A stretch of DNA of 59,785 nt, taken from contig JAPOYX010000265.1 in assembly GCA_026706345.1 (NCBI GenBank), positions 1 through 59,785 on the forward strand. Direction: 5' to 3'. The translations under genes were made by a program, and so were the position numbers. The notes under the pieces are model-generated. The model ran no database searches. It had not been told where the DNA came from and saw nothing but the letters and a program-made list of their open reading frames with translations. This DNA is from Gemmatimonadota bacterium (lineage in GTDB: Bacteria > JAAXHH01). Positions 1 through 59,785 of the stretch are shown in pieces (positions within the stretch are counted from its first letter, which is position 1; each line of letters begins with the position of its first letter).

Positions 1-151
1 GCCAATCCCCCATGGCCCGCGGGCGTGCCGCCTCCATCGCGGCCAGTTCTTCCGCGGAAGGTCCACTGGCACAGCCGGTACCCATCCACGAGGGAGCGGC
101 GACCAGAAGACAGAGCGCCAGGACCGAATACGTGATACTCCATCTTTTCAT
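1..151 (-). CDS. N-terminal part of a putative lipoprotein, cut by the left window edge
   Basis: Reading the minus strand from an ATG at 151 gives 50 residues beginning MKRWSITYSVLALCLL, open to the window edge. A strong ribosome binding site (AAAGGAG, 8 nt spacing) precedes the ATG. The start has a basic residue pair, a hydrophobic stretch to about residue 20 and a Cys at 27 in the context MGTGC, so lipoprotein export is likely although the lipobox is not canonical. It follows the tolB-cpoB genes, the place where pal would be expected, but no OmpA-type domain is visible in the part present, so identity with Pal is only a possibility. Its own promoter is proposed at 199-226. Confidence 0.7.
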   Translation of the reverse strand, partial: MKRWSITYSVLALCLLVAAPSWMGTGCASGPSAEELAAMEAARPRAMGDW

Positions 152-198
152 TATAGCACTCCTTTCACATTGCGTTTCTCATCCGGCACCAGGCGGCG

Positions 199-226
199 AG
201 TATATGGACGCCTTCTCCGGCCTCAA
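199..226 (-). promoter_or_regulatory. Candidate sigma-70 promoter for the lipoprotein gene
   Basis: On the minus strand a -35 box TTGAGG (221-226) is separated by 16 bp from a -10 box TATACT (199-204). The predicted start near 192 leaves a leader of about 40 nt. The same 16 bp/TATACT arrangement is seen at 13231-13258. Confidence 0.45.
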
Positions 227-306
227 CTTACATTTAATATGCATAAGTCAATTCAGCACATCCACAGTTAAAATTCCGAATTCGGCGGCCAAAGTAAAGT
301 AATAAG

Positions 307-1110
307 TCATTCTTCCGGCATAAGGTCCAGTCTCATCCTCGCGAGCTGGGCCTCCTCGGTATCGGGAAATTCACCAGTTACCCGTTCCAGGTAGGATCTT
401 GCCTCGGACAGTTCCGCTCTGGCCACCTTGATAAAAGCGATCTTCAACAGGGTGGCCGGCACCTTGTTTCCATCCGGATGCGCGTTCAACAGCATCTCGT
501 AAGCGTCGAGCGCCTGAGTGTACAGGCTCTGCGTGTAGTAGCAGTCGCCGATATAGTACTGCGCGTCGTCTGCCAGGTCCGAGTCCGGGAAGTATTCGAT
601 GTACTGGGTAAACTGCCGGACCGCCACGTCATAATTGCCCCGCTGGTAATCCCTCAACCCCAGGTCGTACAGTTCGCCCGGATCGAAGGACCCGGACGCC
701 AGCGCGGAAGTATCCGGCCTTTCCGTTGCGCTCAACTGGACTTGTATGCGCTCCAGCCTGCGCACCAGGGCCGAAAACTGACGGTCGCTTTCCGTAATGC
801 GCGTCGTAAGGATCTGCAACCGGTTTTCCAGGCCGCTGATCCGCTGTCCCATGTCCGCCCGCATGCGCAACATCTCATCCGTCTGGTCCCGCACGAGGGC
901 TTCCAACCTCCCGATGTGGACCTTCAGCGAGTCTATGTCCTCCCGAAGGGCGACCTCCTCGCGCATGACCTGCAACTGGGCCCGCAGATGCGTCGTGTCG
1001 TTCTTCAGGTTGGTCAAGTCGGACTGGACACCACATGCGCTTGTAACGACCAGGGCGCAGACCGCCGGCAGCATGCCCCGGCCGAGGTGTTTCAAGGTCC
1101 TTTCTTTCAT
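307..1110 (-). CDS. cpoB: Tol-Pal accessory protein CpoB/YbgF-like (coiled coil plus TPR)
   Basis: CpoB (YbgF) is a periplasmic partner of TolA that links outer-membrane constriction with peptidoglycan synthesis. The start used is ATG 1110 (MKERTLKH), 22 nt after tolB, with AGGAG close upstream; a longer reading to 1197 would overlap tolB. The first 26 residues form an export signal with a Cys near SACG, so it may be a lipoprotein. Residues about 30-130 are a charged heptad-like coiled coil, and the C-terminal half carries TPR units of the YbgF type (LYDLGLRDYQRGNYDVAV, then DDAQYYIGDCYY). E. coli CpoB is about 263 residues; this one is 267. It closes the Tol operon. Confidence 0.88.
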   Translation of the reverse strand: MKERTLKHLGRGMLPAVCALVVTSACGVQSDLTNLKNDTTHLRAQLQVMREEVALREDIDSLKVHIGRLEALVRDQTDEMLRMRADMGQRISGLENRLQILTTRITESDRQFSALVRRLERIQVQLSATERPDTSALASGSFDPGELYDLGLRDYQRGNYDVAVRQFTQYIEYFPDSDLADDAQYYIGDCYYTQSLYTQALDAYEMLLNAHPDGNKVPATLLKIAFIKVARAELSEARSYLERVTGEFPDTEEAQLARMRLDLMPEE

Positions 1111-1132
1111 TTCTCCTCTATTCACGCCGGTT

Positions 1133-2554
1133 TCATTCGGGCCTGGGTCCCCAGCCTGGTTGCCGGTTGTTGCCCTCGGTGATGACGGGATGAACATCGC
1201 CGCCGTTCCAGTACATCCGGTAGATATGGTACTCTCCCTTGCGGATCCGGTCGGAACCGAAGAGAATGTGCAGTCCGTCTGGGGACCAGGCCGGATTCAC
1301 GTTGTCCCCTTCCGGTCCGCGGACACCCGTGAGCTTCACGATGTTCCGACCGTTGACATCGCAGGTGTAGATATTAAAGACCCGTTGGGAGCCTCCCCGC
1401 CTTCCCGGCGCCAGATCACCGCCCACGAAAGCGATGCGGTCACCCCGGGGCGACCACGCGGGCGATCCGTTGTAACCGCCTTCGAAGGTGATGCGATGAT
1501 CGTTCGAGCCATCTATATTAATAACGTACAGGTGCTTCTGTGTCAATCGGTCCGACATGTATACCACCTGGTCGCCCCGGGGTGACCAGGACGGTGAAAC
1601 GTTGATCCCGTAACCGGTCGCCAGCGGGATCAGTTCGCTTCCGTCCAACGTGCTGATGAAAAGCTTGGAAATCCCCTTCGTGACCAGGCCCACGATCAAG
1701 TGGCGGCCGTCCGGCGACCAGCGTGGCGACAGCACCGTTCTCCCCTTGAAAGAGACCTTGCTGGTTTCCCCGTTCTGCAGGTCGAGTAGATACAACTCGT
1801 GGGGCCCGTCCCTGTAGGAGGTGTAGGCGATCCTGGTGCCGTCCGGGGACCAGGTCGGCGAGTATTTCCGTGCGCCGTCCCGGGTCAGCTGCCGGACGTT
1901 GAAGCCGTCGTAGTCCGATATGTACAGTTCCGGGGCGCCGCTGCGCTGGGAGATAAAGACGACACGAGTCTGAGCGATGCCTCGATCCCCGGTCAACTGG
2001 AACACGATATCGTCGGCCATGAGATGCACGATCCTTCTCAGGGTCAGGTCGAAGGCGGCGTACCCCTTTTCCAGGATCGTCCGCCGGGTGCCCACGTCGG
2101 TAAGGCGCACGGAGATTTCCACCTGAGATCCTGAAACCTCGTACGTTCCCGACACCATGACCTGCACGGACAACTTGCGAAGCAGCTCGAGGTCCACTTC
2201 CCCGGCGGCGTCCAGGAACACGTAGGCGGTGTCGCCGGCGCTGTCCGTCAGAACCGGGGAGCCAGCGTCCGCTCCGGTCCGGGCCGGAATGGAAAGGTCC
2301 CGCACGGCAAATACGCCGGAGAACGACAGGTCCCGCATGAGCACCTGGTTGACGGTGTCCTGCACGGCGGCGTCGAAGGCCGTTCCGTCCCGGGGGGCAA
2401 AGGGCTTGAAGGCGATCGGTATGCGGGGGGAGACGCGGGCCTGCACACTGAGATTGACCTCGTCCTGGGCCGACACGGAGTTCGCGCCGAGCAGGGGCAG
2501 GACGAAAGCCATCACCAGAATCCTCAACGGCCGGACAAACCGCTGTTTTCTCAT
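1133..2554 (-). CDS. tolB: TolB, periplasmic beta-propeller of the Tol-Pal system
   Basis: TolB is the periplasmic hub that binds Pal and TolA in the Tol-Pal envelope-constriction machine. The 473-residue product begins with a signal peptide ending near NSVSAQ. An N-terminal alpha/beta domain (about 30-200, with the typical LSVQVMVSGTYE region) is followed by WD40-like PD40 repeats carrying the SPxWSPDGxxIAY pattern at least five times (YSPTWSPDGTRIAYTS, LSPRWSPDGRHL, VSPSWSPRGDQVVYMS, GSPAWSPRGDRIAF, VNPAWSPDGLHILF). It lies between the TonB/TolA-like gene (70 nt upstream) and cpoB. Length and domain order match the family. Confidence 0.95.
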   Translation of the reverse strand: MRKQRFVRPLRILVMAFVLPLLGANSVSAQDEVNLSVQARVSPRIPIAFKPFAPRDGTAFDAAVQDTVNQVLMRDLSFSGVFAVRDLSIPARTGADAGSPVLTDSAGDTAYVFLDAAGEVDLELLRKLSVQVMVSGTYEVSGSQVEISVRLTDVGTRRTILEKGYAAFDLTLRRIVHLMADDIVFQLTGDRGIAQTRVVFISQRSGAPELYISDYDGFNVRQLTRDGARKYSPTWSPDGTRIAYTSYRDGPHELYLLDLQNGETSKVSFKGRTVLSPRWSPDGRHLIVGLVTKGISKLFISTLDGSELIPLATGYGINVSPSWSPRGDQVVYMSDRLTQKHLYVINIDGSNDHRITFEGGYNGSPAWSPRGDRIAFVGGDLAPGRRGGSQRVFNIYTCDVNGRNIVKLTGVRGPEGDNVNPAWSPDGLHILFGSDRIRKGEYHIYRMYWNGGDVHPVITEGNNRQPGWGPRPE

Positions 2555-2624
2555 TATTTCAGGCTTTCCGTGCTGGAAGCCAAATATGGCCTCGGGCCTG
2601 GTACTGCGTGCATTCGCGCCTGCT

Positions 2625-3248
2625 TCACAATGCGTATTGGAACGCGAAATGCACGCCCAGGTAGGATTTCCTGTAACCTTCCGGCAGCGGCGGCAGCGGA
2701 TCGGCCGCGTTCAACGCCCGTTGCGCCGCCAGGTCGAAGACCGGGTTGGAAGACGAACGCTCCATGACGACGTTGGAAATCCGGCCCGACCGCGTGACGC
2801 GAAAATAGATGACGGTTTCCAGGTGCGTTACGCCGAGCATTCTGGGCACGTTGAAATGCTGTTGTATCTTCCGCTGTATCGCGCCGAGGTAGTACGGGAA
2901 TTCGAAGTTCCGCTCGTCCAGGCGGATGCCCGGGGAATCGGTTTCAAAGGACTGCGGCGTTTCCGGTCCCGGGTCCGGTTCTTCAGAGACCAGGCGCGGC
3001 GTCCTTTCAAGCGCCAGAGCCGCCTCCTCCTGCGGCACGGCGGCCTCCTTCCGCGAGACGACTTCGTACGCCTCGTCTATCATGGGCGGACGTCGAATCG
3101 GCGGGCTCTCGGCCAGCGTTACGAGATCGACCCGGTAGACCTGCTGGTCCAGCGATGACGCCGTCGTGGACCACCAGGTATTCAAACCGATCAACCCGGC
3201 GATAATCGCGAAATGCAGCAATCCGGAAGCCCAGATCATGCGTGTCAT
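2625..3248 (-). CDS. tolA: TolA/TonB-type energy transducer with TonB C-terminal domain
   Basis: This protein should bridge the TolQ-TolR proton channel in the inner membrane to partners in the periplasm. It has one N-terminal membrane segment (about 8-26, LLHFAIIAGLIGLNTW), a short middle region of about 80 residues rich in Pro, Glu and Arg, and a C-terminal TonB-like domain ending in VTRSGRISNVVMERSSSNP followed by the FDLAAQRALNAADPLPPLP pattern of this family. At 207 residues it is much shorter than E. coli TolA, whose long helical spacer is missing. The ATG overlaps the tolR stop (TAATG), so translation is probably coupled. Position between tolR and tolB favours TolA over TonB. Confidence 0.85.
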   Translation of the reverse strand: MTRMIWASGLLHFAIIAGLIGLNTWWSTTASSLDQQVYRVDLVTLAESPPIRRPPMIDEAYEVVSRKEAAVPQEEAALALERTPRLVSEEPDPGPETPQSFETDSPGIRLDERNFEFPYYLGAIQRKIQQHFNVPRMLGVTHLETVIYFRVTRSGRISNVVMERSSSNPVFDLAAQRALNAADPLPPLPEGYRKSYLGVHFAFQYAL

Positions 3249-3667
3249 TATCGTGACGGTCTCAGACTGGTCGCCAGTCCTATCTGCGTTACGCCGTGCT
3301 CCTTGAGTTTATCGAGCACGGCAATGACGGTGCCGTAGGGCACCCGCTCGTCCCCACGGATAAACACCGGTTTATCCTGCTGATCCTCGAATATCTCCCT
3401 GAACACTCCGTCGAACTGGCCGATCGAGAGCAGGCGGTCTTCCAGGTACAGCGACCCCTCGCTCGTTATCGTGATGACGAGGCCCTCGGCAAGATCCGGC
3501 GCGGCCGCGCTCGCCCTGGGGAGGTCCACCTGGACTCCGCTCTGGATCATGGGCGTGGTGATCATGAAGATGATCAGGAGCACGGTCATGACGTCGACCA
3601 GCGCCGTTACGTTGATTTCCGAAAGGGCGCGGGGCGAACCCGCGCTATTGAAATCAAACGAGTTCAT
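3248..3667 (-). CDS. tolR: TolR/ExbD-family proton-channel subunit
   Basis: TolR works with TolQ to turn proton flow into motion of TolA. The 139-residue product shows the family layout: a short cytoplasmic N-terminus, one membrane helix (about 22-42) containing the conserved Asp in VDVMTVLLIIFM, and a periplasmic domain with PVFIRGDERVPYG, the usual C-terminal motif. The gene overlaps tolQ by 14 nt and touches the next gene with TAATG, so the three genes form one tightly coupled unit. Confidence 0.92.
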   Translation of the reverse strand: MNSFDFNSAGSPRALSEINVTALVDVMTVLLIIFMITTPMIQSGVQVDLPRASAAAPDLAEGLVITITSEGSLYLEDRLLSIGQFDGVFREIFEDQQDKPVFIRGDERVPYGTVIAVLDKLKEHGVTQIGLATSLRPSR

Positions 3668-4361
3668 GGCGTCCCCGCAACTGGAGGATGTTCAGGACCG
3701 CGGTGGCCAGATCTTCAAGTTCCAGGCCCAGGTCTCTCGACCGCTGCACGAAGTAGTTGTACGCCACCATGGCCGGGATGGCCACGGCCAGGCCCGCGAT
3801 CGTCGTGATCAGGGCTTCCGCGATACCGGGCGCCACGACCACGATGTTGGTGGAGCCCTTGGTACTGATGTCCAGAAAAGCGGTCATGACGCCCCATACC
3901 GTTCCGAACAGGCCGAGAAACGGGCACACGCTTCCCGCCGTGGCCAGTATGGGCAGTCGTTGCTCGAACCGGGCCAGTTCCCGGTGGGCGGCCAGCCGGA
4001 GGTCGCGATAGACGGATTCCATCAGGTCCTGGCCGATTTTCTTCGACCGGTCCGCATGGTCTTCGTTGCCGCCTGAAGGGGAGAGAGCCGACTTGTGCTT
4101 CTCGTATACCTCGCGGAAGACGACGGCGGCGGGACTGCAGGGCCACTTCGAAGCGACGGTATAAACCTGGTCGTAGTCGCGCTGGGACTGAAAGAAAGCA
4201 AGGAAATGCCGGGACTGCGCCTGGGCCCGGCGGAAGTACCGCCAGCGCTCCGCCATAATCGCCCATGAAACGATAGAGAAGATCAGGAGGACGATGATAA
4301 CGGACTTGGCGACGGTGCCCGAATCCAGAATCAGATTCAGGATACTGACTTCGGATGACAA
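3654..4361 (-). CDS. tolQ: TolQ/ExbB-family proton-channel subunit
   Basis: This is the polytopic partner of TolR. Three membrane segments fit the MotA/TolQ/ExbB fold: about 18-38, about 128-152 (CPFLGLFGTVWGVMTAF, the most conserved family stretch) and about 170-192 (EALITTIAGLAVAIPAMVAY). A long cytoplasmic loop lies between the first and second. No ATG exists near the N-terminus; the reading frame opens at a TTG at 4361 after an in-frame stop, with AAAGGA about 12 nt upstream, so TTG is the likely start. First gene of the Tol operon behind the promoter at 4413-4441. Confidence 0.92.
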   Translation of the reverse strand: MSSEVSILNLILDSGTVAKSVIIVLLIFSIVSWAIMAERWRYFRRAQAQSRHFLAFFQSQRDYDQVYTVASKWPCSPAAVVFREVYEKHKSALSPSGGNEDHADRSKKIGQDLMESVYRDLRLAAHRELARFEQRLPILATAGSVCPFLGLFGTVWGVMTAFLDISTKGSTNIVVVAPGIAEALITTIAGLAVAIPAMVAYNYFVQRSRDLGLELEDLATAVLNILQLRGRHELV

Positions 4362-4412
4362 AGCGCTTTCTTATCCTTTCGACCGATCTCGTGTCCCTTC
4401 CCGGCGGCCTGA

Positions 4413-4441
4413 AAGTAAGAGCCGGGCAGGATGCGTGTCAA
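4413..4441 (-). promoter_or_regulatory. Candidate promoter of the Tol operon
   Basis: A perfect -35 box TTGACA (4436-4441) is followed after 17 bp by a poor -10 box TTACTT (4413-4418). It lies in the 110 bp between tolQ and the upstream dehydrogenase gene. The weak -10 keeps confidence moderate. Confidence 0.4.
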
Positions 4442-4471
4442 GCACTATGGGAGCCCGGATATTGCCGGTTC

Positions 4472-5425
4472 CTATGCCCTGATCAGCGCGACTTCAACGG
4501 CCAGGTTCGGATGTCCGTCGATCAGCTCGAGGGCTTCGGCGATGCGATGCACGGGGAATACATGGGTCAGCAGGGGACGCAGTCTGACCGCGCCGATGCC
4601 GACGAGTTTCAACCCCCGTTCCACCAAATGGGAGGTTTCAAACGGCTGTTCCCGTCCCATGATCAGTTGCAGCGATCGTTCCGACCATTCCCGCATTTCG
4701 ATGGATACGGGGTTTGCCACGGGTTTGAGAACGACCAGCTTTCCGCCCGGCCGCAGCATCGCCGCACATTGGAAAAAGGAAATCTCGTTGCCGGCGCATT
4801 CGAGACAAACATCCACGCCCCGGCCGCCGGTCTGGTCCATGACGCGCCGATGGGCGTCTTCCGTGGAGACATTGATCACGGTGTCCGCGCCCGCGTCCCG
4901 CGCGCGCTGCAGACGCGTCGCGTGCAGGTCCGCCGCGATTACAGCCGTCGCGCCCGATATGCGCGCGATCTGCGTACTCAGCAGACCGGTGGTCCCCGTA
5001 CCGCTGATGAAAACCGACCGGTCTTTCACCTGGGCGCGTTCCAACCCGTTCAGGACCGTCGGCATCAGGGCGGCTATGGCGCCCTCTTCAAAACTGATGC
5101 CGACCGGCAACTTTACGACGTGGTACGCGGGCACGCTGTGGTATTCGGGAAAACCGCCGTCGGTATGGCAGGCGACGACCCGGTCGCCCGGGACGAGCGC
5201 CTCCACGCGCTCCCCGGCTTTCTCGATGATTCCCGTGAAACACCGGCTCAACGACACGTGGCGGCCGTTGGCGGCCGGTACCGGCTTAGCGTCGGCATCG
5301 GCGATGCCCCGGCGAGACAGGACACACGCCCGTGCCTTGAGCAGCACTTCCACGTCGTTGCAGGAAGGCACGGGCCCGCTGGATACCTCGGGATTGCCAA
5401 CCGTATCCAGCGTCAGTTTCTGCAT
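4472..5425 (-). CDS. Medium-chain dehydrogenase/reductase lacking the usual zinc-site residues
   Basis: The protein has the two-domain MDR fold: an N-terminal catalytic domain with the PGDRVVA turn, then a Rossmann domain (FISGTGTTGLLSTQIAR, a GxGxxG-like loop) with the family C-terminal helix region (HRIAEALELIDG). In zinc-dependent members the motif GHE supplies ligands before the segment xxGxVxxVG; here the aligned stretch reads SRCFTGIIEKAG, so His and Glu are absent. The enzyme may be zinc-independent or use a changed site. The start chosen is ATG 5425, with AGAGG 5 nt upstream, rather than the TTG at 5446. It follows the FNR gene and may share its transcript. Substrate unknown. Confidence 0.75.
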   Translation of the reverse strand: MQKLTLDTVGNPEVSSGPVPSCNDVEVLLKARACVLSRRGIADADAKPVPAANGRHVSLSRCFTGIIEKAGERVEALVPGDRVVACHTDGGFPEYHSVPAYHVVKLPVGISFEEGAIAALMPTVLNGLERAQVKDRSVFISGTGTTGLLSTQIARISGATAVIAADLHATRLQRARDAGADTVINVSTEDAHRRVMDQTGGRGVDVCLECAGNEISFFQCAAMLRPGGKLVVLKPVANPVSIEMREWSERSLQLIMGREQPFETSHLVERGLKLVGIGAVRLRPLLTHVFPVHRIAEALELIDGHPNLAVEVALIRA

Positions 5426-5534
5426 GGCGGCCTCTTCGTCGTACAAGATGCGACCCGGCTCCGGCGCTTGATGACCGGGGAACCCGGGAGGCAGGGTGCT
5501 CGTTCACCCCGCCGCGAACCGGCCGGGTCTCCGG

Positions 5535-6467
5535 CTACCAGTATTCCTCGAAGTGTATATTCCCCTTGTCCCTTCGATGATCCGCCTTGAAGCCACGGGA
5601 CTCGAGCAGCTCGACCATGCCGGTGGGCGAGGGGTAGGACTTGTCGCCTTCTCTGGTGTAATTGGGCACGCCGATCATGTCCGGGTTTCCACAGATATAC
5701 ACGTGGGTCCTGTCCGGGGCCAGGACGATACCGGTCCTCTCTTCCAGTTCTCCGGTCTTTACGAGGTCTTGTATATACACCTTGCGGTTGAGGTTGTGCG
5801 CCTCCCGCGTGGTCAGCGTGATGTAATGGTAGTTCGAATGAAGCCGCTCCAGCCGCTCGTTGGTATCCTGGTAACCCAGGTCCCGGGCGTATCGGACGCA
5901 GACCACCGATATGATGTCGGGCCTGTGGCCGTTCCGCAGCAGATCGGCGATCATGCAGTTGTGGGGCGCCTCTCCGGTGCCCGTCGCGGCGAAGATGACC
6001 TGGTCTTCCGGCCCCATGTGTTCCAGGGTGTAATGGCCCGTCACCTTGGGCCCCATCCAGAGCCGGTCGCCTTCCTTCAGCATCCACAGCCTGGGCGTGA
6101 GGGAAGGATCCTGGCCCTCTTCGCCGTCACGGGCCACGAGCGTAATGTAGAACTCGTAGTAATCCATGTCCCCCGGTTCCAGCAATTGGGCGGGATCGTC
6201 CTCGTACATGGGAAAGGACATGGAGTAGGCGCGGCGGACGAGCTTCGTCTTGAGGTTCTCGTTTACATCCTCGTTATGGGCCGGATCGTTGGTGGGCTCC
6301 CAGTCGCCCAGGCCGAGGGTCGTGTACTGCCCGGGCTTGTACGGCGGGAGTTCGTCGTCCGGTTTCACCCGGATGATCCACAGTTCGGGGTTCAGCTCAT
6401 GGATTTCGGTAAGTGTGGCGTTATAATGTTGCTCCCTTAAGGCCCTGATCTCTTCTGACGTATGCAT
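5535..6467 (-). CDS. Ferredoxin/flavodoxin-NADP+ reductase family protein
   Basis: Members of this flavoprotein family move electrons between NADPH and ferredoxin or flavodoxin. The FAD domain shows PYKPGQYTTLGLG and the RAYSM motif (RxYS/T, FAD binding); the NADP domain shows the GTGEAP loop (VIFAATGTGEAPHN), a CVRYARDLGY stretch and the late CGNPDM motif that contacts nicotinamide. Length is 310 residues with ATG 6467 as start (GGCAGG upstream), dropping the weaker extension to 6509. An unusual feature is an insert of about 30 residues between the FAD motifs (DPAHNEDVNENLKTKLV). The MDR gene begins about 110 nt downstream on the same strand. Confidence 0.85.
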   Translation of the reverse strand: MHTSEEIRALREQHYNATLTEIHELNPELWIIRVKPDDELPPYKPGQYTTLGLGDWEPTNDPAHNEDVNENLKTKLVRRAYSMSFPMYEDDPAQLLEPGDMDYYEFYITLVARDGEEGQDPSLTPRLWMLKEGDRLWMGPKVTGHYTLEHMGPEDQVIFAATGTGEAPHNCMIADLLRNGHRPDIISVVCVRYARDLGYQDTNERLERLHSNYHYITLTTREAHNLNRKVYIQDLVKTGELEERTGIVLAPDRTHVYICGNPDMIGVPNYTREGDKSYPSPTGMVELLESRGFKADHRRDKGNIHFEEYW

Positions 6468-6565
6468 GTATACCTGCCGTGTCTCCGTGTATGGGCCATG
6501 GTGAATCAACGGGGGATATGCCGACCGCCAGGCCGCGGTTTATGGAGTATCCTGGAAATCGGCGC

Positions 6566-9500
6566 CTAAAAATCGGCGCCGATCGTAAAGAAGAACTGGG
6601 TATCGTTCAGCGCGTTCCTCAGACGGTAGGAACGCGTACCCGGGAACTCGGATTCCAGTCCCCGGGGCACGTTGGGGAGGGCTTCGTTGTTGTACCACGA
6701 CGGCCGCCTTCCCAGGTCGAATTGGCGGGCGACATCGAACTTCAGGATCAGGAAGCCGACGCGCGCCCGGGCACCGATTCCATAGGCCACGGCGATTGGG
6801 CCTCCCGCCAGCTCTTCCATCGTACCGGGTCCCAGTCCATTGCTCCGGACGAGCCTGCCGTCGACGAATTCACCCACGTTTGGGTAGCCCGCGTACTGGT
6901 TGGCCTGCACGGCGCTGGTGTTCTGGTCCCACGCGCTTCCCGCGTCCACGAACAGCGAACCCCGGATCTGCTGGAAGGCGAGCGGAAGCGGCCAGCCCAT
7001 GGCCAGCACTTCGATCAGTGGAAACCGGAATTCCGCGTTGACCATCGCGACCTTGCTCCCCCAGACGGACCAGTAGTTGGCGCCACGAAAGTCATAGGGG
7101 CCTCCGAAGGGATAGAGTTCCTGGTCGCGCCCCTCGCTGGCCAGCCCGAACAGGCGGAAGGCGAAAGCGTAGCGTTGCAACACGTTGAAGTACGTACGGT
7201 AGTCGATGAAGGCGCGTGTAAACTCCAATTCACCGAAGGTCGGCGTCACTTCCACGCGGCCCCGGGCACCGGCGATCGGACCGGTGACGCCATAGAGGGT
7301 GTGATCGGTGACCAAGGCGACGTTGGGTTGAATGAAATTCACACTGCCGAGGTTCCCGCGCCGGGTTCGGCGAATACCGAAGTAATTGAAGCTCACATCT
7401 ACCAGTTCACGTGTCCTGTGCACCCCCTGGACGCCCAGTTCTATGCGGCTGAACTGGCTGAAAGGCCGGCTTACGAAGAGATGAACGCCGCGGTTGATCT
7501 GGGTCGTCACCTGGGTAAGGATGGGGCTCTGGTAGTTGTAAAACAGGTCGTAACTGTACTGAAACGCCGCAACGCTCCAATTGACGCGCCGGGTCAGGTT
7601 GGTATACTGGAGCAGCAAGTTCGCATCGGTCAGGGATCCGAAAACGTTGGCGCCGACAAGAATCTTGTGATTGTTCAGGATATCGCTGAAGGACAGGAGA
7701 GAACTGCCCACCAGACCGACGTTCGTGGCGTAACCGGCATTCCCGCCGATATAATCGAGGCCGAAACGGGGGGAGTACTTCTTCTTCTTGAACGTGCCGT
7801 CGATCCAGGCGGTCGTATCCGGCAGTTCGCCCCCCGGTCCGATACCGCGCGTGACGGGTCCGAAAGGAAATTCCGGTTCCTGAAGGAGTTCGGTACTTCT
7901 CGTTTCCTCGGGCATCTCGTCCGGTGCCGTCGCTTCCGGGACGGACGTCGTATCGGGAGGCGCCGTAAGTACGGTCCGGACGGTGGATACTTTCTCCCGC
8001 TCCGGTTCTGAAGTCGATTGCCCGGTCCGCCCGGTCCGCCCGGTCCGCCCGGTCCCGGGCGCCGCGTCCGCCGAAGGGGACAGGGTATCGGCGGCCGCCA
8101 CGGCGGTGTCCGGCGAAGACCCGTCGCCAGCCCCAGCCGCAGGGTTTTCTTCGGAAGGTTCGGTTCTCAGGGGCGGGGCGAGTTGCTGCGCCACCGGTGA
8201 CGCTCCGGGCGTCGCGGCCCGTGCGTGATCATAGGGCTCCTTCATCAACGACACCGGGTCGGTGATGGCGAACAGGTCGAATCCGCCCCAGGACAGGGAG
8301 GAAAAGACCAGGCGGTCCGCCTTCTGCGCCCAGGTGATGGCGGGACCGGCGGCCGTAACGTTGGTCACACCGGTCAGGATATTGGTAATCTGGTAGGTCT
8401 CCCTGGACTTCATGTCCCAGATGAAGATGTTGGAAATGCCGGTGCGGTCCGATATGAAGGCGATCTTCTCGCCATCGGCCGACCACTGCGGCGAAATGCT
8501 CTTGCCGATCTGATCGGGGATCTTTTCGACCTCTCCCGTGGCCAGGTCGTACAGCGCCAGTTGCTGATAGCCGAAAGTAAGCGTTCGGAAATTCGTTACT
8601 TCGCCCCGGTCCGTGGAAAAGGCGATCTTCTTGCCGTCCGGCGACCACACGGGATCCCGGTCGGTGTACCGGTCCCGGGTCAGCGCCTTCAGATTGCTCC
8701 CCGTGGCGTCCACCACGTACAGGTCCGACTGTCCGCCCTGGAGACCGACGAAGACCAGCTTCTTCCCGTCGGGCGACCAGCTCGGCGACGTGGCCCCGTC
8801 CAGGTCGACTTTGATACGCCTGACCACCTTTCGCCTCTTGACGTCCATGACATACAGGGCGTCCCGCGCCCCCACTTTGGCCGGAAAGGCGATGTACTGC
8901 TCATCGGGCGACCACGAAATGGACGTGGAAAAAAACCGGAGGGACTCGAAATCGGCGGAGCGTTCGCCTTCGACGAGCTTGGAAATGACTTCGCCGTTAA
9001 TGGCGGAGGCCAGGTAGATGTCGTTGTAAAGACTCTTGTTGGAGATGAATACCAGCTTGTCGCCCCGCGGCGAAATCGCCGGAGCGAGGTGCAGACCCGC
9101 CCGGGATTCCCGGACGTCGGTCAGCTGGCGGGCAAAGGCCTGCGGCTTGTCGTAATCCTTGATCTGCGGAAGGTAGGTCTTGCGCACATGCTCGTTCCAT
9201 TCGTCGGACAGCTTCTCGATATCCTTGCCTATGGAGGAACGAAAGGCCTCGTTTACGTTCCGCATGCGGCCCGTCTTGCGGAGGATCTCACCGATCTTGC
9301 GGTCACCGTACCGGTCGCCGATGTAGGCGAAAAGGGCCTGGCCGAACCGGTATACGCCGAAGCTGTAGTCCATGGACGGTATGGTCGGGGGGAGGTAGCC
9401 CTGCAGCGCGGCGTCCCGAAGCCACATATGGGTATACGCGTCGATCCCGCCCAGGGACAGGTATTCCGCCATGCCTTCCATGAACCAGAGCGGTGCGACG

Positions 9501-9994
9501 AAGGCCATGGGGTTCAGGATGGACACCCCCGGACCAGCGCCGTAGAGCACGTCTCCCTGGAAGGCGTGAACGAGCTCGTGGGTGAGCACGTGTTCCAGTT
9601 CCGCGTACGAACCGGTAAAGGGAAGCAATATCCGGTTCTTGTTGAACTCCGTCACGCCGCCGGTGCCTTCGCTTATGAATCCGGGCAGGACGTTGGTCTG
9701 CTGGAAGTCGGTGTGGGAGGCGTAGAAGATGATGGGGACCTTGTCGCTGAACCGGTGCTGGAGTATGCGGCTCAGACGGTTGTACGACCGCTCGGCCATC
9801 CTGGCGGCATCGTAGGCGGCTTCTTCTTCCCCCTGGTAGTAGTAGATCTCGAAGTGGGGCGTCGATATGATCTCCCACTTGAAGTCGCGGTACTGGACCT
9901 TGTTCCGACCGAAGTAGTCTCCCTGCGCGAGTGCTACCGTCGGCGTGGCCAGCAGGCACAAGACCGCCAGCATACATCTGAACCGATGTGGCAT
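6566..9994 (-). CDS. Three-module surface protein: HEXXH metallopeptidase, TolB-type propeller, outer-membrane barrel
   Basis: The 1142-residue product starts with a signal peptide ending near ALAQG. Residues about 40-280 form a peptidase-MA/gluzincin-like domain with HELVH at 139-143 and the downstream WFMEGMAEYLS segment, whose Glu is a likely third zinc ligand. About 300-600 holds PD40 repeats (SISWSPDEQYIAF, TSPSWSPDGKKLVF, DPVWSPDGKKIAFST, SPQWSADGEKIAFIS). A low-complexity linker of about 110 residues includes a TGRTGRTGRTG repeat. The last 400 residues look like a BamA/TamA-type barrel (GSKVAMVNAEFRFPL) ending in Phe. Start ATG 9994 has AAGGAG 7 nt upstream and a promoter directly behind it. 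It probably acts at the outer membrane; its substrate is unknown. Confidence 0.82.
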   Translation of the reverse strand: MPHRFRCMLAVLCLLATPTVALAQGDYFGRNKVQYRDFKWEIISTPHFEIYYYQGEEEAAYDAARMAERSYNRLSRILQHRFSDKVPIIFYASHTDFQQTNVLPGFISEGTGGVTEFNKNRILLPFTGSYAELEHVLTHELVHAFQGDVLYGAGPGVSILNPMAFVAPLWFMEGMAEYLSLGGIDAYTHMWLRDAALQGYLPPTIPSMDYSFGVYRFGQALFAYIGDRYGDRKIGEILRKTGRMRNVNEAFRSSIGKDIEKLSDEWNEHVRKTYLPQIKDYDKPQAFARQLTDVRESRAGLHLAPAISPRGDKLVFISNKSLYNDIYLASAINGEVISKLVEGERSADFESLRFFSTSISWSPDEQYIAFPAKVGARDALYVMDVKRRKVVRRIKVDLDGATSPSWSPDGKKLVFVGLQGGQSDLYVVDATGSNLKALTRDRYTDRDPVWSPDGKKIAFSTDRGEVTNFRTLTFGYQQLALYDLATGEVEKIPDQIGKSISPQWSADGEKIAFISDRTGISNIFIWDMKSRETYQITNILTGVTNVTAAGPAITWAQKADRLVFSSLSWGGFDLFAITDPVSLMKEPYDHARAATPGASPVAQQLAPPLRTEPSEENPAAGAGDGSSPDTAVAAADTLSPSADAAPGTGRTGRTGRTGQSTSEPEREKVSTVRTVLTAPPDTTSVPEATAPDEMPEETRSTELLQEPEFPFGPVTRGIGPGGELPDTTAWIDGTFKKKKYSPRFGLDYIGGNAGYATNVGLVGSSLLSFSDILNNHKILVGANVFGSLTDANLLLQYTNLTRRVNWSVAAFQYSYDLFYNYQSPILTQVTTQINRGVHLFVSRPFSQFSRIELGVQGVHRTRELVDVSFNYFGIRRTRRGNLGSVNFIQPNVALVTDHTLYGVTGPIAGARGRVEVTPTFGELEFTRAFIDYRTYFNVLQRYAFAFRLFGLASEGRDQELYPFGGPYDFRGANYWSVWGSKVAMVNAEFRFPLIEVLAMGWPLPLAFQQIRGSLFVDAGSAWDQNTSAVQANQYAGYPNVGEFVDGRLVRSNGLGPGTMEELAGGPIAVAYGIGARARVGFLILKFDVARQFDLGRRPSWYNNEALPNVPRGLESEFPGTRSYRLRNALNDTQFFFTIGADF

Positions 9995-10019
9995 CCGGAG
10001 TCTCCTTGAAGATAGACCC

Positions 10020-10048
10020 ATCTTACCGATCGGCTTTCCCCGTGTCAA
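10020..10048 (-). promoter_or_regulatory. Strong candidate promoter of the protease-propeller-barrel gene
   Basis: TTGACA (10043-10048), a 17 bp spacer and TAAGAT (10020-10025) predict transcription from about 10012, only about 18 nt before the ATG at 9994. This also rules out the longer reading frame that begins at 10063. Confidence 0.6.
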
Positions 10049-10248
10049 GCCAATATGGGCCATTCGCGTACCCGTGCCGCGGACTGCCTGGTGGACATCC
10101 GGGCCACGTCTATACTTGATTGCACGAAAAACCGCCGACTTGGTTTCGATTTAATGAAGATCGCGATCTATGACCCGGGAGACTGGAAGGCGGGTTCCCG
10201 TTAGACTCTCGAAGGCGGGTTCCTATTCCCGGAAACCGGGTAAATGAA

Positions 10249-10277
10249 GACGGCGGACCCGGAGCAGGCCCGCCGTC
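10249..10277 (-). terminator. Hairpin downstream of the first TonB-dependent receptor
   Basis: The arms GACGGCGG (10249-10256) and CCGCCGTC (10270-10277) pair perfectly and extend by three inner pairs around a 7 nt loop. On the minus-strand RNA only a weak U-rich stretch (UUCAUUUA) follows, so termination may be partial. The surrounding 10064-10331 gap otherwise holds a 13 bp direct repeat (GAAGGCGGGTTCC near 10193 and 10211) and no gene. Confidence 0.5.
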
Positions 10278-10331
10278 ATATCCGACCGCCAATGCGCGAC
10301 GCAGTTTGGAAAAACTTCCGGGCGGGTTCCG

Positions 10332-13106
10332 TCAGAACCGTACGGCCACGCCCGCGGAAAGCAGACGACCGATTTCCGGGGCGCCGACGAAGGCGCGGTA
10401 CTTCGTGTTCAGCAGGTTGCCGGCCTCCACGCTGAAGGTGATCGCGGAGAACTCGTAGGCGGCGTTGGCGTCCACCACGGCGTAGGAATCCACTGGGCCC
10501 GCGTATACGCCGTCCAGCATCGGGAAGGAGCCGCGGTAGCTGACCTTGCCGCCCAGGGTCAAAGGCATCGACGAGGGGCGGAACGTCACGCCTCCACTGA
10601 ACTTGTGCTTCGGGGAATTCAAAGGGACGTCGCCGAGGTTCTCCACGTTCTCGAACAGGTTCCGGTGTATATACGAGTAGCTGCCCGTGATATGCCACGA
10701 ACGGGTGGGGAACCAGGAGAACCCCAGGTCGGCGCCGTAGACCGTGACGTCGCCGAAATTCCGGTAGGTCAGGGCCACCGCCGTGGGGTCGGAGGCCCGC
10801 TCGGGCGTTATGGTGCCGAAGGGAATCATCGCGGTGCCTTCCGCGATCTGGGCAATGTACCGGTCGACCTCGTCCCTGTAGTCGCCGTTCCCGTTGCCGC
10901 CGAAAGCGGCCGTATCGAGAAACCTGATCAGGGTGGCCAACTGTACGTTCGCGGGGTCCGCCAGATAGTCGGCGATGCCCTGGCTCAAGGCGCTCCGGAG
11001 GGAAGCTTCGTCGATAAACACCGAGGGCGTGAAGATCCAGAGCGGCAGGGTGTAGTCGTTCATCTGCGTTCGGTAGAAATCGGCCGCGAGGACCAGCTTG
11101 TTCCGGACGATGCCCTTGTATCCGAACTCGAGCGTCTGCGTGATGGTCGGCCGTATCTTGTCGATGTCCTGGACCGCCGAGACGTCGTACGGATCGAAAT
11201 CCTGTGTTTCCGGGTTGAGCAGCCTCAGGGAGTTTGTCAGACCGTGGAGATTCTCGGGTATGACGCCGGTGAACTGGGCTGCCAGTTCGGGGGTTACCAG
11301 GCCGCCGCTGTCGTTACCCAGTTGCGTGATCAACTCCTCTACCACGAGTTCCCTGGCCGCACTCCAAAGCATGTCGTTGGCCGCCGGATCATCGAGACGG
11401 AGGTAGGTATCCCTGGAGAGCCCCGCCACGGTGGCGAAGGGCGACCGGTACATGGGCCGGCCGGTCTCGTCGCGTCGGAAGGTAAAGGGATTGCGCGCGC
11501 CGTACGACCGGATATCGATGGTGTTGTCCGGTCCCAGGCCCAATCCACCGAAAAGTCCGCCGAAACCGAACGCGTCGGTAACCGCCCTGATATCCAGCGA
11601 CAAGGTGGTTACCGTGGGTGTGTTGAACGCCCTGTTGTAGGTGACCCTGAACGTGTTTTCCGGACTGGGCTTCATGACGACCGCCGCACGCGGCGAGAAT
11701 ACCGGGTTGTCCAGCCTGCTGTGCCGGTCCAGGCGGCCGGCGAGCATCAGGCTCACCTGGTCGGTGAACCGGGTCTCGCTCTGGAGGTAGACCCCGTATT
11801 CGTCGGTGTCGTCATCGTCTTCGTACGCACCGTGAATAGTTCCTTCCGTACGCGGACGGGTCAGCAGCAGGTCCACGCCGTAAACGAACTGCTGACGCCG
11901 GCCGATGTCCGAGGTGTTCTGCAACTGCATCACGGTCAGCGACGACTTGTCCACCACGTCGTCGCCGGTGCGGAGCAACTGGGTAGCCCCCGCGTCGCTC
12001 TTGTTGTAGAAAAACTGGCCGAACCAGCCCTTGTACAACATCCGGCCCTGGAGGTAACCATACACCCAGTCCCTGCCCTGTGCCGACCCCTGGCCCGTCA
12101 TCTGGATGCTGGAACTCTTGGAATACCCCGCCGAACCGATGAACGTCAGCTCCTCCGATGGACGGACGTCGACCCTGATCTCTCCGTACTGGCCCCCGAC
12201 GTCGAGATTGCGCGGCACGACCTCGGCGGGATCGTGGTGTTCCCAGTCCCGCGCCTTCAGATACTTGCCCGAAATCTTGAGTCCGATCATGTCGTTGACG
12301 CTGCTGGCATGGCGGAAGGACGCCTTCCGCAGATTCCGTTCGCCCCCGGAGAGGGACACGAAGTTGCCTTCCGATCCGAAAGGGGACCGGGAAATGATGT
12401 GCATCACGCCGTTGGAGCTGTTGGGACCGTAGAGCGCCGAACCGGGACCGCGGACGATCTCTATCCGTTCGATGTCCTCGCTGGTGATGGGAATGATGTG
12501 GAAGGAATTGATCCGCAGCGACGGAATCCGCGCGAGCCTGTTGTCCACCATCGTGAGCAGGAGGCCCGACAGCACTTTGTTGAAGCCGCGGATCACCGTG
12601 CTGGCCTGTACGATGCCCGTCTTCGCGTGGTCCACGCCGCTGAGAGTCTTGATGTGTTCGTCGACGGACAGCGCCTGGGAATCCCGGATATCCTTCATCT
12701 CGACCACTTCGACGGATGCCGGGGCGTCCAGCGCTTTTTCCTGCTTGCGGGAAGCGGATACCACGACCTGCTGGCCCACGAGCGCCGAGGCGGCAAGGCT
12801 GAAATCCCTTACCGTACGCTCGCCGGCCCTGATGGCGACACGGGCGGCGGTTACCGTCTCGTAACCCAGAAAGGAAACGGTGACTTCGTATTCGCCGGCG
12901 GGAAGGCCATCTACCTGGTACATCCCCCGGTCATCGCTCGTCGTGCCCCGCAACGCTGCGATCGCGGGGCCTTTGACCACGATGTTGGCTCCGAAGAGAC
13001 CTTCCCCTGCCTCCGATACCACCTTTCCGGTGAGACTGCCCGGATTCTGTGCCGATGCCGGGAGTACGCAGAGCAACAGGGAAAGAAAAACGGCAACCCG
13101 TCGCAT
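10332..13106 (-). CDS. TonB-dependent outer-membrane receptor with carboxypeptidase-regulatory-like domain (copy 1)
   Basis: A SusC/CirA-like receptor of 924 residues that should import a ligand across the outer membrane using TonB energy. Order: signal peptide (ends near ASAQ), a CarboxypepD_reg-like beta domain (about 22-105, ANIVVKGPAIAALRGTTSDDRG then GEYEVTVSFLGYE), a plug domain (about 115-230, including ERIEIVRGPGSALYGPNSSNGVMHIISR), and a 22-strand-type barrel ending in the aromatic terminus VRF. It has ATG 13106, AAGGAG upstream and its own promoter (13231-13258). It is closely related to the next gene through its whole length, pointing to tandem duplication. No canonical TonB box was seen. 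The substrate cannot be read from the sequence. Confidence 0.92.
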   Translation of the reverse strand: MRRVAVFLSLLLCVLPASAQNPGSLTGKVVSEAGEGLFGANIVVKGPAIAALRGTTSDDRGMYQVDGLPAGEYEVTVSFLGYETVTAARVAIRAGERTVRDFSLAASALVGQQVVVSASRKQEKALDAPASVEVVEMKDIRDSQALSVDEHIKTLSGVDHAKTGIVQASTVIRGFNKVLSGLLLTMVDNRLARIPSLRINSFHIIPITSEDIERIEIVRGPGSALYGPNSSNGVMHIISRSPFGSEGNFVSLSGGERNLRKASFRHASSVNDMIGLKISGKYLKARDWEHHDPAEVVPRNLDVGGQYGEIRVDVRPSEELTFIGSAGYSKSSSIQMTGQGSAQGRDWVYGYLQGRMLYKGWFGQFFYNKSDAGATQLLRTGDDVVDKSSLTVMQLQNTSDIGRRQQFVYGVDLLLTRPRTEGTIHGAYEDDDDTDEYGVYLQSETRFTDQVSLMLAGRLDRHSRLDNPVFSPRAAVVMKPSPENTFRVTYNRAFNTPTVTTLSLDIRAVTDAFGFGGLFGGLGLGPDNTIDIRSYGARNPFTFRRDETGRPMYRSPFATVAGLSRDTYLRLDDPAANDMLWSAARELVVEELITQLGNDSGGLVTPELAAQFTGVIPENLHGLTNSLRLLNPETQDFDPYDVSAVQDIDKIRPTITQTLEFGYKGIVRNKLVLAADFYRTQMNDYTLPLWIFTPSVFIDEASLRSALSQGIADYLADPANVQLATLIRFLDTAAFGGNGNGDYRDEVDRYIAQIAEGTAMIPFGTITPERASDPTAVALTYRNFGDVTVYGADLGFSWFPTRSWHITGSYSYIHRNLFENVENLGDVPLNSPKHKFSGGVTFRPSSMPLTLGGKVSYRGSFPMLDGVYAGPVDSYAVVDANAAYEFSAITFSVEAGNLLNTKYRAFVGAPEIGRLLSAGVAVRF

Positions 13107-13230
13107 TCAGGTCTCCTTCCCGCGGGAATCACCTGCGGGTGTGCCGGTTCGCGTGGCTTCGTTTATGATTGGGAACGCGACTTCAAATCCGTTCCGGAGC
13201 GCTTGATCGGTCTTTCGCCAGATTGATATA

Positions 13231-13258
13231 AGTATATGCGAAAACACGACTTTGTCAA
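13231..13258 (-). promoter_or_regulatory. Strong candidate promoter of TonB-dependent receptor copy 1
   Basis: TTGACA (13253-13258), a 16 bp spacer and TATACT (13231-13236). The leader would be about 120 nt. It lies between the two receptor genes, so copy 1 need not depend on read-through from copy 2. Confidence 0.6.
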
Positions 13259-13281
13259 GCTGTTTGTCTCCCTCCAGTCCG

Positions 13282-16128
13282 TCAGAAACGCACCGCGAGG
13301 CCCGCCATGACCAGGCGTCCGATCATCGGCGCCCCGACGAACGCCTGGTACTCCTTGTTGAGCAGATTGCTGGCCTCCACGCTGAACGTGACCTTCGCGA
13401 ATTCATAGGCAGCGCTCACGTCCACGACGGTATGGGATTCCACGTCGCCGACGTAGACGCCGTCGGCCATTTCAAAAGCACCGCGGTAGCGCATGCGGGC
13501 GCCGAGGTTGAGCGGCAGGCCAGACGGCTTCAGGCCGATCGCCAGGGACAGCTTGTGCTTTGGCGCGTTCAGGGGAATGTCGTCGATGCCGTCCACGTTC
13601 TCGAACAGGTTCTCGCTGATGAAGGAATAGCTACCCGACAGGTTCCAGGTATCGCTGGGATAATAGGAAAACCCGATGTCCGTGCCGTAGTACGAAACTT
13701 CGCCGAAGTTGCGGTAGGTCAGCATCACGGCATTGGGGTCGGAGGCCTCCTCCGGGGTCACCGTGCCGTAGGGAATCGCGGCCGCCGTGCTCACGAATAT
13801 TCCCGTCAGTTCGTCCACCGGCGAGCCATTTCCGTTGCCTCCCACACCCGCGGCCGGATCGTCGATCGCCGCGAGCGCCCCGGCCAGTTGCGCGTTCTCC
13901 GGAAGCGCCAGTTGCTGCGCGATGCCGGCTCCAAGGGCCGTGGCCAAGGGACCGGGATCCAGGAACACGTTGGGGGTCACGATGTGTATGGAACTGATGA
14001 AATCGTGAATCTTGTTCCGGTAGAAGTCCGCGGTCAGCACCAGCTTGTTGCCGACGACGCCTTTGTAACCCACCTCAAACGTCTCGGTAATGGACGGTCT
14101 CATCGGGTCGACGTCCCTGACCACCGCCGGATCGACCGGAATGAAAGGCTCATCTTCCGGTCCCGCTCCCGTGTCCAGTACACCCAGTGAGTTCGTGAGC
14201 CCCGGCAGCGCGGACGGGATGACGCCCGGGAAAGCGGCGGCCAGTTGCGCCGCCTGCTGGGCCGCCAGCGGCGCGGCATTCTGAGCCGGAATCCCGAGCG
14301 AAATCAAATACTGCGTGATGAGGGGGACCGCCAGCTCTTGGAGCTGCGGCGTAAGCTGCGCCAGCACGGCTCCGCGGGCCACGCCCCAGAGGAGATTGGT
14401 GCTGGCCGGATCGTTCATGGGGAGATATGCGTCCACGGGCAGGCCCGCCACGGGGGCGAAGGGCGACCGGTACATGGGCAGGCCGTTGTCTCCGCGCCGG
14501 AACGTGAACTGCGAGTTGACGCCCTGCGTGCGCAGGTCGATGGTGCGGTCCGGACCCAGGCCCAGGGCGCCGAAGTTCATTCCCAGGTCGAACGGATCTG
14601 AGCTTGCGATCAGGTCGAGAAAGTAGTGCACGGAACTCGGCGTGCCGAACGCCCGGTTGTACGTCAGCCTGAGCGTACTCTCCGGCGAAGGCTTGATAAC
14701 CAGGGCCGCCCGGGGCGAGAATACCGGGTCCTCGATCTTGCTGTGCTCGTCCAGCCGGCCGGCCAGCATCAGGCTGACCTGGTCGTTCAGATTCGTTTCG
14801 CTTTGAATGTAGAGTCCGTATTCGTCCAGATTGTCCCGGTCTTCGAATTGACCGTGGGTCGTATTCCCGGTGTTGGGCCGGGTCAGCAATACGTCCGCGC
14901 CATAGGTGAACTGCTGCCGGTCACCCAGCCCGAAGTTGTGCTGAAGCTGCATGACGGTCAGCCTCGAGGTATCCACGATCGGCTGGGTGGTCCGGAGGAG
15001 CTTGGTATCGCCCGCGTCGTTCATGTTGAGAAAGATCTGCGCGAACCATCCCTTGTACTGCGAGCGGGCCTGAAAGAACCGGGTAGACCAGTCGACGGCC
15101 TGGGCCGCGCCCTGCCCGGTCATCTGGATGGCCTTGATCCGGGAATACCCCGCCGATCCGATGATGGACAGGTCGTCGGTCGGACGCAGGTCGATCCGGA
15201 CTTCTCCGAGCAGGCGTTCGTTGTCGTTATCCCGCGGGATGACCTCCGCCGGGTCTTCGTATTCCCATTCCCGGGCCTTCGAGTACTCGCCCGAAACCTT
15301 GAACCCTATTTTGCCGTCGACGCTGCTGGCGTGCCGGAAGGTCGCCTTGCGCAGACTGCGTTCGCCGCCGTACAGGGAAAACGCGTTGCCCTCCGAACCG
15401 ATGGGCGACCGGGTCACGATGTGCATGACCCCATTGGCGCTGTTGGGACCGTAAAGGGCGGAGCCCGGCCCGCGGACGACCTCGATGCGCTGGATATCCT
15501 CGCTTGTGAGGGGAATGGCACTGCCCATGTTGAGTCGGAGCGAGGCGATGCGCGCGATCCGATTGTCCACCATCTGCAGGAGGGAACCGGTGAACGTGCG
15601 GTTGAAGCCCCGGATTACGGTGGAGCTCTGGGAAACGCCGACCTTGGCCTGGTCCACGCCGCTCAGGTCCTTGATGTAATCGGTTACCGACAGGGAAGGC
15701 CGGTTCATGATCTCGTCCAGCTCCACAACGGACACAGAAGCCGGTGCGTCGAGCAGCTTCTCCTGTTTGCGCGACGCGGAAACCACGACCTCCTGGCCGA
15801 TCAGCGTCGTGGCGGCCAGGTCGATGTCGAGCCTCGTGGTCTCGGCGCTGCGGATCCCAACGCCAGCCGTGGTGACCGATTCGTAGCCGAGAAAGGACAC
15901 GGTGACCTCGTAGTCGCCCGGCGGCAGGCCGTCGATGCGGTACGTCCCGTCGCCTCCGGCCGTCGTTCCCCGCAATGCTTCGATCGCGGTCCCCCTGACG
16001 ACGATGTTGGCGCCGGGCAACGCCGTTCCGTCTTCGGCGGCCACACTGCCTGCCAGGCCGCCGGTTTCCTGGGCGGCCGCGGGTCCTATGCTGAACAGTA
16101 CGAGCAGAATCACGCTTGCGATTCGCAT
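13282..16128 (-). CDS. TonB-dependent outer-membrane receptor with carboxypeptidase-regulatory-like domain (copy 2)
   Basis: Paralogue of the adjacent receptor, 948 residues, with the same order: signal peptide (ends near AAAQ), regulatory beta domain (GANIVVRGTAIEALRGTTA, then DYEVTVSFLGYE), plug (RIEVVRGPGSALYGPNSANG) and barrel ending VRF. The barrel carries an Ala/Gln-rich insert (about 605-640, AQNAAPLAAQQAAQLAAAF) absent from copy 1, most likely in a surface loop, the part that usually sets ligand specificity. GGAGG lies 8 nt before ATG 16128. The upstream 84 bp contain a short tandem duplication (AATCACAGGCC/AATCACAGACC) but no clear promoter. A purine permease gene precedes it, so purine-like ligands are conceivable, though nothing proves this. 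Confidence 0.92.
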   Translation of the reverse strand: MRIASVILLVLFSIGPAAAQETGGLAGSVAAEDGTALPGANIVVRGTAIEALRGTTAGGDGTYRIDGLPPGDYEVTVSFLGYESVTTAGVGIRSAETTRLDIDLAATTLIGQEVVVSASRKQEKLLDAPASVSVVELDEIMNRPSLSVTDYIKDLSGVDQAKVGVSQSSTVIRGFNRTFTGSLLQMVDNRIARIASLRLNMGSAIPLTSEDIQRIEVVRGPGSALYGPNSANGVMHIVTRSPIGSEGNAFSLYGGERSLRKATFRHASSVDGKIGFKVSGEYSKAREWEYEDPAEVIPRDNDNERLLGEVRIDLRPTDDLSIIGSAGYSRIKAIQMTGQGAAQAVDWSTRFFQARSQYKGWFAQIFLNMNDAGDTKLLRTTQPIVDTSRLTVMQLQHNFGLGDRQQFTYGADVLLTRPNTGNTTHGQFEDRDNLDEYGLYIQSETNLNDQVSLMLAGRLDEHSKIEDPVFSPRAALVIKPSPESTLRLTYNRAFGTPSSVHYFLDLIASSDPFDLGMNFGALGLGPDRTIDLRTQGVNSQFTFRRGDNGLPMYRSPFAPVAGLPVDAYLPMNDPASTNLLWGVARGAVLAQLTPQLQELAVPLITQYLISLGIPAQNAAPLAAQQAAQLAAAFPGVIPSALPGLTNSLGVLDTGAGPEDEPFIPVDPAVVRDVDPMRPSITETFEVGYKGVVGNKLVLTADFYRNKIHDFISSIHIVTPNVFLDPGPLATALGAGIAQQLALPENAQLAGALAAIDDPAAGVGGNGNGSPVDELTGIFVSTAAAIPYGTVTPEEASDPNAVMLTYRNFGEVSYYGTDIGFSYYPSDTWNLSGSYSFISENLFENVDGIDDIPLNAPKHKLSLAIGLKPSGLPLNLGARMRYRGAFEMADGVYVGDVESHTVVDVSAAYEFAKVTFSVEASNLLNKEYQAFVGAPMIGRLVMAGLAVRF

Positions 16129-16212
16129 GATGAGAACCTCCTCACGAGATCCGGTTGTGATTGAAGACCATTGGTGCGGGTCTGTGATTTTTGGCCTGTG
16201 ATTCCTGGCCGT

Positions 16213-17526
16213 CTATGACAAGAACACGTATCGTGCGATAAAGACAAGGGCCAACACATCGACGAGCGGATGCACTTCGCCTCCCCTGCCGCTCAGTCGC
16301 TTGATGATCGGATAGGCGACGAAGCCAACGGCCAGGCCGTCGGCGATGCTGAAAGTCAACGGGATCGCGATGAGCGTCAGGAAGACGGGGACCGCCTCCG
16401 AGGCGTCGCTCCATTTGACCTGCGCGGCCGAGGCCATCATCAGCACGCCCGTTACGACCAGGGCGGGCGCGGTGGCGAAAACCGGTATCGATTCCACGAG
16501 GGGCGTCAGAAACAGCGCGCCGAGGAACAGGACGGCGACGATCAGGCTGGCGAATCCCGACCGCGCCCCGGACGAGATCCCCGTGGCGCTCTCGATGTAG
16601 GTCGTCACGGTCGATGATCCCAGGACGCTGCCGAAAACCGTCCCGCAGGAATCCGCGAGAAGCGCACGGTTGGCCCGGGGCAGCCGGCCCTGGGCGTCCA
16701 GGTATCCCGAACGCTCCGAAAGTCCGACCAGCGTGCCCATGGTATCGAACAGGTCCACGAAAAGAAAGGCGAAAACGAGATGCAGCATGGCCGAGTCCAG
16801 CATCAAAGGCAGGTTAACGACGGCTTCGCCGAACAGGTTCGCGGGCCAGACGGGAAGGCTGACGACGCCGGCCGGCCACGGCGCCACACCGGCGATCATG
16901 GCCAGCAGCGCGACCCCCGCAACGCCCAGCAGGATCGCCCCGCGGACACCCCGCGCAAGCATCACGCCGGTGCCCAGCAATCCGGCGAGTGTCAGTCCCA
17001 CCGTCCAGGAGCGTACCTCACCCAGGCCGACCAGCGTGGCGGGATTGTCCACGATGATGCCCGCGTTCCCGAGCCCGATAAAGGCGATGAACAGTCCGAT
17101 GCCCGCGGCCGTCGCACGTTTCAGCGGTTCCGGAACGGCCGTAATGATCGCTTCACGCACCCGCAGCACCGTCATTAAAAGAAACAGGAGTCCCGAGGCC
17201 AGCACAACGGCGAGGGCAAGACGCCAGTCCACGCCCATCCCCTGCACGATCGTATACGTAAAAAAGGCGTTGAGGCCCATGCCGGGCGCCAGGGCAAAGG
17301 GGTAGTTCGCCAGGAGCGCCATCAGCAACGTGCCGGCCGCCGCGGACGCGCACGTCGCGAAGAGCAGTTCCCCGAACAGCGCCTCGCCCATCGCTTCCGA
17401 AAGAACGCCCGGGTTCACGACCACGATGTAGGCCATCGTCATGAACGTGGTCAGGCCGCCGGTCACCTCCGCGCGCCAGTTCGTGTTGAGTTCGTCAAAT
17501 CTGAAGTAGGACGCGATCCGGTTCAT
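16213..17526 (-). CDS. NCS2 / AzgA-type purine base permease
   Basis: Inner-membrane symporter for adenine, guanine or hypoxanthine type bases, judged by family. The 437-residue product is strongly hydrophobic with about 12-14 membrane segments. The N-terminus FDELNTNWRAEVTGGLTTFM and the next segment MTMAYIVVVNPGVL are hallmark AzgA/PbuG features, as are NYPFALAPGMGLNAFFTY and the ESATGISSGARSGFASL stretch. It lies 59 nt after tsaD on the same strand and may be co-transcribed from the promoter at 18892-18921. The exact base cannot be settled. Confidence 0.9.
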   Translation of the reverse strand: MNRIASYFRFDELNTNWRAEVTGGLTTFMTMAYIVVVNPGVLSEAMGEALFGELLFATCASAAAGTLLMALLANYPFALAPGMGLNAFFTYTIVQGMGVDWRLALAVVLASGLLFLLMTVLRVREAIITAVPEPLKRATAAGIGLFIAFIGLGNAGIIVDNPATLVGLGEVRSWTVGLTLAGLLGTGVMLARGVRGAILLGVAGVALLAMIAGVAPWPAGVVSLPVWPANLFGEAVVNLPLMLDSAMLHLVFAFLFVDLFDTMGTLVGLSERSGYLDAQGRLPRANRALLADSCGTVFGSVLGSSTVTTYIESATGISSGARSGFASLIVAVLFLGALFLTPLVESIPVFATAPALVVTGVLMMASAAQVKWSDASEAVPVFLTLIAIPLTFSIADGLAVGFVAYPIIKRLSGRGGEVHPLVDVLALVFIARYVFLS

Positions 17527-17585
17527 GGGCAGGTCTCACGGTCTCCGAAATCACCTTCGGTTCTTCCGAAATCGTGACATCCGGG

Positions 17586-18614
17586 TCAGGCGGACGCCCC
17601 GTTCGCGTTCGCGTCGCACAGGCGCGCACGTGGATGAACGGAAAGCGACAGGCCGTCCCGTTGTCCCTTCCCGAAACGATAGGCCCCGGCCGCCGCGATC
17701 ATGGCGCCGTTGTCCGTACACAGGATGGGCGGAGGATAGATCACCCGGATTCCCCGCTCGGCGCCCTTTTCGGTCATCCGCTCGCGCAGGCGGCTGTTGC
17801 AGGCCACCCCGCCCGTGATCAATATGGTATCGGCGCCCACGGCCAGGGCGGCGGCGGCGGACTTGTCGACCAGGACGTCCACGACGGCTTCCTGGAAGGC
17901 CGCGGCGATATGCGTCTGGTCGCGGTCTATTTCGTCTTCTGATCGTTTCGACAGGTACATGCGCACCGCGTTCTTGAGGCCGCTGAAGCTGAACTCGAAC
18001 CCCTGCGGGTCCAGGTATGTCCGGGGAAAATCCAGGAACCCGGGATCGCCGTTCCGCGACAGCCGATCGATGACCGGGCCGCCGGGATACCCGATCCTCA
18101 TCAGCCTGGCGACCTTGTCGAAGGCCTCGCCGGCCGCGTCATCGCGGGTATTGCCCAGAATACGGTACCGGCCCCAGCGCTCGACGTGCACAAGCTGGGT
18201 ATGGCCGCCGGAAACGACGAGCGCGATGAAAGGCGGGTCAAGACCGGTGTCCGCCAGGCGGCCGGCGAACACGTGGCCTTCGATGTGGTTCACGCCGACC
18301 AACGGTTTGTCGAGGGCCAGCGCAATGGATTTGACGGTAGACAGTCCGATCAGCAGGCATCCCGAGAGGCCGGGGCCATAAGTCACGGCCAGAGCGTCCA
18401 GGTCGTCCGGATCGCAGGAAGCCTGTTGCAGGGCGGATTCGATGGCGGGCAGCAGCAGGGTCAGGTGCGCCCGGGAGGCCAGTTCGGGTACGACGCCTCC
18501 ATATTCCTGGTGTATGCCCTGCGAGGAGATAACGTTGGACAGGACGGTCGTCTCATCGCGCACGACGGCGGCCGCGGTTTCGTCACAGGAAGTATCGATA
18601 CCGAGGATGAGCAC
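17586..18614 (-). CDS. tsaD: TsaD, tRNA N6-threonylcarbamoyladenosine transferase subunit
   Basis: TsaD transfers the threonylcarbamoyl group to A37 of ANN-decoding tRNAs, working with TsaB and TsaE, neither of which is in this window. The ASKHA-fold protein shows ILGIDTSCDETA at the N-terminus, the metal-binding HIEGH (His110 and His114), ALVVSGGHTQLV and, near the C-terminus, TDNGAMIAAAG carrying the metal-ligand Asp. Length (342) is typical. It starts 15 nt after the small zinc-ribbon gene, which suggests one transcript. Confidence 0.96.
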   Translation of the reverse strand: MLILGIDTSCDETAAAVVRDETTVLSNVISSQGIHQEYGGVVPELASRAHLTLLLPAIESALQQASCDPDDLDALAVTYGPGLSGCLLIGLSTVKSIALALDKPLVGVNHIEGHVFAGRLADTGLDPPFIALVVSGGHTQLVHVERWGRYRILGNTRDDAAGEAFDKVARLMRIGYPGGPVIDRLSRNGDPGFLDFPRTYLDPQGFEFSFSGLKNAVRMYLSKRSEDEIDRDQTHIAAAFQEAVVDVLVDKSAAAALAVGADTILITGGVACNSRLRERMTEKGAERGIRVIYPPPILCTDNGAMIAAAGAYRFGKGQRDGLSLSVHPRARLCDANANGASA

Positions 18615-18629
18615 GGCACCCCCATCTGC

Positions 18630-18824
18630 TTACTTGTGAGACTGCGTCATGGGCCTTCCGTAACTGATATCGCCGTTGTCGATGCGAATGTTGAAACCGC
18701 ATTCCGGATTGGAACACGCCCAGGCCTTGTACTCGATCGTCGCGCCGTCCCGGCCATAGTCGGAGAGCGGAATCAACACGCCCACCTTGCATTTCTGACA
18801 CAACGGAAAAGTCAGGTCCATCAC
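18630..18824 (-). CDS. Small zinc-ribbon-like protein of 64 residues
   Basis: Two Cys pairs, CQKC (9-12) and CSNPEC (37-42), about 25 residues apart, fit a zinc ribbon; no other domain is present. The frame opens with GTG 18824, 8 nt after GGGAG; the ATG next to it (18821) would leave 11 nt. It sits between a good promoter (18892-18921) and tsaD, 15 nt upstream of the latter, so it is the leader gene of that operon. Function is not recognised; nucleic-acid binding or a chaperone-like role are possibilities only. Confidence 0.75.
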   Translation of the reverse strand: MMDLTFPLCQKCKVGVLIPLSDYGRDGATIEYKAWACSNPECGFNIRIDNGDISYGRPMTQSHK

Positions 18825-18891
18825 GAATGCATCTCCCGTCCAGGGGTTGACTCGATGAAACGAAGGCCCATCTACTGCGTTTGGTTTTCAG

Positions 18892-18921
18892 ATTATGATG
18901 CAACACCGGCGGCATTGTCAA
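18892..18921 (-). promoter_or_regulatory. Promoter of the zinc-ribbon / tsaD / permease operon
   Basis: TTGACA (18916-18921), 18 bp, CATAAT (18892-18897). The predicted leader is about 60 nt. A TATAAT hexamer also lies just upstream on the same strand (18924-18929) without a good -35. The rest of the gap up to 19134 shows no gene or clear structure. Confidence 0.55.
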
Positions 18922-19134
18922 TGATTATACCACGTATCGTGCCGCGCTGGCCACGCGGACCGCGAGAAGACGCGGCGCCGAGGGCAGGGCGTGCCCGGGC
19001 GGGATACCCGGGCGGCCTGCGGCCGGGTTACGGCGAAGGGTGTTTATGATCCGGTGTGGATGTCAGTGGATGATCTTCGAGGCGAGTTGAGTAAACAGCG
19101 CGGGTACACTGTAACCGGTAACCGGAGCATCCGA

Positions 19135-20004
19135 TTACGGATCGCTTTTTCTCAAACGGAACCTGGTATGGTCGCCGCGGAGTTCGAGCAACGAGCCGCC
19201 CCCGTTGATCGTGCCGGTTATGATGCCTTCGTCGCGCCGGAAAACCCGGGTCGAAATCTCGAAATCGGAGTCCAGGTCGCTCTGGTGGCTGACGTCGGAG
19301 TAGAGGTCGAGTCCCTGATAGCGAGGCAGGTACAACTCCGTCAGACCCTGGTGCGCGCGTATCCGCGTGTCGCCGCTGAGTCGAATCGCTTCCATGCGCA
19401 CGTCCGCGTGTCTCGCGTCCAGTTCGACGGCGCCTTCCAGCTCCGTCAGCCGAAGCGTGCCGTGATCCATGTCGAGACGCGTCAGACCCGTCCAGTCCGT
19501 GCCCGTTACCGTGCTGTAATGCGCGTGAATGCGAATCGCGCCTTCCACGTGCTGGATCCTCGTATCCGTATGGCGAACCTCCAGGGCCAGATTGATACGG
19601 CGCGGCATTCGTATTTCGTAGTGGACGTAGGGGATATGCCGGATACTGATGAACCATCGTTTGTAATCGGGAATATCATCGTAGTCGGACCGTATCCGCA
19701 ACGATCGTCCGGATCCCTCCACGTCGATTCTCAGCGCCGTTATGATCTTACTCGCGTAGTCGGGGTTGATATCGAAGGGGGACTCGATACGGGCGACGAT
19801 TTCCACCTCGTTACGGTCCCATGACGACAGTTCAAGGCTGCCCCTGCCGGTTTCTATGTCCAGGTGGCCGCCGGGTTCGAACGCGACCGTTTTAGCGTAA
19901 TGCCTGACCTCTGCGAAGGCGTCCCGGTGAAATCCCGTCAGGTCGCCGGGCAGCAGGGCGAGCACAATGGCAACGGCAAGGACTCTGCACGCGTGGGTAA
20001 ACAT
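19135..20004 (-). CDS. Exported DUF4097-like beta-repeat protein
   Basis: The 289-residue product has a signal peptide (hydrophobic 7-22, cleavage perhaps near AFAE) followed by short beta units rich in hydrophobic-x-hydrophobic patterns, such as HLDIETGRGSLELSSWD, the opening expected for DUF4097 proteins (right-handed beta-helix, often called putative adhesins). Later units include LRLTELEGAVELDARHADV and GTINGGGSLLELRGDHTRF. GGGAGG lies 6 nt before ATG 20004. It follows the proline dehydrogenase gene by 170 nt. The family has no settled biochemical role; several bacterial members sit near anti-sigma genes, but none is seen here. Confidence 0.75.
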   Translation of the reverse strand: MFTHACRVLAVAIVLALLPGDLTGFHRDAFAEVRHYAKTVAFEPGGHLDIETGRGSLELSSWDRNEVEIVARIESPFDINPDYASKIITALRIDVEGSGRSLRIRSDYDDIPDYKRWFISIRHIPYVHYEIRMPRRINLALEVRHTDTRIQHVEGAIRIHAHYSTVTGTDWTGLTRLDMDHGTLRLTELEGAVELDARHADVRMEAIRLSGDTRIRAHQGLTELYLPRYQGLDLYSDVSHQSDLDSDFEISTRVFRRDEGIITGTINGGGSLLELRGDHTRFRLRKSDP

Positions 20005-20174
20005 AAGGCACCTCCCATCCGGTGAACTTAAGGTCTTTGCGATGGACCCCGCGGAACGAAGGATGCGAGGTCATCGCGTCTACCACTTTAGACCCTGTAT
20101 GGGAGGCATATGTTACCGCAAAAAAGATAAGGAAACGGCGCATGCGATCCGCTCGACCGGGCCGGGAGCCGGTC

Positions 20175-21023
20175 TCAGCGTCTGAGGAGGTTCCGCAGGA
20201 CGAACCATACGTTTTCCCTGCGTTCCCGGAGCCGCCGGTAGAAGTAGGGCATCCACTCCGTGCCGAAGGGCACGTAGATCCGCATCCGGTAACCCTGTCT
20301 GCGCATCTCCCGCTGGTACCGGGGCCGCAATCCGTACAGCATCTGGAACTCGAAGCCGTCCCTTGGAACCTCCAGACGCTCGGCATACCGCGCGACGCCC
20401 TTGATGAGGTAATCGTCGTGGGTCGCGAAAGCGGGATAGTGGCCGTCCCGCAGGAGCTGTTCCGCTATCGAAAGAAACGCGCCGCGTATGTTGGGCATCC
20501 GCTGCAGGGCCAGGTCGGAGGGCTCCCGGTAGGACCCCTTGCACAGCCGCACGCGGGCGCCGATCTTGTTGAGCACGAAGATGTCGTGGGGACTGCGGAG
20601 CAGCATGGCCTGGATCACCACGCCGGCGTTCCTATGGCTTTCGTACAGGTTGTAGAAGATGTCGAGGGTCTGCTGCGTATAGGGCGACCCTTCCATGTCC
20701 AGCCGGATGAAGATGTCCCGCTCCTTCGCGGCTTCCAGGATCCGGCACAGGTTGTCTACGCAGTATGCCTCGTCTATATCCAGCCCGAGGTGGGTGAGTT
20801 TGACGGAGATATTGGCCTTGAGCGCGCCGTCACGGATCAGGTCCAGCACGACGAGATACTGCCGGACCGCGTGCTCGGCCCCGGCCCGATCCCGGGTTCC
20901 TTCGCCGAGCATGTTCAACGTGACGTCGAGTCCCGCGCCGTTCAACTCCCGGACGACTTCGACCGCGGCTTCGAGAGATTCCCCCGCGACGAATCTCCTG
21001 GCGAGGAAAAAGAACCGGCTCAT
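20175..21023 (-). CDS. Proline dehydrogenase (single-domain PRODH)
   Basis: FAD-dependent oxidation of proline to pyrroline-5-carboxylate, the first step of proline catabolism. The TIM-barrel protein of 282 residues shows NISVKLTHLGLDID, FIRLDMEGSPYTQQTLDIF, VVIQAMLLRS, RVRLCKGSYREP and a C-terminal YVPFGTEWMPYFYRRLRER, the substrate-carboxylate motif of PRODH. This is the stand-alone form, not the PutA fusion; no P5C dehydrogenase gene is in the window. ATG 21023 has GGAGG 4 nt upstream and lies 31 nt after the sulfatase stop, so an operon is likely. The longer frame to 21098 would overlap the sulfatase gene. Confidence 0.93.
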   Translation of the reverse strand: MSRFFFLARRFVAGESLEAAVEVVRELNGAGLDVTLNMLGEGTRDRAGAEHAVRQYLVVLDLIRDGALKANISVKLTHLGLDIDEAYCVDNLCRILEAAKERDIFIRLDMEGSPYTQQTLDIFYNLYESHRNAGVVIQAMLLRSPHDIFVLNKIGARVRLCKGSYREPSDLALQRMPNIRGAFLSIAEQLLRDGHYPAFATHDDYLIKGVARYAERLEVPRDGFEFQMLYGLRPRYQREMRRQGYRMRIYVPFGTEWMPYFYRRLRERRENVWFVLRNLLRR

Positions 21024-21054
21024 TTCGCCTCCGGCACGCCGTGCGGCGGACAGG

Positions 21055-22614
21055 TTACGCCACGAAGGGATTGCGCCCGAATCCGGGACGGCGCCCATAG
21101 GTCCATGCCACCCGGCTCATGTCCTCGTTTGACATCCGCCAGTCCATGAGTCTCACGCGAAGGTCCTGGACTGTCCCGGCATAGCGTGGATCACCGGCTA
21201 CGTTCCGAAGCTCTCCGGGATCCGCTTCCAGGTCGAACAGCACGTCCGGCATGCCGTTGAAATGCCAGTACTTGAACCGGTCGTCCCGTACCATCCAGCC
21301 CCGGCACCTCTCCGGCGGGATGCCGAGTTTCTTCGGCGTCCAGTAGAATCGGAAATCCCAGTCGGCGTAGACTTCCGTGCGCCAGTCGCCCGGCCGTTCC
21401 CCCCGCAGGAGAGGAACGAGGGACCGGCCCTGCAGGAACGCCGACGTGTCCGGTCCGCCTGGTCCGCCTGGCCCGCCCGGTTCGCACAGTCCGCACACGT
21501 CCATACAGGTGGGAAGGACGTCGAGGGATTCGACGAAATCGTCCATCGCCATGCCGCGCGTTCCATCCGCGCAGGACCGGGGATCGCGGACGATGAAGGG
21601 CACGTTGTACGCCTCGTCGTAGAAGAGTTCCTTTTCGAACATCCAGTGGTCGCCCACATATTCCCCGTGGTCGGACGTAAAGATGATCAGCGTATTCTCC
21701 CAGAGCCCGCGGTCCTTCATGAAGCGGAACAGCCTTCCCAGGTGGTCGTCGATCTCCGTGATCAACCCGTAGTACGTGGCCCTCCGCCGGCGCCAGACCG
21801 CCTCGTCGTCATACGCCACGCCCCCGCGTTCTATGCGGAAGGGGACATGGAAGGGATGGGGCCGCGCCAGTTCTTCCGGGGACCGGTTCGGTGCGGGGGA
21901 ATCGGCGGGATCGTATAGTTCGTTGTACGGATAGGGCGCCACGATGGGCAAATGGGGCTTGAAATAGGAGAGGTGGAGGAACCAGGGCGACCCGGGAGAT
22001 CCGGGCGATCCGCCGGCGTCCTTCATGAAGGCCATGGCGCGGTCCGTCATGAACGCGGTATCGCTGTCCTCCCGCCTGAACCGCGTGGGGTAGGCGGAGT
22101 GATCGCCGTCGGCGCCGGCGGGCATTTCCACGGCGAACGGGTCGCGCAGGACTTCATCGGGATATCCCCTGGCTGCGAGATGCGCAAGCCACCCCTCCCC
22201 CCTGCTTTCATTCAGTTCCCAGGATTCCAGGCCGGCCAGGGCCGCGCGCCGGAACCCCTGTTCAGGCTGCGCCTCCGGTTCGCCAAGGGGATCGGGGGTG
22301 TAGTGCGTCTTGCCGCACAGGGCCGCCCGGTAACCCCCGTCCGCGAAGTAATGCCCCATCGTCTTCTCGTCCGCGGGCAGGGGGACCTCGTTCCAGGGCG
22401 ACCGGTTGGCGTGGGGGTATCGCCCCGTGTAGAAGCACATGCGGCTCGGACCGCAGACTGCCGACTGTACGTAGGCCCGCCGGAACAGGACGCCGTCGCC
22501 GGCAAGTTCATCCAGGTGGGGCGTCCTGACCACGGGATGGCCGGCGCAGGACATGCAGTCCGCCCGCATCTGGTCGGTCATGATGAAGAGTACGTTCAGT
22601 CGATTGCCGGGCAT
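21055..22614 (-). CDS. Formylglycine-dependent sulfatase (type I)
   Basis: Hydrolyses a sulfate ester; Cys54 in CGPSR (C-x-P-S-R) is the residue converted to formylglycine. Other metal and sulfate ligands fit: LFIMTDQMRADC with the N-terminal Asp pair, GKTHYTPD, and TSDHGEYVGDHWMFEKELFYDE. The protein is 519 residues from ATG 22614 (GGAG 8 nt upstream); the 89-residue extension in the frame is not protein-like. There is no clear signal peptide, so it may act in the cytoplasm or use another route. Two Gly/Pro/Ser repeats (GGPGGPGGP and GSPGSPGSP) interrupt it. No sulfatase-maturing enzyme is in the window. Substrate unknown. Confidence 0.92.
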   Translation of the reverse strand: MPGNRLNVLFIMTDQMRADCMSCAGHPVVRTPHLDELAGDGVLFRRAYVQSAVCGPSRMCFYTGRYPHANRSPWNEVPLPADEKTMGHYFADGGYRAALCGKTHYTPDPLGEPEAQPEQGFRRAALAGLESWELNESRGEGWLAHLAARGYPDEVLRDPFAVEMPAGADGDHSAYPTRFRREDSDTAFMTDRAMAFMKDAGGSPGSPGSPWFLHLSYFKPHLPIVAPYPYNELYDPADSPAPNRSPEELARPHPFHVPFRIERGGVAYDDEAVWRRRRATYYGLITEIDDHLGRLFRFMKDRGLWENTLIIFTSDHGEYVGDHWMFEKELFYDEAYNVPFIVRDPRSCADGTRGMAMDDFVESLDVLPTCMDVCGLCEPGGPGGPGGPDTSAFLQGRSLVPLLRGERPGDWRTEVYADWDFRFYWTPKKLGIPPERCRGWMVRDDRFKYWHFNGMPDVLFDLEADPGELRNVAGDPRYAGTVQDLRVRLMDWRMSNEDMSRVAWTYGRRPGFGRNPFVA

Positions 22615-22978
22615 GGAGTTTCTCCGCGTGCCGCGGGGTGCGGGCGCGGCGGTCCTGCCGCCGAAGCCCGGTTTGCGCGTCCTGTCCTGCAGTCGGTAAT
22701 ATGCAGCCGCGCACGCGTTATGGCAAAAGCATATTCGGCGCCCCGCGGACTCCTGCGGCGGGTGCCGCGGACCGGTGCATCCGTTTCTGGGAATACGCGA
22801 CAGGTTTTGTGAATACGGACTTCCATGAAGATGTATGAAGTAACGCCCGAAGACGAAAGACCCCGGGCTGTAGCTCGACACGAAAAAAACGCAACTATTC
22901 GCGCGGGTCTCAAGTCATAGAAGCAACAAGTTTCAAGAGCGTTTCCCGACGGGCAGGAAGACAGCAGGAGGCAGCACA
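22615..22978. other. Divergent intergenic region between sulfatase and DUF5916 genes
   Basis: The 364 bp between two oppositely oriented genes must hold both promoters, yet no TTGACA/TATAAT pair with good spacing was found on either strand. The stretch 22880-22960 is A-rich on the plus strand. Only the ribosome binding site AGGAGG at 22966-22971 is clear. Nothing else recognised. Confidence 0.5.
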
Positions 22979-25633
22979 TTGCTCAGGACAAGACTGATTC
23001 GGTGGATCACGGTCCTTTCGATCGCATCCTTACTCGCACCGGCGGAATCGGCGGCGCGCGAACCGGCGCCGGAAAAACGGGTTTACAACACACGGCATAT
23101 CGTGTCGCAGCCCCCTGACATCGACGGGAAGGGCGATGATCCGGCCTGGGACGACGTGGAATGGTCCGGTGATTTTACCCAGCTGGATCCCGACGACGGC
23201 GGGGAACCCTCGCAGCAGACGGCTTTCAAGATCCTTTTTGACGATCACAACCTCTACGTGCTGATCCGTGCCTATGATACCAAACCGGACCGGATCACCA
23301 GCCGCGTAACCCGGCGGGACGACTGGGACAACGACTGGGTGGAGATCCATTTCGACAGCTACCACGACAAGCGCACGGCGTTTTCCTTTACGCTGACCGC
23401 CTCCGGCGGCCGGGGCGACGAAGCCATATCGAACGACGGCAACGACTGGGACGCCAGCTGGGACCCCGTATGGTTCGGCGCGTCCACCATCGACGAAGAG
23501 GGGTGGCTTGCCGAGATGCGCATACCCCTGAGCCAGCTGCGGTTCTCCGGCGAGGAGGGACAGGTATGGGGCCTGCAGGTACAAAGAAGGCTGTACCGCC
23601 GCGAGGAGCGTTCCGGCTGGCAGCACATCCATCGGAATTCGCCGGGCTGGGTCAGTCTGTTCGGAGAACTGCGCGGACTGGAAGGAATCGAGTCTTCCCA
23701 CCGGATCGAGGTATTGCCCTATGTGGTGGGTGACCTCAACCGGTTCCAGGCCGAAGCGCGGAATCCCTTCCGCGACGGACAAAGCGCTGCCGGACGCATC
23801 GGATTGGACGGCAAGATCGGCCTCGCCGGCAACCTGACCATGGATCTGGCCGTGAACCCCGACTTCGGCCAGGTCGAGGCGGACCCTTCGCGGGTGAACC
23901 TGTCGGCCTTCGAGCTGTTCTTCGAGGAACGGCGGCCCCTTTTCGTCGAAGGGAAGAACATCACCGAGTTCGGCGTCGGCGGCGGCGGTCCCTTCCGGAA
24001 CGACCAGTTGTTCTACTCGCGGCGTATCGGCCGGTCTCCCCAGCGGAATCCTGATCTGTCAGACGGCCAGACCATGGATATGCCGCGGAATACGCCCATA
24101 CTCGCCGCCGCGAAGATCACCGGAAAGACGCCCGGCGGCCTGTCCATCGGCATCGTGGAAGCGGTCACCGCGGAAGCCTCCGCCCGGATAGACACGGAGG
24201 GCGCGCGGAGTGAAGAGTCCGTGGAACCGCTGACCAACTATCTGGTCGCACGCCTCCAGCAGGACTTCAACGACGGGGGCACGTCGCTGGGTACGATGCT
24301 CACGGCGACCAACCGGAACAACAACAAGGCCCACTTCGATTTCCTCAACCGGGCGGCCTACACGGGCGGGATCGATTTCCGCCACCAGTGGAGCGACCGG
24401 ACCTACTGGCTCAACGCGAGCCTGTCGTTCAGCCATATCCGGGGCGAACCGGAAGCCATTACCCGTGTGCAGCGCAACTCCGCGCGGTACTACCAGCGTC
24501 CCGACGCCTCCTACGTAGCCCTCGATTCCACGCTGACCGCCCTGAGCGGCCATGGCGGCAGCTTCGGCATAGGCCGTTCGGGAAACAGCCCGTGGAACAT
24601 GGGGATCTCCGGAACCTGGCGCTCTCCGGGCCTCGAACTGAACGACGTGGGTTTCCTGCGCCAGGCCGACGTATTCATGCAGAACAGCTGGTTCGGTTAC
24701 CGGTCGGAAAAACCGAACCGGATCTTCCGCGCGTACAATGTGTTCCTGAACCAGTGGCAGGGATTCACCTTCGGCCGGGGCCGGAAATTCCTGGGCGGCA
24801 ACATCAACGGGGGCGGTCAGTTCAACAACTACTGGTGGGTGTGGCTTAACGTGAACTCGGAGATCGAAGGCTTGTCCACCACCGCCCTGCGCGGCGGGCC
24901 GTCCCTGAAAACACCGGGTAACGTGGAATTCAACTTCGACGTGGACACCGATGGGCGCAAGCCGATCAGTTTCGGCGTTGGAGGCGGCCACAACCGGCGC
25001 CGCGATGACGCGGGACGCTCGAGCTGGATGTACCTGTCCATGCGGTACCGGCCGAGTAACGCCATGAACATCCGCATCAATCCGTTTTTCGACACCAACT
25101 GGAACGAGTTGCAGTACGTGTCCGATGAATCGTTCGGCGACGCGGACAGATACCTGCTGGGCCGCGTCGACCAGAAGACGCTGGGGATCGGCATCCGGCT
25201 CAACTACAGCATCACCAACAACATGTCCATCCAGTACTACGGCCAGCCTTTCGTATCGGCCGGCCGCTACGCCCGGTTCAAGCGTATAACCGACGCGCGG
25301 GCCGACCGGTATGGAGACCGGTTCGCAATGCTTTCGGACGAGCAGTTGAACTACGACGATTCGGACGGAGTTTACCGCGTGGATGAGAACCTGGACGGGC
25401 AGACCGACTACACCTTCGACGATCCCGACTTCAATTTCCGCCAGTTCCGTTCCAATCTGGTTTTGCGGTGGGAGTATACGCCGGGCTCGACGCTGTACCT
25501 CGTGTGGCAGCAGCAGCGCAGCCGCTCGGGCGGCACGGGCGAATTCTCCGCCGGGCAGGACCTGAACGACCTGTTCGACACCTATCCCTCGAACATCTTC
25601 CTGCTGAAATTCAACTACTGGTTCTCGGTCTAG
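22979..25633 (+). CDS. DUF5916 outer-membrane protein with CBM9-like N-terminal domain
   Basis: Start is TTG 22979, 7 nt after AGGAGG; no ATG fits. A signal peptide (to about residue 25, ESAAREP) leads into a CBM9-like domain (about 35-235: PPDIDGKGDDPAWDDVEW, then NLYVLIRAYDTKP, then WLAEMRIPLSQLRF), which in the family resembles xylan- and sugar-binding modules. The rest (about 240-884) is DUF5916, rich in alternating aromatic beta strands (NFRQFRSNLVLRWEYTPGS, FLLKFNYWFSV at the end), consistent with a large barrel ending in an aromatic strand. It likely sits in the outer membrane and binds or passes a carbohydrate. Single gene, divergent from the sulfatase. Confidence 0.85.
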   Translation: MLRTRLIRWITVLSIASLLAPAESAAREPAPEKRVYNTRHIVSQPPDIDGKGDDPAWDDVEWSGDFTQLDPDDGGEPSQQTAFKILFDDHNLYVLIRAYDTKPDRITSRVTRRDDWDNDWVEIHFDSYHDKRTAFSFTLTASGGRGDEAISNDGNDWDASWDPVWFGASTIDEEGWLAEMRIPLSQLRFSGEEGQVWGLQVQRRLYRREERSGWQHIHRNSPGWVSLFGELRGLEGIESSHRIEVLPYVVGDLNRFQAEARNPFRDGQSAAGRIGLDGKIGLAGNLTMDLAVNPDFGQVEADPSRVNLSAFELFFEERRPLFVEGKNITEFGVGGGGPFRNDQLFYSRRIGRSPQRNPDLSDGQTMDMPRNTPILAAAKITGKTPGGLSIGIVEAVTAEASARIDTEGARSEESVEPLTNYLVARLQQDFNDGGTSLGTMLTATNRNNNKAHFDFLNRAAYTGGIDFRHQWSDRTYWLNASLSFSHIRGEPEAITRVQRNSARYYQRPDASYVALDSTLTALSGHGGSFGIGRSGNSPWNMGISGTWRSPGLELNDVGFLRQADVFMQNSWFGYRSEKPNRIFRAYNVFLNQWQGFTFGRGRKFLGGNINGGGQFNNYWWVWLNVNSEIEGLSTTALRGGPSLKTPGNVEFNFDVDTDGRKPISFGVGGGHNRRRDDAGRSSWMYLSMRYRPSNAMNIRINPFFDTNWNELQYVSDESFGDADRYLLGRVDQKTLGIGIRLNYSITNNMSIQYYGQPFVSAGRYARFKRITDARADRYGDRFAMLSDEQLNYDDSDGVYRVDENLDGQTDYTFDDPDFNFRQFRSNLVLRWEYTPGSTLYLVWQQQRSRSGGTGEFSAGQDLNDLFDTYPSNIFLLKFNYWFSV

Positions 25634-25727
25634 GGCCGGGAAGCGGCGCGGAAGCGGACCGGGAAGCGGCTCAAGCCTGGCCGGTCCAGGGCCGCCGATG
25701 GCGCGAAGCCAGGCGGGGCGATATGGA

Positions 25728-26714
25728 CTAGGCGGGTGAGGGCCGCAGCTTGTTCACCATTTCCAGCATGGCGGTCATGTAGCCAATGGCGTAGGCGCGG
25801 CCCCGGTGGTTCCAGTCGGTGTCGTCGACGAAATGGGGGACATGGTCGGTGATCATGAACCCGGTGAACCCGACCTCCTTCAGCGTTCGCATGACCTCGT
25901 AGGGGTCGACGTTGCCCTCGTTGATGAAGCACTCGTTGAAACAGGGCACGTTCCCCTGCACGTCGCGGAAATGGACGTAGATAATTCTGCCGGCTTCGCC
26001 GAAGTGCCGCACGGCCTTGATCACGTAGTCGTGACCCCCCATCTCAGACCAGCATCCCATGCAGAAATCCAGGCCGTGGTACGGACTGTCGAAGGTGTCC
26101 ATGGCCCGCTTGAAGCCCTCGAAGCTGCTGAAGATCCGCGCCACGCCGCCCAGCATGGGGATGGGCGGGTCGTCGGGGTGCAGCGCGAGCTTGACGTTGC
26201 TCTCCTCGGCGACCGGCAGGATCCGCGTCATGTAGTAGTGGTAGTTGTCCCACATCTCGTCTGCCGTGAAGATCCTGCCGTGGGTGGGTTCCGCGTCCCG
26301 GTGGGCCTCGAAATCGAACCTTGTGGCCGTGGCCCCGCCGCGGAGTACGGCGGGATCGGGCGTCCGCCAGACGGAACTGGGGATCCAGTGGTACCCCAGG
26401 ATGGGAATGCCGGCCCGACCCATGTTCCGGATCGTGTACTTCATGTTCTCGATCTGCTCGTCGCGGCCCGACAGCCCCAGCATGGCCTTGTCGTAGAAGG
26501 GGATGGGCACGTTCTCCAGGGCCATCAGGCGCAGTTCGGCGTTGTCGGCCCGCTGCTTAAGGTCGACCAGGTCCTCCAGCTCCCAACGCTTCTCGCCCGG
26601 CAGTTTCGGGGTGTTCATGAGGAAGTCGTCGGCGCCGAGCTGCTTGATGTAGGCGAGTTTCTCGTCGGTGAGGACGTTGAACTGCCCGAGGCCGATGCGC
26701 ATTTCCAGGGTCAT
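25728..26714 (-). CDS. Mannonate dehydratase-like TIM-barrel protein (UxuA family)
   Basis: Mannonate dehydratase converts D-mannonate to 2-keto-3-deoxygluconate. The 328-residue product carries family markers: ILGYHWIPSSVWRT, the metal-site run LALHPDDPP, YVHFRDVQGN, ECFINEGNVDPYEVMRTL and the terminal DHVPHF. The start is ATG 26714 (AAAGGA 5 nt upstream), 1 nt after the parC stop, so translation is probably coupled to parC. The pairing of a sugar-acid enzyme with topoisomerase IV genes is odd. UxuA proteins are often nearer 400 residues, so this is a shorter subtype and the exact substrate is uncertain. Confidence 0.82.
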   Translation of the reverse strand: MTLEMRIGLGQFNVLTDEKLAYIKQLGADDFLMNTPKLPGEKRWELEDLVDLKQRADNAELRLMALENVPIPFYDKAMLGLSGRDEQIENMKYTIRNMGRAGIPILGYHWIPSSVWRTPDPAVLRGGATATRFDFEAHRDAEPTHGRIFTADEMWDNYHYYMTRILPVAEESNVKLALHPDDPPIPMLGGVARIFSSFEGFKRAMDTFDSPYHGLDFCMGCWSEMGGHDYVIKAVRHFGEAGRIIYVHFRDVQGNVPCFNECFINEGNVDPYEVMRTLKEVGFTGFMITDHVPHFVDDTDWNHRGRAYAIGYMTAMLEMVNKLRPSPA

Positions 26715-26715
26715 A

Positions 26716-28707
26716 TCAGTCCTTTCCTTCCGCGGAATCGCCTGAAGGGGCGTCTGGTTCCGGACCATTCGGGATCGCCGGGCGGTCCGTCTGCCCGGGC
26801 GCTTCCGGCTGATCCTGCTTCCTGGACAGCTTCACGCCCTTGAGCGCCTTGGGCGCCAGGCGGATGCCCTTGGCCCGGTTCCCACGCACCGGATAGCTGG
26901 AAAGGTCGAATTCCTCCTCGAAGACCCGCATGCGCGGCGTGGGTTTGTAAGTGACGGTCGCCATGACATCGGGATCCGTGGTCAACTGGAGGATACGGCA
27001 ACCCTCGGGCACGAGTTCGTATCCCCTGTTCAGGATGAACTTCTCCAGCTTGCAGCGCTTGACAAAGGGGTGGCCGTTCCGGTCCCTGTAGATCATTGTG
27101 AATACCAGGTCGGGATCTACAAACCCGCAGTGCAGCATGCCCTTGTCCACGAAGAGCCGTTCGATTTCATCGTGGAGGGCGTAGGCGCCTGTCTTGCGGA
27201 TCACCAGCACCCGGTCGTACGGGGATACATCGAAGAGGGTATCGCCGCTGCTGAGATCGTACCCGAGGTACCCGGTGTTCCGGTCGTACTTGAGCGCGAG
27301 ATTTCGCTGCGCCGCCTCCCGGGCATCGACCCGCTTGAAGGAGGTGATGGTCGTCCTGCGCTGAAAAGCCTCGCGATACTGCCCGATGAGTCCTTCCAGG
27401 AGCGTGATCGCGCAGGCCGAAAGATTGCCCAGGTGATCCCTGATCTCGCGCAAGCGGTTCCGAATGCCCTTCATCTCCTCGTTGGCGCGGTTGATATCGT
27501 ACAGGGAGATCCGGCGGATCGGCACCTTGAGCAGGGTATCGATATCCTCGGACGTCAGTTCCTTCACCTTTGATTCGAAGGGTTCGAACCCCTCCCGGAT
27601 CGCTTCGTGGATCTTCTCCTGCTCCCGGACTTCCTCGATGCGCTTGTAGATCCGTTCCTTGATGAAGAGTTGCTCCAGCGTTTTCGCCCGCAGCTTCGCG
27701 TGCAGCTGCTTCCGTTCGATCTTGAGTTCCGCTTCGAGGACTTCCAGGAGCCGCTGCGTGTTGTGCCTGAGCACGTCGGTAACGGGCAGTATGCACGGGT
27801 GGCCCGCCCGGATTACCAGCACGTTCGTGGAGATGGAAGACTCGCAGTCGGTGAAGGCGTAAAGGGCGTCCACGGTTTCGTCTGAATGCACGCCCCGGGC
27901 CAGCCGGATTTCTATCTCCACCTCGTCCGCCGTGAAGTCGGAGATGCCGGCGATCTTCAACTTGTTCTTCTTCGCCGCCGCCTCGATGGAAGCGATCAGG
28001 CTTTCGGTGGTCGAACCGAAGGGCAGCTGACGGATGACGATGCGCTTGGGGTCCCTTACGTCCAGGTGGGCGCGGACCATCACCTTACCGTTGCCGTCGT
28101 TATATTCCGAGACGTCCACCAGGCCCCCGGTGGGGAAATCGGGCAGGACCTCGAAAGCCTCGTCCCTGAGGCAGGCGATCTGGGCCTCCATGAGCTCGAT
28201 GAGATTGTGGGGCAGGATCCGGGTCGCCATGCTCGAGGCGATGCCCTCGGCGCCCAGGGCGAGGAGCACGGGAATCTTCGCGGGAAAGGCCACCGGCTCC
28301 CGGTTGCGGCCGTCGTAGGAATCCACGTATTCGGTGATTTCCGGATCGTGCAGCACCTCCCTGGCAAGCTGCGTCAGCCGGCATTCGATGTACCGGGCCG
28401 CGGAGGCGGGGTCGCCGGTCAGGATGGAACCGAAATTGCCCTGCTTCTCGATGAACATGTCCTTGTTGGACAGGTTGACCAGCGAGCCGAAGATGGACTG
28501 GTCCCCGTGGGGATGGTACCGCATGGTCTGGCCGACCACGTTGGCTACCTTGTGGTACTTCCCGTCATCCATCTCGAAGAGGGTATGGAGAATACGCCGC
28601 TGCACCGGCTTGAGACCGTCGTCGATCTCCGGTATCGCGCGGTCCTTGATGAAATAGGAGGCGTACTTCAGGTAGTAGTCGTCGAAGAGGGTATCGGCGT
28701 AAGCCAT
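26716..28707 (-). CDS. parC: DNA topoisomerase IV subunit A (ParC), Bacteroidetes-like short form
   Basis: Breaks and rejoins DNA during decatenation. The N-terminal part has KPVQRRIL and YHPHGDQSIFGSLV, and Tyr106 in AARYIECR is the active-site Tyr following the expected Arg. The breakage-reunion domain spans about 1-350, then a long coiled-coil tower (about 330-440), and a reduced C-terminal part (about 460-620) with loosely repeated strands instead of a full beta-pinwheel. At 663 residues it is about 90 shorter than E. coli ParC, as in Bacteroidetes. The C-tail is low complexity. It starts 7 nt after parE. Confidence 0.92.
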   Translation of the reverse strand: MAYADTLFDDYYLKYASYFIKDRAIPEIDDGLKPVQRRILHTLFEMDDGKYHKVANVVGQTMRYHPHGDQSIFGSLVNLSNKDMFIEKQGNFGSILTGDPASAARYIECRLTQLAREVLHDPEITEYVDSYDGRNREPVAFPAKIPVLLALGAEGIASSMATRILPHNLIELMEAQIACLRDEAFEVLPDFPTGGLVDVSEYNDGNGKVMVRAHLDVRDPKRIVIRQLPFGSTTESLIASIEAAAKKNKLKIAGISDFTADEVEIEIRLARGVHSDETVDALYAFTDCESSISTNVLVIRAGHPCILPVTDVLRHNTQRLLEVLEAELKIERKQLHAKLRAKTLEQLFIKERIYKRIEEVREQEKIHEAIREGFEPFESKVKELTSEDIDTLLKVPIRRISLYDINRANEEMKGIRNRLREIRDHLGNLSACAITLLEGLIGQYREAFQRRTTITSFKRVDAREAAQRNLALKYDRNTGYLGYDLSSGDTLFDVSPYDRVLVIRKTGAYALHDEIERLFVDKGMLHCGFVDPDLVFTMIYRDRNGHPFVKRCKLEKFILNRGYELVPEGCRILQLTTDPDVMATVTYKPTPRMRVFEEEFDLSSYPVRGNRAKGIRLAPKALKGVKLSRKQDQPEAPGQTDRPAIPNGPEPDAPSGDSAEGKD

Positions 28708-28714
28708 GGATATC

Positions 28715-30709
28715 CTATACTTCGTCCAGCAGGTTTTCCACGATGTATTCCCTGCGCTCGGGCGTGTTCTTGCCCATGTAGAAATTCAGGGTGTCCGGTA
28801 TGCTGTGGATGGAACGGACGTTGACCTTCACGAGCCGCATGTCGGCACCGATGAACTGGCCGAATTCGCCGGGCGAGATCTCTCCCAGCCCCTTGAACCG
28901 GGTCACTTCCGCGCCCCGTATCCGGCCTAAGGCCGCGTTGCGTTCTTTCTCGCTGTAGCAGTACACGGTTTCCTTCGTGTTGCGTACCCGGAAGAGGGGC
29001 GTTTCCAGGATGTGGACGTGGCCCGCGAGCACCATCTCCTCGAAGTAGCCGAGGAAGAAGGTCATCAGAAGGTTTCGGATGTGATAGCCGTCGTAATCGG
29101 CGTCCGTCGCGATGATCACTTTGTTGAACCGCAGGTTCGACATCCCCTCCTCGATGCCGAGGGCCATCATGAGGTTGTAAAGCTCCTCGTTCTTGTAGAT
29201 GGCCGCCCGCGTGCGGGAAAAGACGTTCAACGGCACGCCCTTCAGCCCGAAGATCGCCTGGGTCAGCGGGTCCCGGGCCGATACCATGGAACCGGCGGCA
29301 GAGGGCCCCTCGGTGATGAATATGGAGGAATCCTCTCCGTACTTCGCGTGATCGAAGTGGTACTTGCAGTCCTTGAAATTGGGGATCTTGATGGCGATGC
29401 GCCGGGCCGCCTCGCGGGCTTCCTTCTTGACCGCGTTCAGTTCCTTCCGCAGGCGCTCGTTCTGCGTGATCTTCTCCTGGATCCGCTGGGCGGACTCCTG
29501 GTTCTTGTGCAGAAAGTCCACCACGGCGCTCCGGACCTCCGAAACGAGCCAGCCCCGGATCTCGGTATTGCCCAGCTTGTTCTTGGTCTGGGACTCGAAG
29601 ACCGGTTCCTTCAGCTTGATGGCGATGGCGCCCGCGATGGACTCGCGGACATCCACCCCCCCGTAGCTCTTCTTGAAGTACTCGTTGACGCCCTTGAGGA
29701 TGCCTTCGCGGAAGGCGCTCTGGTGGGATCCTCCGTCCGCAGTGTACTGGCCGTTCACGAAGGAGAAGAGCGTCTCGCCGTAATTGGTGGTGTGCGTGAA
29801 GGAGAACTCGATGTACTGGCTCTTGTGATAAGAGGGCTCGTAGAGGACATTCTTCCCCACCTCGGCCTTCAGGAAATCCAGCAGTCCGTACCGGGAAACG
29901 AAGCGCTTCTTATTGTAGATCATGCGGAGGCCGCTGTTCAGGCAGGCGTAGTTCCACATGCGGCGGTCGACATAGTCCGGCTGAAAGGCGTATTCCCCGA
30001 AGATCTCCTCGTCGGGCAGGAATTCGACATAGGTGCCGTCCGGCTCATCCGTATCGCCTTCGTGCTGGCCGAGAAGCTGTCCCCTCTCGTATACCGCCTC
30101 CGCGAACCGTCCGTCCCGGTACGCCACGGCGCGGAAATCGACGGAGAGGGCGTTGACCGCCTTGGCGCCGACGCCGTTCAGTCCGACGCTGAACTGAAAG
30201 ACCTCGTCATTGTACTTGGCGCCCGTGTTGATGATCGAGGTACACTCCACGACCTTGCCGAGGGGAATCCCGCGGCCGAAGTCGCGGACGCGGACCCGGT
30301 TGTCCTCGATGGTCACGTCGATCTTTCGGCCGTGGCCCATGATGAATTCGTCCACGGCATTGTCGATGACCTCCTTCAGCAGGACGTAGATGCCGTCTTC
30401 CGGATCGCTGCCGTTTCCGAGCCGGCCGATATACATGCCGGTCCGGAGCCGGATATGCTCCAGCGACGAGAGGGTCTTGACCTTGCTTTCGTCGTAGACG
30501 GCGGCGTCCGCCGCCGACGACGATCCGTTGCCTTCAACCGGCCGTGCGCCGTTTTCCGATTCGACCGCCCTTCCGTTGGTCGCGGCGCCGCTGTCGCGCG
30601 AGCCGTTCCCGTTTCCGGAACCGCCCCTCGACGCGTCATCACGCGACGTAAGCAGGTCGAGCTGGGTGTGCAGGTTCTCTCCGTTTCCCGAACCGTTCTG
30701 GGTCGCCAT
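28715..30709 (-). CDS. parE: DNA topoisomerase IV subunit B (ParE)
   Basis: ATPase subunit pairing with ParC. ATG 30709 (AAAGGA upstream) opens with about 70 low-complexity Gly/Ser/Asn residues before the conserved body at TLSSLEHIRLRTGMYIG. The GHKL ATPase site includes EVIDNAVDEF, RDFGRGIP and GLNGVGAKAVNAL. The TOPRIM metal site is seen as EGPSAAGS (usually EGDSAxGS, so Pro replaces Asp) and DADYDGYHIRNLL. The C-terminus shows RFKGLGE. The parE stop is 7 nt from the parC start and the promoter lies at 30802-30830, so parE-parC-mannonate dehydratase is one operon. Confidence 0.93.
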   Translation of the reverse strand: MATQNGSGNGENLHTQLDLLTSRDDASRGGSGNGNGSRDSGAATNGRAVESENGARPVEGNGSSSAADAAVYDESKVKTLSSLEHIRLRTGMYIGRLGNGSDPEDGIYVLLKEVIDNAVDEFIMGHGRKIDVTIEDNRVRVRDFGRGIPLGKVVECTSIINTGAKYNDEVFQFSVGLNGVGAKAVNALSVDFRAVAYRDGRFAEAVYERGQLLGQHEGDTDEPDGTYVEFLPDEEIFGEYAFQPDYVDRRMWNYACLNSGLRMIYNKKRFVSRYGLLDFLKAEVGKNVLYEPSYHKSQYIEFSFTHTTNYGETLFSFVNGQYTADGGSHQSAFREGILKGVNEYFKKSYGGVDVRESIAGAIAIKLKEPVFESQTKNKLGNTEIRGWLVSEVRSAVVDFLHKNQESAQRIQEKITQNERLRKELNAVKKEAREAARRIAIKIPNFKDCKYHFDHAKYGEDSSIFITEGPSAAGSMVSARDPLTQAIFGLKGVPLNVFSRTRAAIYKNEELYNLMMALGIEEGMSNLRFNKVIIATDADYDGYHIRNLLMTFFLGYFEEMVLAGHVHILETPLFRVRNTKETVYCYSEKERNAALGRIRGAEVTRFKGLGEISPGEFGQFIGADMRLVKVNVRSIHSIPDTLNFYMGKNTPERREYIVENLLDEV

Positions 30710-30795
30710 AGGTCCTTTCCCGATAGCAGATGACGACGGCAATAGACAGCTCATGCCACCGTGGGATTAGAACATGTCGTGTCAGGCCATGCAGT

Positions 30796-30897
30796 TAGCA
30801 CAATATATGGCAATCTGTCCCATGTGTCAATATACGCTATATGGCAATCGGCCGCACGTATCGATATACGCTACGTTTGTTTGGTAACTTGTCAAGG
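30796..30897. repeat. Three degenerate tandem copies of a 34 bp unit over the parE promoter
   Basis: ATATACGCTA recurs at 30830 and 30864, and ATATGGCAATC at 30805 and 30839, each 34 bp apart. The TGTCAA hexamer (minus -35) occurs at 30825 and again at 30890, close to twice the period. The repeats cover the promoter and the DNA just upstream. Confidence 0.6.
30802..30830 (-). promoter_or_regulatory. Promoter of the parE-parC operon
   Basis: TTGACA (30825-30830), 17 bp, TATATT (30802-30807): close to the sigma-70 consensus. The leader would be about 85 nt. It lies in the first copy of the 34 bp repeat. Confidence 0.65.
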
Positions 30898-30958
30898 TAA
30901 AACCATACCCGCACGGGGTCCGGCTTATGGGATCGAGGCGTTCAGGCCGGTCGGCCTG

Positions 30959-32113
30959 CTACCCGGCGCCGTCCGACTTCAGGATGTTTCGCGAGATGAC
31001 GATCTTCTGGGCTTCGGAGGTGCCTTCGTAGAGGGTGGTGATCCGTGCGTCCCGGTAGAAGCGCTCTACGTCGAAGTCCCGGATGTACCCGTAACCGCCA
31101 TGGATCTGAATGGCCTCGTTCGTGATCCGTATCGAGGCCTCCGACGCGTACAGCTTCGCCATGGACGACGCCGTTATGTAGTCCTGCCCGGCATCCTTGA
31201 GCCACGCGGCCCGGTAGGTCATGAGGCGGGCCGCCTCGAGTTCGGTCGCCATTTCGGCCAGCTTGAAGGCGATCGCCTGGAACTCGGCGATGGGTTTGCC
31301 AAACTGGGTCCGTTCCTTCGCGTACCCGAGGGATGCGTCGTAGGCGCCCTGCGCGATACCCAGGGCCTGCGCCGCGATGCCGATGCGGCCGCCGTTCAGA
31401 ATGGACAGCGCGATGTTCAGGCCCCGGCCTTCATCGCCCAACAGATTAGTCACCGGCACGCGGCAATCCTCGAAAACAAGCTCGCTGGTATCGGAGCCCC
31501 GGATACCGAGCTTCTGCTCCTGGCGGCCGACGGTAAATCCCGGCGTGTCCTTCTCCACGAGGAGCATGCCGAGGCCGCGGTGGCCGGTTCCGGGGGCGGT
31601 GGTCACCAGAACGAGGAGATAGTCCGCGAAACCGCCGTTGGTCACGAAGTGCTTCTTGCCGTTGATGACATAATCCGTGCCGTCCTTCAGCGCCGAGGTG
31701 GCCGTCGAGCCGACGTCCGTCCCGGCGCCGGGTTCGGTCAGCGCGAGGCAGGCCTGCGCCGCACCGCAACCCAGGGGCGGCAGGTAGGTCTTCCGCTGGT
31801 CTTCGGTCCCGAAGGCGTAGACGCCGTCTGCGAATAGGGAGTTATTGACGGAGACGCATACACCGGTCGAAGCGCACACCCGGGAGAACTCCTCCACGGC
31901 CAGCACGTAGCTGATGGTATCCAGCCCCGCTCCGCCGTACTCCTCGGGAATCATCATGGCCATGAAGCCCATCTCGCCGAGTTCCCGGATCGTTTCGTAA
32001 TGCACGGCCTCGCGCTCGTCGATTTCCCGGGCGTGGGGTTTCAGTTTCTCCTCGGCAATCCGGCGGGCGGTGTCCCGCATCATGACCTGGTCGCTGCTCA
32101 AAGCGAATTCCAT
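30959..32113 (-). CDS. Acyl-CoA dehydrogenase (short-chain type)
   Basis: FAD enzyme that introduces the alpha-beta double bond in acyl-CoA, passing electrons to ETF. The 384-residue product has ACLALTEPGAGTDVGS (FAD and substrate contacts), NGKKHFVTNGGFADYLLV, YAKERTQFGKPIAEFQ, the QIHGGYGYIRDFDVERFYRD signature split across QIHGGYGY and RDARITTLYEGTSE. The catalytic Glu (about 363, in YEGTSE) is at the short/medium-chain position. It is the last gene of an aldolase-M20-acyl-CoA dehydrogenase run, 13 nt after the M20 gene. Confidence 0.93.
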   Translation of the reverse strand: MEFALSSDQVMMRDTARRIAEEKLKPHAREIDEREAVHYETIRELGEMGFMAMMIPEEYGGAGLDTISYVLAVEEFSRVCASTGVCVSVNNSLFADGVYAFGTEDQRKTYLPPLGCGAAQACLALTEPGAGTDVGSTATSALKDGTDYVINGKKHFVTNGGFADYLLVLVTTAPGTGHRGLGMLLVEKDTPGFTVGRQEQKLGIRGSDTSELVFEDCRVPVTNLLGDEGRGLNIALSILNGGRIGIAAQALGIAQGAYDASLGYAKERTQFGKPIAEFQAIAFKLAEMATELEAARLMTYRAAWLKDAGQDYITASSMAKLYASEASIRITNEAIQIHGGYGYIRDFDVERFYRDARITTLYEGTSEAQKIVISRNILKSDGAG

Positions 32114-32126
32114 CGGTTCTCCCTCT

Positions 32127-33401
32127 TCAGTTTACGCCAAGCAACCGGACCGCGGTGACCGCCATGACCTTGCAGCTCTGCACGAGATGATCGATCTCGC
32201 AGTATTCATCGGGCTGGTGGGCGAGATGCAGCAGGCCGGGGCCGTAGGCGACACACTGCTTCACCCGCCCCGTGTTGTAAACGTGCTTGTGGTCATAGGT
32301 GCCCGGGCTAGCGACGTAGTCCGCCGGCGCCCCCGTGAGATCCTCGATCGTCCGCGCCGTCGTCCCGACCAGTTCGGCGTCCGGGTCGGTCTCGACCGGG
32401 TGAACGACCATCAGGTCGGTAAGCTCCGCGTTGAAATCAGGGTCTTCCGCGGCCAGGCCGCCGATCAGGGTCTCGATTTCCTGTCTTACGTCGTCAAAGG
32501 ATTCCTCTTTCAGGTAACGGCGGTCGAAGACGGCGGAGCACCGGTCGGCCACGCAGGGCGAGCCCACGCTCCCGTCCGTCTGCCCGCCGGAAATGCCGTT
32601 CACGTTGATCGTCGCGTGACGGGCCTCCGGCGGATCCACGGGCATGTCCGTTTTTCGGACGCGAAGCGCCGGCGCAAGGGTCGTTTCGATCTGCCGCAGG
32701 ACCCGCTCCATCTGGCTTATGGCGCTGACGCCCAGAAAGGGCATGCTGCCATGGGCGGTGCGGCCGATGGTGTCGATCCGGAACCAGTAGACCCCGCGGT
32801 GTCCCAGGCAGATCCGCCCCGGTCCGAAGGGTTCGGGGATGATCACGTACGACGTCCGTTCCGGGGAGATCAGTCCCTCGCGGGCGAGATGGTCCATGCC
32901 GGCGAACCCGCCGGTCTCCTCGTCCACCGTCGCACTGAATTCGAGGCTCCCAAGCAGGTCGACACCCGCCTGACGCAACGCGGCCGCCGCGAAGAGCGCG
33001 GCGGCGATGCCGCCCTTCATGTCGCAGGCGCCGCGCCCGTAGACCCTGCCGTCCTGCACCACCCCGGCGAAGGGATCGACCGTCCAGCCTTCGCCCGGCG
33101 GCACCACGTCGGTATGGCCGTTGAAATGCAGTGTGGGCATCGGAGACCGGCCGGGAAGACGGCCCACGACGTTCACGCGGGGACGTTCCGCGGAATGGTC
33201 CGGATGATGCTCGGCGGTCACGTAGCGGGTTTCGAAGCCCAGCGCTTTCAACCGGTCGCCCACCAGCCGGGCGCAGGGGAGGTATTCGTCGCCAGGCGGA
33301 TTCACGGAGGGAATGCGAATCAGCTCCCGCAAAAACCCCAGCATGTCTTCGCGGAGGACGTCAACCTGTTCCACGATACGCTGTTCCAGCGGGGTGATCA
33401 T
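32127..33401 (-). CDS. M20-family metallopeptidase (ArgE/DapE-like)
   Basis: Dizinc amidohydrolase of the ArgE/DapE group. Zinc ligands and catalytic residues are seen: GHTDVVP (His96, Asp98), RGACDMKGG (Asp127), DEETGG (Glu161 and Glu162) and, near the C-terminus, SPGTYDHKHVYNTGR in place of the usual His segment. Length 424. Family members cleave N-acetylornithine or N-succinyl-diaminopimelate, but related proteins hydrolyse other N-acyl amino acids, and the neighbours (aldolase, acyl-CoA dehydrogenase) do not point to arginine or lysine synthesis. Substrate left open. Gaps of 20 and 13 nt to its neighbours suggest an operon. Confidence 0.88.
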   Translation of the reverse strand: MITPLEQRIVEQVDVLREDMLGFLRELIRIPSVNPPGDEYLPCARLVGDRLKALGFETRYVTAEHHPDHSAERPRVNVVGRLPGRSPMPTLHFNGHTDVVPPGEGWTVDPFAGVVQDGRVYGRGACDMKGGIAAALFAAAALRQAGVDLLGSLEFSATVDEETGGFAGMDHLAREGLISPERTSYVIIPEPFGPGRICLGHRGVYWFRIDTIGRTAHGSMPFLGVSAISQMERVLRQIETTLAPALRVRKTDMPVDPPEARHATINVNGISGGQTDGSVGSPCVADRCSAVFDRRYLKEESFDDVRQEIETLIGGLAAEDPDFNAELTDLMVVHPVETDPDAELVGTTARTIEDLTGAPADYVASPGTYDHKHVYNTGRVKQCVAYGPGLLHLAHQPDEYCEIDHLVQSCKVMAVTAVRLLGVN

Positions 33402-33421
33402 GGGCTCACGGGTAAATGTGG

Positions 33422-34483
33422 CTATGCGGTGCCGGTGCGTTGGCGAATAGTAACGGGCCCTTGGATTTCAGGCGCCCTGTACCGGGTAACCCCGGTACAG
33501 GGCGTCTCGTCGTAGAACCTGGCCATGCTGCCCCTTTCCTTCGCCGCGTTGAACCGCATGCCCGCCCGGGGGTGCTGGTTCATCAGGCCCGTGATCATGT
33601 AAGGAATGTCGAATCCCCACATCAGTTCGGCCCGCATCGGCTCGACGTCGTACTGAATGCATTCCAGCAACGGCCGCAGGCGGAATTTAGGGTTGTGAAG
33701 GAACCCGACGATCAACTCCATGGGACAGTTGCCCGCGCCGCGGCCGAGACCGGCCAGGCTGGCGTCCAGGTAGTTCGCCCCGCGGATCAGTGCCTGGACC
33801 GTGTTGGCGAAGGCCAGTTGCTGATTGTTGTGGGCGTGAATGCCCACCTGCTTGTCGGTGGACTGCAGGGCGTTAAGGAACTTGTCCACGAGCGCTTCGA
33901 CCTGTTCGCTGTACAGCGCCCCGAAGCTGTCCACTACGTAGATGGCGTCCACACTGGATTCGGCCAGCATGGAAAGCGCCTCGTCCATCTCGCTTTCGGG
34001 AACCGTCGAAGCCGCCATGAGGTTCAGCGTGGTCTCGTAGCCCTTTTCGTGGGCGTCCTGGATCATGTCCAGCGCCAGCGGGATCTGGTGGATATAGGTG
34101 GCGATCCGGATCATGTCCAGCACGCTTTCTTCGGAGGGCAGAATATCGGTCTTGTAGTCGGATTTCTCCGCGTCGGCCATCGCCGCCAGCTTGAGCGGCG
34201 TGCCGTTGTCGCCCACGATGCCGCGGATGTCCTCTTCGGCGCAGAACTTCCACGGTCCGTGCTCATCGGGAGAAAAGATCTGCCGCGAGTTGATGTAGCC
34301 GATTTCCATGTAGTCGATCCCGCCGGCGACGCAGGCCCGGTAGACCGCCCTGACGGTATCCGCCTCGAAACGGTGGTCGTTCATCAGGCCGCCGTCCCGT
34401 ATCGTACAGTCGATGAGCTTGATCTCCGGACGGTAGGTCAGCCACTTTCGTGCCGGCGCTTCGTTGAGAGCTGATTGGTCCAT
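33422..34483 (-). CDS. DRE-TIM aldolase (4-hydroxy-2-oxovalerate aldolase-like)
   Basis: TIM-barrel lyase with DCTIRDGG (25-32, the D-x-T-x-R-D-G metal/catalytic motif), GIDYMEIGYI, VDSFGALYSEQV and the metal-binding GIHAHNNQQLAFAN (His-x-His). ASLAGLGRGAGNCPMELIV is the DmpG-type region. Length 353. DmpG normally pairs with an acylating aldehyde dehydrogenase, not found here, so this may be a stand-alone aldolase on a different 2-oxo acid. The start ATG 34483 was preferred over a 38-residue extension that lacks conserved sequence. First gene of the operon with M20 and acyl-CoA dehydrogenase. Confidence 0.82.
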   Translation of the reverse strand: MDQSALNEAPARKWLTYRPEIKLIDCTIRDGGLMNDHRFEADTVRAVYRACVAGGIDYMEIGYINSRQIFSPDEHGPWKFCAEEDIRGIVGDNGTPLKLAAMADAEKSDYKTDILPSEESVLDMIRIATYIHQIPLALDMIQDAHEKGYETTLNLMAASTVPESEMDEALSMLAESSVDAIYVVDSFGALYSEQVEALVDKFLNALQSTDKQVGIHAHNNQQLAFANTVQALIRGANYLDASLAGLGRGAGNCPMELIVGFLHNPKFRLRPLLECIQYDVEPMRAELMWGFDIPYMITGLMNQHPRAGMRFNAAKERGSMARFYDETPCTGVTRYRAPEIQGPVTIRQRTGTA

Positions 34484-34568
34484 AATCCTGTTCAGAACGC
34501 TCCTGGTATCTGGTGAATACGCGCAAATGCCCTGGCGGCCGCGAAAAGCACGGCCGACACCGCGACAG

Positions 34569-34597
34569 AACATATATGACACCCGGGCGCGGGACAA
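34569..34597 (-). promoter_or_regulatory. Possible promoter of the aldolase operon
   Basis: TTGTCC (34592-34597), 17 bp, TATGTT (34569-34574). Both boxes are imperfect. Confidence 0.3.
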
Positions 34598-34740
34598 GGT
34601 ATTTCAAGCAGCGCGCGCGAAAGACGCCCGCATCGGGTAGCGGCACGGACCACGGGTGATCTTCGAAGGGACATGGACCTTGCGGCCGGGCCTGGACCGG
34701 CCTGACCCCGCCTGGATCCGCCTGATTCCGCCCTTGCGTA

Positions 34741-34845
34741 GATTCGACGCGCTCGCCTGGACCCGCCCGTGAATAGATTCGAAACGCCCGGCTGAATCAG
34801 ACCGTGCATGGATTCGACGCGCCCGGCTGAATGCCCTTGACTAAA
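34741..34845. repeat. 35 bp tandem repeat, three copies, upstream of map
   Basis: GATTCGACGCG, GATTCGAAACG and GATTCGACGCG begin at 34741, 34776 and 34811, exactly 35 bp apart; GCCCGGCTGAAT follows in copies 2 and 3 and a diverged form in copy 1. Just before it (34690-34740) lie shorter Gly/Cys-rich repeats based on CCGCCTG. The last copy runs into the -35 box of the map promoter. Confidence 0.7.
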
Positions 34846-34864
34846 TCCCCTTCCCCTGTATCAT
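34837..34864 (+). promoter_or_regulatory. Promoter of map
   Basis: TTGACT (34837-34842), 16 bp, TATCAT (34859-34864). The start near 34871 gives a leader of about 84 nt that includes a small CCCGG/CCGGG hairpin followed by TTTTT just before the gene. Confidence 0.5.
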
Positions 34865-34954
34865 GCTTGGTGCGTTCGGGCCGCGCCAATCAAGCGCATA
34901 CCCGGACGCGCCGGGCATTCGTTTTTGCGGGCTGAATCTCACGGGATAAAGACC

Positions 34955-35737
34955 ATGGGCATCATTCTCAAGACGGAAAAACAGATCGAGACCATTCGCC
35001 GCAGCGCCCAGGCCGCGACTGCGACGCTGCAGCGTATGGGGGAAGCCGTAAAACCGGGCCTGGCGACGTCCGAACTGGACAGGATCGCCCGGAAAATGAT
35101 CCGGGACTTCGGGGGCACATCCTCTTTCCTGGGATACAAGCCCACTTTCCATCCGCCCTTTCCCGCCACGATCTGCGCGTCCATCAACGATGAGATCGTA
35201 CACGGCATCCCCAGTCCGCGGCGCGAGGTCGCCGAGGGAGACATACTCAGTCTCGACTTCGCCATGATCATCGACGGGTACCACGGCGATACGGCTTTTA
35301 CTTTCCCCGTCGGCCGTGTTTCACCGGAGACGCAGCGGCTGCTGGACGTCACGCGGACTTCGGTATTCAAGGGGATCGAGGAAGCGAAGCCGGGAAACCG
35401 CATCGGCGACATCGGACACGCGGTGCAGAAACACGCGGAATCCCACGGATACTCGGTGGTGCGGGACCTGTGCGGACACGGGATCGGCCGCAGTCTCTGG
35501 GAGGAACCGCAGGTCCCCAATTACGGCAGGCCGCAGCGCGGCATCCGGCTCAAACCGGGCATGGTCATCGCCATTGAACCCATGGTGTGCGCGGGCGCGC
35601 ACGCGATCCGGGTCCTCGACGACGAATGGACGACCTCCACCGCCGACGGACGGCTGTCCGCCCATTTCGAGCATACGGTCGCCATCCTGTCCGACGGTCC
35701 CGAGATTCTGACAGAAAATTCCGACCTCTGGGATTAA
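34955..35737 (+). CDS. map: Methionine aminopeptidase, type I
   Basis: Removes the initiator Met from new proteins. The 260-residue pita-bread protein has the five metal ligands in context: LDFAMIIDGYHGDTAFTF (two Asp), GHGIGRSLWEEPQ (His), IEPMV (Glu) and the final HFEHTVAI (Glu). Substrate His in HGIPSP. Start ATG 34955 (MGIILKTEKQ) is preferred over TTG 34925 because the family N-terminus begins at this Met. Solitary gene with its own promoter, convergent with the GNAT fusion gene. Confidence 0.96.
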   Translation: MGIILKTEKQIETIRRSAQAATATLQRMGEAVKPGLATSELDRIARKMIRDFGGTSSFLGYKPTFHPPFPATICASINDEIVHGIPSPRREVAEGDILSLDFAMIIDGYHGDTAFTFPVGRVSPETQRLLDVTRTSVFKGIEEAKPGNRIGDIGHAVQKHAESHGYSVVRDLCGHGIGRSLWEEPQVPNYGRPQRGIRLKPGMVIAIEPMVCAGAHAIRVLDDEWTTSTADGRLSAHFEHTVAILSDGPEILTENSDLWD

Positions 35738-35780
35738 CGCGACCGGTCCATCCGGTACGGCGCGATCCGAAGGATGTTGC

Positions 35781-35807
35781 GGCATTCAGGATGCGCATCT
35801 GAACGCC
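35781..35807. terminator. Possible bidirectional hairpin between map and the GNAT fusion gene
   Basis: Arms GGCATTCAG (35781-35789) and CTGAACGCC (35799-35807) pair with one mismatch on the plus RNA, which becomes a G-U pair on the minus RNA. No U-run follows on either strand, so efficiency is uncertain. Confidence 0.3.
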
Positions 35808-35848
35808 GGGGTCTTTCCATGTCCTTCTACAACCCCGTCAGTACTTGT

Positions 35849-38800
35849 TCACTGCAGATCCTTCAGTACGGCGTACCGTCTCGCTTCTTCCCGGGAGTCG
35901 GCCAGGACCAGATAGGCGGGCATTTCCTTGGCACCGTGGGCGGGCACCTCGAACTTCGTCTTGAGTCTGAAGTGTCCTCCGCCGATGCCCCAACTGTCCA
36001 TTCTGGCTACTTTCAAGGGCGATACGAGCACGAGAGTCCGTCCGGTTCGCGGATTGGCGGCAGCGGTCCAGTGACCGCCATGGTGACGGAAGTGCCAGTC
36101 GATCCGTTTTCGTTCGTAGTCCGCTGAGAACAGGACGGTGTCGTGCATCTCGCCATCGGGCTGCAAAAAGAGATTCCACCCACCGTTCAGTTGGCGAGGC
36201 GTGCCCCCTCCATTCACGAGTCTCCATACCAGCTTGATCACCGGGCTGGCGCCCAGGGTCAGCGTATCGAGTTCCAGAGTCAGTCCGCGGGTCTCTTCGA
36301 GGGATAGCACCGCCCGCTGGCGAACGCCAGTCCATTCGATGCCGCGCGCATCTTTGCAGAAAACCGTCTCCGCCGTAAAGGTCTCACCTTCCAAGGGTGC
36401 TGTCCAGGAAAGTCGGCCCATCTCTACTCTCGGCTGCAGACCGCCGTACCAGGGGTAACTTGCTCCGAAAACCCTTGGGTTCGGAAAGGCCGATGCCAGG
36501 TGGTTACATTCGTCCCCCGCGTCTCGGATTGCGCTCACAGAGCCCAGGAAAGAAGGGACCACGTCGATTTCGAGCCGCCGATTACGAATGGTGAATATCC
36601 TGTGGCGCGCGGATTCGCCTTCTTCCACCTCCACGGCGGACCCGTCTCCCAAACGGATGAGCGGTACATCGGCCTCGACGTTGCGCTCCCCGCCTTCGAG
36701 TACCATCCGGCCGTTGTACACACCCGGTGGTTGGGACGTGGCCAGTCGCACCGACCCGGTGAAAGGGGTTTTCCAGTCGATTTCCGAGAATGAAATCCAC
36801 ATGGGATCGCAGCGCCAGCCGTCGGGCATGGCAAAGGTGACGGTTCCGCTGGCCTTCCGGGTCTTCCATTGCGCTACGCGGAACCGGATTTCTGTCTCTT
36901 CCCCGATGACCACGGCCGTCGGTGGATCGGTCGACACCTCGAATTCGCCCAGGACCGGTGGGAGCGGGTCGAACTGGTTGACCTGGTGCCCATTCGTGCG
37001 CCGCCACACCCGGCGCACGCCCTGCCAACCGCCGTCGCCAACGAAGAGACGAAGCAGACCAATGGATATCCGCGACTGTGGCGCGCAGGTCGTCTCCCGG
37101 CTCACAGACTGGAATTCGTACCCGTTCCATTCGATTTCGTCCAAGTCGCCAGGCCAGAGGACCCCGATCGTTCCATGCGACATTTCAAAAGCACCCCACG
37201 TCTCAGCGAATGAATCACCACGCTTGAAGGCGTAGTCGTCCGGCGCAGGACGGTCGGCGCATTGCGCTCTCAGAACCCCGTCCCCGAGCGGCAGCGTCAG
37301 CGTCGTAAACTCCGAGCCCCCATTCGTCACGAACTGGTAGAGGCGAAAGGTACGGGGGTCGAACCCGGTGTTTTCCACTACATGTTCCACCGAAATGACC
37401 GGTCCGGCGTTCAACCGGATGATCCGGCTGAAGACCAGGCCGGGGGTCTTTTTCGGTGCATAGGTTGCCGAGAGGACCACGCCGTGCCCGTCCCGTTCGG
37501 CTTTCAGCTTGAAGTCCGACTCGCTGTATTCGCTCGGCCACTTCGGCGGTATGGGGCGCGCGCCTTCGGTGCCCAGATACCTTCCGGTGGTCCGGTCCCT
37601 GATCTTCAACTGGCCGCCCCCGGCCTCCAGAGTCGCCCTGAAGATTTCGTTCTCGAACCGTACCGCGCCGTCCTGATGGAACAGCAGTCCGCCCGGCTCC
37701 AGCGCGAAGACGGCGTGTTTCGCATCCGCCAAGTCGACCGTTCCGCCCTTCCATTCCACGCGGCCCGAAAAGGTCACTTCGAAGACGCCCGGACCGTCCG
37801 CCGCGAGGACCGTTTCGAATCCTCCGTATCCCCGGGCGGGCACCGCGTTGGTTTGCGCGCTCTCGTCCACCGAGAGGCCGTCTGAAACGGTGAGGCGAAC
37901 CCGCGCTTCGACATCATCGGGCAACTGGCTGCGCAGGATTACGCGCACGGGCTGCGAGTTGCCGGGCGCCAGCGTGATCTCCTCCGGATCAATGGAAACA
38001 ACCATCTCGACCCGGGGGCGAATGCCGGTGGCGAGCTCGATGGGAAGATCGTCCCAGCGAATGTCGGAGCGGACCCTCGGCGCGGTCTTATCCCTGTCCA
38101 CGGCCTCGGCCTTCGCCGATACGCTTACCGGCGCCTCGAGGGTAATCGTCTCACCGGGTCCTAACGTTGCTCGATGATGGAAGTCGACGGACAGGTCGCC
38201 CGACTCCTTCGCAGTCAACGAGAGGACGACCGGCGTGTCCCTCCGGTTCTGCAGTTTCCACCGCAGGACCGTCTTCCCTCCCCGCACGGGTTCGATGTCG
38301 TCCACCGTAGCAGCCGCGTATAACTCTGCCGTCTCCACCGCCGTCACGTGCCGGGCCTCGCGGTCCACCCGGACCGTCAATTCCTCCCGGGCTTCGGCAG
38401 ACGCGGCCTCATCGGACGGCGCATATCGTTCGGCAGGCGCCGAGAATCGGTAGGTGAAAACCCGCAGCCCTTCCCACTCTTCCTCGTCGGGCACCTGCTC
38501 GACCGACCTCTGCAGGGACTCGTACCAGTCGTGCCGGTCGAAGAAGTACCGTGTACACGGCATCGAAAGGATCGCGGGCATGTAGTTGCGCATCACCGGA
38601 TAGGGTCCGGCGTCCCAGAAGAAGCCCGTCCGCTTGTAGGGCGCCATCGCCTTCACGTTCCCCGACCAGGTGTCGAGGTCGACGTGGGCCTTCTTGTCCT
38701 CGATGGTCTTCTCCACCGAGCGGACGAGCATCCGCCGGCCGATACTCCTGCCCTGGAAACGTGGAGAGACGTTCAGCAGCGCGAGGTACAGGGCCTCGCC

Positions 38801-39034
38801 GTCGTCCTTGTCGTATACCAGGGAACAGTACCCGCCGATCTTTTCCCCTTCATCCCACACGAAGACCGCGATGTATTCTTCCCGCTCGTGCCAGTCCCGG
38901 ATGTCCCGCGCGTTCGTGGGCACGCCGCCGTTCCACGTGCCGGGCCATTCGAGGTCACTTTCGTTCCACATTTCGGCGAGCGCGTCGGCATCCCGTACGG
39001 GGTCGATCAGCCTTAGATTGGCTTCTTTCGCCAT
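35849..39034 (-). CDS. GNAT acetyltransferase fused to a very large multi-domain beta-sandwich protein
   Basis: The first 155 residues of 1061 are a GNAT domain with the acetyl-CoA loop RFQGRSIGRRM. The rest is beta-rich without known catalytic motifs: about 180-330 a sandwich with YAAATVDDIEPVRGG, about 340-440 an Ig/NEW3-like domain (SIDPEEITLAPGNSQPVRV), then two large domains that look related to mutarotase-like super-sandwiches, one opening with FENEIFRATLEAGGGQLKI (about 470) and a second with IRNRRLEIDVVPSFLG (about 810), plus a NEW3-like strand set between them. There is no signal peptide. The gene ends the DUF4202-sulfatase-GNAT operon (12 nt after the sulfatase). Glycan recognition or modification is inferred from the sandwich domains only. 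Confidence 0.72.
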   Translation of the reverse strand: MAKEANLRLIDPVRDADALAEMWNESDLEWPGTWNGGVPTNARDIRDWHEREEYIAVFVWDEGEKIGGYCSLVYDKDDGEALYLALLNVSPRFQGRSIGRRMLVRSVEKTIEDKKAHVDLDTWSGNVKAMAPYKRTGFFWDAGPYPVMRNYMPAILSMPCTRYFFDRHDWYESLQRSVEQVPDEEEWEGLRVFTYRFSAPAERYAPSDEAASAEAREELTVRVDREARHVTAVETAELYAAATVDDIEPVRGGKTVLRWKLQNRRDTPVVLSLTAKESGDLSVDFHHRATLGPGETITLEAPVSVSAKAEAVDRDKTAPRVRSDIRWDDLPIELATGIRPRVEMVVSIDPEEITLAPGNSQPVRVILRSQLPDDVEARVRLTVSDGLSVDESAQTNAVPARGYGGFETVLAADGPGVFEVTFSGRVEWKGGTVDLADAKHAVFALEPGGLLFHQDGAVRFENEIFRATLEAGGGQLKIRDRTTGRYLGTEGARPIPPKWPSEYSESDFKLKAERDGHGVVLSATYAPKKTPGLVFSRIIRLNAGPVISVEHVVENTGFDPRTFRLYQFVTNGGSEFTTLTLPLGDGVLRAQCADRPAPDDYAFKRGDSFAETWGAFEMSHGTIGVLWPGDLDEIEWNGYEFQSVSRETTCAPQSRISIGLLRLFVGDGGWQGVRRVWRRTNGHQVNQFDPLPPVLGEFEVSTDPPTAVVIGEETEIRFRVAQWKTRKASGTVTFAMPDGWRCDPMWISFSEIDWKTPFTGSVRLATSQPPGVYNGRMVLEGGERNVEADVPLIRLGDGSAVEVEEGESARHRIFTIRNRRLEIDVVPSFLGSVSAIRDAGDECNHLASAFPNPRVFGASYPWYGGLQPRVEMGRLSWTAPLEGETFTAETVFCKDARGIEWTGVRQRAVLSLEETRGLTLELDTLTLGASPVIKLVWRLVNGGGTPRQLNGGWNLFLQPDGEMHDTVLFSADYERKRIDWHFRHHGGHWTAAANPRTGRTLVLVSPLKVARMDSWGIGGGHFRLKTKFEVPAHGAKEMPAYLVLADSREEARRYAVLKDLQ

Positions 39035-39046
39035 CTTGTCTCCTCT

Positions 39047-40429
39047 TTATCTCAAGTGGTTCCCGCCATGGTCAGGCTCCCCGCGTCGACCGGGCGGGAG
39101 TACCGCATTATCATGAGGAATCGCCCCTGCTTCGTTCACCTCGTAGCCGAACCGTTCCAGGTAGTGGTCGGCGGGAAGCAACGCATCGCCGCGAAGCGCC
39201 ATCTCCTGCTCCAGCCGGCCGTCCAGCCGGCGCTGCAGCGATGTGTGTTCCGTGCGTCCCACGAGGTTCCGCATCTGAAACGGATCCTTCCTGTTGTCGA
39301 ACAGCAACCAGGGGCCGTCGAGGTTGCGAACGTATGTATGGCCGCGGGTCCTGATTCCCCGCCACGGCTGGCCCCGGTATTCCGAAAAAGGCGCGATGCT
39401 CATGATATAGGCGGCTTCGTTGCCCCTGAAGGCTTCGCCCCGGACGGCCGGCGCATGGTCGCGGCCTTCGCAGGTGCCGGGGACGGGGACTCGGGCCAGG
39501 CCGAGTAGCGTCGGCATGATGTCCACCACGTTGAAAGGCGTTTCGATGCGAAGTCCCGCATACGCCTGTCCGGGGCAACGCATGACGAAGGGGACGCGAA
39601 CGGACTCGTCCCACGGGTGCTGCTTGCGCTGCCGGCCGTGCGATCCGAGCATGTCGCCGTGGTCCGATGTATAGACGAAAACCGTGTTTTCCGTCAATCC
39701 CCGTTCATCGAGCGCACGGCCTATCCGCGCCAGCTGATCGTCGAGGGCCGTGATATGGGCATAGTAGCCCAAAAGGTCGGTGCGACTGGGTTCGGGGCAG
39801 TTGGGGCGAGCTTCGATCTCCTCCGGCGGATACCGGTCGAGATAGCGACCGGGCACGGCATCGTAGGGATTATGCGGCGGTCCCCACGAAAGCACCAGGG
39901 CGAAGGTACGGTCCCCTTTCCTGGTCCGTATGTAATCGATGGCCAGGGAAGTCTGTGCCTCCGCGTCGTAACCCGTCCAGTAGAGCGGATCCTCCGAATC
40001 CCGGTAATACACAGAGTGCATGTAATCGTGCGTGCAGTTGCCCACCGCCCAGAATTCGAATCCCCGCCTCCGCGGCCCGGGCGGGGTATATCCGCCCCGG
40101 GACGGGCCGTCGAGATGCCATTTCCCGATGTAGGCCGTGTCATAGCCTGCCCCACGCAGGACGGTTCCCAGAGTCGGCCGGTCCGCCGGCAACCTGACGT
40201 CGTTCATGAACATGCCGGTCGTCAACGGGTACTGGCCGGTCAGAAAGGCTGCCCGCCAGGGCGTGCAGACCGGGATGTTGGCGACCGCCAGGTCGAATAC
40301 GACGCCTTCGCCGGCCATGCGGTCCATGTAAGGCGTTTGTACCTGGCGGCTCCCGCCGAATCCGGTACTGCACCATCGATGCTGATCGCCAAAAACGAAT
40401 ACGATATTCGCGGCGCGATGCCCGGACAT
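39047..40429 (-). CDS. Formylglycine-dependent sulfatase with CTPWR active-site motif
   Basis: Type I sulfatase, 460 residues. The modified Cys55 lies in CTPWR, which keeps the C-x-P-x-R core but has Trp where Ser is usual. Metal and sulfate contacts: FVFGDQHRWC (Asp near the N-terminus), GKWHLDGPS, YTSDHGDMLGSHGRQRKQ and WDESVRVPFV. No signal peptide is apparent, so cytoplasmic action is likely. It lies between DUF4202 (36 nt) and the GNAT fusion (12 nt), suggesting that the three act on one substrate. The other sulfatase in this window (21055-22614) is divergent in sequence and has CGPSR. Confidence 0.92.
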   Translation of the reverse strand: MSGHRAANIVFVFGDQHRWCSTGFGGSRQVQTPYMDRMAGEGVVFDLAVANIPVCTPWRAAFLTGQYPLTTGMFMNDVRLPADRPTLGTVLRGAGYDTAYIGKWHLDGPSRGGYTPPGPRRRGFEFWAVGNCTHDYMHSVYYRDSEDPLYWTGYDAEAQTSLAIDYIRTRKGDRTFALVLSWGPPHNPYDAVPGRYLDRYPPEEIEARPNCPEPSRTDLLGYYAHITALDDQLARIGRALDERGLTENTVFVYTSDHGDMLGSHGRQRKQHPWDESVRVPFVMRCPGQAYAGLRIETPFNVVDIMPTLLGLARVPVPGTCEGRDHAPAVRGEAFRGNEAAYIMSIAPFSEYRGQPWRGIRTRGHTYVRNLDGPWLLFDNRKDPFQMRNLVGRTEHTSLQRRLDGRLEQEMALRGDALLPADHYLERFGYEVNEAGAIPHDNAVLPPGRRGEPDHGGNHLR

Positions 40430-40465
40430 GGATTTCGATCTCCGTATTACTCGCCCCGGACCCGG

Positions 40466-41101
40466 TTACGTGCTCCGGTCCGCCCGGTCCGCCTGGTCCG
40501 CCCGGTCCGCCCGGCCCGCCCGGATCGCGCGGTCCAGCAACGATTTCAACGCTGGAGCAAAGTCGATGTCCCGGGCCGCGGCCTGGCCCGAGGCCGACAT
40601 CTTCTTCCAGGTCTTCGCCAGGATTTCGACCAGTTTCTCCTCGCTGTGCTTCTCCGCGAACGCGGGCAGGTAATACCGGAGAAACACCAGGCAGGCTACG
40701 TCCTCGAGGGTCTGCGCTTCGGGATCGGCCTTGAATCGCTCTTTTCTGACGAGGGACTGCACACGCTCCACGAGCGTATCGTCATAGCCGACGTCCCGCA
40801 GGATCGAGCCCGCGGTCTGGGCATGGTACCAGGCCAGTTCCGTCCGCCACTGCCGGTAGCCGAGCCGGCCGACGGGGAAATCGCCGCGGGGTATCTTCCA
40901 CCGTTGAATATGCTGGCAACGCACGGCAAGGCGCAATGCTTCCGACGCACCGGGCGCCAGGTCTTCCAGGCAGGCGGACATCCGACGGCCGTACAGAAGC
41001 GCCTTCGGAATCGGCCGGCCGTCGACTTCTTCGGATTCCGGGTCGGCGCCGTTCGCGGTGTCGATGCGTTCTATCGCGTCCGAGAATCGATCATGATCCA
41101 T
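40466..41101 (-). CDS. DUF4202 protein
   Basis: The 211-residue product matches DUF4202 along its length: RFSDAIERIDTANGADP, KALLYGRRMSACLEDLAP, RCQHIQRWKIPR (His/Arg core), YHAQTAGSILRDVGYDD, LEDVACLVFLRYYLPAF, KHSEEKLVEILAKTWKKMS. Function of the family is unknown; the His-containing helical pattern recalls HD-type folds but I do not assign it. A 20-residue tail of RAD units encoded by the GC-rich 9 bp repeat extends it beyond the family core. ATG 41101 lacks a clear ribosome binding site and sits just after a strong terminator, so how it is transcribed is unclear. First gene of the sulfatase operon. Confidence 0.8.
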   Translation of the reverse strand: MDHDRFSDAIERIDTANGADPESEEVDGRPIPKALLYGRRMSACLEDLAPGASEALRLAVRCQHIQRWKIPRGDFPVGRLGYRQWRTELAWYHAQTAGSILRDVGYDDTLVERVQSLVRKERFKADPEAQTLEDVACLVFLRYYLPAFAEKHSEEKLVEILAKTWKKMSASGQAAARDIDFAPALKSLLDRAIRAGRADRADQADRADRST

Positions 41102-41121
41102 CAATCTTTTCGCTTTCAATT

Positions 41122-41156
41122 AAAAAGCCGCCGGATGTTGACTCCGGCGGCTTTTT
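41122..41156. terminator. Strong intrinsic terminator after the sigma-like regulator gene
   Basis: GCCGCCGG (41127-41134) and CCGGCGGC (41144-41151) pair perfectly around a 9 nt loop, flanked by A5 and T5, so it can work on both strands. On the minus strand it ends transcription of 41188-41616, isolating it from the DUF4202 operon. Confidence 0.88.
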
Positions 41157-41187
41157 CGTCGTGGCATGAGGCGGTGCGGGAATGCGC

Positions 41188-41616
41188 TCAGGCGGAAATG
41201 GCGAGCCGGTCACGGTACTCCTGCTTCCCGAAGGTCGGTTTGACGGGACGAAAATCGATACCATGCCGGGTGCACAGTTTGCGCAACTTGTTGACCGCGC
41301 CCCCGATATGCTTGCCATCCCGGCAGATCCCGAACAGATGCTGACTCACGACCCTGCGCGAGATACCGAGGATCTCCGCGACCTCCTGCTGGGTTTTCTG
41401 ATAGATGAAATACAGCACCACAACCTCGCACTGTTTCTGGGTCAGATACTGGGAAAGGAAATCGTAGACCGCGTCGGCCAGTTCGTCCACCCGATCCTCG
41501 CGCTGGTACCGATGCACCCGGTCCTCCCCCGTTTCGTACCAGATATTCGCTTCGTTGGGAAACTTTTCCAAATCAACCTGATCCAATCGTATTTCCCAGA
41601 ATTCAGGATTATACAT
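41188..41616 (-). CDS. Small sigma-70 region 4-like DNA-binding protein
   Basis: The 142-residue product has a helix-turn-helix of the sigma region 4 type (about 56-95: LTQKQCEVVVLYFIYQKTQQEVAEILGISRRVVSQHL in two helices with the EVAEILGISRRVVSQHL recognition core). Upstream residues 1-45 are acidic and aromatic and show no sigma region 2, so it is not a complete sigma factor; it may be a phage-like or ECF-remnant regulator. The C-terminal region is basic (NKLRKLCTRHGIDFRPVKP). It is flanked by strong terminators on both sides (41122-41156 and 41656-41684). ATG 41616 lies 12 nt after GGAGG, a long spacing. Confidence 0.75.
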   Translation of the reverse strand: MYNPEFWEIRLDQVDLEKFPNEANIWYETGEDRVHRYQREDRVDELADAVYDFLSQYLTQKQCEVVVLYFIYQKTQQEVAEILGISRRVVSQHLFGICRDGKHIGGAVNKLRKLCTRHGIDFRPVKPTFGKQEYRDRLAISA

Positions 41617-41655
41617 GAACTGACTTTACCTCCGGTTCGATACGTTCAAGGACAG

Positions 41656-41684
41656 AAAAAAACCGCGTGACTCTTGTCTCGCGG
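41656..41684 (-). terminator. Strong intrinsic terminator of the mini-gene
   Basis: CCGCG (41663-41667) pairs with CGCGG (41680-41684), and inside it GAC (41669-41671) pairs with GTC (41676-41678) around a TCTT loop, separated by one T-T mismatch. On the minus strand seven T residues (from A7 at 41656-41662) follow directly. It lies 40 nt before the sigma-like gene. Confidence 0.85.
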
Positions 41685-41725
41685 CTCCGGAGGACGTGCG
41701 TAGTACCCCTTTCAAAATCCGGATT

Positions 41726-41833
41726 TCAGGGGCTGCGCCAACAACACTCCGGAGACGGGAACGGCGTGCCTGCGTCAGGGACGAGGGCCTTCGGCCCGGT
41801 AACGGACCGCGTTGCATGGATATCTGTTGCCAT
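41726..41833 (-). CDS. Mini-gene encoding a peptide of 35 residues (37 if started upstream)
   Basis: Minus-strand ATG 41833 lies 7 nt after GGGAGG (41841-41846); another ATG at 41839 is too close to it. The product starts MATDIHATRSVTG and ends ECCWRSP, with no recognised family. The stop is 41726-41728, followed 40 nt later by the strong terminator. It lies between the PfkB-like gene (minus, ending 42104) and the sigma-like gene. A leader peptide, small regulator or peptide product are all possible. The underlying RNA also has a GGGCC-TTC-GGCCC stem (41785-41797), so a structured RNA cannot be excluded. Confidence 0.5.
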   Translation of the reverse strand: MATDIHATRSVTGPKALVPDAGTPFPSPECCWRSP

Positions 41834-41846
41834 CTTCATGCCTCCC

Positions 41847-42103
41847 TTTGTGTGTGTTATCCCGGGGCGGACGCTGGTCACAGATGCCTTTGCTGTACGA
41901 GCTGTCCATGGCGAATTGCACAGAGGATTCCCACGGGAATAAGGACGCTATCTACATATATACAATCCGGATGCACTTTTTCTTCGATTTGAAAAGAAAA
42001 AACAGAAAAAGGCAGGCCCCGGTTAAACAACCGCTCAGCCAATCTAACGTTGGAGTCCCGATCCGGTTCCCTCGATCTGCGATTCCAGGTCCTGCCGGGT
42101 GAA
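41847..42103 (-). promoter_or_regulatory. Upstream region of the mini-gene, AT-rich
   Basis: The stretch 41950-42020 is the most AT-rich of the area and includes TATATA (41956-41961 region) that could serve as a -10 box for a minus-strand transcript, with no convincing -35 box at the proper distance. A TTTTTCTT/AAAAGAAAAA inverted stretch (about 41975-42003) could fold. No gene seen. Confidence 0.3.
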
Positions 42104-43042
42104 CTAGTTCAAGGGCCCGGGAATGGAACAGGCCAGGGCAGCGGCGGCGTTGCCGTAACGCAGGGCGGAACGGGTGCAATCCTGCAGACAGCCGAGGAGG
42201 TAGCCCGCGGCGAAGGCGCCAGGCACCCCGTCGGGATCGATCGCCTTTATCCCGCTGATACGGTCTTCGAAGACCTCGCCGGACGGGGAGACCGCGATAC
42301 CGCACAGGTCCCCCGCTCCGGCGGCGGGGAGGCGGTGCTCCACGACCGACAGGTTCTTTGTGACGAACCTGGCCCGCGCCCTGTCTGCCGCCGACGGCAT
42401 CGGCCCGTCGAACCCCCAGATCGTCTCCAGGGCCCGTAGCGTCACCATGAGGATATCGGCGGTTTCCACGAGATCGCGCACCCTTTTTTCGACCTCGACG
42501 TCGAGACGCTCCCCGTCCGGCGCGTCCAGCAGGATACTGACCCGGCTGTCTGTGGCCCGCGCCGTTTCGAGGGCGGCTTCCAGCCGGCCGGCGTTGGCGG
42601 AATCGAGCATGGGCGCCGTGAGGTCCAGATGAAAGACGGCCGCTTCACGGATGGAGGACCAATCCTCCGTGCCGGGACGGGCTGAGCGAAAGGCGGTATC
42701 GTCCATGTCGTACCAGGACAGGGTCGGCCGGGGCGCGCTCCCCGTCTCGGTGTAGCACAGCCCGGTGCGCCCGTCCGGTATCCGCACCACATATTCTGTA
42801 TCTACCCCGTGCTCCCGGACCTTGTTGACCAGCTTCATGCCCAGGGGCGTGTCTCCCACCACGGACAGCCATGCCGTCCGGAGGCCAAGCCGCGCAAGCC
42901 CCACCGCCGTTTCCAGGGCGCCGCCGGCCACGGTCACGCCGAAACCCCCGGCCTGCTCGAATCGTTCCCGGCCGGCCGGGGAGAGCCGCAGAAAGCCCTC
43001 GCCCCAGGCTAAGACGTCATACCTGGCTCCCTTTTTACTCAT
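42104..43042 (-). CDS. PfkB-family (KDG kinase-like) protein with degraded catalytic motif
   Basis: Length 312. The fold is PfkB: DVLAWGEGFLRLSP at the start, GGALETAVGLARLGLRTAWLSVVGDTPLG in place of the first signature, and the C-terminal helix region. The second signature, usually DTTGAGDAF with the catalytic Asp, reads DPDGVPGAFAAG, so that Asp is replaced by Gly and the anion hole is changed. Activity as a sugar kinase is therefore doubtful; a binding or regulatory role is possible. ATG 43042 overlaps the recO stop as ATGA, coupling the two genes. Last gene of the eno-ftsB-recO run. Confidence 0.72.
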   Translation of the reverse strand: MSKKGARYDVLAWGEGFLRLSPAGRERFEQAGGFGVTVAGGALETAVGLARLGLRTAWLSVVGDTPLGMKLVNKVREHGVDTEYVVRIPDGRTGLCYTETGSAPRPTLSWYDMDDTAFRSARPGTEDWSSIREAAVFHLDLTAPMLDSANAGRLEAALETARATDSRVSILLDAPDGERLDVEVEKRVRDLVETADILMVTLRALETIWGFDGPMPSAADRARARFVTKNLSVVEHRLPAAGAGDLCGIAVSPSGEVFEDRISGIKAIDPDGVPGAFAAGYLLGCLQDCTRSALRYGNAAAALACSIPGPLN

Positions 43043-43824
43043 CGGTGGTTCTCCTTGCCGTCCGCCTCGATCGACTCCAGGAACTTCAGCGATTTCAACT
43101 CCCGCCCGTCGTCCATCTGGTACAGGTAGAAGGCGCGGATCGCGCGCTGAATCTCCTGCCGGGACGTTCTGACGGGTTTCAGCCTGGACAGATGTTCCAA
43201 CGGCATTTCGCGGACACGGGACAACAGCCGCGTGGTGCCGAGGGAGAGTTGCATCGCTTCGCCGTCCTGGGCCTGGCAGTCGCGGCACAGAATCCCGCCC
43301 AGGGACGGACTGAAACGGACCGACGCTTCCTCCGGGCGCCTACCGCATCCCATGCAGGCGGAGAACTCCGGCCCCGTGCCGTAAATGTCGGCAAATTCGA
43401 GTTGAAACCGCCAGAACAACATTTCGCACGCTGCCGCGGGCAACCGGTCGATCGCTTCCAGCGTGCGCATGATCAGTCCGAAGAGCTGTTCGCCCGGCTC
43501 CTCGCCGAGGACCAGCCTGTTCACCAGTTCGCAAACGGCGCTGGCGTAGCCCACCTTCGTCAGGTCTTCCCCGATATGCCTGAAGAACGGCCCCGGCTCG
43601 ACCCTGGAAAGATGCTGCAATTCGCGGTTTTCGCGGCGGTTGAACGATACCGTGATCACGCAGAACGGCTGCAGGGAGGAGGCCATCCTGCTCTTTGGAC
43701 GCCGTGCTCCCCGGGCTACGAGCTTGACCTTTCCGAATGCCCGCGCGTACACCGTGACCAGGAGACTGGTATCGCCCAGCGGGATCCGGTTAAGCACGAT
43801 GGCTTCCGAGGATTGAATGGCCAT
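43039..43824 (-). CDS. recO: RecO, recombination mediator
   Basis: RecO helps load RecA onto SSB-coated DNA in the RecFOR pathway. The N-terminal OB domain starts SEAIVLNRIPLGDTSLLVTVY and includes GKVKLVARGARRPKSR; the C-terminal zinc site is seen as CMGCGRRPEEAS and CRDCQAQDG (two CxxC pairs). Length 261. Overlaps the next gene by 4 nt and follows ftsB by 34 nt. Confidence 0.92.
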   Translation of the reverse strand: MAIQSSEAIVLNRIPLGDTSLLVTVYARAFGKVKLVARGARRPKSRMASSLQPFCVITVSFNRRENRELQHLSRVEPGPFFRHIGEDLTKVGYASAVCELVNRLVLGEEPGEQLFGLIMRTLEAIDRLPAAACEMLFWRFQLEFADIYGTGPEFSACMGCGRRPEEASVRFSPSLGGILCRDCQAQDGEAMQLSLGTTRLLSRVREMPLEHLSRLKPVRTSRQEIQRAIRAFYLYQMDDGRELKSLKFLESIEADGKENHR

Positions 43825-43858
43825 GGGGAGGCCCGGAGGTTCCAGGGAGAATATCGCT

Positions 43859-44272
43859 TCAGGGGGCGGGATCTGACGGCTTGACTTCGGTCGTATCCTC
43901 TTCTTCCGCGGGGAATCGGTAAATCAACTCGTCCTGCCGGGCCATGCCGTGTTCCTCCCGGGCCCGCCTTTCCAGTTCGAAGCGCGTCCGTTCATCCGCC
44001 TCGGCATCGCCCCCCAGCAGCTCCAGTTCGCCGGTGAGATCCCGCTTCCCCGATTCAAGTTCCTTCAGTTCGGCCTGCAACTGGGATTTCTGATTCCTGA
44101 GTTTCCACATGTTGTACCAGCCGTAGGTGCCGCCGACATAGAGGTAGCCGAAGGCGATGGCGATCAGCGCGAGGATAATCCACCTCAAGCGGTTTCTCTT
44201 TCCGGCTCGCCTTCGATGTCCGGCCTCGGACGCGGGGGAGGATCCGGTACTGATCGGCTTCATATCGGCCAT
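43859..44272 (-). CDS. FtsB/DivIC-like septum formation initiator
   Basis: Bitopic division protein of the FtsB/DivIC family. The 137-residue product has a basic, disordered N-terminus (1-30), a single membrane segment (about 31-49, WIILALIAIAFGYLYVGG), a coiled coil (about 57-105, KLRNQKSQLQAELKELESGKRDL) and a short end with the LERRAREEHGMARQDELIYRFP pattern (split as LERRAREEHGM and DELIYRFP) typical of FtsB. It follows eno by 13 nt, an arrangement known from many genomes where eno precedes ftsB. Confidence 0.85.
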   Translation of the reverse strand: MADMKPISTGSSPASEAGHRRRAGKRNRLRWIILALIAIAFGYLYVGGTYGWYNMWKLRNQKSQLQAELKELESGKRDLTGELELLGGDAEADERTRFELERRAREEHGMARQDELIYRFPAEEEDTTEVKPSDPAP

Positions 44273-44285
44273 GGCGGCACTCCGA

Positions 44286-45696
<1,411 letters not shown>

Positions 45697-45705
45697 CCGC
45701 TCAAT

Positions 45706-45733
45706 ATGTTAACGGCTCTGATCCATGCGTCAA
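45706..45733 (-). promoter_or_regulatory. Promoter of eno-ftsB-recO-pfkB-like operon
   Basis: TTGACG (45728-45733), 16 bp, TAACAT (45706-45711). A leader of about 127 nt with tandem repeats would follow. Confidence 0.5.
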
Positions 45734-45750
45734 GGACAAGACGGAACGCT

Positions 45751-46878
45751 TCACGGCGGATTTCCTTCCAGCGTTCTGAGTTGTCTGCTCACCCGGGCCA
45801 GTTCGATCAGAAGGTCCTCCATAAGCGCCGCGTATTCCTCGGGGTCCAGCCGGTCCTTCGTGGCTTTGAGTTCATCGATCGACACCCTCAGTTCCTCCGC
45901 CCTCATCCGCAAAGACCGTTCGCCAGGCGAACCGGTCGTCAGGGCGGGCAGCGATCTGCGGCCGAAGTACACCCTGCCGGCCAGTACCCCGTCCGTACCG
46001 CCGGGCCCCGGTTCCCGGGAGCCCCTTCCGTCGCCGTTGTCGTCCAGCAGGGGATGCTCCGTAGCCAGCAGCCCCTGGCCGGCGTACCATTCCGCGGTCT
46101 TGTTCCGCGCGTAGACAAAAGACTCCAGCACGGAGATCCGCTCGTTCTTGTCCAGGTCGCCCGACTCCTCCTTCAACGACGCCAGCAGGTGCTCCGGAAA
46201 GATCGTGGACAGCCGTTCGCTGCCACTCTTGGTCGCCGTTACGATCACGCGATCCGGACCGCTGAGCGCGTCGATGAAAGGGGCGCTGGAACTCGCGCCG
46301 TTCATCACGACCGTGTACCGCCCCCTGATTTCGTCGAGTGCTCCGCGGAGCATGTCCGCCGTCAGATCGGGGCCGGGGATGTTCAGCCTGGCGCCCGCAC
46401 CCGTGGCGCTGCCATGGCCGATCAGCAGGATGAAGAGGTCGTCCTCGGGGCGGACAAGACGCGCCAGGGCGGACAGCGCGTCCCGAATCTCATTGAGCGT
46501 GGACTTCACGGCAGGCGGCCCGCCCGCTGCGTCCGGATCCTCGACCAGGAGGATCAACCGGTCTTCCGGGAAACCATGATCGGATTTCAATACGTCGTAG
46601 AAACCAAGGGCCCAGGCCAGGTTCCGGTCCACATACTTCTTTTCGCCTCCGAGTCCCGCGACGATCAATCCGTATTGCAGGCCGTACAGGCCATGCGGTC
46701 CGGAAGACGATCCCGTTTCCGCCTGGCGAGGCGCTTCCGCCGCCTGGCGAGGCGCTTCCGCCGCCTGACGAGGCGTTTCCGCCTGGCGAGGCGCTTCCGC
46801 CGGCCGCGCCGAAGACGATTCTGAAAAAAACAGGCAGCCAACCAGCAACCCCGCGCAGATACCCGGTCCCCGGCCCAT
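45751..46878 (-). CDS. Caspase/C13-like protein lacking the catalytic Cys
   Basis: ATG 46878 overlaps the VWA gene stop as TGATG, so translation is coupled. The 375-residue product has a hydrophobic N-terminus (export signal), a low-complexity repeat of APRQAE units (about 24-50), and a caspase-like alpha/beta core (about 60-270): DRLILLVEDPDA, then the histidine motif FILLIGHGSA, then TVVMNGASSSAPFIDAL where the catalytic Cys should stand. Since that position reads Ala/Ser, proteolysis is not expected. The C-terminus (about 320-375) is a coiled coil. It forms a pair with the VWA gene; a scaffolding or sensing role is an inference. Confidence 0.65.
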   Translation of the reverse strand: MGRGPGICAGLLVGCLFFSESSSARPAEAPRQAETPRQAAEAPRQAAEAPRQAETGSSSGPHGLYGLQYGLIVAGLGGEKKYVDRNLAWALGFYDVLKSDHGFPEDRLILLVEDPDAAGGPPAVKSTLNEIRDALSALARLVRPEDDLFILLIGHGSATGAGARLNIPGPDLTADMLRGALDEIRGRYTVVMNGASSSAPFIDALSGPDRVIVTATKSGSERLSTIFPEHLLASLKEESGDLDKNERISVLESFVYARNKTAEWYAGQGLLATEHPLLDDNGDGRGSREPGPGGTDGVLAGRVYFGRRSLPALTTGSPGERSLRMRAEELRVSIDELKATKDRLDPEEYAALMEDLLIELARVSRQLRTLEGNPP

Positions 46879-49160
46879 CACGACAGTCCTTTTTGGCGTC
46901 TCAGAAACCACTCGGTGCCCAGAAAGAGCAGAATGGCCGCGAAGAGGAAAGGCGCGTCCCGCAAGTCTCTCTCACGCGTCGACGTAGCGGTATCCTCGAC
47001 GGGCCGGATCAATTCCGCCAACTGGTCCGCTTCGGACAAGGGCAGGTACGCGCCGCCCGTGGACCCGGCCAGCCTTTCGAGGTCTTCCGCGTGAAGCTCC
47101 GCGTTGGTGAATTCGGCGGCCGACGGAGCCACGGTAAACCCGGTCTGGTCGCGCAACAGCCCGTCTTCATCGGAGCGAACCGACACTTCGACCTTGTGCA
47201 CGCCGCCCATTTCAGGACGATACTCGCCCCGGTACAGGCCGCCCTTCCCGAGGGACCACTCGAGCCGCACGGTTTCCGACTGGCCGGCGGGACCTGTTAC
47301 ATGGGCCCATACGGCGGCGCCGTCGACCGGTTCGAATTCCCGGTCGAACAGGCGGCTTTCGATGATCACCGACTCGTGTCCGCCGTAATTCGAGCGGTCC
47401 GTTGCGACCGTAATCCGTCCGGGGGCATAGAGGGCGATCCAGCGGATCATCTGACGCCAGAACCGCTCGTGCGACTGGTCTTCCGACGGAAGATGCATCT
47501 GCCAACGCCATGTACTGAAACCGGTGAAGGCCATGGACCGGCCTCTTCCGTAACGCTGTGCGGCCAGGAGCACATTCGACCCTTCCAGCACGTCGGCCTC
47601 GGGGTCGATCGCGAGCACGGAGGCGCCGGGCTTGACGCCCCCGACCCGGTTGTATCCGATCAGTTCCGGCAAGCTGTTCCAGATCGCCCTGTTTTCTTCC
47701 TGAGTCGACCCGAAACGAAGCAGGGGATGGTTGATTCCCTCCTCGGCCGGTTCCAGCAGAAAGGCATGGTCGACGATGCCCATGGCCCAGTTCCCGCCGG
47801 TGAGTTGAACGGGGAGCACATCCTCTACCGGCGTTCCCGCGTAACCCCCTTCCCGGAACGAGTTCAGTCCGCCGATCATCAGGAAACCGCCGCCCCGGTC
47901 GCTTACAAAGGCCTCGGTGAACTCCAATTGCTCGGGCGTGAACCAGTCCGCCTCGATATCTCCGAATACGACGGCGTCGTATGAGAACAGCTCCGCGCGG
48001 CTTTGCGGGTATCCCGCGGACAGTTCCCGCTTCGGATCCCGGATGCCCTGCCGGTAGATCCTCCCGTCCGGAGAGCTCCTGACCATCGAGACCATGTCGA
48101 TCCGCGGGTCTTCTTCCAGGGCTCTTCGAATGAACTTGAACTCCCTGCGGGGATATCCTTCCACGTACAGGACCCGCCCCGTCCTGGACCGGTTGTCCAG
48201 CAGGAAGGCCCGCGTGTTGTTCTCCGCGATCGTCTCCGCGTTCTGCGGAGCGACTTCCGCCGAGTATTCGAGAATACCCGGCGATTCAGGTGACAGAAAC
48301 ACCCGGACGCGTTGAATATCGCCGTCCCGGCCGAGCCGCACCGGCACCGTCTTCACGACCCGGCCGCCCTCCTTGATGTTCAGGTCGATCGACCGGCCGT
48401 CATACCCCGAACTTCGCAGGGTGACGACGAGGTCGGTTATCGTACCCTCCGTCACCCTGTTCGACGCGGCCACCTTGAGTATCTCGACATCCCGGGCGAT
48501 CCGCTTCCCGCCAACACCCACGGTAAAGACCGGCGTGTTCTGCGACTCGAGGTACGCGGTCGCATTCGTCAACTTGTCCGTTCCTATGCTTGCGTTGTCC
48601 GCGCCGTCCGTTACGAGCACGACGGCGGCCACGGGCAGATCCCGGAACTCGCCGGCGGCCTGGCCAAGGACCCCCGCGATATCCGTTGCGGTCCCCGAGG
48701 CGTCCAGTTCCCCGATGTCTTCAACCCGTTCGGTTCGATCCGCGAATCGGTAGGCCCGTACCCTGAACCGGCCGGACAGTTCCCGCAGCAGTCCGTCCTC
48801 CCGAAACCGGCGCTTTACCGCTTCCACGCGGGCCAGGCCCTGCCCACCGTCCTGAATGCCCATGCTCCCGGAGTCGTCGAACAGCAACAGCAGGAACCCC
48901 TGCCGGGGGGAGACCTCGGATGTTACGATGACGGGTTCCATGAGACAGAAAACGACCAGCAGCAGGGGCAGGATCTTCAGCGTGGTAAACACGGCCTTCA
49001 TCCCCGGGGAGACCGCCACGGGCATACGGCGGTAGAACAGGACCACGAGCCCGGCCACGGCCAGGGCCAAGAGGACGATGATCCAGACTGGGATCGGGGT
49101 TCTGAAAGCCAGATGCTCGGACGCGCCGATCAGTCCGAGCGTGCCTAAAATCGAATCCAT
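46878..49160 (-). CDS. Membrane-anchored VWA domain protein
   Basis: Two N-terminal membrane segments (about 24-44 and 57-75) lead to a VWA domain with a MIDAS motif DDSGS at 95-99 and AAVVLVTDGADNAS later. Middle sections are beta-rich (about 270-360); about 380-560 is a DUF1355/glutamine-amidotransferase-like region with VLYVEGYPRREFKFIRRAL, VFGDIEADWFTPEQL and GGFLMIGGLNSFREGGY, and the C-terminus has a final membrane helix FLFAAILLFLGTEWF. It resembles BatA-like or planctomycete VWA membrane proteins. The start is ATG 49160; a TTG at 49223 in the same frame adds 21 repeat-encoded residues. No MoxR ATPase gene is seen nearby. Confidence 0.78.
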   Translation of the reverse strand: MDSILGTLGLIGASEHLAFRTPIPVWIIVLLALAVAGLVVLFYRRMPVAVSPGMKAVFTTLKILPLLLVVFCLMEPVIVTSEVSPRQGFLLLLFDDSGSMGIQDGGQGLARVEAVKRRFREDGLLRELSGRFRVRAYRFADRTERVEDIGELDASGTATDIAGVLGQAAGEFRDLPVAAVVLVTDGADNASIGTDKLTNATAYLESQNTPVFTVGVGGKRIARDVEILKVAASNRVTEGTITDLVVTLRSSGYDGRSIDLNIKEGGRVVKTVPVRLGRDGDIQRVRVFLSPESPGILEYSAEVAPQNAETIAENNTRAFLLDNRSRTGRVLYVEGYPRREFKFIRRALEEDPRIDMVSMVRSSPDGRIYRQGIRDPKRELSAGYPQSRAELFSYDAVVFGDIEADWFTPEQLEFTEAFVSDRGGGFLMIGGLNSFREGGYAGTPVEDVLPVQLTGGNWAMGIVDHAFLLEPAEEGINHPLLRFGSTQEENRAIWNSLPELIGYNRVGGVKPGASVLAIDPEADVLEGSNVLLAAQRYGRGRSMAFTGFSTWRWQMHLPSEDQSHERFWRQMIRWIALYAPGRITVATDRSNYGGHESVIIESRLFDREFEPVDGAAVWAHVTGPAGQSETVRLEWSLGKGGLYRGEYRPEMGGVHKVEVSVRSDEDGLLRDQTGFTVAPSAAEFTNAELHAEDLERLAGSTGGAYLPLSEADQLAELIRPVEDTATSTRERDLRDAPFLFAAILLFLGTEWFLRRQKGLS

Positions 49161-49285
49161 CACGGCGGATTCCAGGTGGGCGCCCAAAGAAAGTGGGGCG
49201 CCCAAAGAAAGTGGGGCACTCAAAGAAACCTGAAGCGACGATCCTTCCGGATTGAATGCCCGGGAAAGGTATCTACGCGGACGTC

Positions 49286-49317
49286 TTCAATACCGGACCG
49301 GCCATGCCGGTATTGAA
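49286..49317. promoter_or_regulatory. 11 bp perfect inverted repeat upstream of the VWA gene
   Basis: TTCAATACCGG (49286-49296) and CCGGTATTGAA (49307-49317) flank a 10 nt loop. It could be an operator or a hairpin in the leader of the VWA transcript. Confidence 0.5.
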
Positions 49318-49335
49318 ACGGCAATCGCGCGGAAC

Positions 49336-49360
49336 TGTCAACACAAATAAGGTTGACAGG
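49336..49360. promoter_or_regulatory. Dyad of two opposed -35 boxes between the VWA and cytochrome genes
   Basis: CTGTCAAC (49336-49343) and GTTGACAG (49353-49360) form a perfect 8 bp inverted repeat separated by 9 bp. Each arm contains TTGACA read outward. The rightward copy has TAAGTT at 49377-49382 after 17 bp, giving a start near 49390 for the cytochrome operon. The leftward -10 is poor. Confidence 0.45.
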
Positions 49361-49461
49361 GCAACGGCGCGTACCTAAGTTTTCCGAACCACCTGCCGGG
49401 CGGAGAACAGGCCCGGCGGCGCGCATCAGGCCCCGTAATGCCCACGACGAAAGGAGTCGCG

Positions 49462-49833
49462 ATGAAACGGATCATACCGGTGATTGCCGCGTGCTTCGTG
49501 ATGACGGTCCTCCTCGACGTAAGCGTGGACGCCCAGCGCGCCCCCAAGAACGTCCAGGTCCTGACGGATCTCTCCACCCGGGAAATCCGCGACTACATGA
49601 AGTCGGTCAGCAGCGGCATAGGGGAGAAGTGTGTCTACTGTCACAATTTGAAAGACTATTCCAGCGACGAAAAGGAAACCAAGTTGATCGGACGCGAGTT
49701 CATCAAACTCGTCGAGCAGGTCAACGAGCAGGTTGCGGCCATCAACAAGAACGTCATGAACAAAGAGAACCTGCAACCCGTAACCTGTTATACCTGCCAC
49801 GCCGGTGAACTCGCCATCATATCCGAGGACTAG
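49462..49833 (+). CDS. Dihaem c-type cytochrome, reaction-centre cytochrome-like
   Basis: Exported electron carrier with two haem-attachment motifs, CVYCH (57-61) and CYTCH (109-113), in 123 residues. The signal peptide covers about 1-24 (ends near SVDAQ). The region between the haems (IGREFIKLVEQVNEQVAAIN) matches the photosynthetic reaction-centre cytochrome c subunit family, whose members are widespread in non-phototrophs, so phototrophy is not implied. AAGGAG lies 5 nt before ATG 49462; the longer frame to 49438 has no support. Followed 6 nt later by the DUF4412 gene. Confidence 0.88.
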   Translation: MKRIIPVIAACFVMTVLLDVSVDAQRAPKNVQVLTDLSTREIRDYMKSVSSGIGEKCVYCHNLKDYSSDEKETKLIGREFIKLVEQVNEQVAAINKNVMNKENLQPVTCYTCHAGELAIISED

Positions 49834-49839
49834 GAATCC

Positions 49840-50583
49840 ATGCTCCTCGCAAACCCTGAACCTGCCGGGGTCAAAGAAACCGTGACAAGATACGCCGCGA
49901 TCTCAGTGCTTCTGGGCCTCCTCCTGCCGGCCGTCGCCTCGGCCCGTCCAGCCGGGAACAGCTTCGAGGGAAACCTCCATTTCAACGTGGAGTTCAATGG
50001 CGGCGACATGCAGGACCGGGCCCGGGTAGCCATGCTGGTGCCGGAGTCGTACAGGCTCTACTTCAAGGGCGACCAGACGAAGATCCTCATGCGGGGCGGC
50101 ATGATAGGCCTGACGATGGGCGAAGTCGTGATCAACGGGTCGACGGGCCGCGGATACGTCATCAGCCACATGAACAGCAAGGCCTACGAGATCGTCGCGG
50201 ACCCGAACCTCGGCGAACGGGTGGCGCCGGTCATCGTCGAGGAAAACGAAACGATCTCCATAGCCGGCTACGAATGCAGAAAATACAGGGTCACCCGTAC
50301 CGATCCGTCCGGCACGATGATTCAGTACATGTGGGTCACCGATTCGATTCAATTGGACCTGGCCGCTACGCTGGGGGGCGCCTTAAAGGATACCATGCCT
50401 TTCTGGACCGAGGGCCTGGCCGGCTTTCCACTCAAAATCACCACTTCGTTCCCCGGTACGTCCATGACCATGACCCTGACGGCGACCGAGGTGAACCCCC
50501 AGGCCGTCGACCCATCGATATTCGTCGTCCCGGCCGGATACGCTATTGAATCCATCGATCCGGGGCAGATCTTCGGCAGATGA
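49840..50583 (+). CDS. Exported DUF4412-like protein
   Basis: The 247-residue product has a signal peptide (hydrophobic about 17-33, ends near ASARP). The mature part is beta-rich and fits DUF4412, with MLVPESYRLYFKGDQTKI early, ISIAGYECRKYRV (the family Cys/Lys turn) and MWVTDSIQLDL. Members are periplasmic or outer-membrane proteins of unknown role. It is in an operon with the cytochrome gene upstream (6 nt). A perfect 10 bp hairpin follows at 50620-50646. Confidence 0.7.
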   Translation: MLLANPEPAGVKETVTRYAAISVLLGLLLPAVASARPAGNSFEGNLHFNVEFNGGDMQDRARVAMLVPESYRLYFKGDQTKILMRGGMIGLTMGEVVINGSTGRGYVISHMNSKAYEIVADPNLGERVAPVIVEENETISIAGYECRKYRVTRTDPSGTMIQYMWVTDSIQLDLAATLGGALKDTMPFWTEGLAGFPLKITTSFPGTSMTMTLTATEVNPQAVDPSIFVVPAGYAIESIDPGQIFGR

Positions 50584-50619
50584 TCCAACCCTCCCTTCCG
50601 GATCCGTCATCCAGGCCAG

Positions 50620-50646
50620 GTGCCGGACCGTCCGCCGGTCCGGCAC
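50620..50646. terminator. Perfect hairpin between DUF4412 and galactonate dehydratase genes
   Basis: GTGCCGGACC (50620-50629) and GGTCCGGCAC (50637-50646) pair fully around a 7 nt loop. No T-run follows, so it could be a factor-dependent terminator, an operator, or a leader structure. Confidence 0.45.
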
Positions 50647-50694
50647 CCCGGGCATTTCCCTAGCGCGGAGATACGCCCGGTATCCGGGGTTGCC

Positions 50695-51834
50695 ATGAAA
50701 ATCGCTTCCGTCGAACAGTTCTTTCCCCGCCACCGTACCCGGCTCGTCAAGATCACCACGGACACGGGGCTGGACGGCTGGGGCGAGACCACGCTCGAAG
50801 GAAAGCCCGAGAGCGTGGAAGGCGCGGTCAGGGAGCTCGCGGACTACCTGGTCGGCAAGGACCCCCTGCGCATCGAGCACCACTGGCAGCACATGTACCG
50901 GTCGGCCTTCTTCCGGGGCGGAGCCATCCTCATGACCGCCATATCCGGTGTCGACCAGGCGCTCTGGGATATCGCCGGGAAGCACTACGGCGTACCGGTC
51001 TATAAACTCCTGGGCGGCGCCGTCCGGGACCGTATCCGCGTCTACGCCCACTGGGGCATCGGGAATCTCTCCGATGAAACCCAGGCTGCGGCGAGGGAAC
51101 GGCTGGACATGCTGCTCGGAAGCGGCTATACGGCCTTCAAGACCGGCCCCGGGGGCAAGTGGCGCGGCCATGAGCCGCCGGCTGCCATCGACGAATTCGT
51201 CGAATGCGCGTATCTCATGCGGGAATGGGTGGGCCCCGAAGTGGAACTCGCCTTCGACTTTCACGGCAAGATGACCCCCGCCCTGGCCATCGAGGTCTGC
51301 CACGAGATCAAGGACATGCGGCCCATGTTCGTGGAGGAGCCGGTGCCCCAGGAAAACGTGGACGCCCTGAAGCTCGTTTCGGATCACGTCACCTTCCCCA
51401 TCGCCACGGGCGAACGGCTGCTCAGCCGCTGGGAATTCCGCCAGGTCTTCGAGAAACAGGCCGCGGCCTACATCCAGCCGGACGGTTCCCACGCCGGGGG
51501 CATCACCGAACTCAAGAAGATCGCCAACATGGCGGAGGTTTATTACATCCACGTCCTCCCCCATTGCGCCATCGGCCCCGTAGCCTTCACGTCCTGCATG
51601 CACGTGGACGCCGTGATTCCGAACTTCCTCGCCCAGGAGCAGGTCGACTGGGCGCTCGGCGGAGATATTTTGACGGAGAACTGGAAGGTCGTCGACGGGC
51701 ATGTCGAACTGCCCGACAGGCCGGGACTGGGTATCGAGATCGACGAGAAGGCCGTAAGCGACCGGGCGACGTACCAGGAAGAACTCGGCGGCGAACACTT
51801 CTATGAAACGGACGGCAGCGTGGCCGACTGGTAA
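50695..51834 (+). CDS. D-galactonate dehydratase-like enzyme (enolase superfamily)
   Basis: Likely dehydrates an aldonic acid to a 2-keto-3-deoxy sugar acid. The 379-residue mandelate-racemase/muconate-type fold has GVDQALWDIAGKHYGVPVYKLLGG, metal ligands in AFDFHGKMT, VEEPVPQENVDALK and ERLLSRW, and late HVLPHCAIGPVAFTSCMHVD with NFLAQEQ, characteristic of DgoD. Start is ATG 50695 (MKIASVEQF); the 25-residue extension is repeat-like. The closeness to the mannonate dehydratase-like gene and the KDG-kinase-like gene elsewhere in the window fits a sugar-acid pathway. Substrate is not proven. Confidence 0.85.
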   Translation: MKIASVEQFFPRHRTRLVKITTDTGLDGWGETTLEGKPESVEGAVRELADYLVGKDPLRIEHHWQHMYRSAFFRGGAILMTAISGVDQALWDIAGKHYGVPVYKLLGGAVRDRIRVYAHWGIGNLSDETQAAARERLDMLLGSGYTAFKTGPGGKWRGHEPPAAIDEFVECAYLMREWVGPEVELAFDFHGKMTPALAIEVCHEIKDMRPMFVEEPVPQENVDALKLVSDHVTFPIATGERLLSRWEFRQVFEKQAAAYIQPDGSHAGGITELKKIANMAEVYYIHVLPHCAIGPVAFTSCMHVDAVIPNFLAQEQVDWALGGDILTENWKVVDGHVELPDRPGLGIEIDEKAVSDRATYQEELGGEHFYETDGSVADW

Positions 51835-51952
51835 CCGATAATGGGAGATCTCGCCCGGGAGATCTTCCGAAGCATGGCTGGATCATTCCGCACTGCGGCG
51901 GGACGCGGCCGAGTGAAAAGAAGACCGGAAAAGAAAACTCCAGGGAGTTCCC

Positions 51953-53671
51953 ATGTTAAGACCCATGACCGCGGCGTTAAGGTCTACAACCGCGGCGCTT
52001 TTTCTGCCGCCGGCGCTTTTTCTGCTGCCGGCGCTGCTCCTGCTGCCGGCGCTGGCCCTGCTGCCTGGCTGCTCGCAATCTCCCGAGCCGGCCACGCTGG
52101 TCGTCCGGGACGCCCGCGTGTGGACCGGGCAGCCGGACCTGCCCTGGGCCGAGGCCGCGGCCGTGTCGGACGACCGCATACTGGCGGTGGGCAGTAACGA
52201 AGACATCGGACCGCTGATCAACAGTGAGACGCGGGTGATCGAAGGCGCCGGCCGCCTCGTTACCCCGGGCTTCATCGACACCCACGTGCACTTCATATCG
52301 GGCGGGTTCAACCTGTCGTCCGTCCAGTTGCGGGACGCGCCGACCCCGCAGGCGTTCATCGACCGCATCGCCGAATTCGCCCGGGGACTGGAGCCGGGCG
52401 TCTGGATTCTCGGCGGCGACTGGGACCACGAACAGTGGGGCGGAGAATTGCCTCGCCGGGACTGGATCGATTCGGTCACGACGGACAACCCGGTCTGGGT
52501 CAACCGGCTCGACGGACACATGGCCCTGGCCAATACGGCCGCGCTGACCGCCGCGGGGGTGACGCGGGAAACAGAGGAGATTGACGGCGGCACCATCGAA
52601 AGGTACGAAGACGGCGAACCCGCGGGCATCCTGAAGGACAACGCCATGTATCTCGTCGACCGGGTCGTTCCCGAAGCGCCGGAAGAACTGAAGGACCGCG
52701 CTTTGGACGCCGCGATGGCGTACGTGGCGGCCCAGGGGGTCACCTCCGTCCACGACATGGGCTCGTGGAGCAACGTGGCAGTCTTCGAACGGGCGCGCAA
52801 CGAAGGCCGGATGAAGACCCGCATCTACGCCGCCATACCGCTGTGGGACTGGCAAAAACTCTCGGACAGAGTGGCGGAAAGCGGGACGGGAGACGAGTGG
52901 GTCCGGCTGGGCGGCCTCAAGGGGTTTGTGGACGGCTCGCTGGGATCCCACACGGCCGCCTTCATGGAACCCTTTACCGACGCGCCGGACGATACGGGCC
53001 TGCTCATCAGCACCGAAGAAGACCTGTACGCCTGGACCTCCGGCGCCGACGGGGCCGGTCTTCACGTGATGGTCCACGCCATCGGCGACCGGGCCATCCG
53101 GATGCAACTCGATATCTTCGAACGCGTGGCGGCGGAGAACGGTCCCCGGGACCGCCGCTTCCGCATCGAGCACGCCCAGCACATCGCGCCGGACGACATC
53201 GCGCGGTTCGCCGCCCTCGAGATCATCCCCAGCATGCAGCCCTACCACGCCATCGACGACGGCAGGTGGGCGGAAAAGGTCATCGGCCCGGAGCGGATCA
53301 AGACGACCTACGCCTTCCGGTCGCTGCTGGACTCCGGCGCGCGGCTCGCCCTGGGCAGCGACTGGTCCGTGGCGCCGGCGACGCCGATCGAGGGGATCTA
53401 CGCGGCGGTTACGCGCCGGACGCTGGACGACCTGAATCCCGGCGGATGGGTACCGGAGCAGAAGATCACCGTGGAGGAAGCCCTGCGCGGCTACACCATC
53501 GACGCGGCGTACGCCTCCTACGAGGAAGACGTCAAGGGCTCGCTGGAACCCGGCAAGCTCGCGGATTTCGTGATTCTGGACCGGGACCTGACCACCATGC
53601 CTCCCGAAGAGATCCGGGACGCGAAGGTGGATCTGACCGTAGTCGGCGGCAACATCGTATATGAACGGTGA
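51953..53671 (+). CDS. YtcJ-like amidohydrolase lipoprotein
   Basis: Metal-dependent hydrolase of the amidohydrolase superfamily (YtcJ group), probably anchored outside the inner membrane: the N-terminus ends with the lipobox LLPGC (Cys40) after an unusually repetitive hydrophobic stretch. Metal-binding features are FIDTHVHFISGG, MVHAIGDRAI and the late GSDWSV. Length 572. GGGAG lies 5 nt before ATG 51953. It precedes the Sfp-type gene by 19 nt. Substrate unknown. Confidence 0.85.
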   Translation: MLRPMTAALRSTTAALFLPPALFLLPALLLLPALALLPGCSQSPEPATLVVRDARVWTGQPDLPWAEAAAVSDDRILAVGSNEDIGPLINSETRVIEGAGRLVTPGFIDTHVHFISGGFNLSSVQLRDAPTPQAFIDRIAEFARGLEPGVWILGGDWDHEQWGGELPRRDWIDSVTTDNPVWVNRLDGHMALANTAALTAAGVTRETEEIDGGTIERYEDGEPAGILKDNAMYLVDRVVPEAPEELKDRALDAAMAYVAAQGVTSVHDMGSWSNVAVFERARNEGRMKTRIYAAIPLWDWQKLSDRVAESGTGDEWVRLGGLKGFVDGSLGSHTAAFMEPFTDAPDDTGLLISTEEDLYAWTSGADGAGLHVMVHAIGDRAIRMQLDIFERVAAENGPRDRRFRIEHAQHIAPDDIARFAALEIIPSMQPYHAIDDGRWAEKVIGPERIKTTYAFRSLLDSGARLALGSDWSVAPATPIEGIYAAVTRRTLDDLNPGGWVPEQKITVEEALRGYTIDAAYASYEEDVKGSLEPGKLADFVILDRDLTTMPPEEIRDAKVDLTVVGGNIVYER

Positions 53672-53690
53672 CGGCCCCAGGGACGATGCG

Positions 53691-54440
53691 ATGTGGCGGA
53701 CGGCGCCCTCCGGCGCGGCGTGGCGGCTGGACCCCGGCCAGATCCATCTCTGGCGCGCTTCACTCGATCTGCCGCCAGCGCGGGTCCGGGAGCTGGAGCG
53801 CTTCCTTTCCCCTGACGAACTGGCCCGGGCGAAGCGTTTCGTCGCGCGCAGCGTGCGGGGACGTTACACCACGGCCCGTGCCGTCCTGCGAAACATCCTG
53901 GCGCGGTACGTTTCCGCAACCCCGGAAGACCTGCGTTTCAGCTACACCGAGTACGGGAAGCCCGACCTCGCCCATCCCGCGACGTCCATCCGGTTCAACG
54001 TATCCCATTCCCACGACCTGGCCGTTTACGCGCTGACCACCGGACAGTCCGTGGGGGTCGACGTGGAATACCTGCACCGACGCGCGATCGTGGACCGGCT
54101 GAAGATCGCCTACCGTTTTTTCTCCGACCGGGAATATAACGCCCTGGCGTCCATGCCGCCGTGGCGACGCGACCAGGCCTTCCTGGCATGCTGGACGCGG
54201 AAGGAAGCCGTCGTCAAAGCCATCGGCCAGGGCCTTTCCTGTCCCCTCGACCAGTTCGACGTCACCGTCGATCCCGGCGATCCGGCCGAACTGCTAGCCA
54301 CGCGCTGGGACGTCTCGGACGCGCAGCACTGGTCCATGGCGTCCGTCGATCCCGGCCCGGACTATATCGGGGCGATGGCCGTGAAAAACCGGGACATTCG
54401 TCTCTGTTTCTGGCAGTGGGACCATGCGCAGTTCGAATGA
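53691..54440 (+). CDS. 4'-phosphopantetheinyl transferase (Sfp type)
   Basis: Transfers phosphopantetheine to carrier proteins. The 249-residue pseudo-dimeric fold has the Mg-binding GVDVE (Asp124, Glu126), the RFNVSHSHDLAVYA segment and FLACWTRKEAVVKAIGQG with the catalytic Lys. ATG 53691 (AGGGA 7 nt upstream) is preferred to ATG 53661, which overlaps the preceding gene and has a poor ribosome binding site. No NRPS or PKS gene is in the window, so the partner carrier protein is elsewhere. Confidence 0.93.
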   Translation: MWRTAPSGAAWRLDPGQIHLWRASLDLPPARVRELERFLSPDELARAKRFVARSVRGRYTTARAVLRNILARYVSATPEDLRFSYTEYGKPDLAHPATSIRFNVSHSHDLAVYALTTGQSVGVDVEYLHRRAIVDRLKIAYRFFSDREYNALASMPPWRRDQAFLACWTRKEAVVKAIGQGLSCPLDQFDVTVDPGDPAELLATRWDVSDAQHWSMASVDPGPDYIGAMAVKNRDIRLCFWQWDHAQFE

Positions 54441-54462
54441 GCATTGAAACCGAGGAGCATCC

Positions 54463-55347
54463 ATGTCCGAGAAATTCTGCCCGCTGAACCTGACCCCGGA
54501 GGAACTCGTCGAATACACGCCGGACTGGGACGGCGAACGCTTCCCCGACGGCCGCCCGATGGTGCCCGACGGGATCATCGAACGGATGAAGAACGTCTCC
54601 GTCACCCAGGCCTGGGGCGTGATGCGCGGGGCGGGGTACGAATACCAGTACGAGGGCGGATGGGCGCAGACCCATCCCGGCAAGACGCTCGTGGGACGGG
54701 CGGTGACGGCCATGTACATGCCCCGGCGGCCGGCCATGCGCGCGGTGATGGAGGCGAAAGGCGCCGCCCACGGCTGCATCGGCGACCAGATCTCCTGGCC
54801 CATCGATATGCTGGTCCCGGGCGACGTCTACGTGGCGGACACCTACGGCAAGGTGGACGAGGGGCCCATCATAGGCGACAACCTGGCCACGGCCATCTAC
54901 GCGAACTCAGGCAACGGCGTGGTCTTCGACGGATCGGTGCGGGACCTGGAAGGCATCGAGGAACTGGAGGATTTCGCCTGCTTCGTCCGGGGCTGGCACC
55001 CCTCCTATGCCTCGCCCACCATCATGCTGCTGGGCGTCAACACCGCGGTGCGCATCGGCCAGGCCACCGTCATGCCCGGCGACGTGGTCCTGGGCAAGCG
55101 CGAAGGGGTCGTCTTCATCCCGCCCCACCTCGCGGAGACCGTCGTGAAGACCTCGGAACTCGTCCAGCTGCGGGACATGTTCGGCAAGCAGCGGCTGCGG
55201 GAAGGGAAATACACGCCCGGACAGATCGACGACCGGTGGACGGACGAAATGGAGGCGGATTTCTCCGAGTGGCTGGAGGGTCATATGGACGAATTACCTG
55301 TCCCGAAGGAAGCCATCCAGGACCTGTTGAAGGAGCGGACGTGGTGA
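54463..55347 (+). CDS. RraA-like / HMG aldolase family protein
   Basis: The 294-residue product is related to RraA-like proteins and 4-hydroxy-4-methyl-2-oxoglutarate aldolases: GDNLATAIYANSGNGVVFDGSVRDLEGIEELE (recognised as GDNLATAIY and VVFDGSVRDLEG) and VMPGDVVLGKREGVVFIPPHL, with the Asp/Arg pair of the active site. It is about 90 residues longer than RraA at both ends. GAGGAG lies 5 nt before ATG 54463. With the two dehydratases in this window, cleavage of a 2-keto acid is plausible, but a role as RNase E regulator cannot be excluded for the family. Confidence 0.8.
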   Translation: MSEKFCPLNLTPEELVEYTPDWDGERFPDGRPMVPDGIIERMKNVSVTQAWGVMRGAGYEYQYEGGWAQTHPGKTLVGRAVTAMYMPRRPAMRAVMEAKGAAHGCIGDQISWPIDMLVPGDVYVADTYGKVDEGPIIGDNLATAIYANSGNGVVFDGSVRDLEGIEELEDFACFVRGWHPSYASPTIMLLGVNTAVRIGQATVMPGDVVLGKREGVVFIPPHLAETVVKTSELVQLRDMFGKQRLREGKYTPGQIDDRWTDEMEADFSEWLEGHMDELPVPKEAIQDLLKERTW

Positions 55348-55358
55348 GTTTAATTGCG

Positions 55359-55565
55359 TCAGGCACTCACTTTTGGTCTGCGCTCAAAAGCGAACTCCAT
55401 GATGTTCGCGTTTTCTTCCGCGTGTTCGATGGTCATCGGGACGAAATTGCCATCTTGATCAGGGTCCATGTAAACGTCCTCAGACACCTCCTGCGTCTCT
55501 GATACGGTGTTGTTTGTGAACACGAGGCGCAAGGTGTCCGTATCTTCAAAGCGGATCCCGGCCAT
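55359..55565 (-). CDS. DUF2283-like small protein
   Basis: ATG 55565 starts 68 residues; the core RFEDTDTLRLVFTNNTV and VSEDVYMDPDQDGNFVPM matches DUF2283 (beta-rich, conserved Asp and Gly, often next to toxin-like genes). The frame extension upstream is the read-through of a repeat and not protein-like. It overlaps the coiled-coil gene by 20 nt, so coupling is likely. Function unknown. Confidence 0.7.
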   Translation of the reverse strand: MAGIRFEDTDTLRLVFTNNTVSETQEVSEDVYMDPDQDGNFVPMTIEHAEENANIMEFAFERRPKVSA

Positions 55566-55818
55566 TCGCGAGAACTGCCTTAATCTCTTCGAGTGATAAC
55601 TCGACCTTCTCGAAACGTTTGTCCATGGATGACTCGACCTTCTCGAAACGTCTGTCCATGGATGACTCGACCTCCTCGAAACGTCTGTCCATGCAGTCAT
55701 GAAGGTTGTCAAAACGCTGGTTCATTTCATGGCGTCTGGTTTCCAGTGTCTTGAATAAGACCCGTTCGTAACGTTCAAACATTTCCTTCGTGACGTATCT
55801 TTCGTCTGTATCACTCAA
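55546..55818 (-). CDS. Small coiled-coil protein with repeats, TTG start
   Basis: TTG 55818 has an ideal AAAGGAGG 6 nt upstream and gives 90 residues. After MSDTDERYVTKEMFERYE the chain becomes a heptad-like coil with three near-identical 11-residue repeats, RRFEEVESSMD/RRFEKVESSMD/KRFEKVELSLE, made by a 33 bp tandem repeat. The C-terminus is KAVLANGRDPL. No family was recognised. The TTG overlaps the stop of the small ORF upstream (TTGA) and its end overlaps the DUF2283 gene. Confidence 0.68.
   Translation of the reverse strand: MSDTDERYVTKEMFERYERVLFKTLETRRHEMNQRFDNLHDCMDRRFEEVESSMDRRFEKVESSMDKRFEKVELSLEEIKAVLANGRDPL
55595..55693. repeat. 33 bp tandem repeat, three copies, inside the coiled-coil gene
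   Basis: Units begin at 55595, 55628 and 55661 with only few base changes; each is in frame and encodes 11 residues. Confidence 0.85.
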
Positions 55819-55979
55819 CTCGTTCCTCCTTTGGAATTGGCAATCGACCGCTTGGGGTTTCCCGCTACAGCGAGGGATGTGATGCTCTTTGGCCCTGATG
55901 TAGATGACGGTTGAAACACGACCGCGCGATCCGTCCACGAAAACCCCTCTGTTAGATCGTCATATTCCTTTAGTGTCAT
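55815..55979 (-). CDS. Possible 54-residue ORF upstream of the coiled-coil gene
   Basis: ATG 55979 opens a frame starting MTLKEYDDLTEGFSW. Its stop overlaps the TTG of the next gene (TTGA), typical of translational coupling. The ribosome binding site is poor and the second half is unremarkable. No family recognised. Treat as tentative. Confidence 0.35.
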   Translation of the reverse strand: MTLKEYDDLTEGFSWTDRAVVFQPSSTSGPKSITSLAVAGNPKRSIANSKGGTS

Positions 55980-56034
55980 TTATCATCGAATTCTCGTGAT
56001 GAAATCGCGATATTGCCCAACAGGGGCAGCATGG

Positions 56035-56268
56035 TCAACCCGTCAGCGCCCATCCCGCGGGAATACCTATCACGCCATCGCCCAGGTCTCGTATGTGTGG
56101 ATCGCCGGATAGCACCAGCGCCTGCAGGACGGGTTTGTCCAGGATCTCCTCCAACCGGCGCAGGTGGCGCGCGTCCTTGTGCGAAACCCTATCCTTGTAC
56201 TTAATCTCGATAGGCACATAGCCGCTTTCGGCCTCGATCAGCAGATCGACTTCCCGGCCGTAAAAATG
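56035..56268 (-). pseudogene. C-terminal remnant of a DUF4143-type ATPase
   Basis: Minus-strand codons from 56268 read HFYGREVDLLIEAESGY, then PIEIKYKDRVSHKDARHL and ending LVLSGDPHIRDLGDGVIGIPAGW. This is the characteristic C-terminus of AAA ATPases with DUF4143 (REVDLLIE / PIEIK). The N-terminal ATPase is missing, the frame meets a stop at 56287-56289, and no start exists. The next 115 bp up to rmuC (56290-56405) hold a short plus-strand frame, WDHHKSLEETVPERDYRLPV, possibly another gene fragment. Confidence 0.75.
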
Positions 56269-56405
56269 GTTAGGTATTAGGTGGGATCACCATAAGAGCT
56301 TGGAAGAAACTGTGCCAGAGCGGGATTACAGACTACCTGTTGAAGTAAAGGGAAGGTAGGGAATGGGGCTTGGAAACGACGCGATCGATTCCTGGCCGTG
56401 ATCAG

Positions 56406-57749
56406 TTATCCATCGTTGTCAACGACGCGCCCGTCCGCGTCTTCAGCCTGGTCTTCTTCCGGCTTACCGTCTGTCAGTTTCTGGATTGAACCGGGGACGG
56501 CATCGACAGGCGGAACTTCGGGCAATTCCCGCGTAATGGGGACGTTCAACTCGGTAAACCGCCGGGCAGCCGGTGCCACGCGGGTATCCCACGATCCGAC
56601 ACTTCGATTGTACCGTTCGATAGCCTGCCGAAGCGAATTGCCCACGTTGACGTAATGCCCCGCGAAAACCGCCAGCCGCTCGTACATCTCCTTGCCCAGG
56701 TCGCTTATCTGCCTAGCGGTCTCAGCGACTCGTATCTGCTGCCAGGACATCTCCACGGCCTTGAGCAGGGCCAGCAGGGCCGGTGGCGTGACGATCACCA
56801 CGTTTTTCTCCAGCGCACGCTCGGTCAGGCCGGGTTCGCGTTCGACCGCGGGAAGGAAGGCAAATTCGGGCACTACCATCACCACCATGTCGGGCGTCGT
56901 GGCGAGTATGTTCCAGTATTCTTTCTTCGCAAGCGAATCGACGTGATTTTTCATCTGGCTGACATGGCGGTCGAATGCGGCCGACCTGGTTTCGTCATCG
57001 TCCGTCTCGAAGGCTTCCATGAGCGCCGTCAGCGACACCTTGGAATCGAGAATCACCGTACGGTCCTGAGGCAGGTGGACGATAACGTCAGTTCGTATTC
57101 GTTCCCCTTCGTTGTTGAAGGTGTCCTGTACCGTGAAATCGATGTCCTTCCGCAGGCCGGACAGTTCGAGTACACGCTCGAGCTGCGTCTCCCCCCAGCG
57201 GCCACGCACGTCGGGCCGCTTCAACGCATTCGACAACGCCTGGGCTTCTTCAGCCAGTTCCTTGTTGGTCCGCATGAGGTTCGATATCTGCGTCTGAAAT
57301 TCGCCCGCGTTCTTGGCACGCGCCTTATCCAGCGTCTCGATCTTCTCCGACAGTGGTTTGACCAGTTTCTCCACCGCCTCCTGCCGCGCCTTTAACGATT
57401 CCTCAGCGTTAGCCTTGAACGATTCCTGTTGAGACTTCAGGACTTCGGACGACAGTGCCTTGAACGTATCCTTGAACCGTTTCTCCACTTCGTCGCGCTC
57501 TCCTAAACGTTCCTCAGCATTGGAGAGTTTCTGAAGTAGCCCGGCCCGTTCGACTTCCAACTGCCGGGCCTCCTCCAGCGACTTCCGCGCTTCGGCCAGT
57601 TGATCGCGCATCAAACCCAACTCGGTCTCCATTCCGGCCTTATCGCCGCTGAGTTGCTCGACGCGTGCGTGGGACTTCAGCAGACGGGCCAGTAGGAATA
57701 TCGCACCGGCGAGAAGCACGACGAGCAATGTGATCGTAATAGTATCCAT
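56406..57749 (-). CDS. rmuC: RmuC family protein
   Basis: RmuC limits DNA inversions and is a predicted nuclease-like protein anchored to the membrane. An N-terminal membrane helix (about 4-22) is followed by a long coiled coil (about 25-170) and a conserved domain (about 175-400) with RGRWGETQLERVLELSGL, DVIVHLPQDRTVILDSKVSL, YWNILATTPDMVVMVVP and the ERYNRSVGSWDTRV core. Length 447. The C-terminal acidic tail is low complexity. Promoter proposed at 57836-57864. Confidence 0.93.
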   Translation of the reverse strand: MDTITITLLVVLLAGAIFLLARLLKSHARVEQLSGDKAGMETELGLMRDQLAEARKSLEEARQLEVERAGLLQKLSNAEERLGERDEVEKRFKDTFKALSSEVLKSQQESFKANAEESLKARQEAVEKLVKPLSEKIETLDKARAKNAGEFQTQISNLMRTNKELAEEAQALSNALKRPDVRGRWGETQLERVLELSGLRKDIDFTVQDTFNNEGERIRTDVIVHLPQDRTVILDSKVSLTALMEAFETDDDETRSAAFDRHVSQMKNHVDSLAKKEYWNILATTPDMVVMVVPEFAFLPAVEREPGLTERALEKNVVIVTPPALLALLKAVEMSWQQIRVAETARQISDLGKEMYERLAVFAGHYVNVGNSLRQAIERYNRSVGSWDTRVAPAARRFTELNVPITRELPEVPPVDAVPGSIQKLTDGKPEEDQAEDADGRVVDNDG

Positions 57750-57835
57750 TTCAGGGTTTCCGGTTAATGTCGGCCCTGCACCAGGTTAACTCGTGCTGGA
57801 TTTCGTACAACTATTGTCAAGAGACATGAAGAGTA

Positions 57836-57864
57836 ATAAGACACCAGGGAAGTACCGTAGTCAA
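57836..57864 (-). promoter_or_regulatory. Candidate promoter of rmuC
   Basis: TTGACT (57859-57864), 17 bp, TCTTAT (57836-57841), about 80 nt before the rmuC start. Confidence 0.4.
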
Positions 57865-57879
57865 GCAATCTGACCACCG

Positions 57880-58554
57880 CTATCCCGCCATCCACTCAGA
57901 CGCGATTCGAGCCAGTTCCTCCATGACGGGTTCGTCGGTATTCCGTCGCTTCAGCACCTTGAAACCATGATCCGCGGTATCCACGACGTGCAGCGTCGCG
58001 TCAGGCAAGTCATTTACGACCGGCTGCAGCAGATCCAGGTCCGCCATCGAGTCCCTTTGTCCGGACAGGAACAGCATGGGTACCTCTACCGACTTCAGGT
58101 GCTCGGCACGCTCCGTATTCTTCTTGCTCGCATGGAGCGGAAAGGCGAAGAATACGATGCCCCGCAGCCCTTCGATGGGTTCCTGGGCACACGCCATCGA
58201 AACCATGCGGCCGCTCATGGAATGTCCGCCGGCGAACACCGGAAGTTCGCCAGCTTCCCGTTGTGCCGTCTCAATGGCGGCGCGTACCGTGGCCAGACGC
58301 ACCTTTTCGCCGTCCATCCCGCCGCCGCCCTTTTCGGAATAGGGATAGTTGAATCGAAAAGTGGCTACCCCCGCATCGTTCAGCGCTTCGCTCAGTTCCT
58401 CCATGAATCGATGACGCATGTTCGTGCCCGAGCCGTGTCCCAGCACGAGCAGGGCCTTCGCGGTGGCCGGCCCGCCCGGACGAGCCAGTATGGCCGAAAC
58501 CTCGCCTTTCTCTTCAGTCGCGATAAACTTCAATTCCCTCGTATCAAAGGACAT
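57880..58554 (-). CDS. Alpha/beta hydrolase, dienelactone hydrolase-like / KANL3-Tex30 type
   Basis: The 224-residue product has the oxyanion turn LVLGHGSGTNMRH, the nucleophile elbow GGHSMSGRM (Ser112), FLSGQRDSMADLD (Asp) and DTADHGFKVLKR (His). The GHGSG segment and the small size fit the KANL3/Tex30-like hydrolases. GGAGG 5 nt before ATG 58554. Substrate unknown. Confidence 0.85.
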   Translation of the reverse strand: MSFDTRELKFIATEEKGEVSAILARPGGPATAKALLVLGHGSGTNMRHRFMEELSEALNDAGVATFRFNYPYSEKGGGGMDGEKVRLATVRAAIETAQREAGELPVFAGGHSMSGRMVSMACAQEPIEGLRGIVFFAFPLHASKKNTERAEHLKSVEVPMLFLSGQRDSMADLDLLQPVVNDLPDATLHVVDTADHGFKVLKRRNTDEPVMEELARIASEWMAG

Positions 58555-58626
58555 TCAAACCTCCAGTGATCCTCTTTTCTCTCCCTGTCGATCGCGCCGC
58601 CAATGATCGTTTGCTGCCACGTACTG

Positions 58627-59118
58627 CTATGCGCGCTTCGGATAGTCGTACAGCACCTCGTCGCCACCCTGATCTCCCACGGTGGACCAGGTGTCTGTCT
58701 GGAACCTGAGGTGCAACACCGCGCAGGTGGGCATATTGAAGATCTCTCTGGGCCCCAGGTGATTCGCAAGATCCGTCAAGCCCGGATTGTGCCCGAACAG
58801 CATCAAGATTCTCACCGAATCTTCCACGCCTCGGATCGCATGGAGCAGTTCGGCAACGCTCGCATGAAAGAGGCGTTCCTCCACCGCAATGCCTTCGCGA
58901 GGATATTCGAGCTTCCCGGCTATTGTCCGCGCCGTGTCCAGCGCACGCACCGCGGAACTCGAAACCAGAAGGTCCGGTTTATACTCGCTCCGTCGCAGTC
59001 GCTCCCCCATCTCCGGCGCGTCCCGCTTCCCGCGCTTGTTCAGTGGCCGCTCATGATCGCGGAGGGCGGGGTCCTTCCAGCTCGACTTGGCGTGGCGAAC
59101 CAGGATGAGGTCTTTCAC
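58627..59118 (-). CDS. Histidine phosphatase, SixA-like
   Basis: The start GTG 59118 gives MKDLILVRHAKSSW with the RHxx phosphohistidine motif. Further conserved parts are DHERPLNKRGKRD, SSSAVRALDTARTIA and FGHNPGLTDL (second catalytic His). Length 163. In E. coli SixA dephosphorylates a phosphohistidine of the nitrogen PTS; whether that holds here is unknown. GGGAG lies 9 nt upstream. The longer frame to 59151 adds non-conserved residues. Confidence 0.88.
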   Translation of the reverse strand: MKDLILVRHAKSSWKDPALRDHERPLNKRGKRDAPEMGERLRRSEYKPDLLVSSSAVRALDTARTIAGKLEYPREGIAVEERLFHASVAELLHAIRGVEDSVRILMLFGHNPGLTDLANHLGPREIFNMPTCAVLHLRFQTDTWSTVGDQGGDEVLYDYPKRA

Positions 59119-59325
59119 CGGTACGCACTCCCATGGATGAACGGTGCGCACGGCAGCGAGGATCAGGGGACGGCAGCCTGATCTGTCGTCTTAGCTGCAT
59201 CTCAGGCGCATAACATAAGTATCTCAGGTGAGTCTCGGGCACATCCCAGGCGCAAGACAGGAGCAATCTGTGTTGGATTCAAGCACCCGATCGCCGGGCT
59301 GCCTCGGACTCCACGGCAGGTACAC

Positions 59326-59785
59326 TCACGCTACCGAACGGCGGTCCGCCTTGGACTTCGCGGGCAGGCTGAACGGCCGATCGTGGCGGAGACTCGGCAC
59401 GCGCCGGCGTGCGCTGGCGACGCTTTCCAGATCCACCGTAGCGACGACGACGCCCACGTCCTCGCCGCCATCGGCCAGGACCTCGCCCCAGGGGGAGATG
59501 ATGAGCGAATGACCGTACACCTCGCCGCCGCCCGGAATAGAACCCGCGGCGCAGGGGGCCAACACCACGGCGCCGTTCTCGATGGCCCGGGCGCGGTTCA
59601 GTACGTGCCAGTGGGCCTGTCCCGTCGTCTTCGTGAACGCCGCCGGCACGGCGAGGATCTCGGCGCCGGCCTGCGCCAGCGTGCGGTAGAGCTGGGGGAA
59701 GCGCAGGTCGTAACAGGTGGTCATGCCGAGGCGGCCCCAGGGTGTGTCGGTCACCACGGCCAGTTCGCCGGGGGATACGACGTCC
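59326..59785 (-). CDS. Carbon-nitrogen hydrolase (nitrilase superfamily), cut by the right edge
   Basis: The C-terminal 152 residues are visible. The catalytic Cys lies in GMTTCYDLRFPQLYR; VPAAFTKTTGQAHWHVLNRARAIEN and GHSLIISPWGEVL follow, matching the Nit1/Nit2 group (deaminated-glutathione or omega-amidases). The N-terminal part with the Glu and Lys of the triad is outside the window, so the subtype is uncertain. The gap to SixA (59119-59325) holds a degenerate CATCTCAGGCGCA-like repeat (59209-59260) and no gene. Confidence 0.9.
   Translation of the reverse strand, partial: DVVSPGELAVVTDTPWGRLGMTTCYDLRFPQLYRTLAQAGAEILAVPAAFTKTTGQAHWHVLNRARAIENGAVVLAPCAAGSIPGGGEVYGHSLIISPWGEVLADGGEDVGVVVATVDLESVASARRRVPSLRHDRPFSLPAKSKADRRSVA

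Follow-up and report, generated by a model that had tools for sequence, protein, structure and literature searches.

The stretch analysed here, referred to as the window, comprises 59,785 nucleotides of a Gemmatimonadota genome (GenBank assembly GCA_026706345.1, contig JAPOYX010000265.1). Three genes lie head to tail on its minus strand. The first encodes a DUF4202 protein (40466–41101) that matches PF13875 with 238.8 bits against a cut-off of 35.1 (E 4.8e-71); it is read from an ATG, and a TTG at 41119 is also possible as a start. An S1-type sulfatase gene (39047–40429; 460 residues, PF00884 with E 9.7e-54 plus SGSH_C) follows after 36 nt and, after a further 12 nt, an open reading frame (35849–39034) for a 1061-residue protein headed by a GNAT domain, which we call the giant. 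The initial annotation had placed three adjacent genes here with the same gaps and identities, and the open reading frames and profile matches agree with it on each point, including the lack of signal peptides: none is obvious by eye at any of the three N-termini. It had also raised the concern that the trio might be an assembly artefact. The three genes evolve under purifying selection (dN/dS 0.10–0.25 in all of them alike) and recur in the same order in independent assemblies, which marks them as real genes and rules out assembly error as the source of the arrangement.

Upstream of the trio, also on the minus strand, lies a gene for a 142-residue protein resembling region 4 of sigma-70 factors (41188–41616; PF04545, E 2e-9). 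It is set apart from the DUF4202 gene by a perfect 14-bp hairpin with a U-tract (41122–41156, minus strand), which could be an intrinsic terminator or a leader attenuator and which is also found between these two genes in six relatives and in the sister genus G013. The hairpin is kept across the genus. In the window genome it ends about 20 nt ahead of the DUF4202 ATG; a promoter would hardly fit into this interval, so that attenuation or read-through is possible. The element may either set the trio apart from the sigma-like gene or serve as an attenuator in the leader. No score above shuffled background was obtained in a promoter scan, and Rfam and tRNA scans of the whole window were empty. 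The three genes are probably co-transcribed.

Within the genus, every locus long enough to show gene order carries the same succession: recO, a pfkB-like gene, the sigma-like gene, DUF4202, sulfatase, giant, map (convergent), an HMGL-like gene, M20, acyl-CoA dehydrogenase and a gyrB-like gene. Because synteny spans this whole 15-kb block from recO to the gyrB-like gene, flanking genes included, the adjacency of the trio within the genus says little. The neighbourhood is conserved at this level only, and its parts lie apart in G012, G013 and G049. In G013, the sigma-like gene, the DUF4202 gene and a sulfatase gene (71% identical) stay together and are followed by a hydantoinase-like gene; the gene for the giant relative is found on a different contig, adjacent to one for a SpoU methyltransferase. 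In the second sister genus, G012, the sigma-like and DUF4202 genes are on contig C55 and a full-length giant is on C80, again beside SpoU. The giant homologues of G049 and G061 have neither DUF4202 nor a sulfatase alongside. The search of related genomes for the triplet, a check proposed by the initial annotation, therefore recovered it in every sufficiently long locus of the genus and found no linkage of all three genes outside.

A survey of 384 genomes points the same way. DUF4202 is present in 37 of them and, outside the window's family, almost always without a giant; recognisable giants occur in 20, of which 14 belong to the window's family and six do not. Only G049 has both outside that family, on different contigs. 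DUF4202 and the giant hence occur largely independently of each other. In the window's taxonomic family, DUF4202 is most constantly accompanied by the sigma-like gene, adjacent to it in three genera, and no constant neighbour emerged when a conserved DUF4202 neighbourhood was looked for in other phyla. A limited literature search found no described system that joins DUF4202, a sulfatase and a GNAT, in keeping with the initial annotation, and no paper naming DUF4202, PF13875 or a GNAT–mutarotase fusion.

We conclude, with a probability of about 0.6, that the trio is a genus-level neighbourhood of unrelated families and not a dedicated system, and that the giant represents a self-contained family of GNAT acyltransferases that act in the cytosol, next to an ordinary sulfatase and an HD-derived DUF4202 protein. 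A weak functional link within the trio is possible, given that DUF4202 and the sulfatase are adjacent in a second genus and that order and orientation are kept within the genus wherever the locus is complete. The initial annotation went further and proposed a joint action on a glycan. Spelled out, the trio would be a small catabolic or modification operon that handles a sulfated, aminated glycan fragment after its import, with desulfation by the sulfatase, sugar binding and N-acetylation of the amine by the giant, and removal of a phosphate by the DUF4202 protein. The short gaps, common strand and order kept in the genus are what such an operon would look like, and the DUF4202–sulfatase adjacency in G013, the sugar-enzyme-like fold of the giant and the sulfatase-rich genome fit it as well. 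However, linkage of the giant is not seen outside the genus, all flanks are conserved along with the trio inside the genus, the families occur independently of each other, and no transporter or glycoside hydrolase lies beside the trio, the flanks being unrelated genes. We therefore regard a glycan operon as unlikely.

Judged from its sequence, the sulfatase belongs to the ordinary formylglycine-dependent enzymes of the S1 type and is probably cytoplasmic. The CTPWR motif noted in the initial annotation is found at residues 55–59, starting with Cys55. The genome gives 33 matches to sulfatase models, some of which are fragments of one gene, corresponding to about 30 sulfatases, and it encodes one FGE-type maturation enzyme; another of the sulfatase-model matches is inside the window, at 21490–22596. 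Close relatives of the window genome, all assembled from metagenomes, were deposited under the names Candidatus Latescibacterota or Gemmatimonadetes; a sponge origin is a guess based on isolate names. For PAUC34f and Poribacteria, which are common in sponges, relative enrichment in sulfatases has been reported (PMC7081726).

The DUF4202 protein probably derives from the HD phosphohydrolase superfamily. This assignment draws on a distant member at locus L141 (242–799), which carries a GHDIE motif, and on a match of one alignment member, taken to be the same protein, to the HD model PF01966 (E 4e-5). A profile search of the PDB with DUF4202 returned no significant relative. At the C-terminal end of the window's protein is a short, GC-rich repeat (ADRADQADRAD; 40466–40530) that is absent from the aligned relatives.

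The GNAT domain of the giant occupies residues 1–150 (38585–39034, minus strand), and PF00583 matches residues 21–138 with 39.8 bits against a cut-off of 20.7 (E 6e-10), in agreement with the N-terminal GNAT of the initial annotation. It is followed by a linker at residues 150–184 (38483–38587, minus strand), which is helical in the structure model and near-invariant at Asn150, Pro153, the DWY motif (169–171), Arg176 and Asp183. Across 28 homologues from several phyla, the GNAT domain and the DWY linker show the strongest conservation in the protein; near-invariant residues of the GNAT domain include Trp23, Gly99, Asn126, Tyr133 and the GFFW140 stretch. Motif A (Q/R-x-x-G-x-G/A) reads QGRSIG, with Gly99 near-invariant and the first glycine replaced by Ser97. 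That position is a lysine in G049 and G070, and a glycine in some homologues. The replacement of the first glycine in the pyrophosphate-binding loop makes GNAT activity less than certain. The giant could accordingly be a degenerate GNAT that persists in a binding or structural role, the beta domains being its working part, and the large beta part is indeed kept in most lineages. Against this stand the near-invariance of Tyr133, Asn126 and Gly99, the status of the GNAT domain as the most conserved part and the giant relative of G013, in which the GNAT domain is retained and the beta part lost. Loss of acyltransferase function is thus improbable, and a working GNAT domain remains part of our preferred reading.

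Beyond the GNAT domain, residues 160–1061 have no Pfam match above cut-off, and no NCBIfam assignment either. All 28 aligned homologues share one co-linear architecture, in which the GNAT domain is followed by two Ig-like domains, supersandwich 1, a further Ig-like domain and supersandwich 2. In a model of residues 150–1061 (pLDDT 79.7, pTM 0.49), the helical linker leads into a pair of Ig-like domains; after these come a many-stranded domain with a helix at its end, a third Ig-like domain and the last sandwich, which likewise ends in a helix. On the minus strand, the first two Ig-like domains (about residues 185–310 and 318–445; 37700–38482) are defined by predicted strands and match FixG_C and HYDIN/ASH-type Ig models weakly, with scores below cut-off. 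Supersandwich 1 (residues 445–692; 36959–37702) is delimited by strand order in the model and by conservation, and ends in a helix rich in tryptophan and arginine; Glu502, Glu611, Trp613, Trp627 and Arg674 are near-invariant in the 28 homologues. The third Ig-like domain (about residues 698–795; 36650–36943) is seen in the model and has weak matches to other proteins. Supersandwich 2 (residues 797–1061; 35852–36646) contains a conserved PWxGG motif (Pro861–Gly865).

Modelled alone with AlphaFold, supersandwich 2 reached a pLDDT of 91.3 and a pTM of 0.91. Foldseek matched this model to BDI_1685 and, with E-values of 1e-8 to 1e-6, to GalM, the periplasmic domain of YidC and the GH36 and GH38 sandwiches; the match to GalM has an E-value of 3.5e-8, a probability of 1.00 and a TMq of 0.62. 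The initial annotation had described two mutarotase-like sandwiches and suggested a fold search of the C-terminal part. That search bore out the second sandwich, through both the structure model and the matches to galactose mutarotase and glycoside hydrolase folds; the first is plausible from its predicted strand order only, and the beta part as a whole received no assignment, as the Foldseek hits in PDB and viral libraries were mostly long chains of Ig domains with TM-scores of 0.1–0.2. Profile searches of the PDB with both sandwiches gave no significant relative, and an hhalign comparison of supersandwich 1 with supersandwich 2 (probability 6.7%) does not support homology between them. The catalytic residues of GalM are His/His/Glu. 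In supersandwich 2, none of the His, Glu or Asp positions is conserved over the 28 homologues, so the domain lacks the catalytic residues expected of an aldose 1-epimerase. For the glycan substrate proposed in the initial annotation, the fold is the sole indication.

Full-length homologues of the giant are 49% identical in G012 and about 25% identical in G049 and G061, and others occur in G308, G158, G257, G070 and G342. The relatives of both sister genera adjoin a SpoU-type rRNA methyltransferase gene (L026 and L027). The G013 protein (L027:131–1450) is 439 residues long and consists of the GNAT domain and linker only; it lacks the beta domains, and its N-terminal extension differs from that of the giant. 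The giant of L020, otherwise the closest relative, shows only about 75% DNA identity to the window in the beta part (35824–38324), with flanks mostly at 86–97%; dS is 0.71 there, compared with 0.17–0.33 in neighbouring genes, which suggests recombination with an unsampled lineage.

The bacterial family of G070, probably Paenibacillaceae, has the giant in 48 of 121 sampled genomes; its genomes are mostly 5–8 Mb in size. An Amidohydro_2 gene (PF04909, E 9e-27) lies directly downstream of the giant in all 25 loci inspected in this family (L143–L167; also L096:7105–7980), and it is 51–100% identical across the 25 loci while the flanks change. The pairing of the giant and Amidohydro_2 genes is genuinely conserved and points to function far better than the trio does. 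The giant might then work with the amidohydrolase in a two-enzyme pathway, as its acyltransferase, its beta part serving as a scaffold for oligomerisation or substrate channelling and the hydrolase having been lost or replaced in other lineages. This reading is compatible with our preferred explanation and narrows it, and the invariable pairing argues for it; yet the window genome, G049, G308, G158 and G257 contain no Amidohydro_2 orthologue, only distant paralogues in some, and we consider it possible but doubtful.

By homology, the N-terminal GNAT domain would acylate an amine, with acyl-CoA as the donor. The Ig-like and mutarotase-like domains may hold and orient a bulky, possibly carbohydrate-containing substrate, and the protein would act in the cytosol, with the beta arms positioning the amine. 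We tentatively propose that the giant represents a new class of acyltransferase, in which a GNAT domain is mounted on two sugar-enzyme-like supersandwiches to modify a large, carbohydrate-containing amine in the cytosol, with an Amidohydro_2 partner in one family. The giant family extends over several phyla and is undescribed, and about 900 of the 1061 residues are covered by no domain model; the family's coupling to Amidohydro_2 in one bacterial family makes the function testable outside uncultured bacteria. It is this multi-phylum GNAT variant that deserves to be retained from the initial annotation, a dedicated three-gene system being improbable.

Each part of the locus can be compared to known proteins. 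The sulfatase shares CxPxR and aligned active-site segments with the S1 sulfatases 6j66 (chondroitin/dermatan 4-O-endosulfatase) and 2qzu (YidJ), at E-values of about 1e-53, but has a shorter N-terminus and no obvious export signal. Unlike HD superfamily proteins, DUF4202 proteins of the window's clade read HI in place of the HD metal motif, and the HD match is confined to a distant member. The C-terminal domain of the giant has the supersandwich fold of GalM (3mwx, 4bze) at only 9% identity, with no conserved His, Glu or Asp. The accessory sandwiches of GH36 (N-terminal) and GH38 (C-terminal) are similar in fold, whereas the giant has no catalytic barrel. Finally, the giant resembles members of the GNAT superfamily (PF00583; nearest named models RimI, PaiA and WecD) in its acceptor-side Tyr and Asn and in the second glycine of motif A. 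It scores far under every named NCBIfam cut-off, and differs from known GNATs in carrying about 900 additional residues of Ig-like and mutarotase-like domains.
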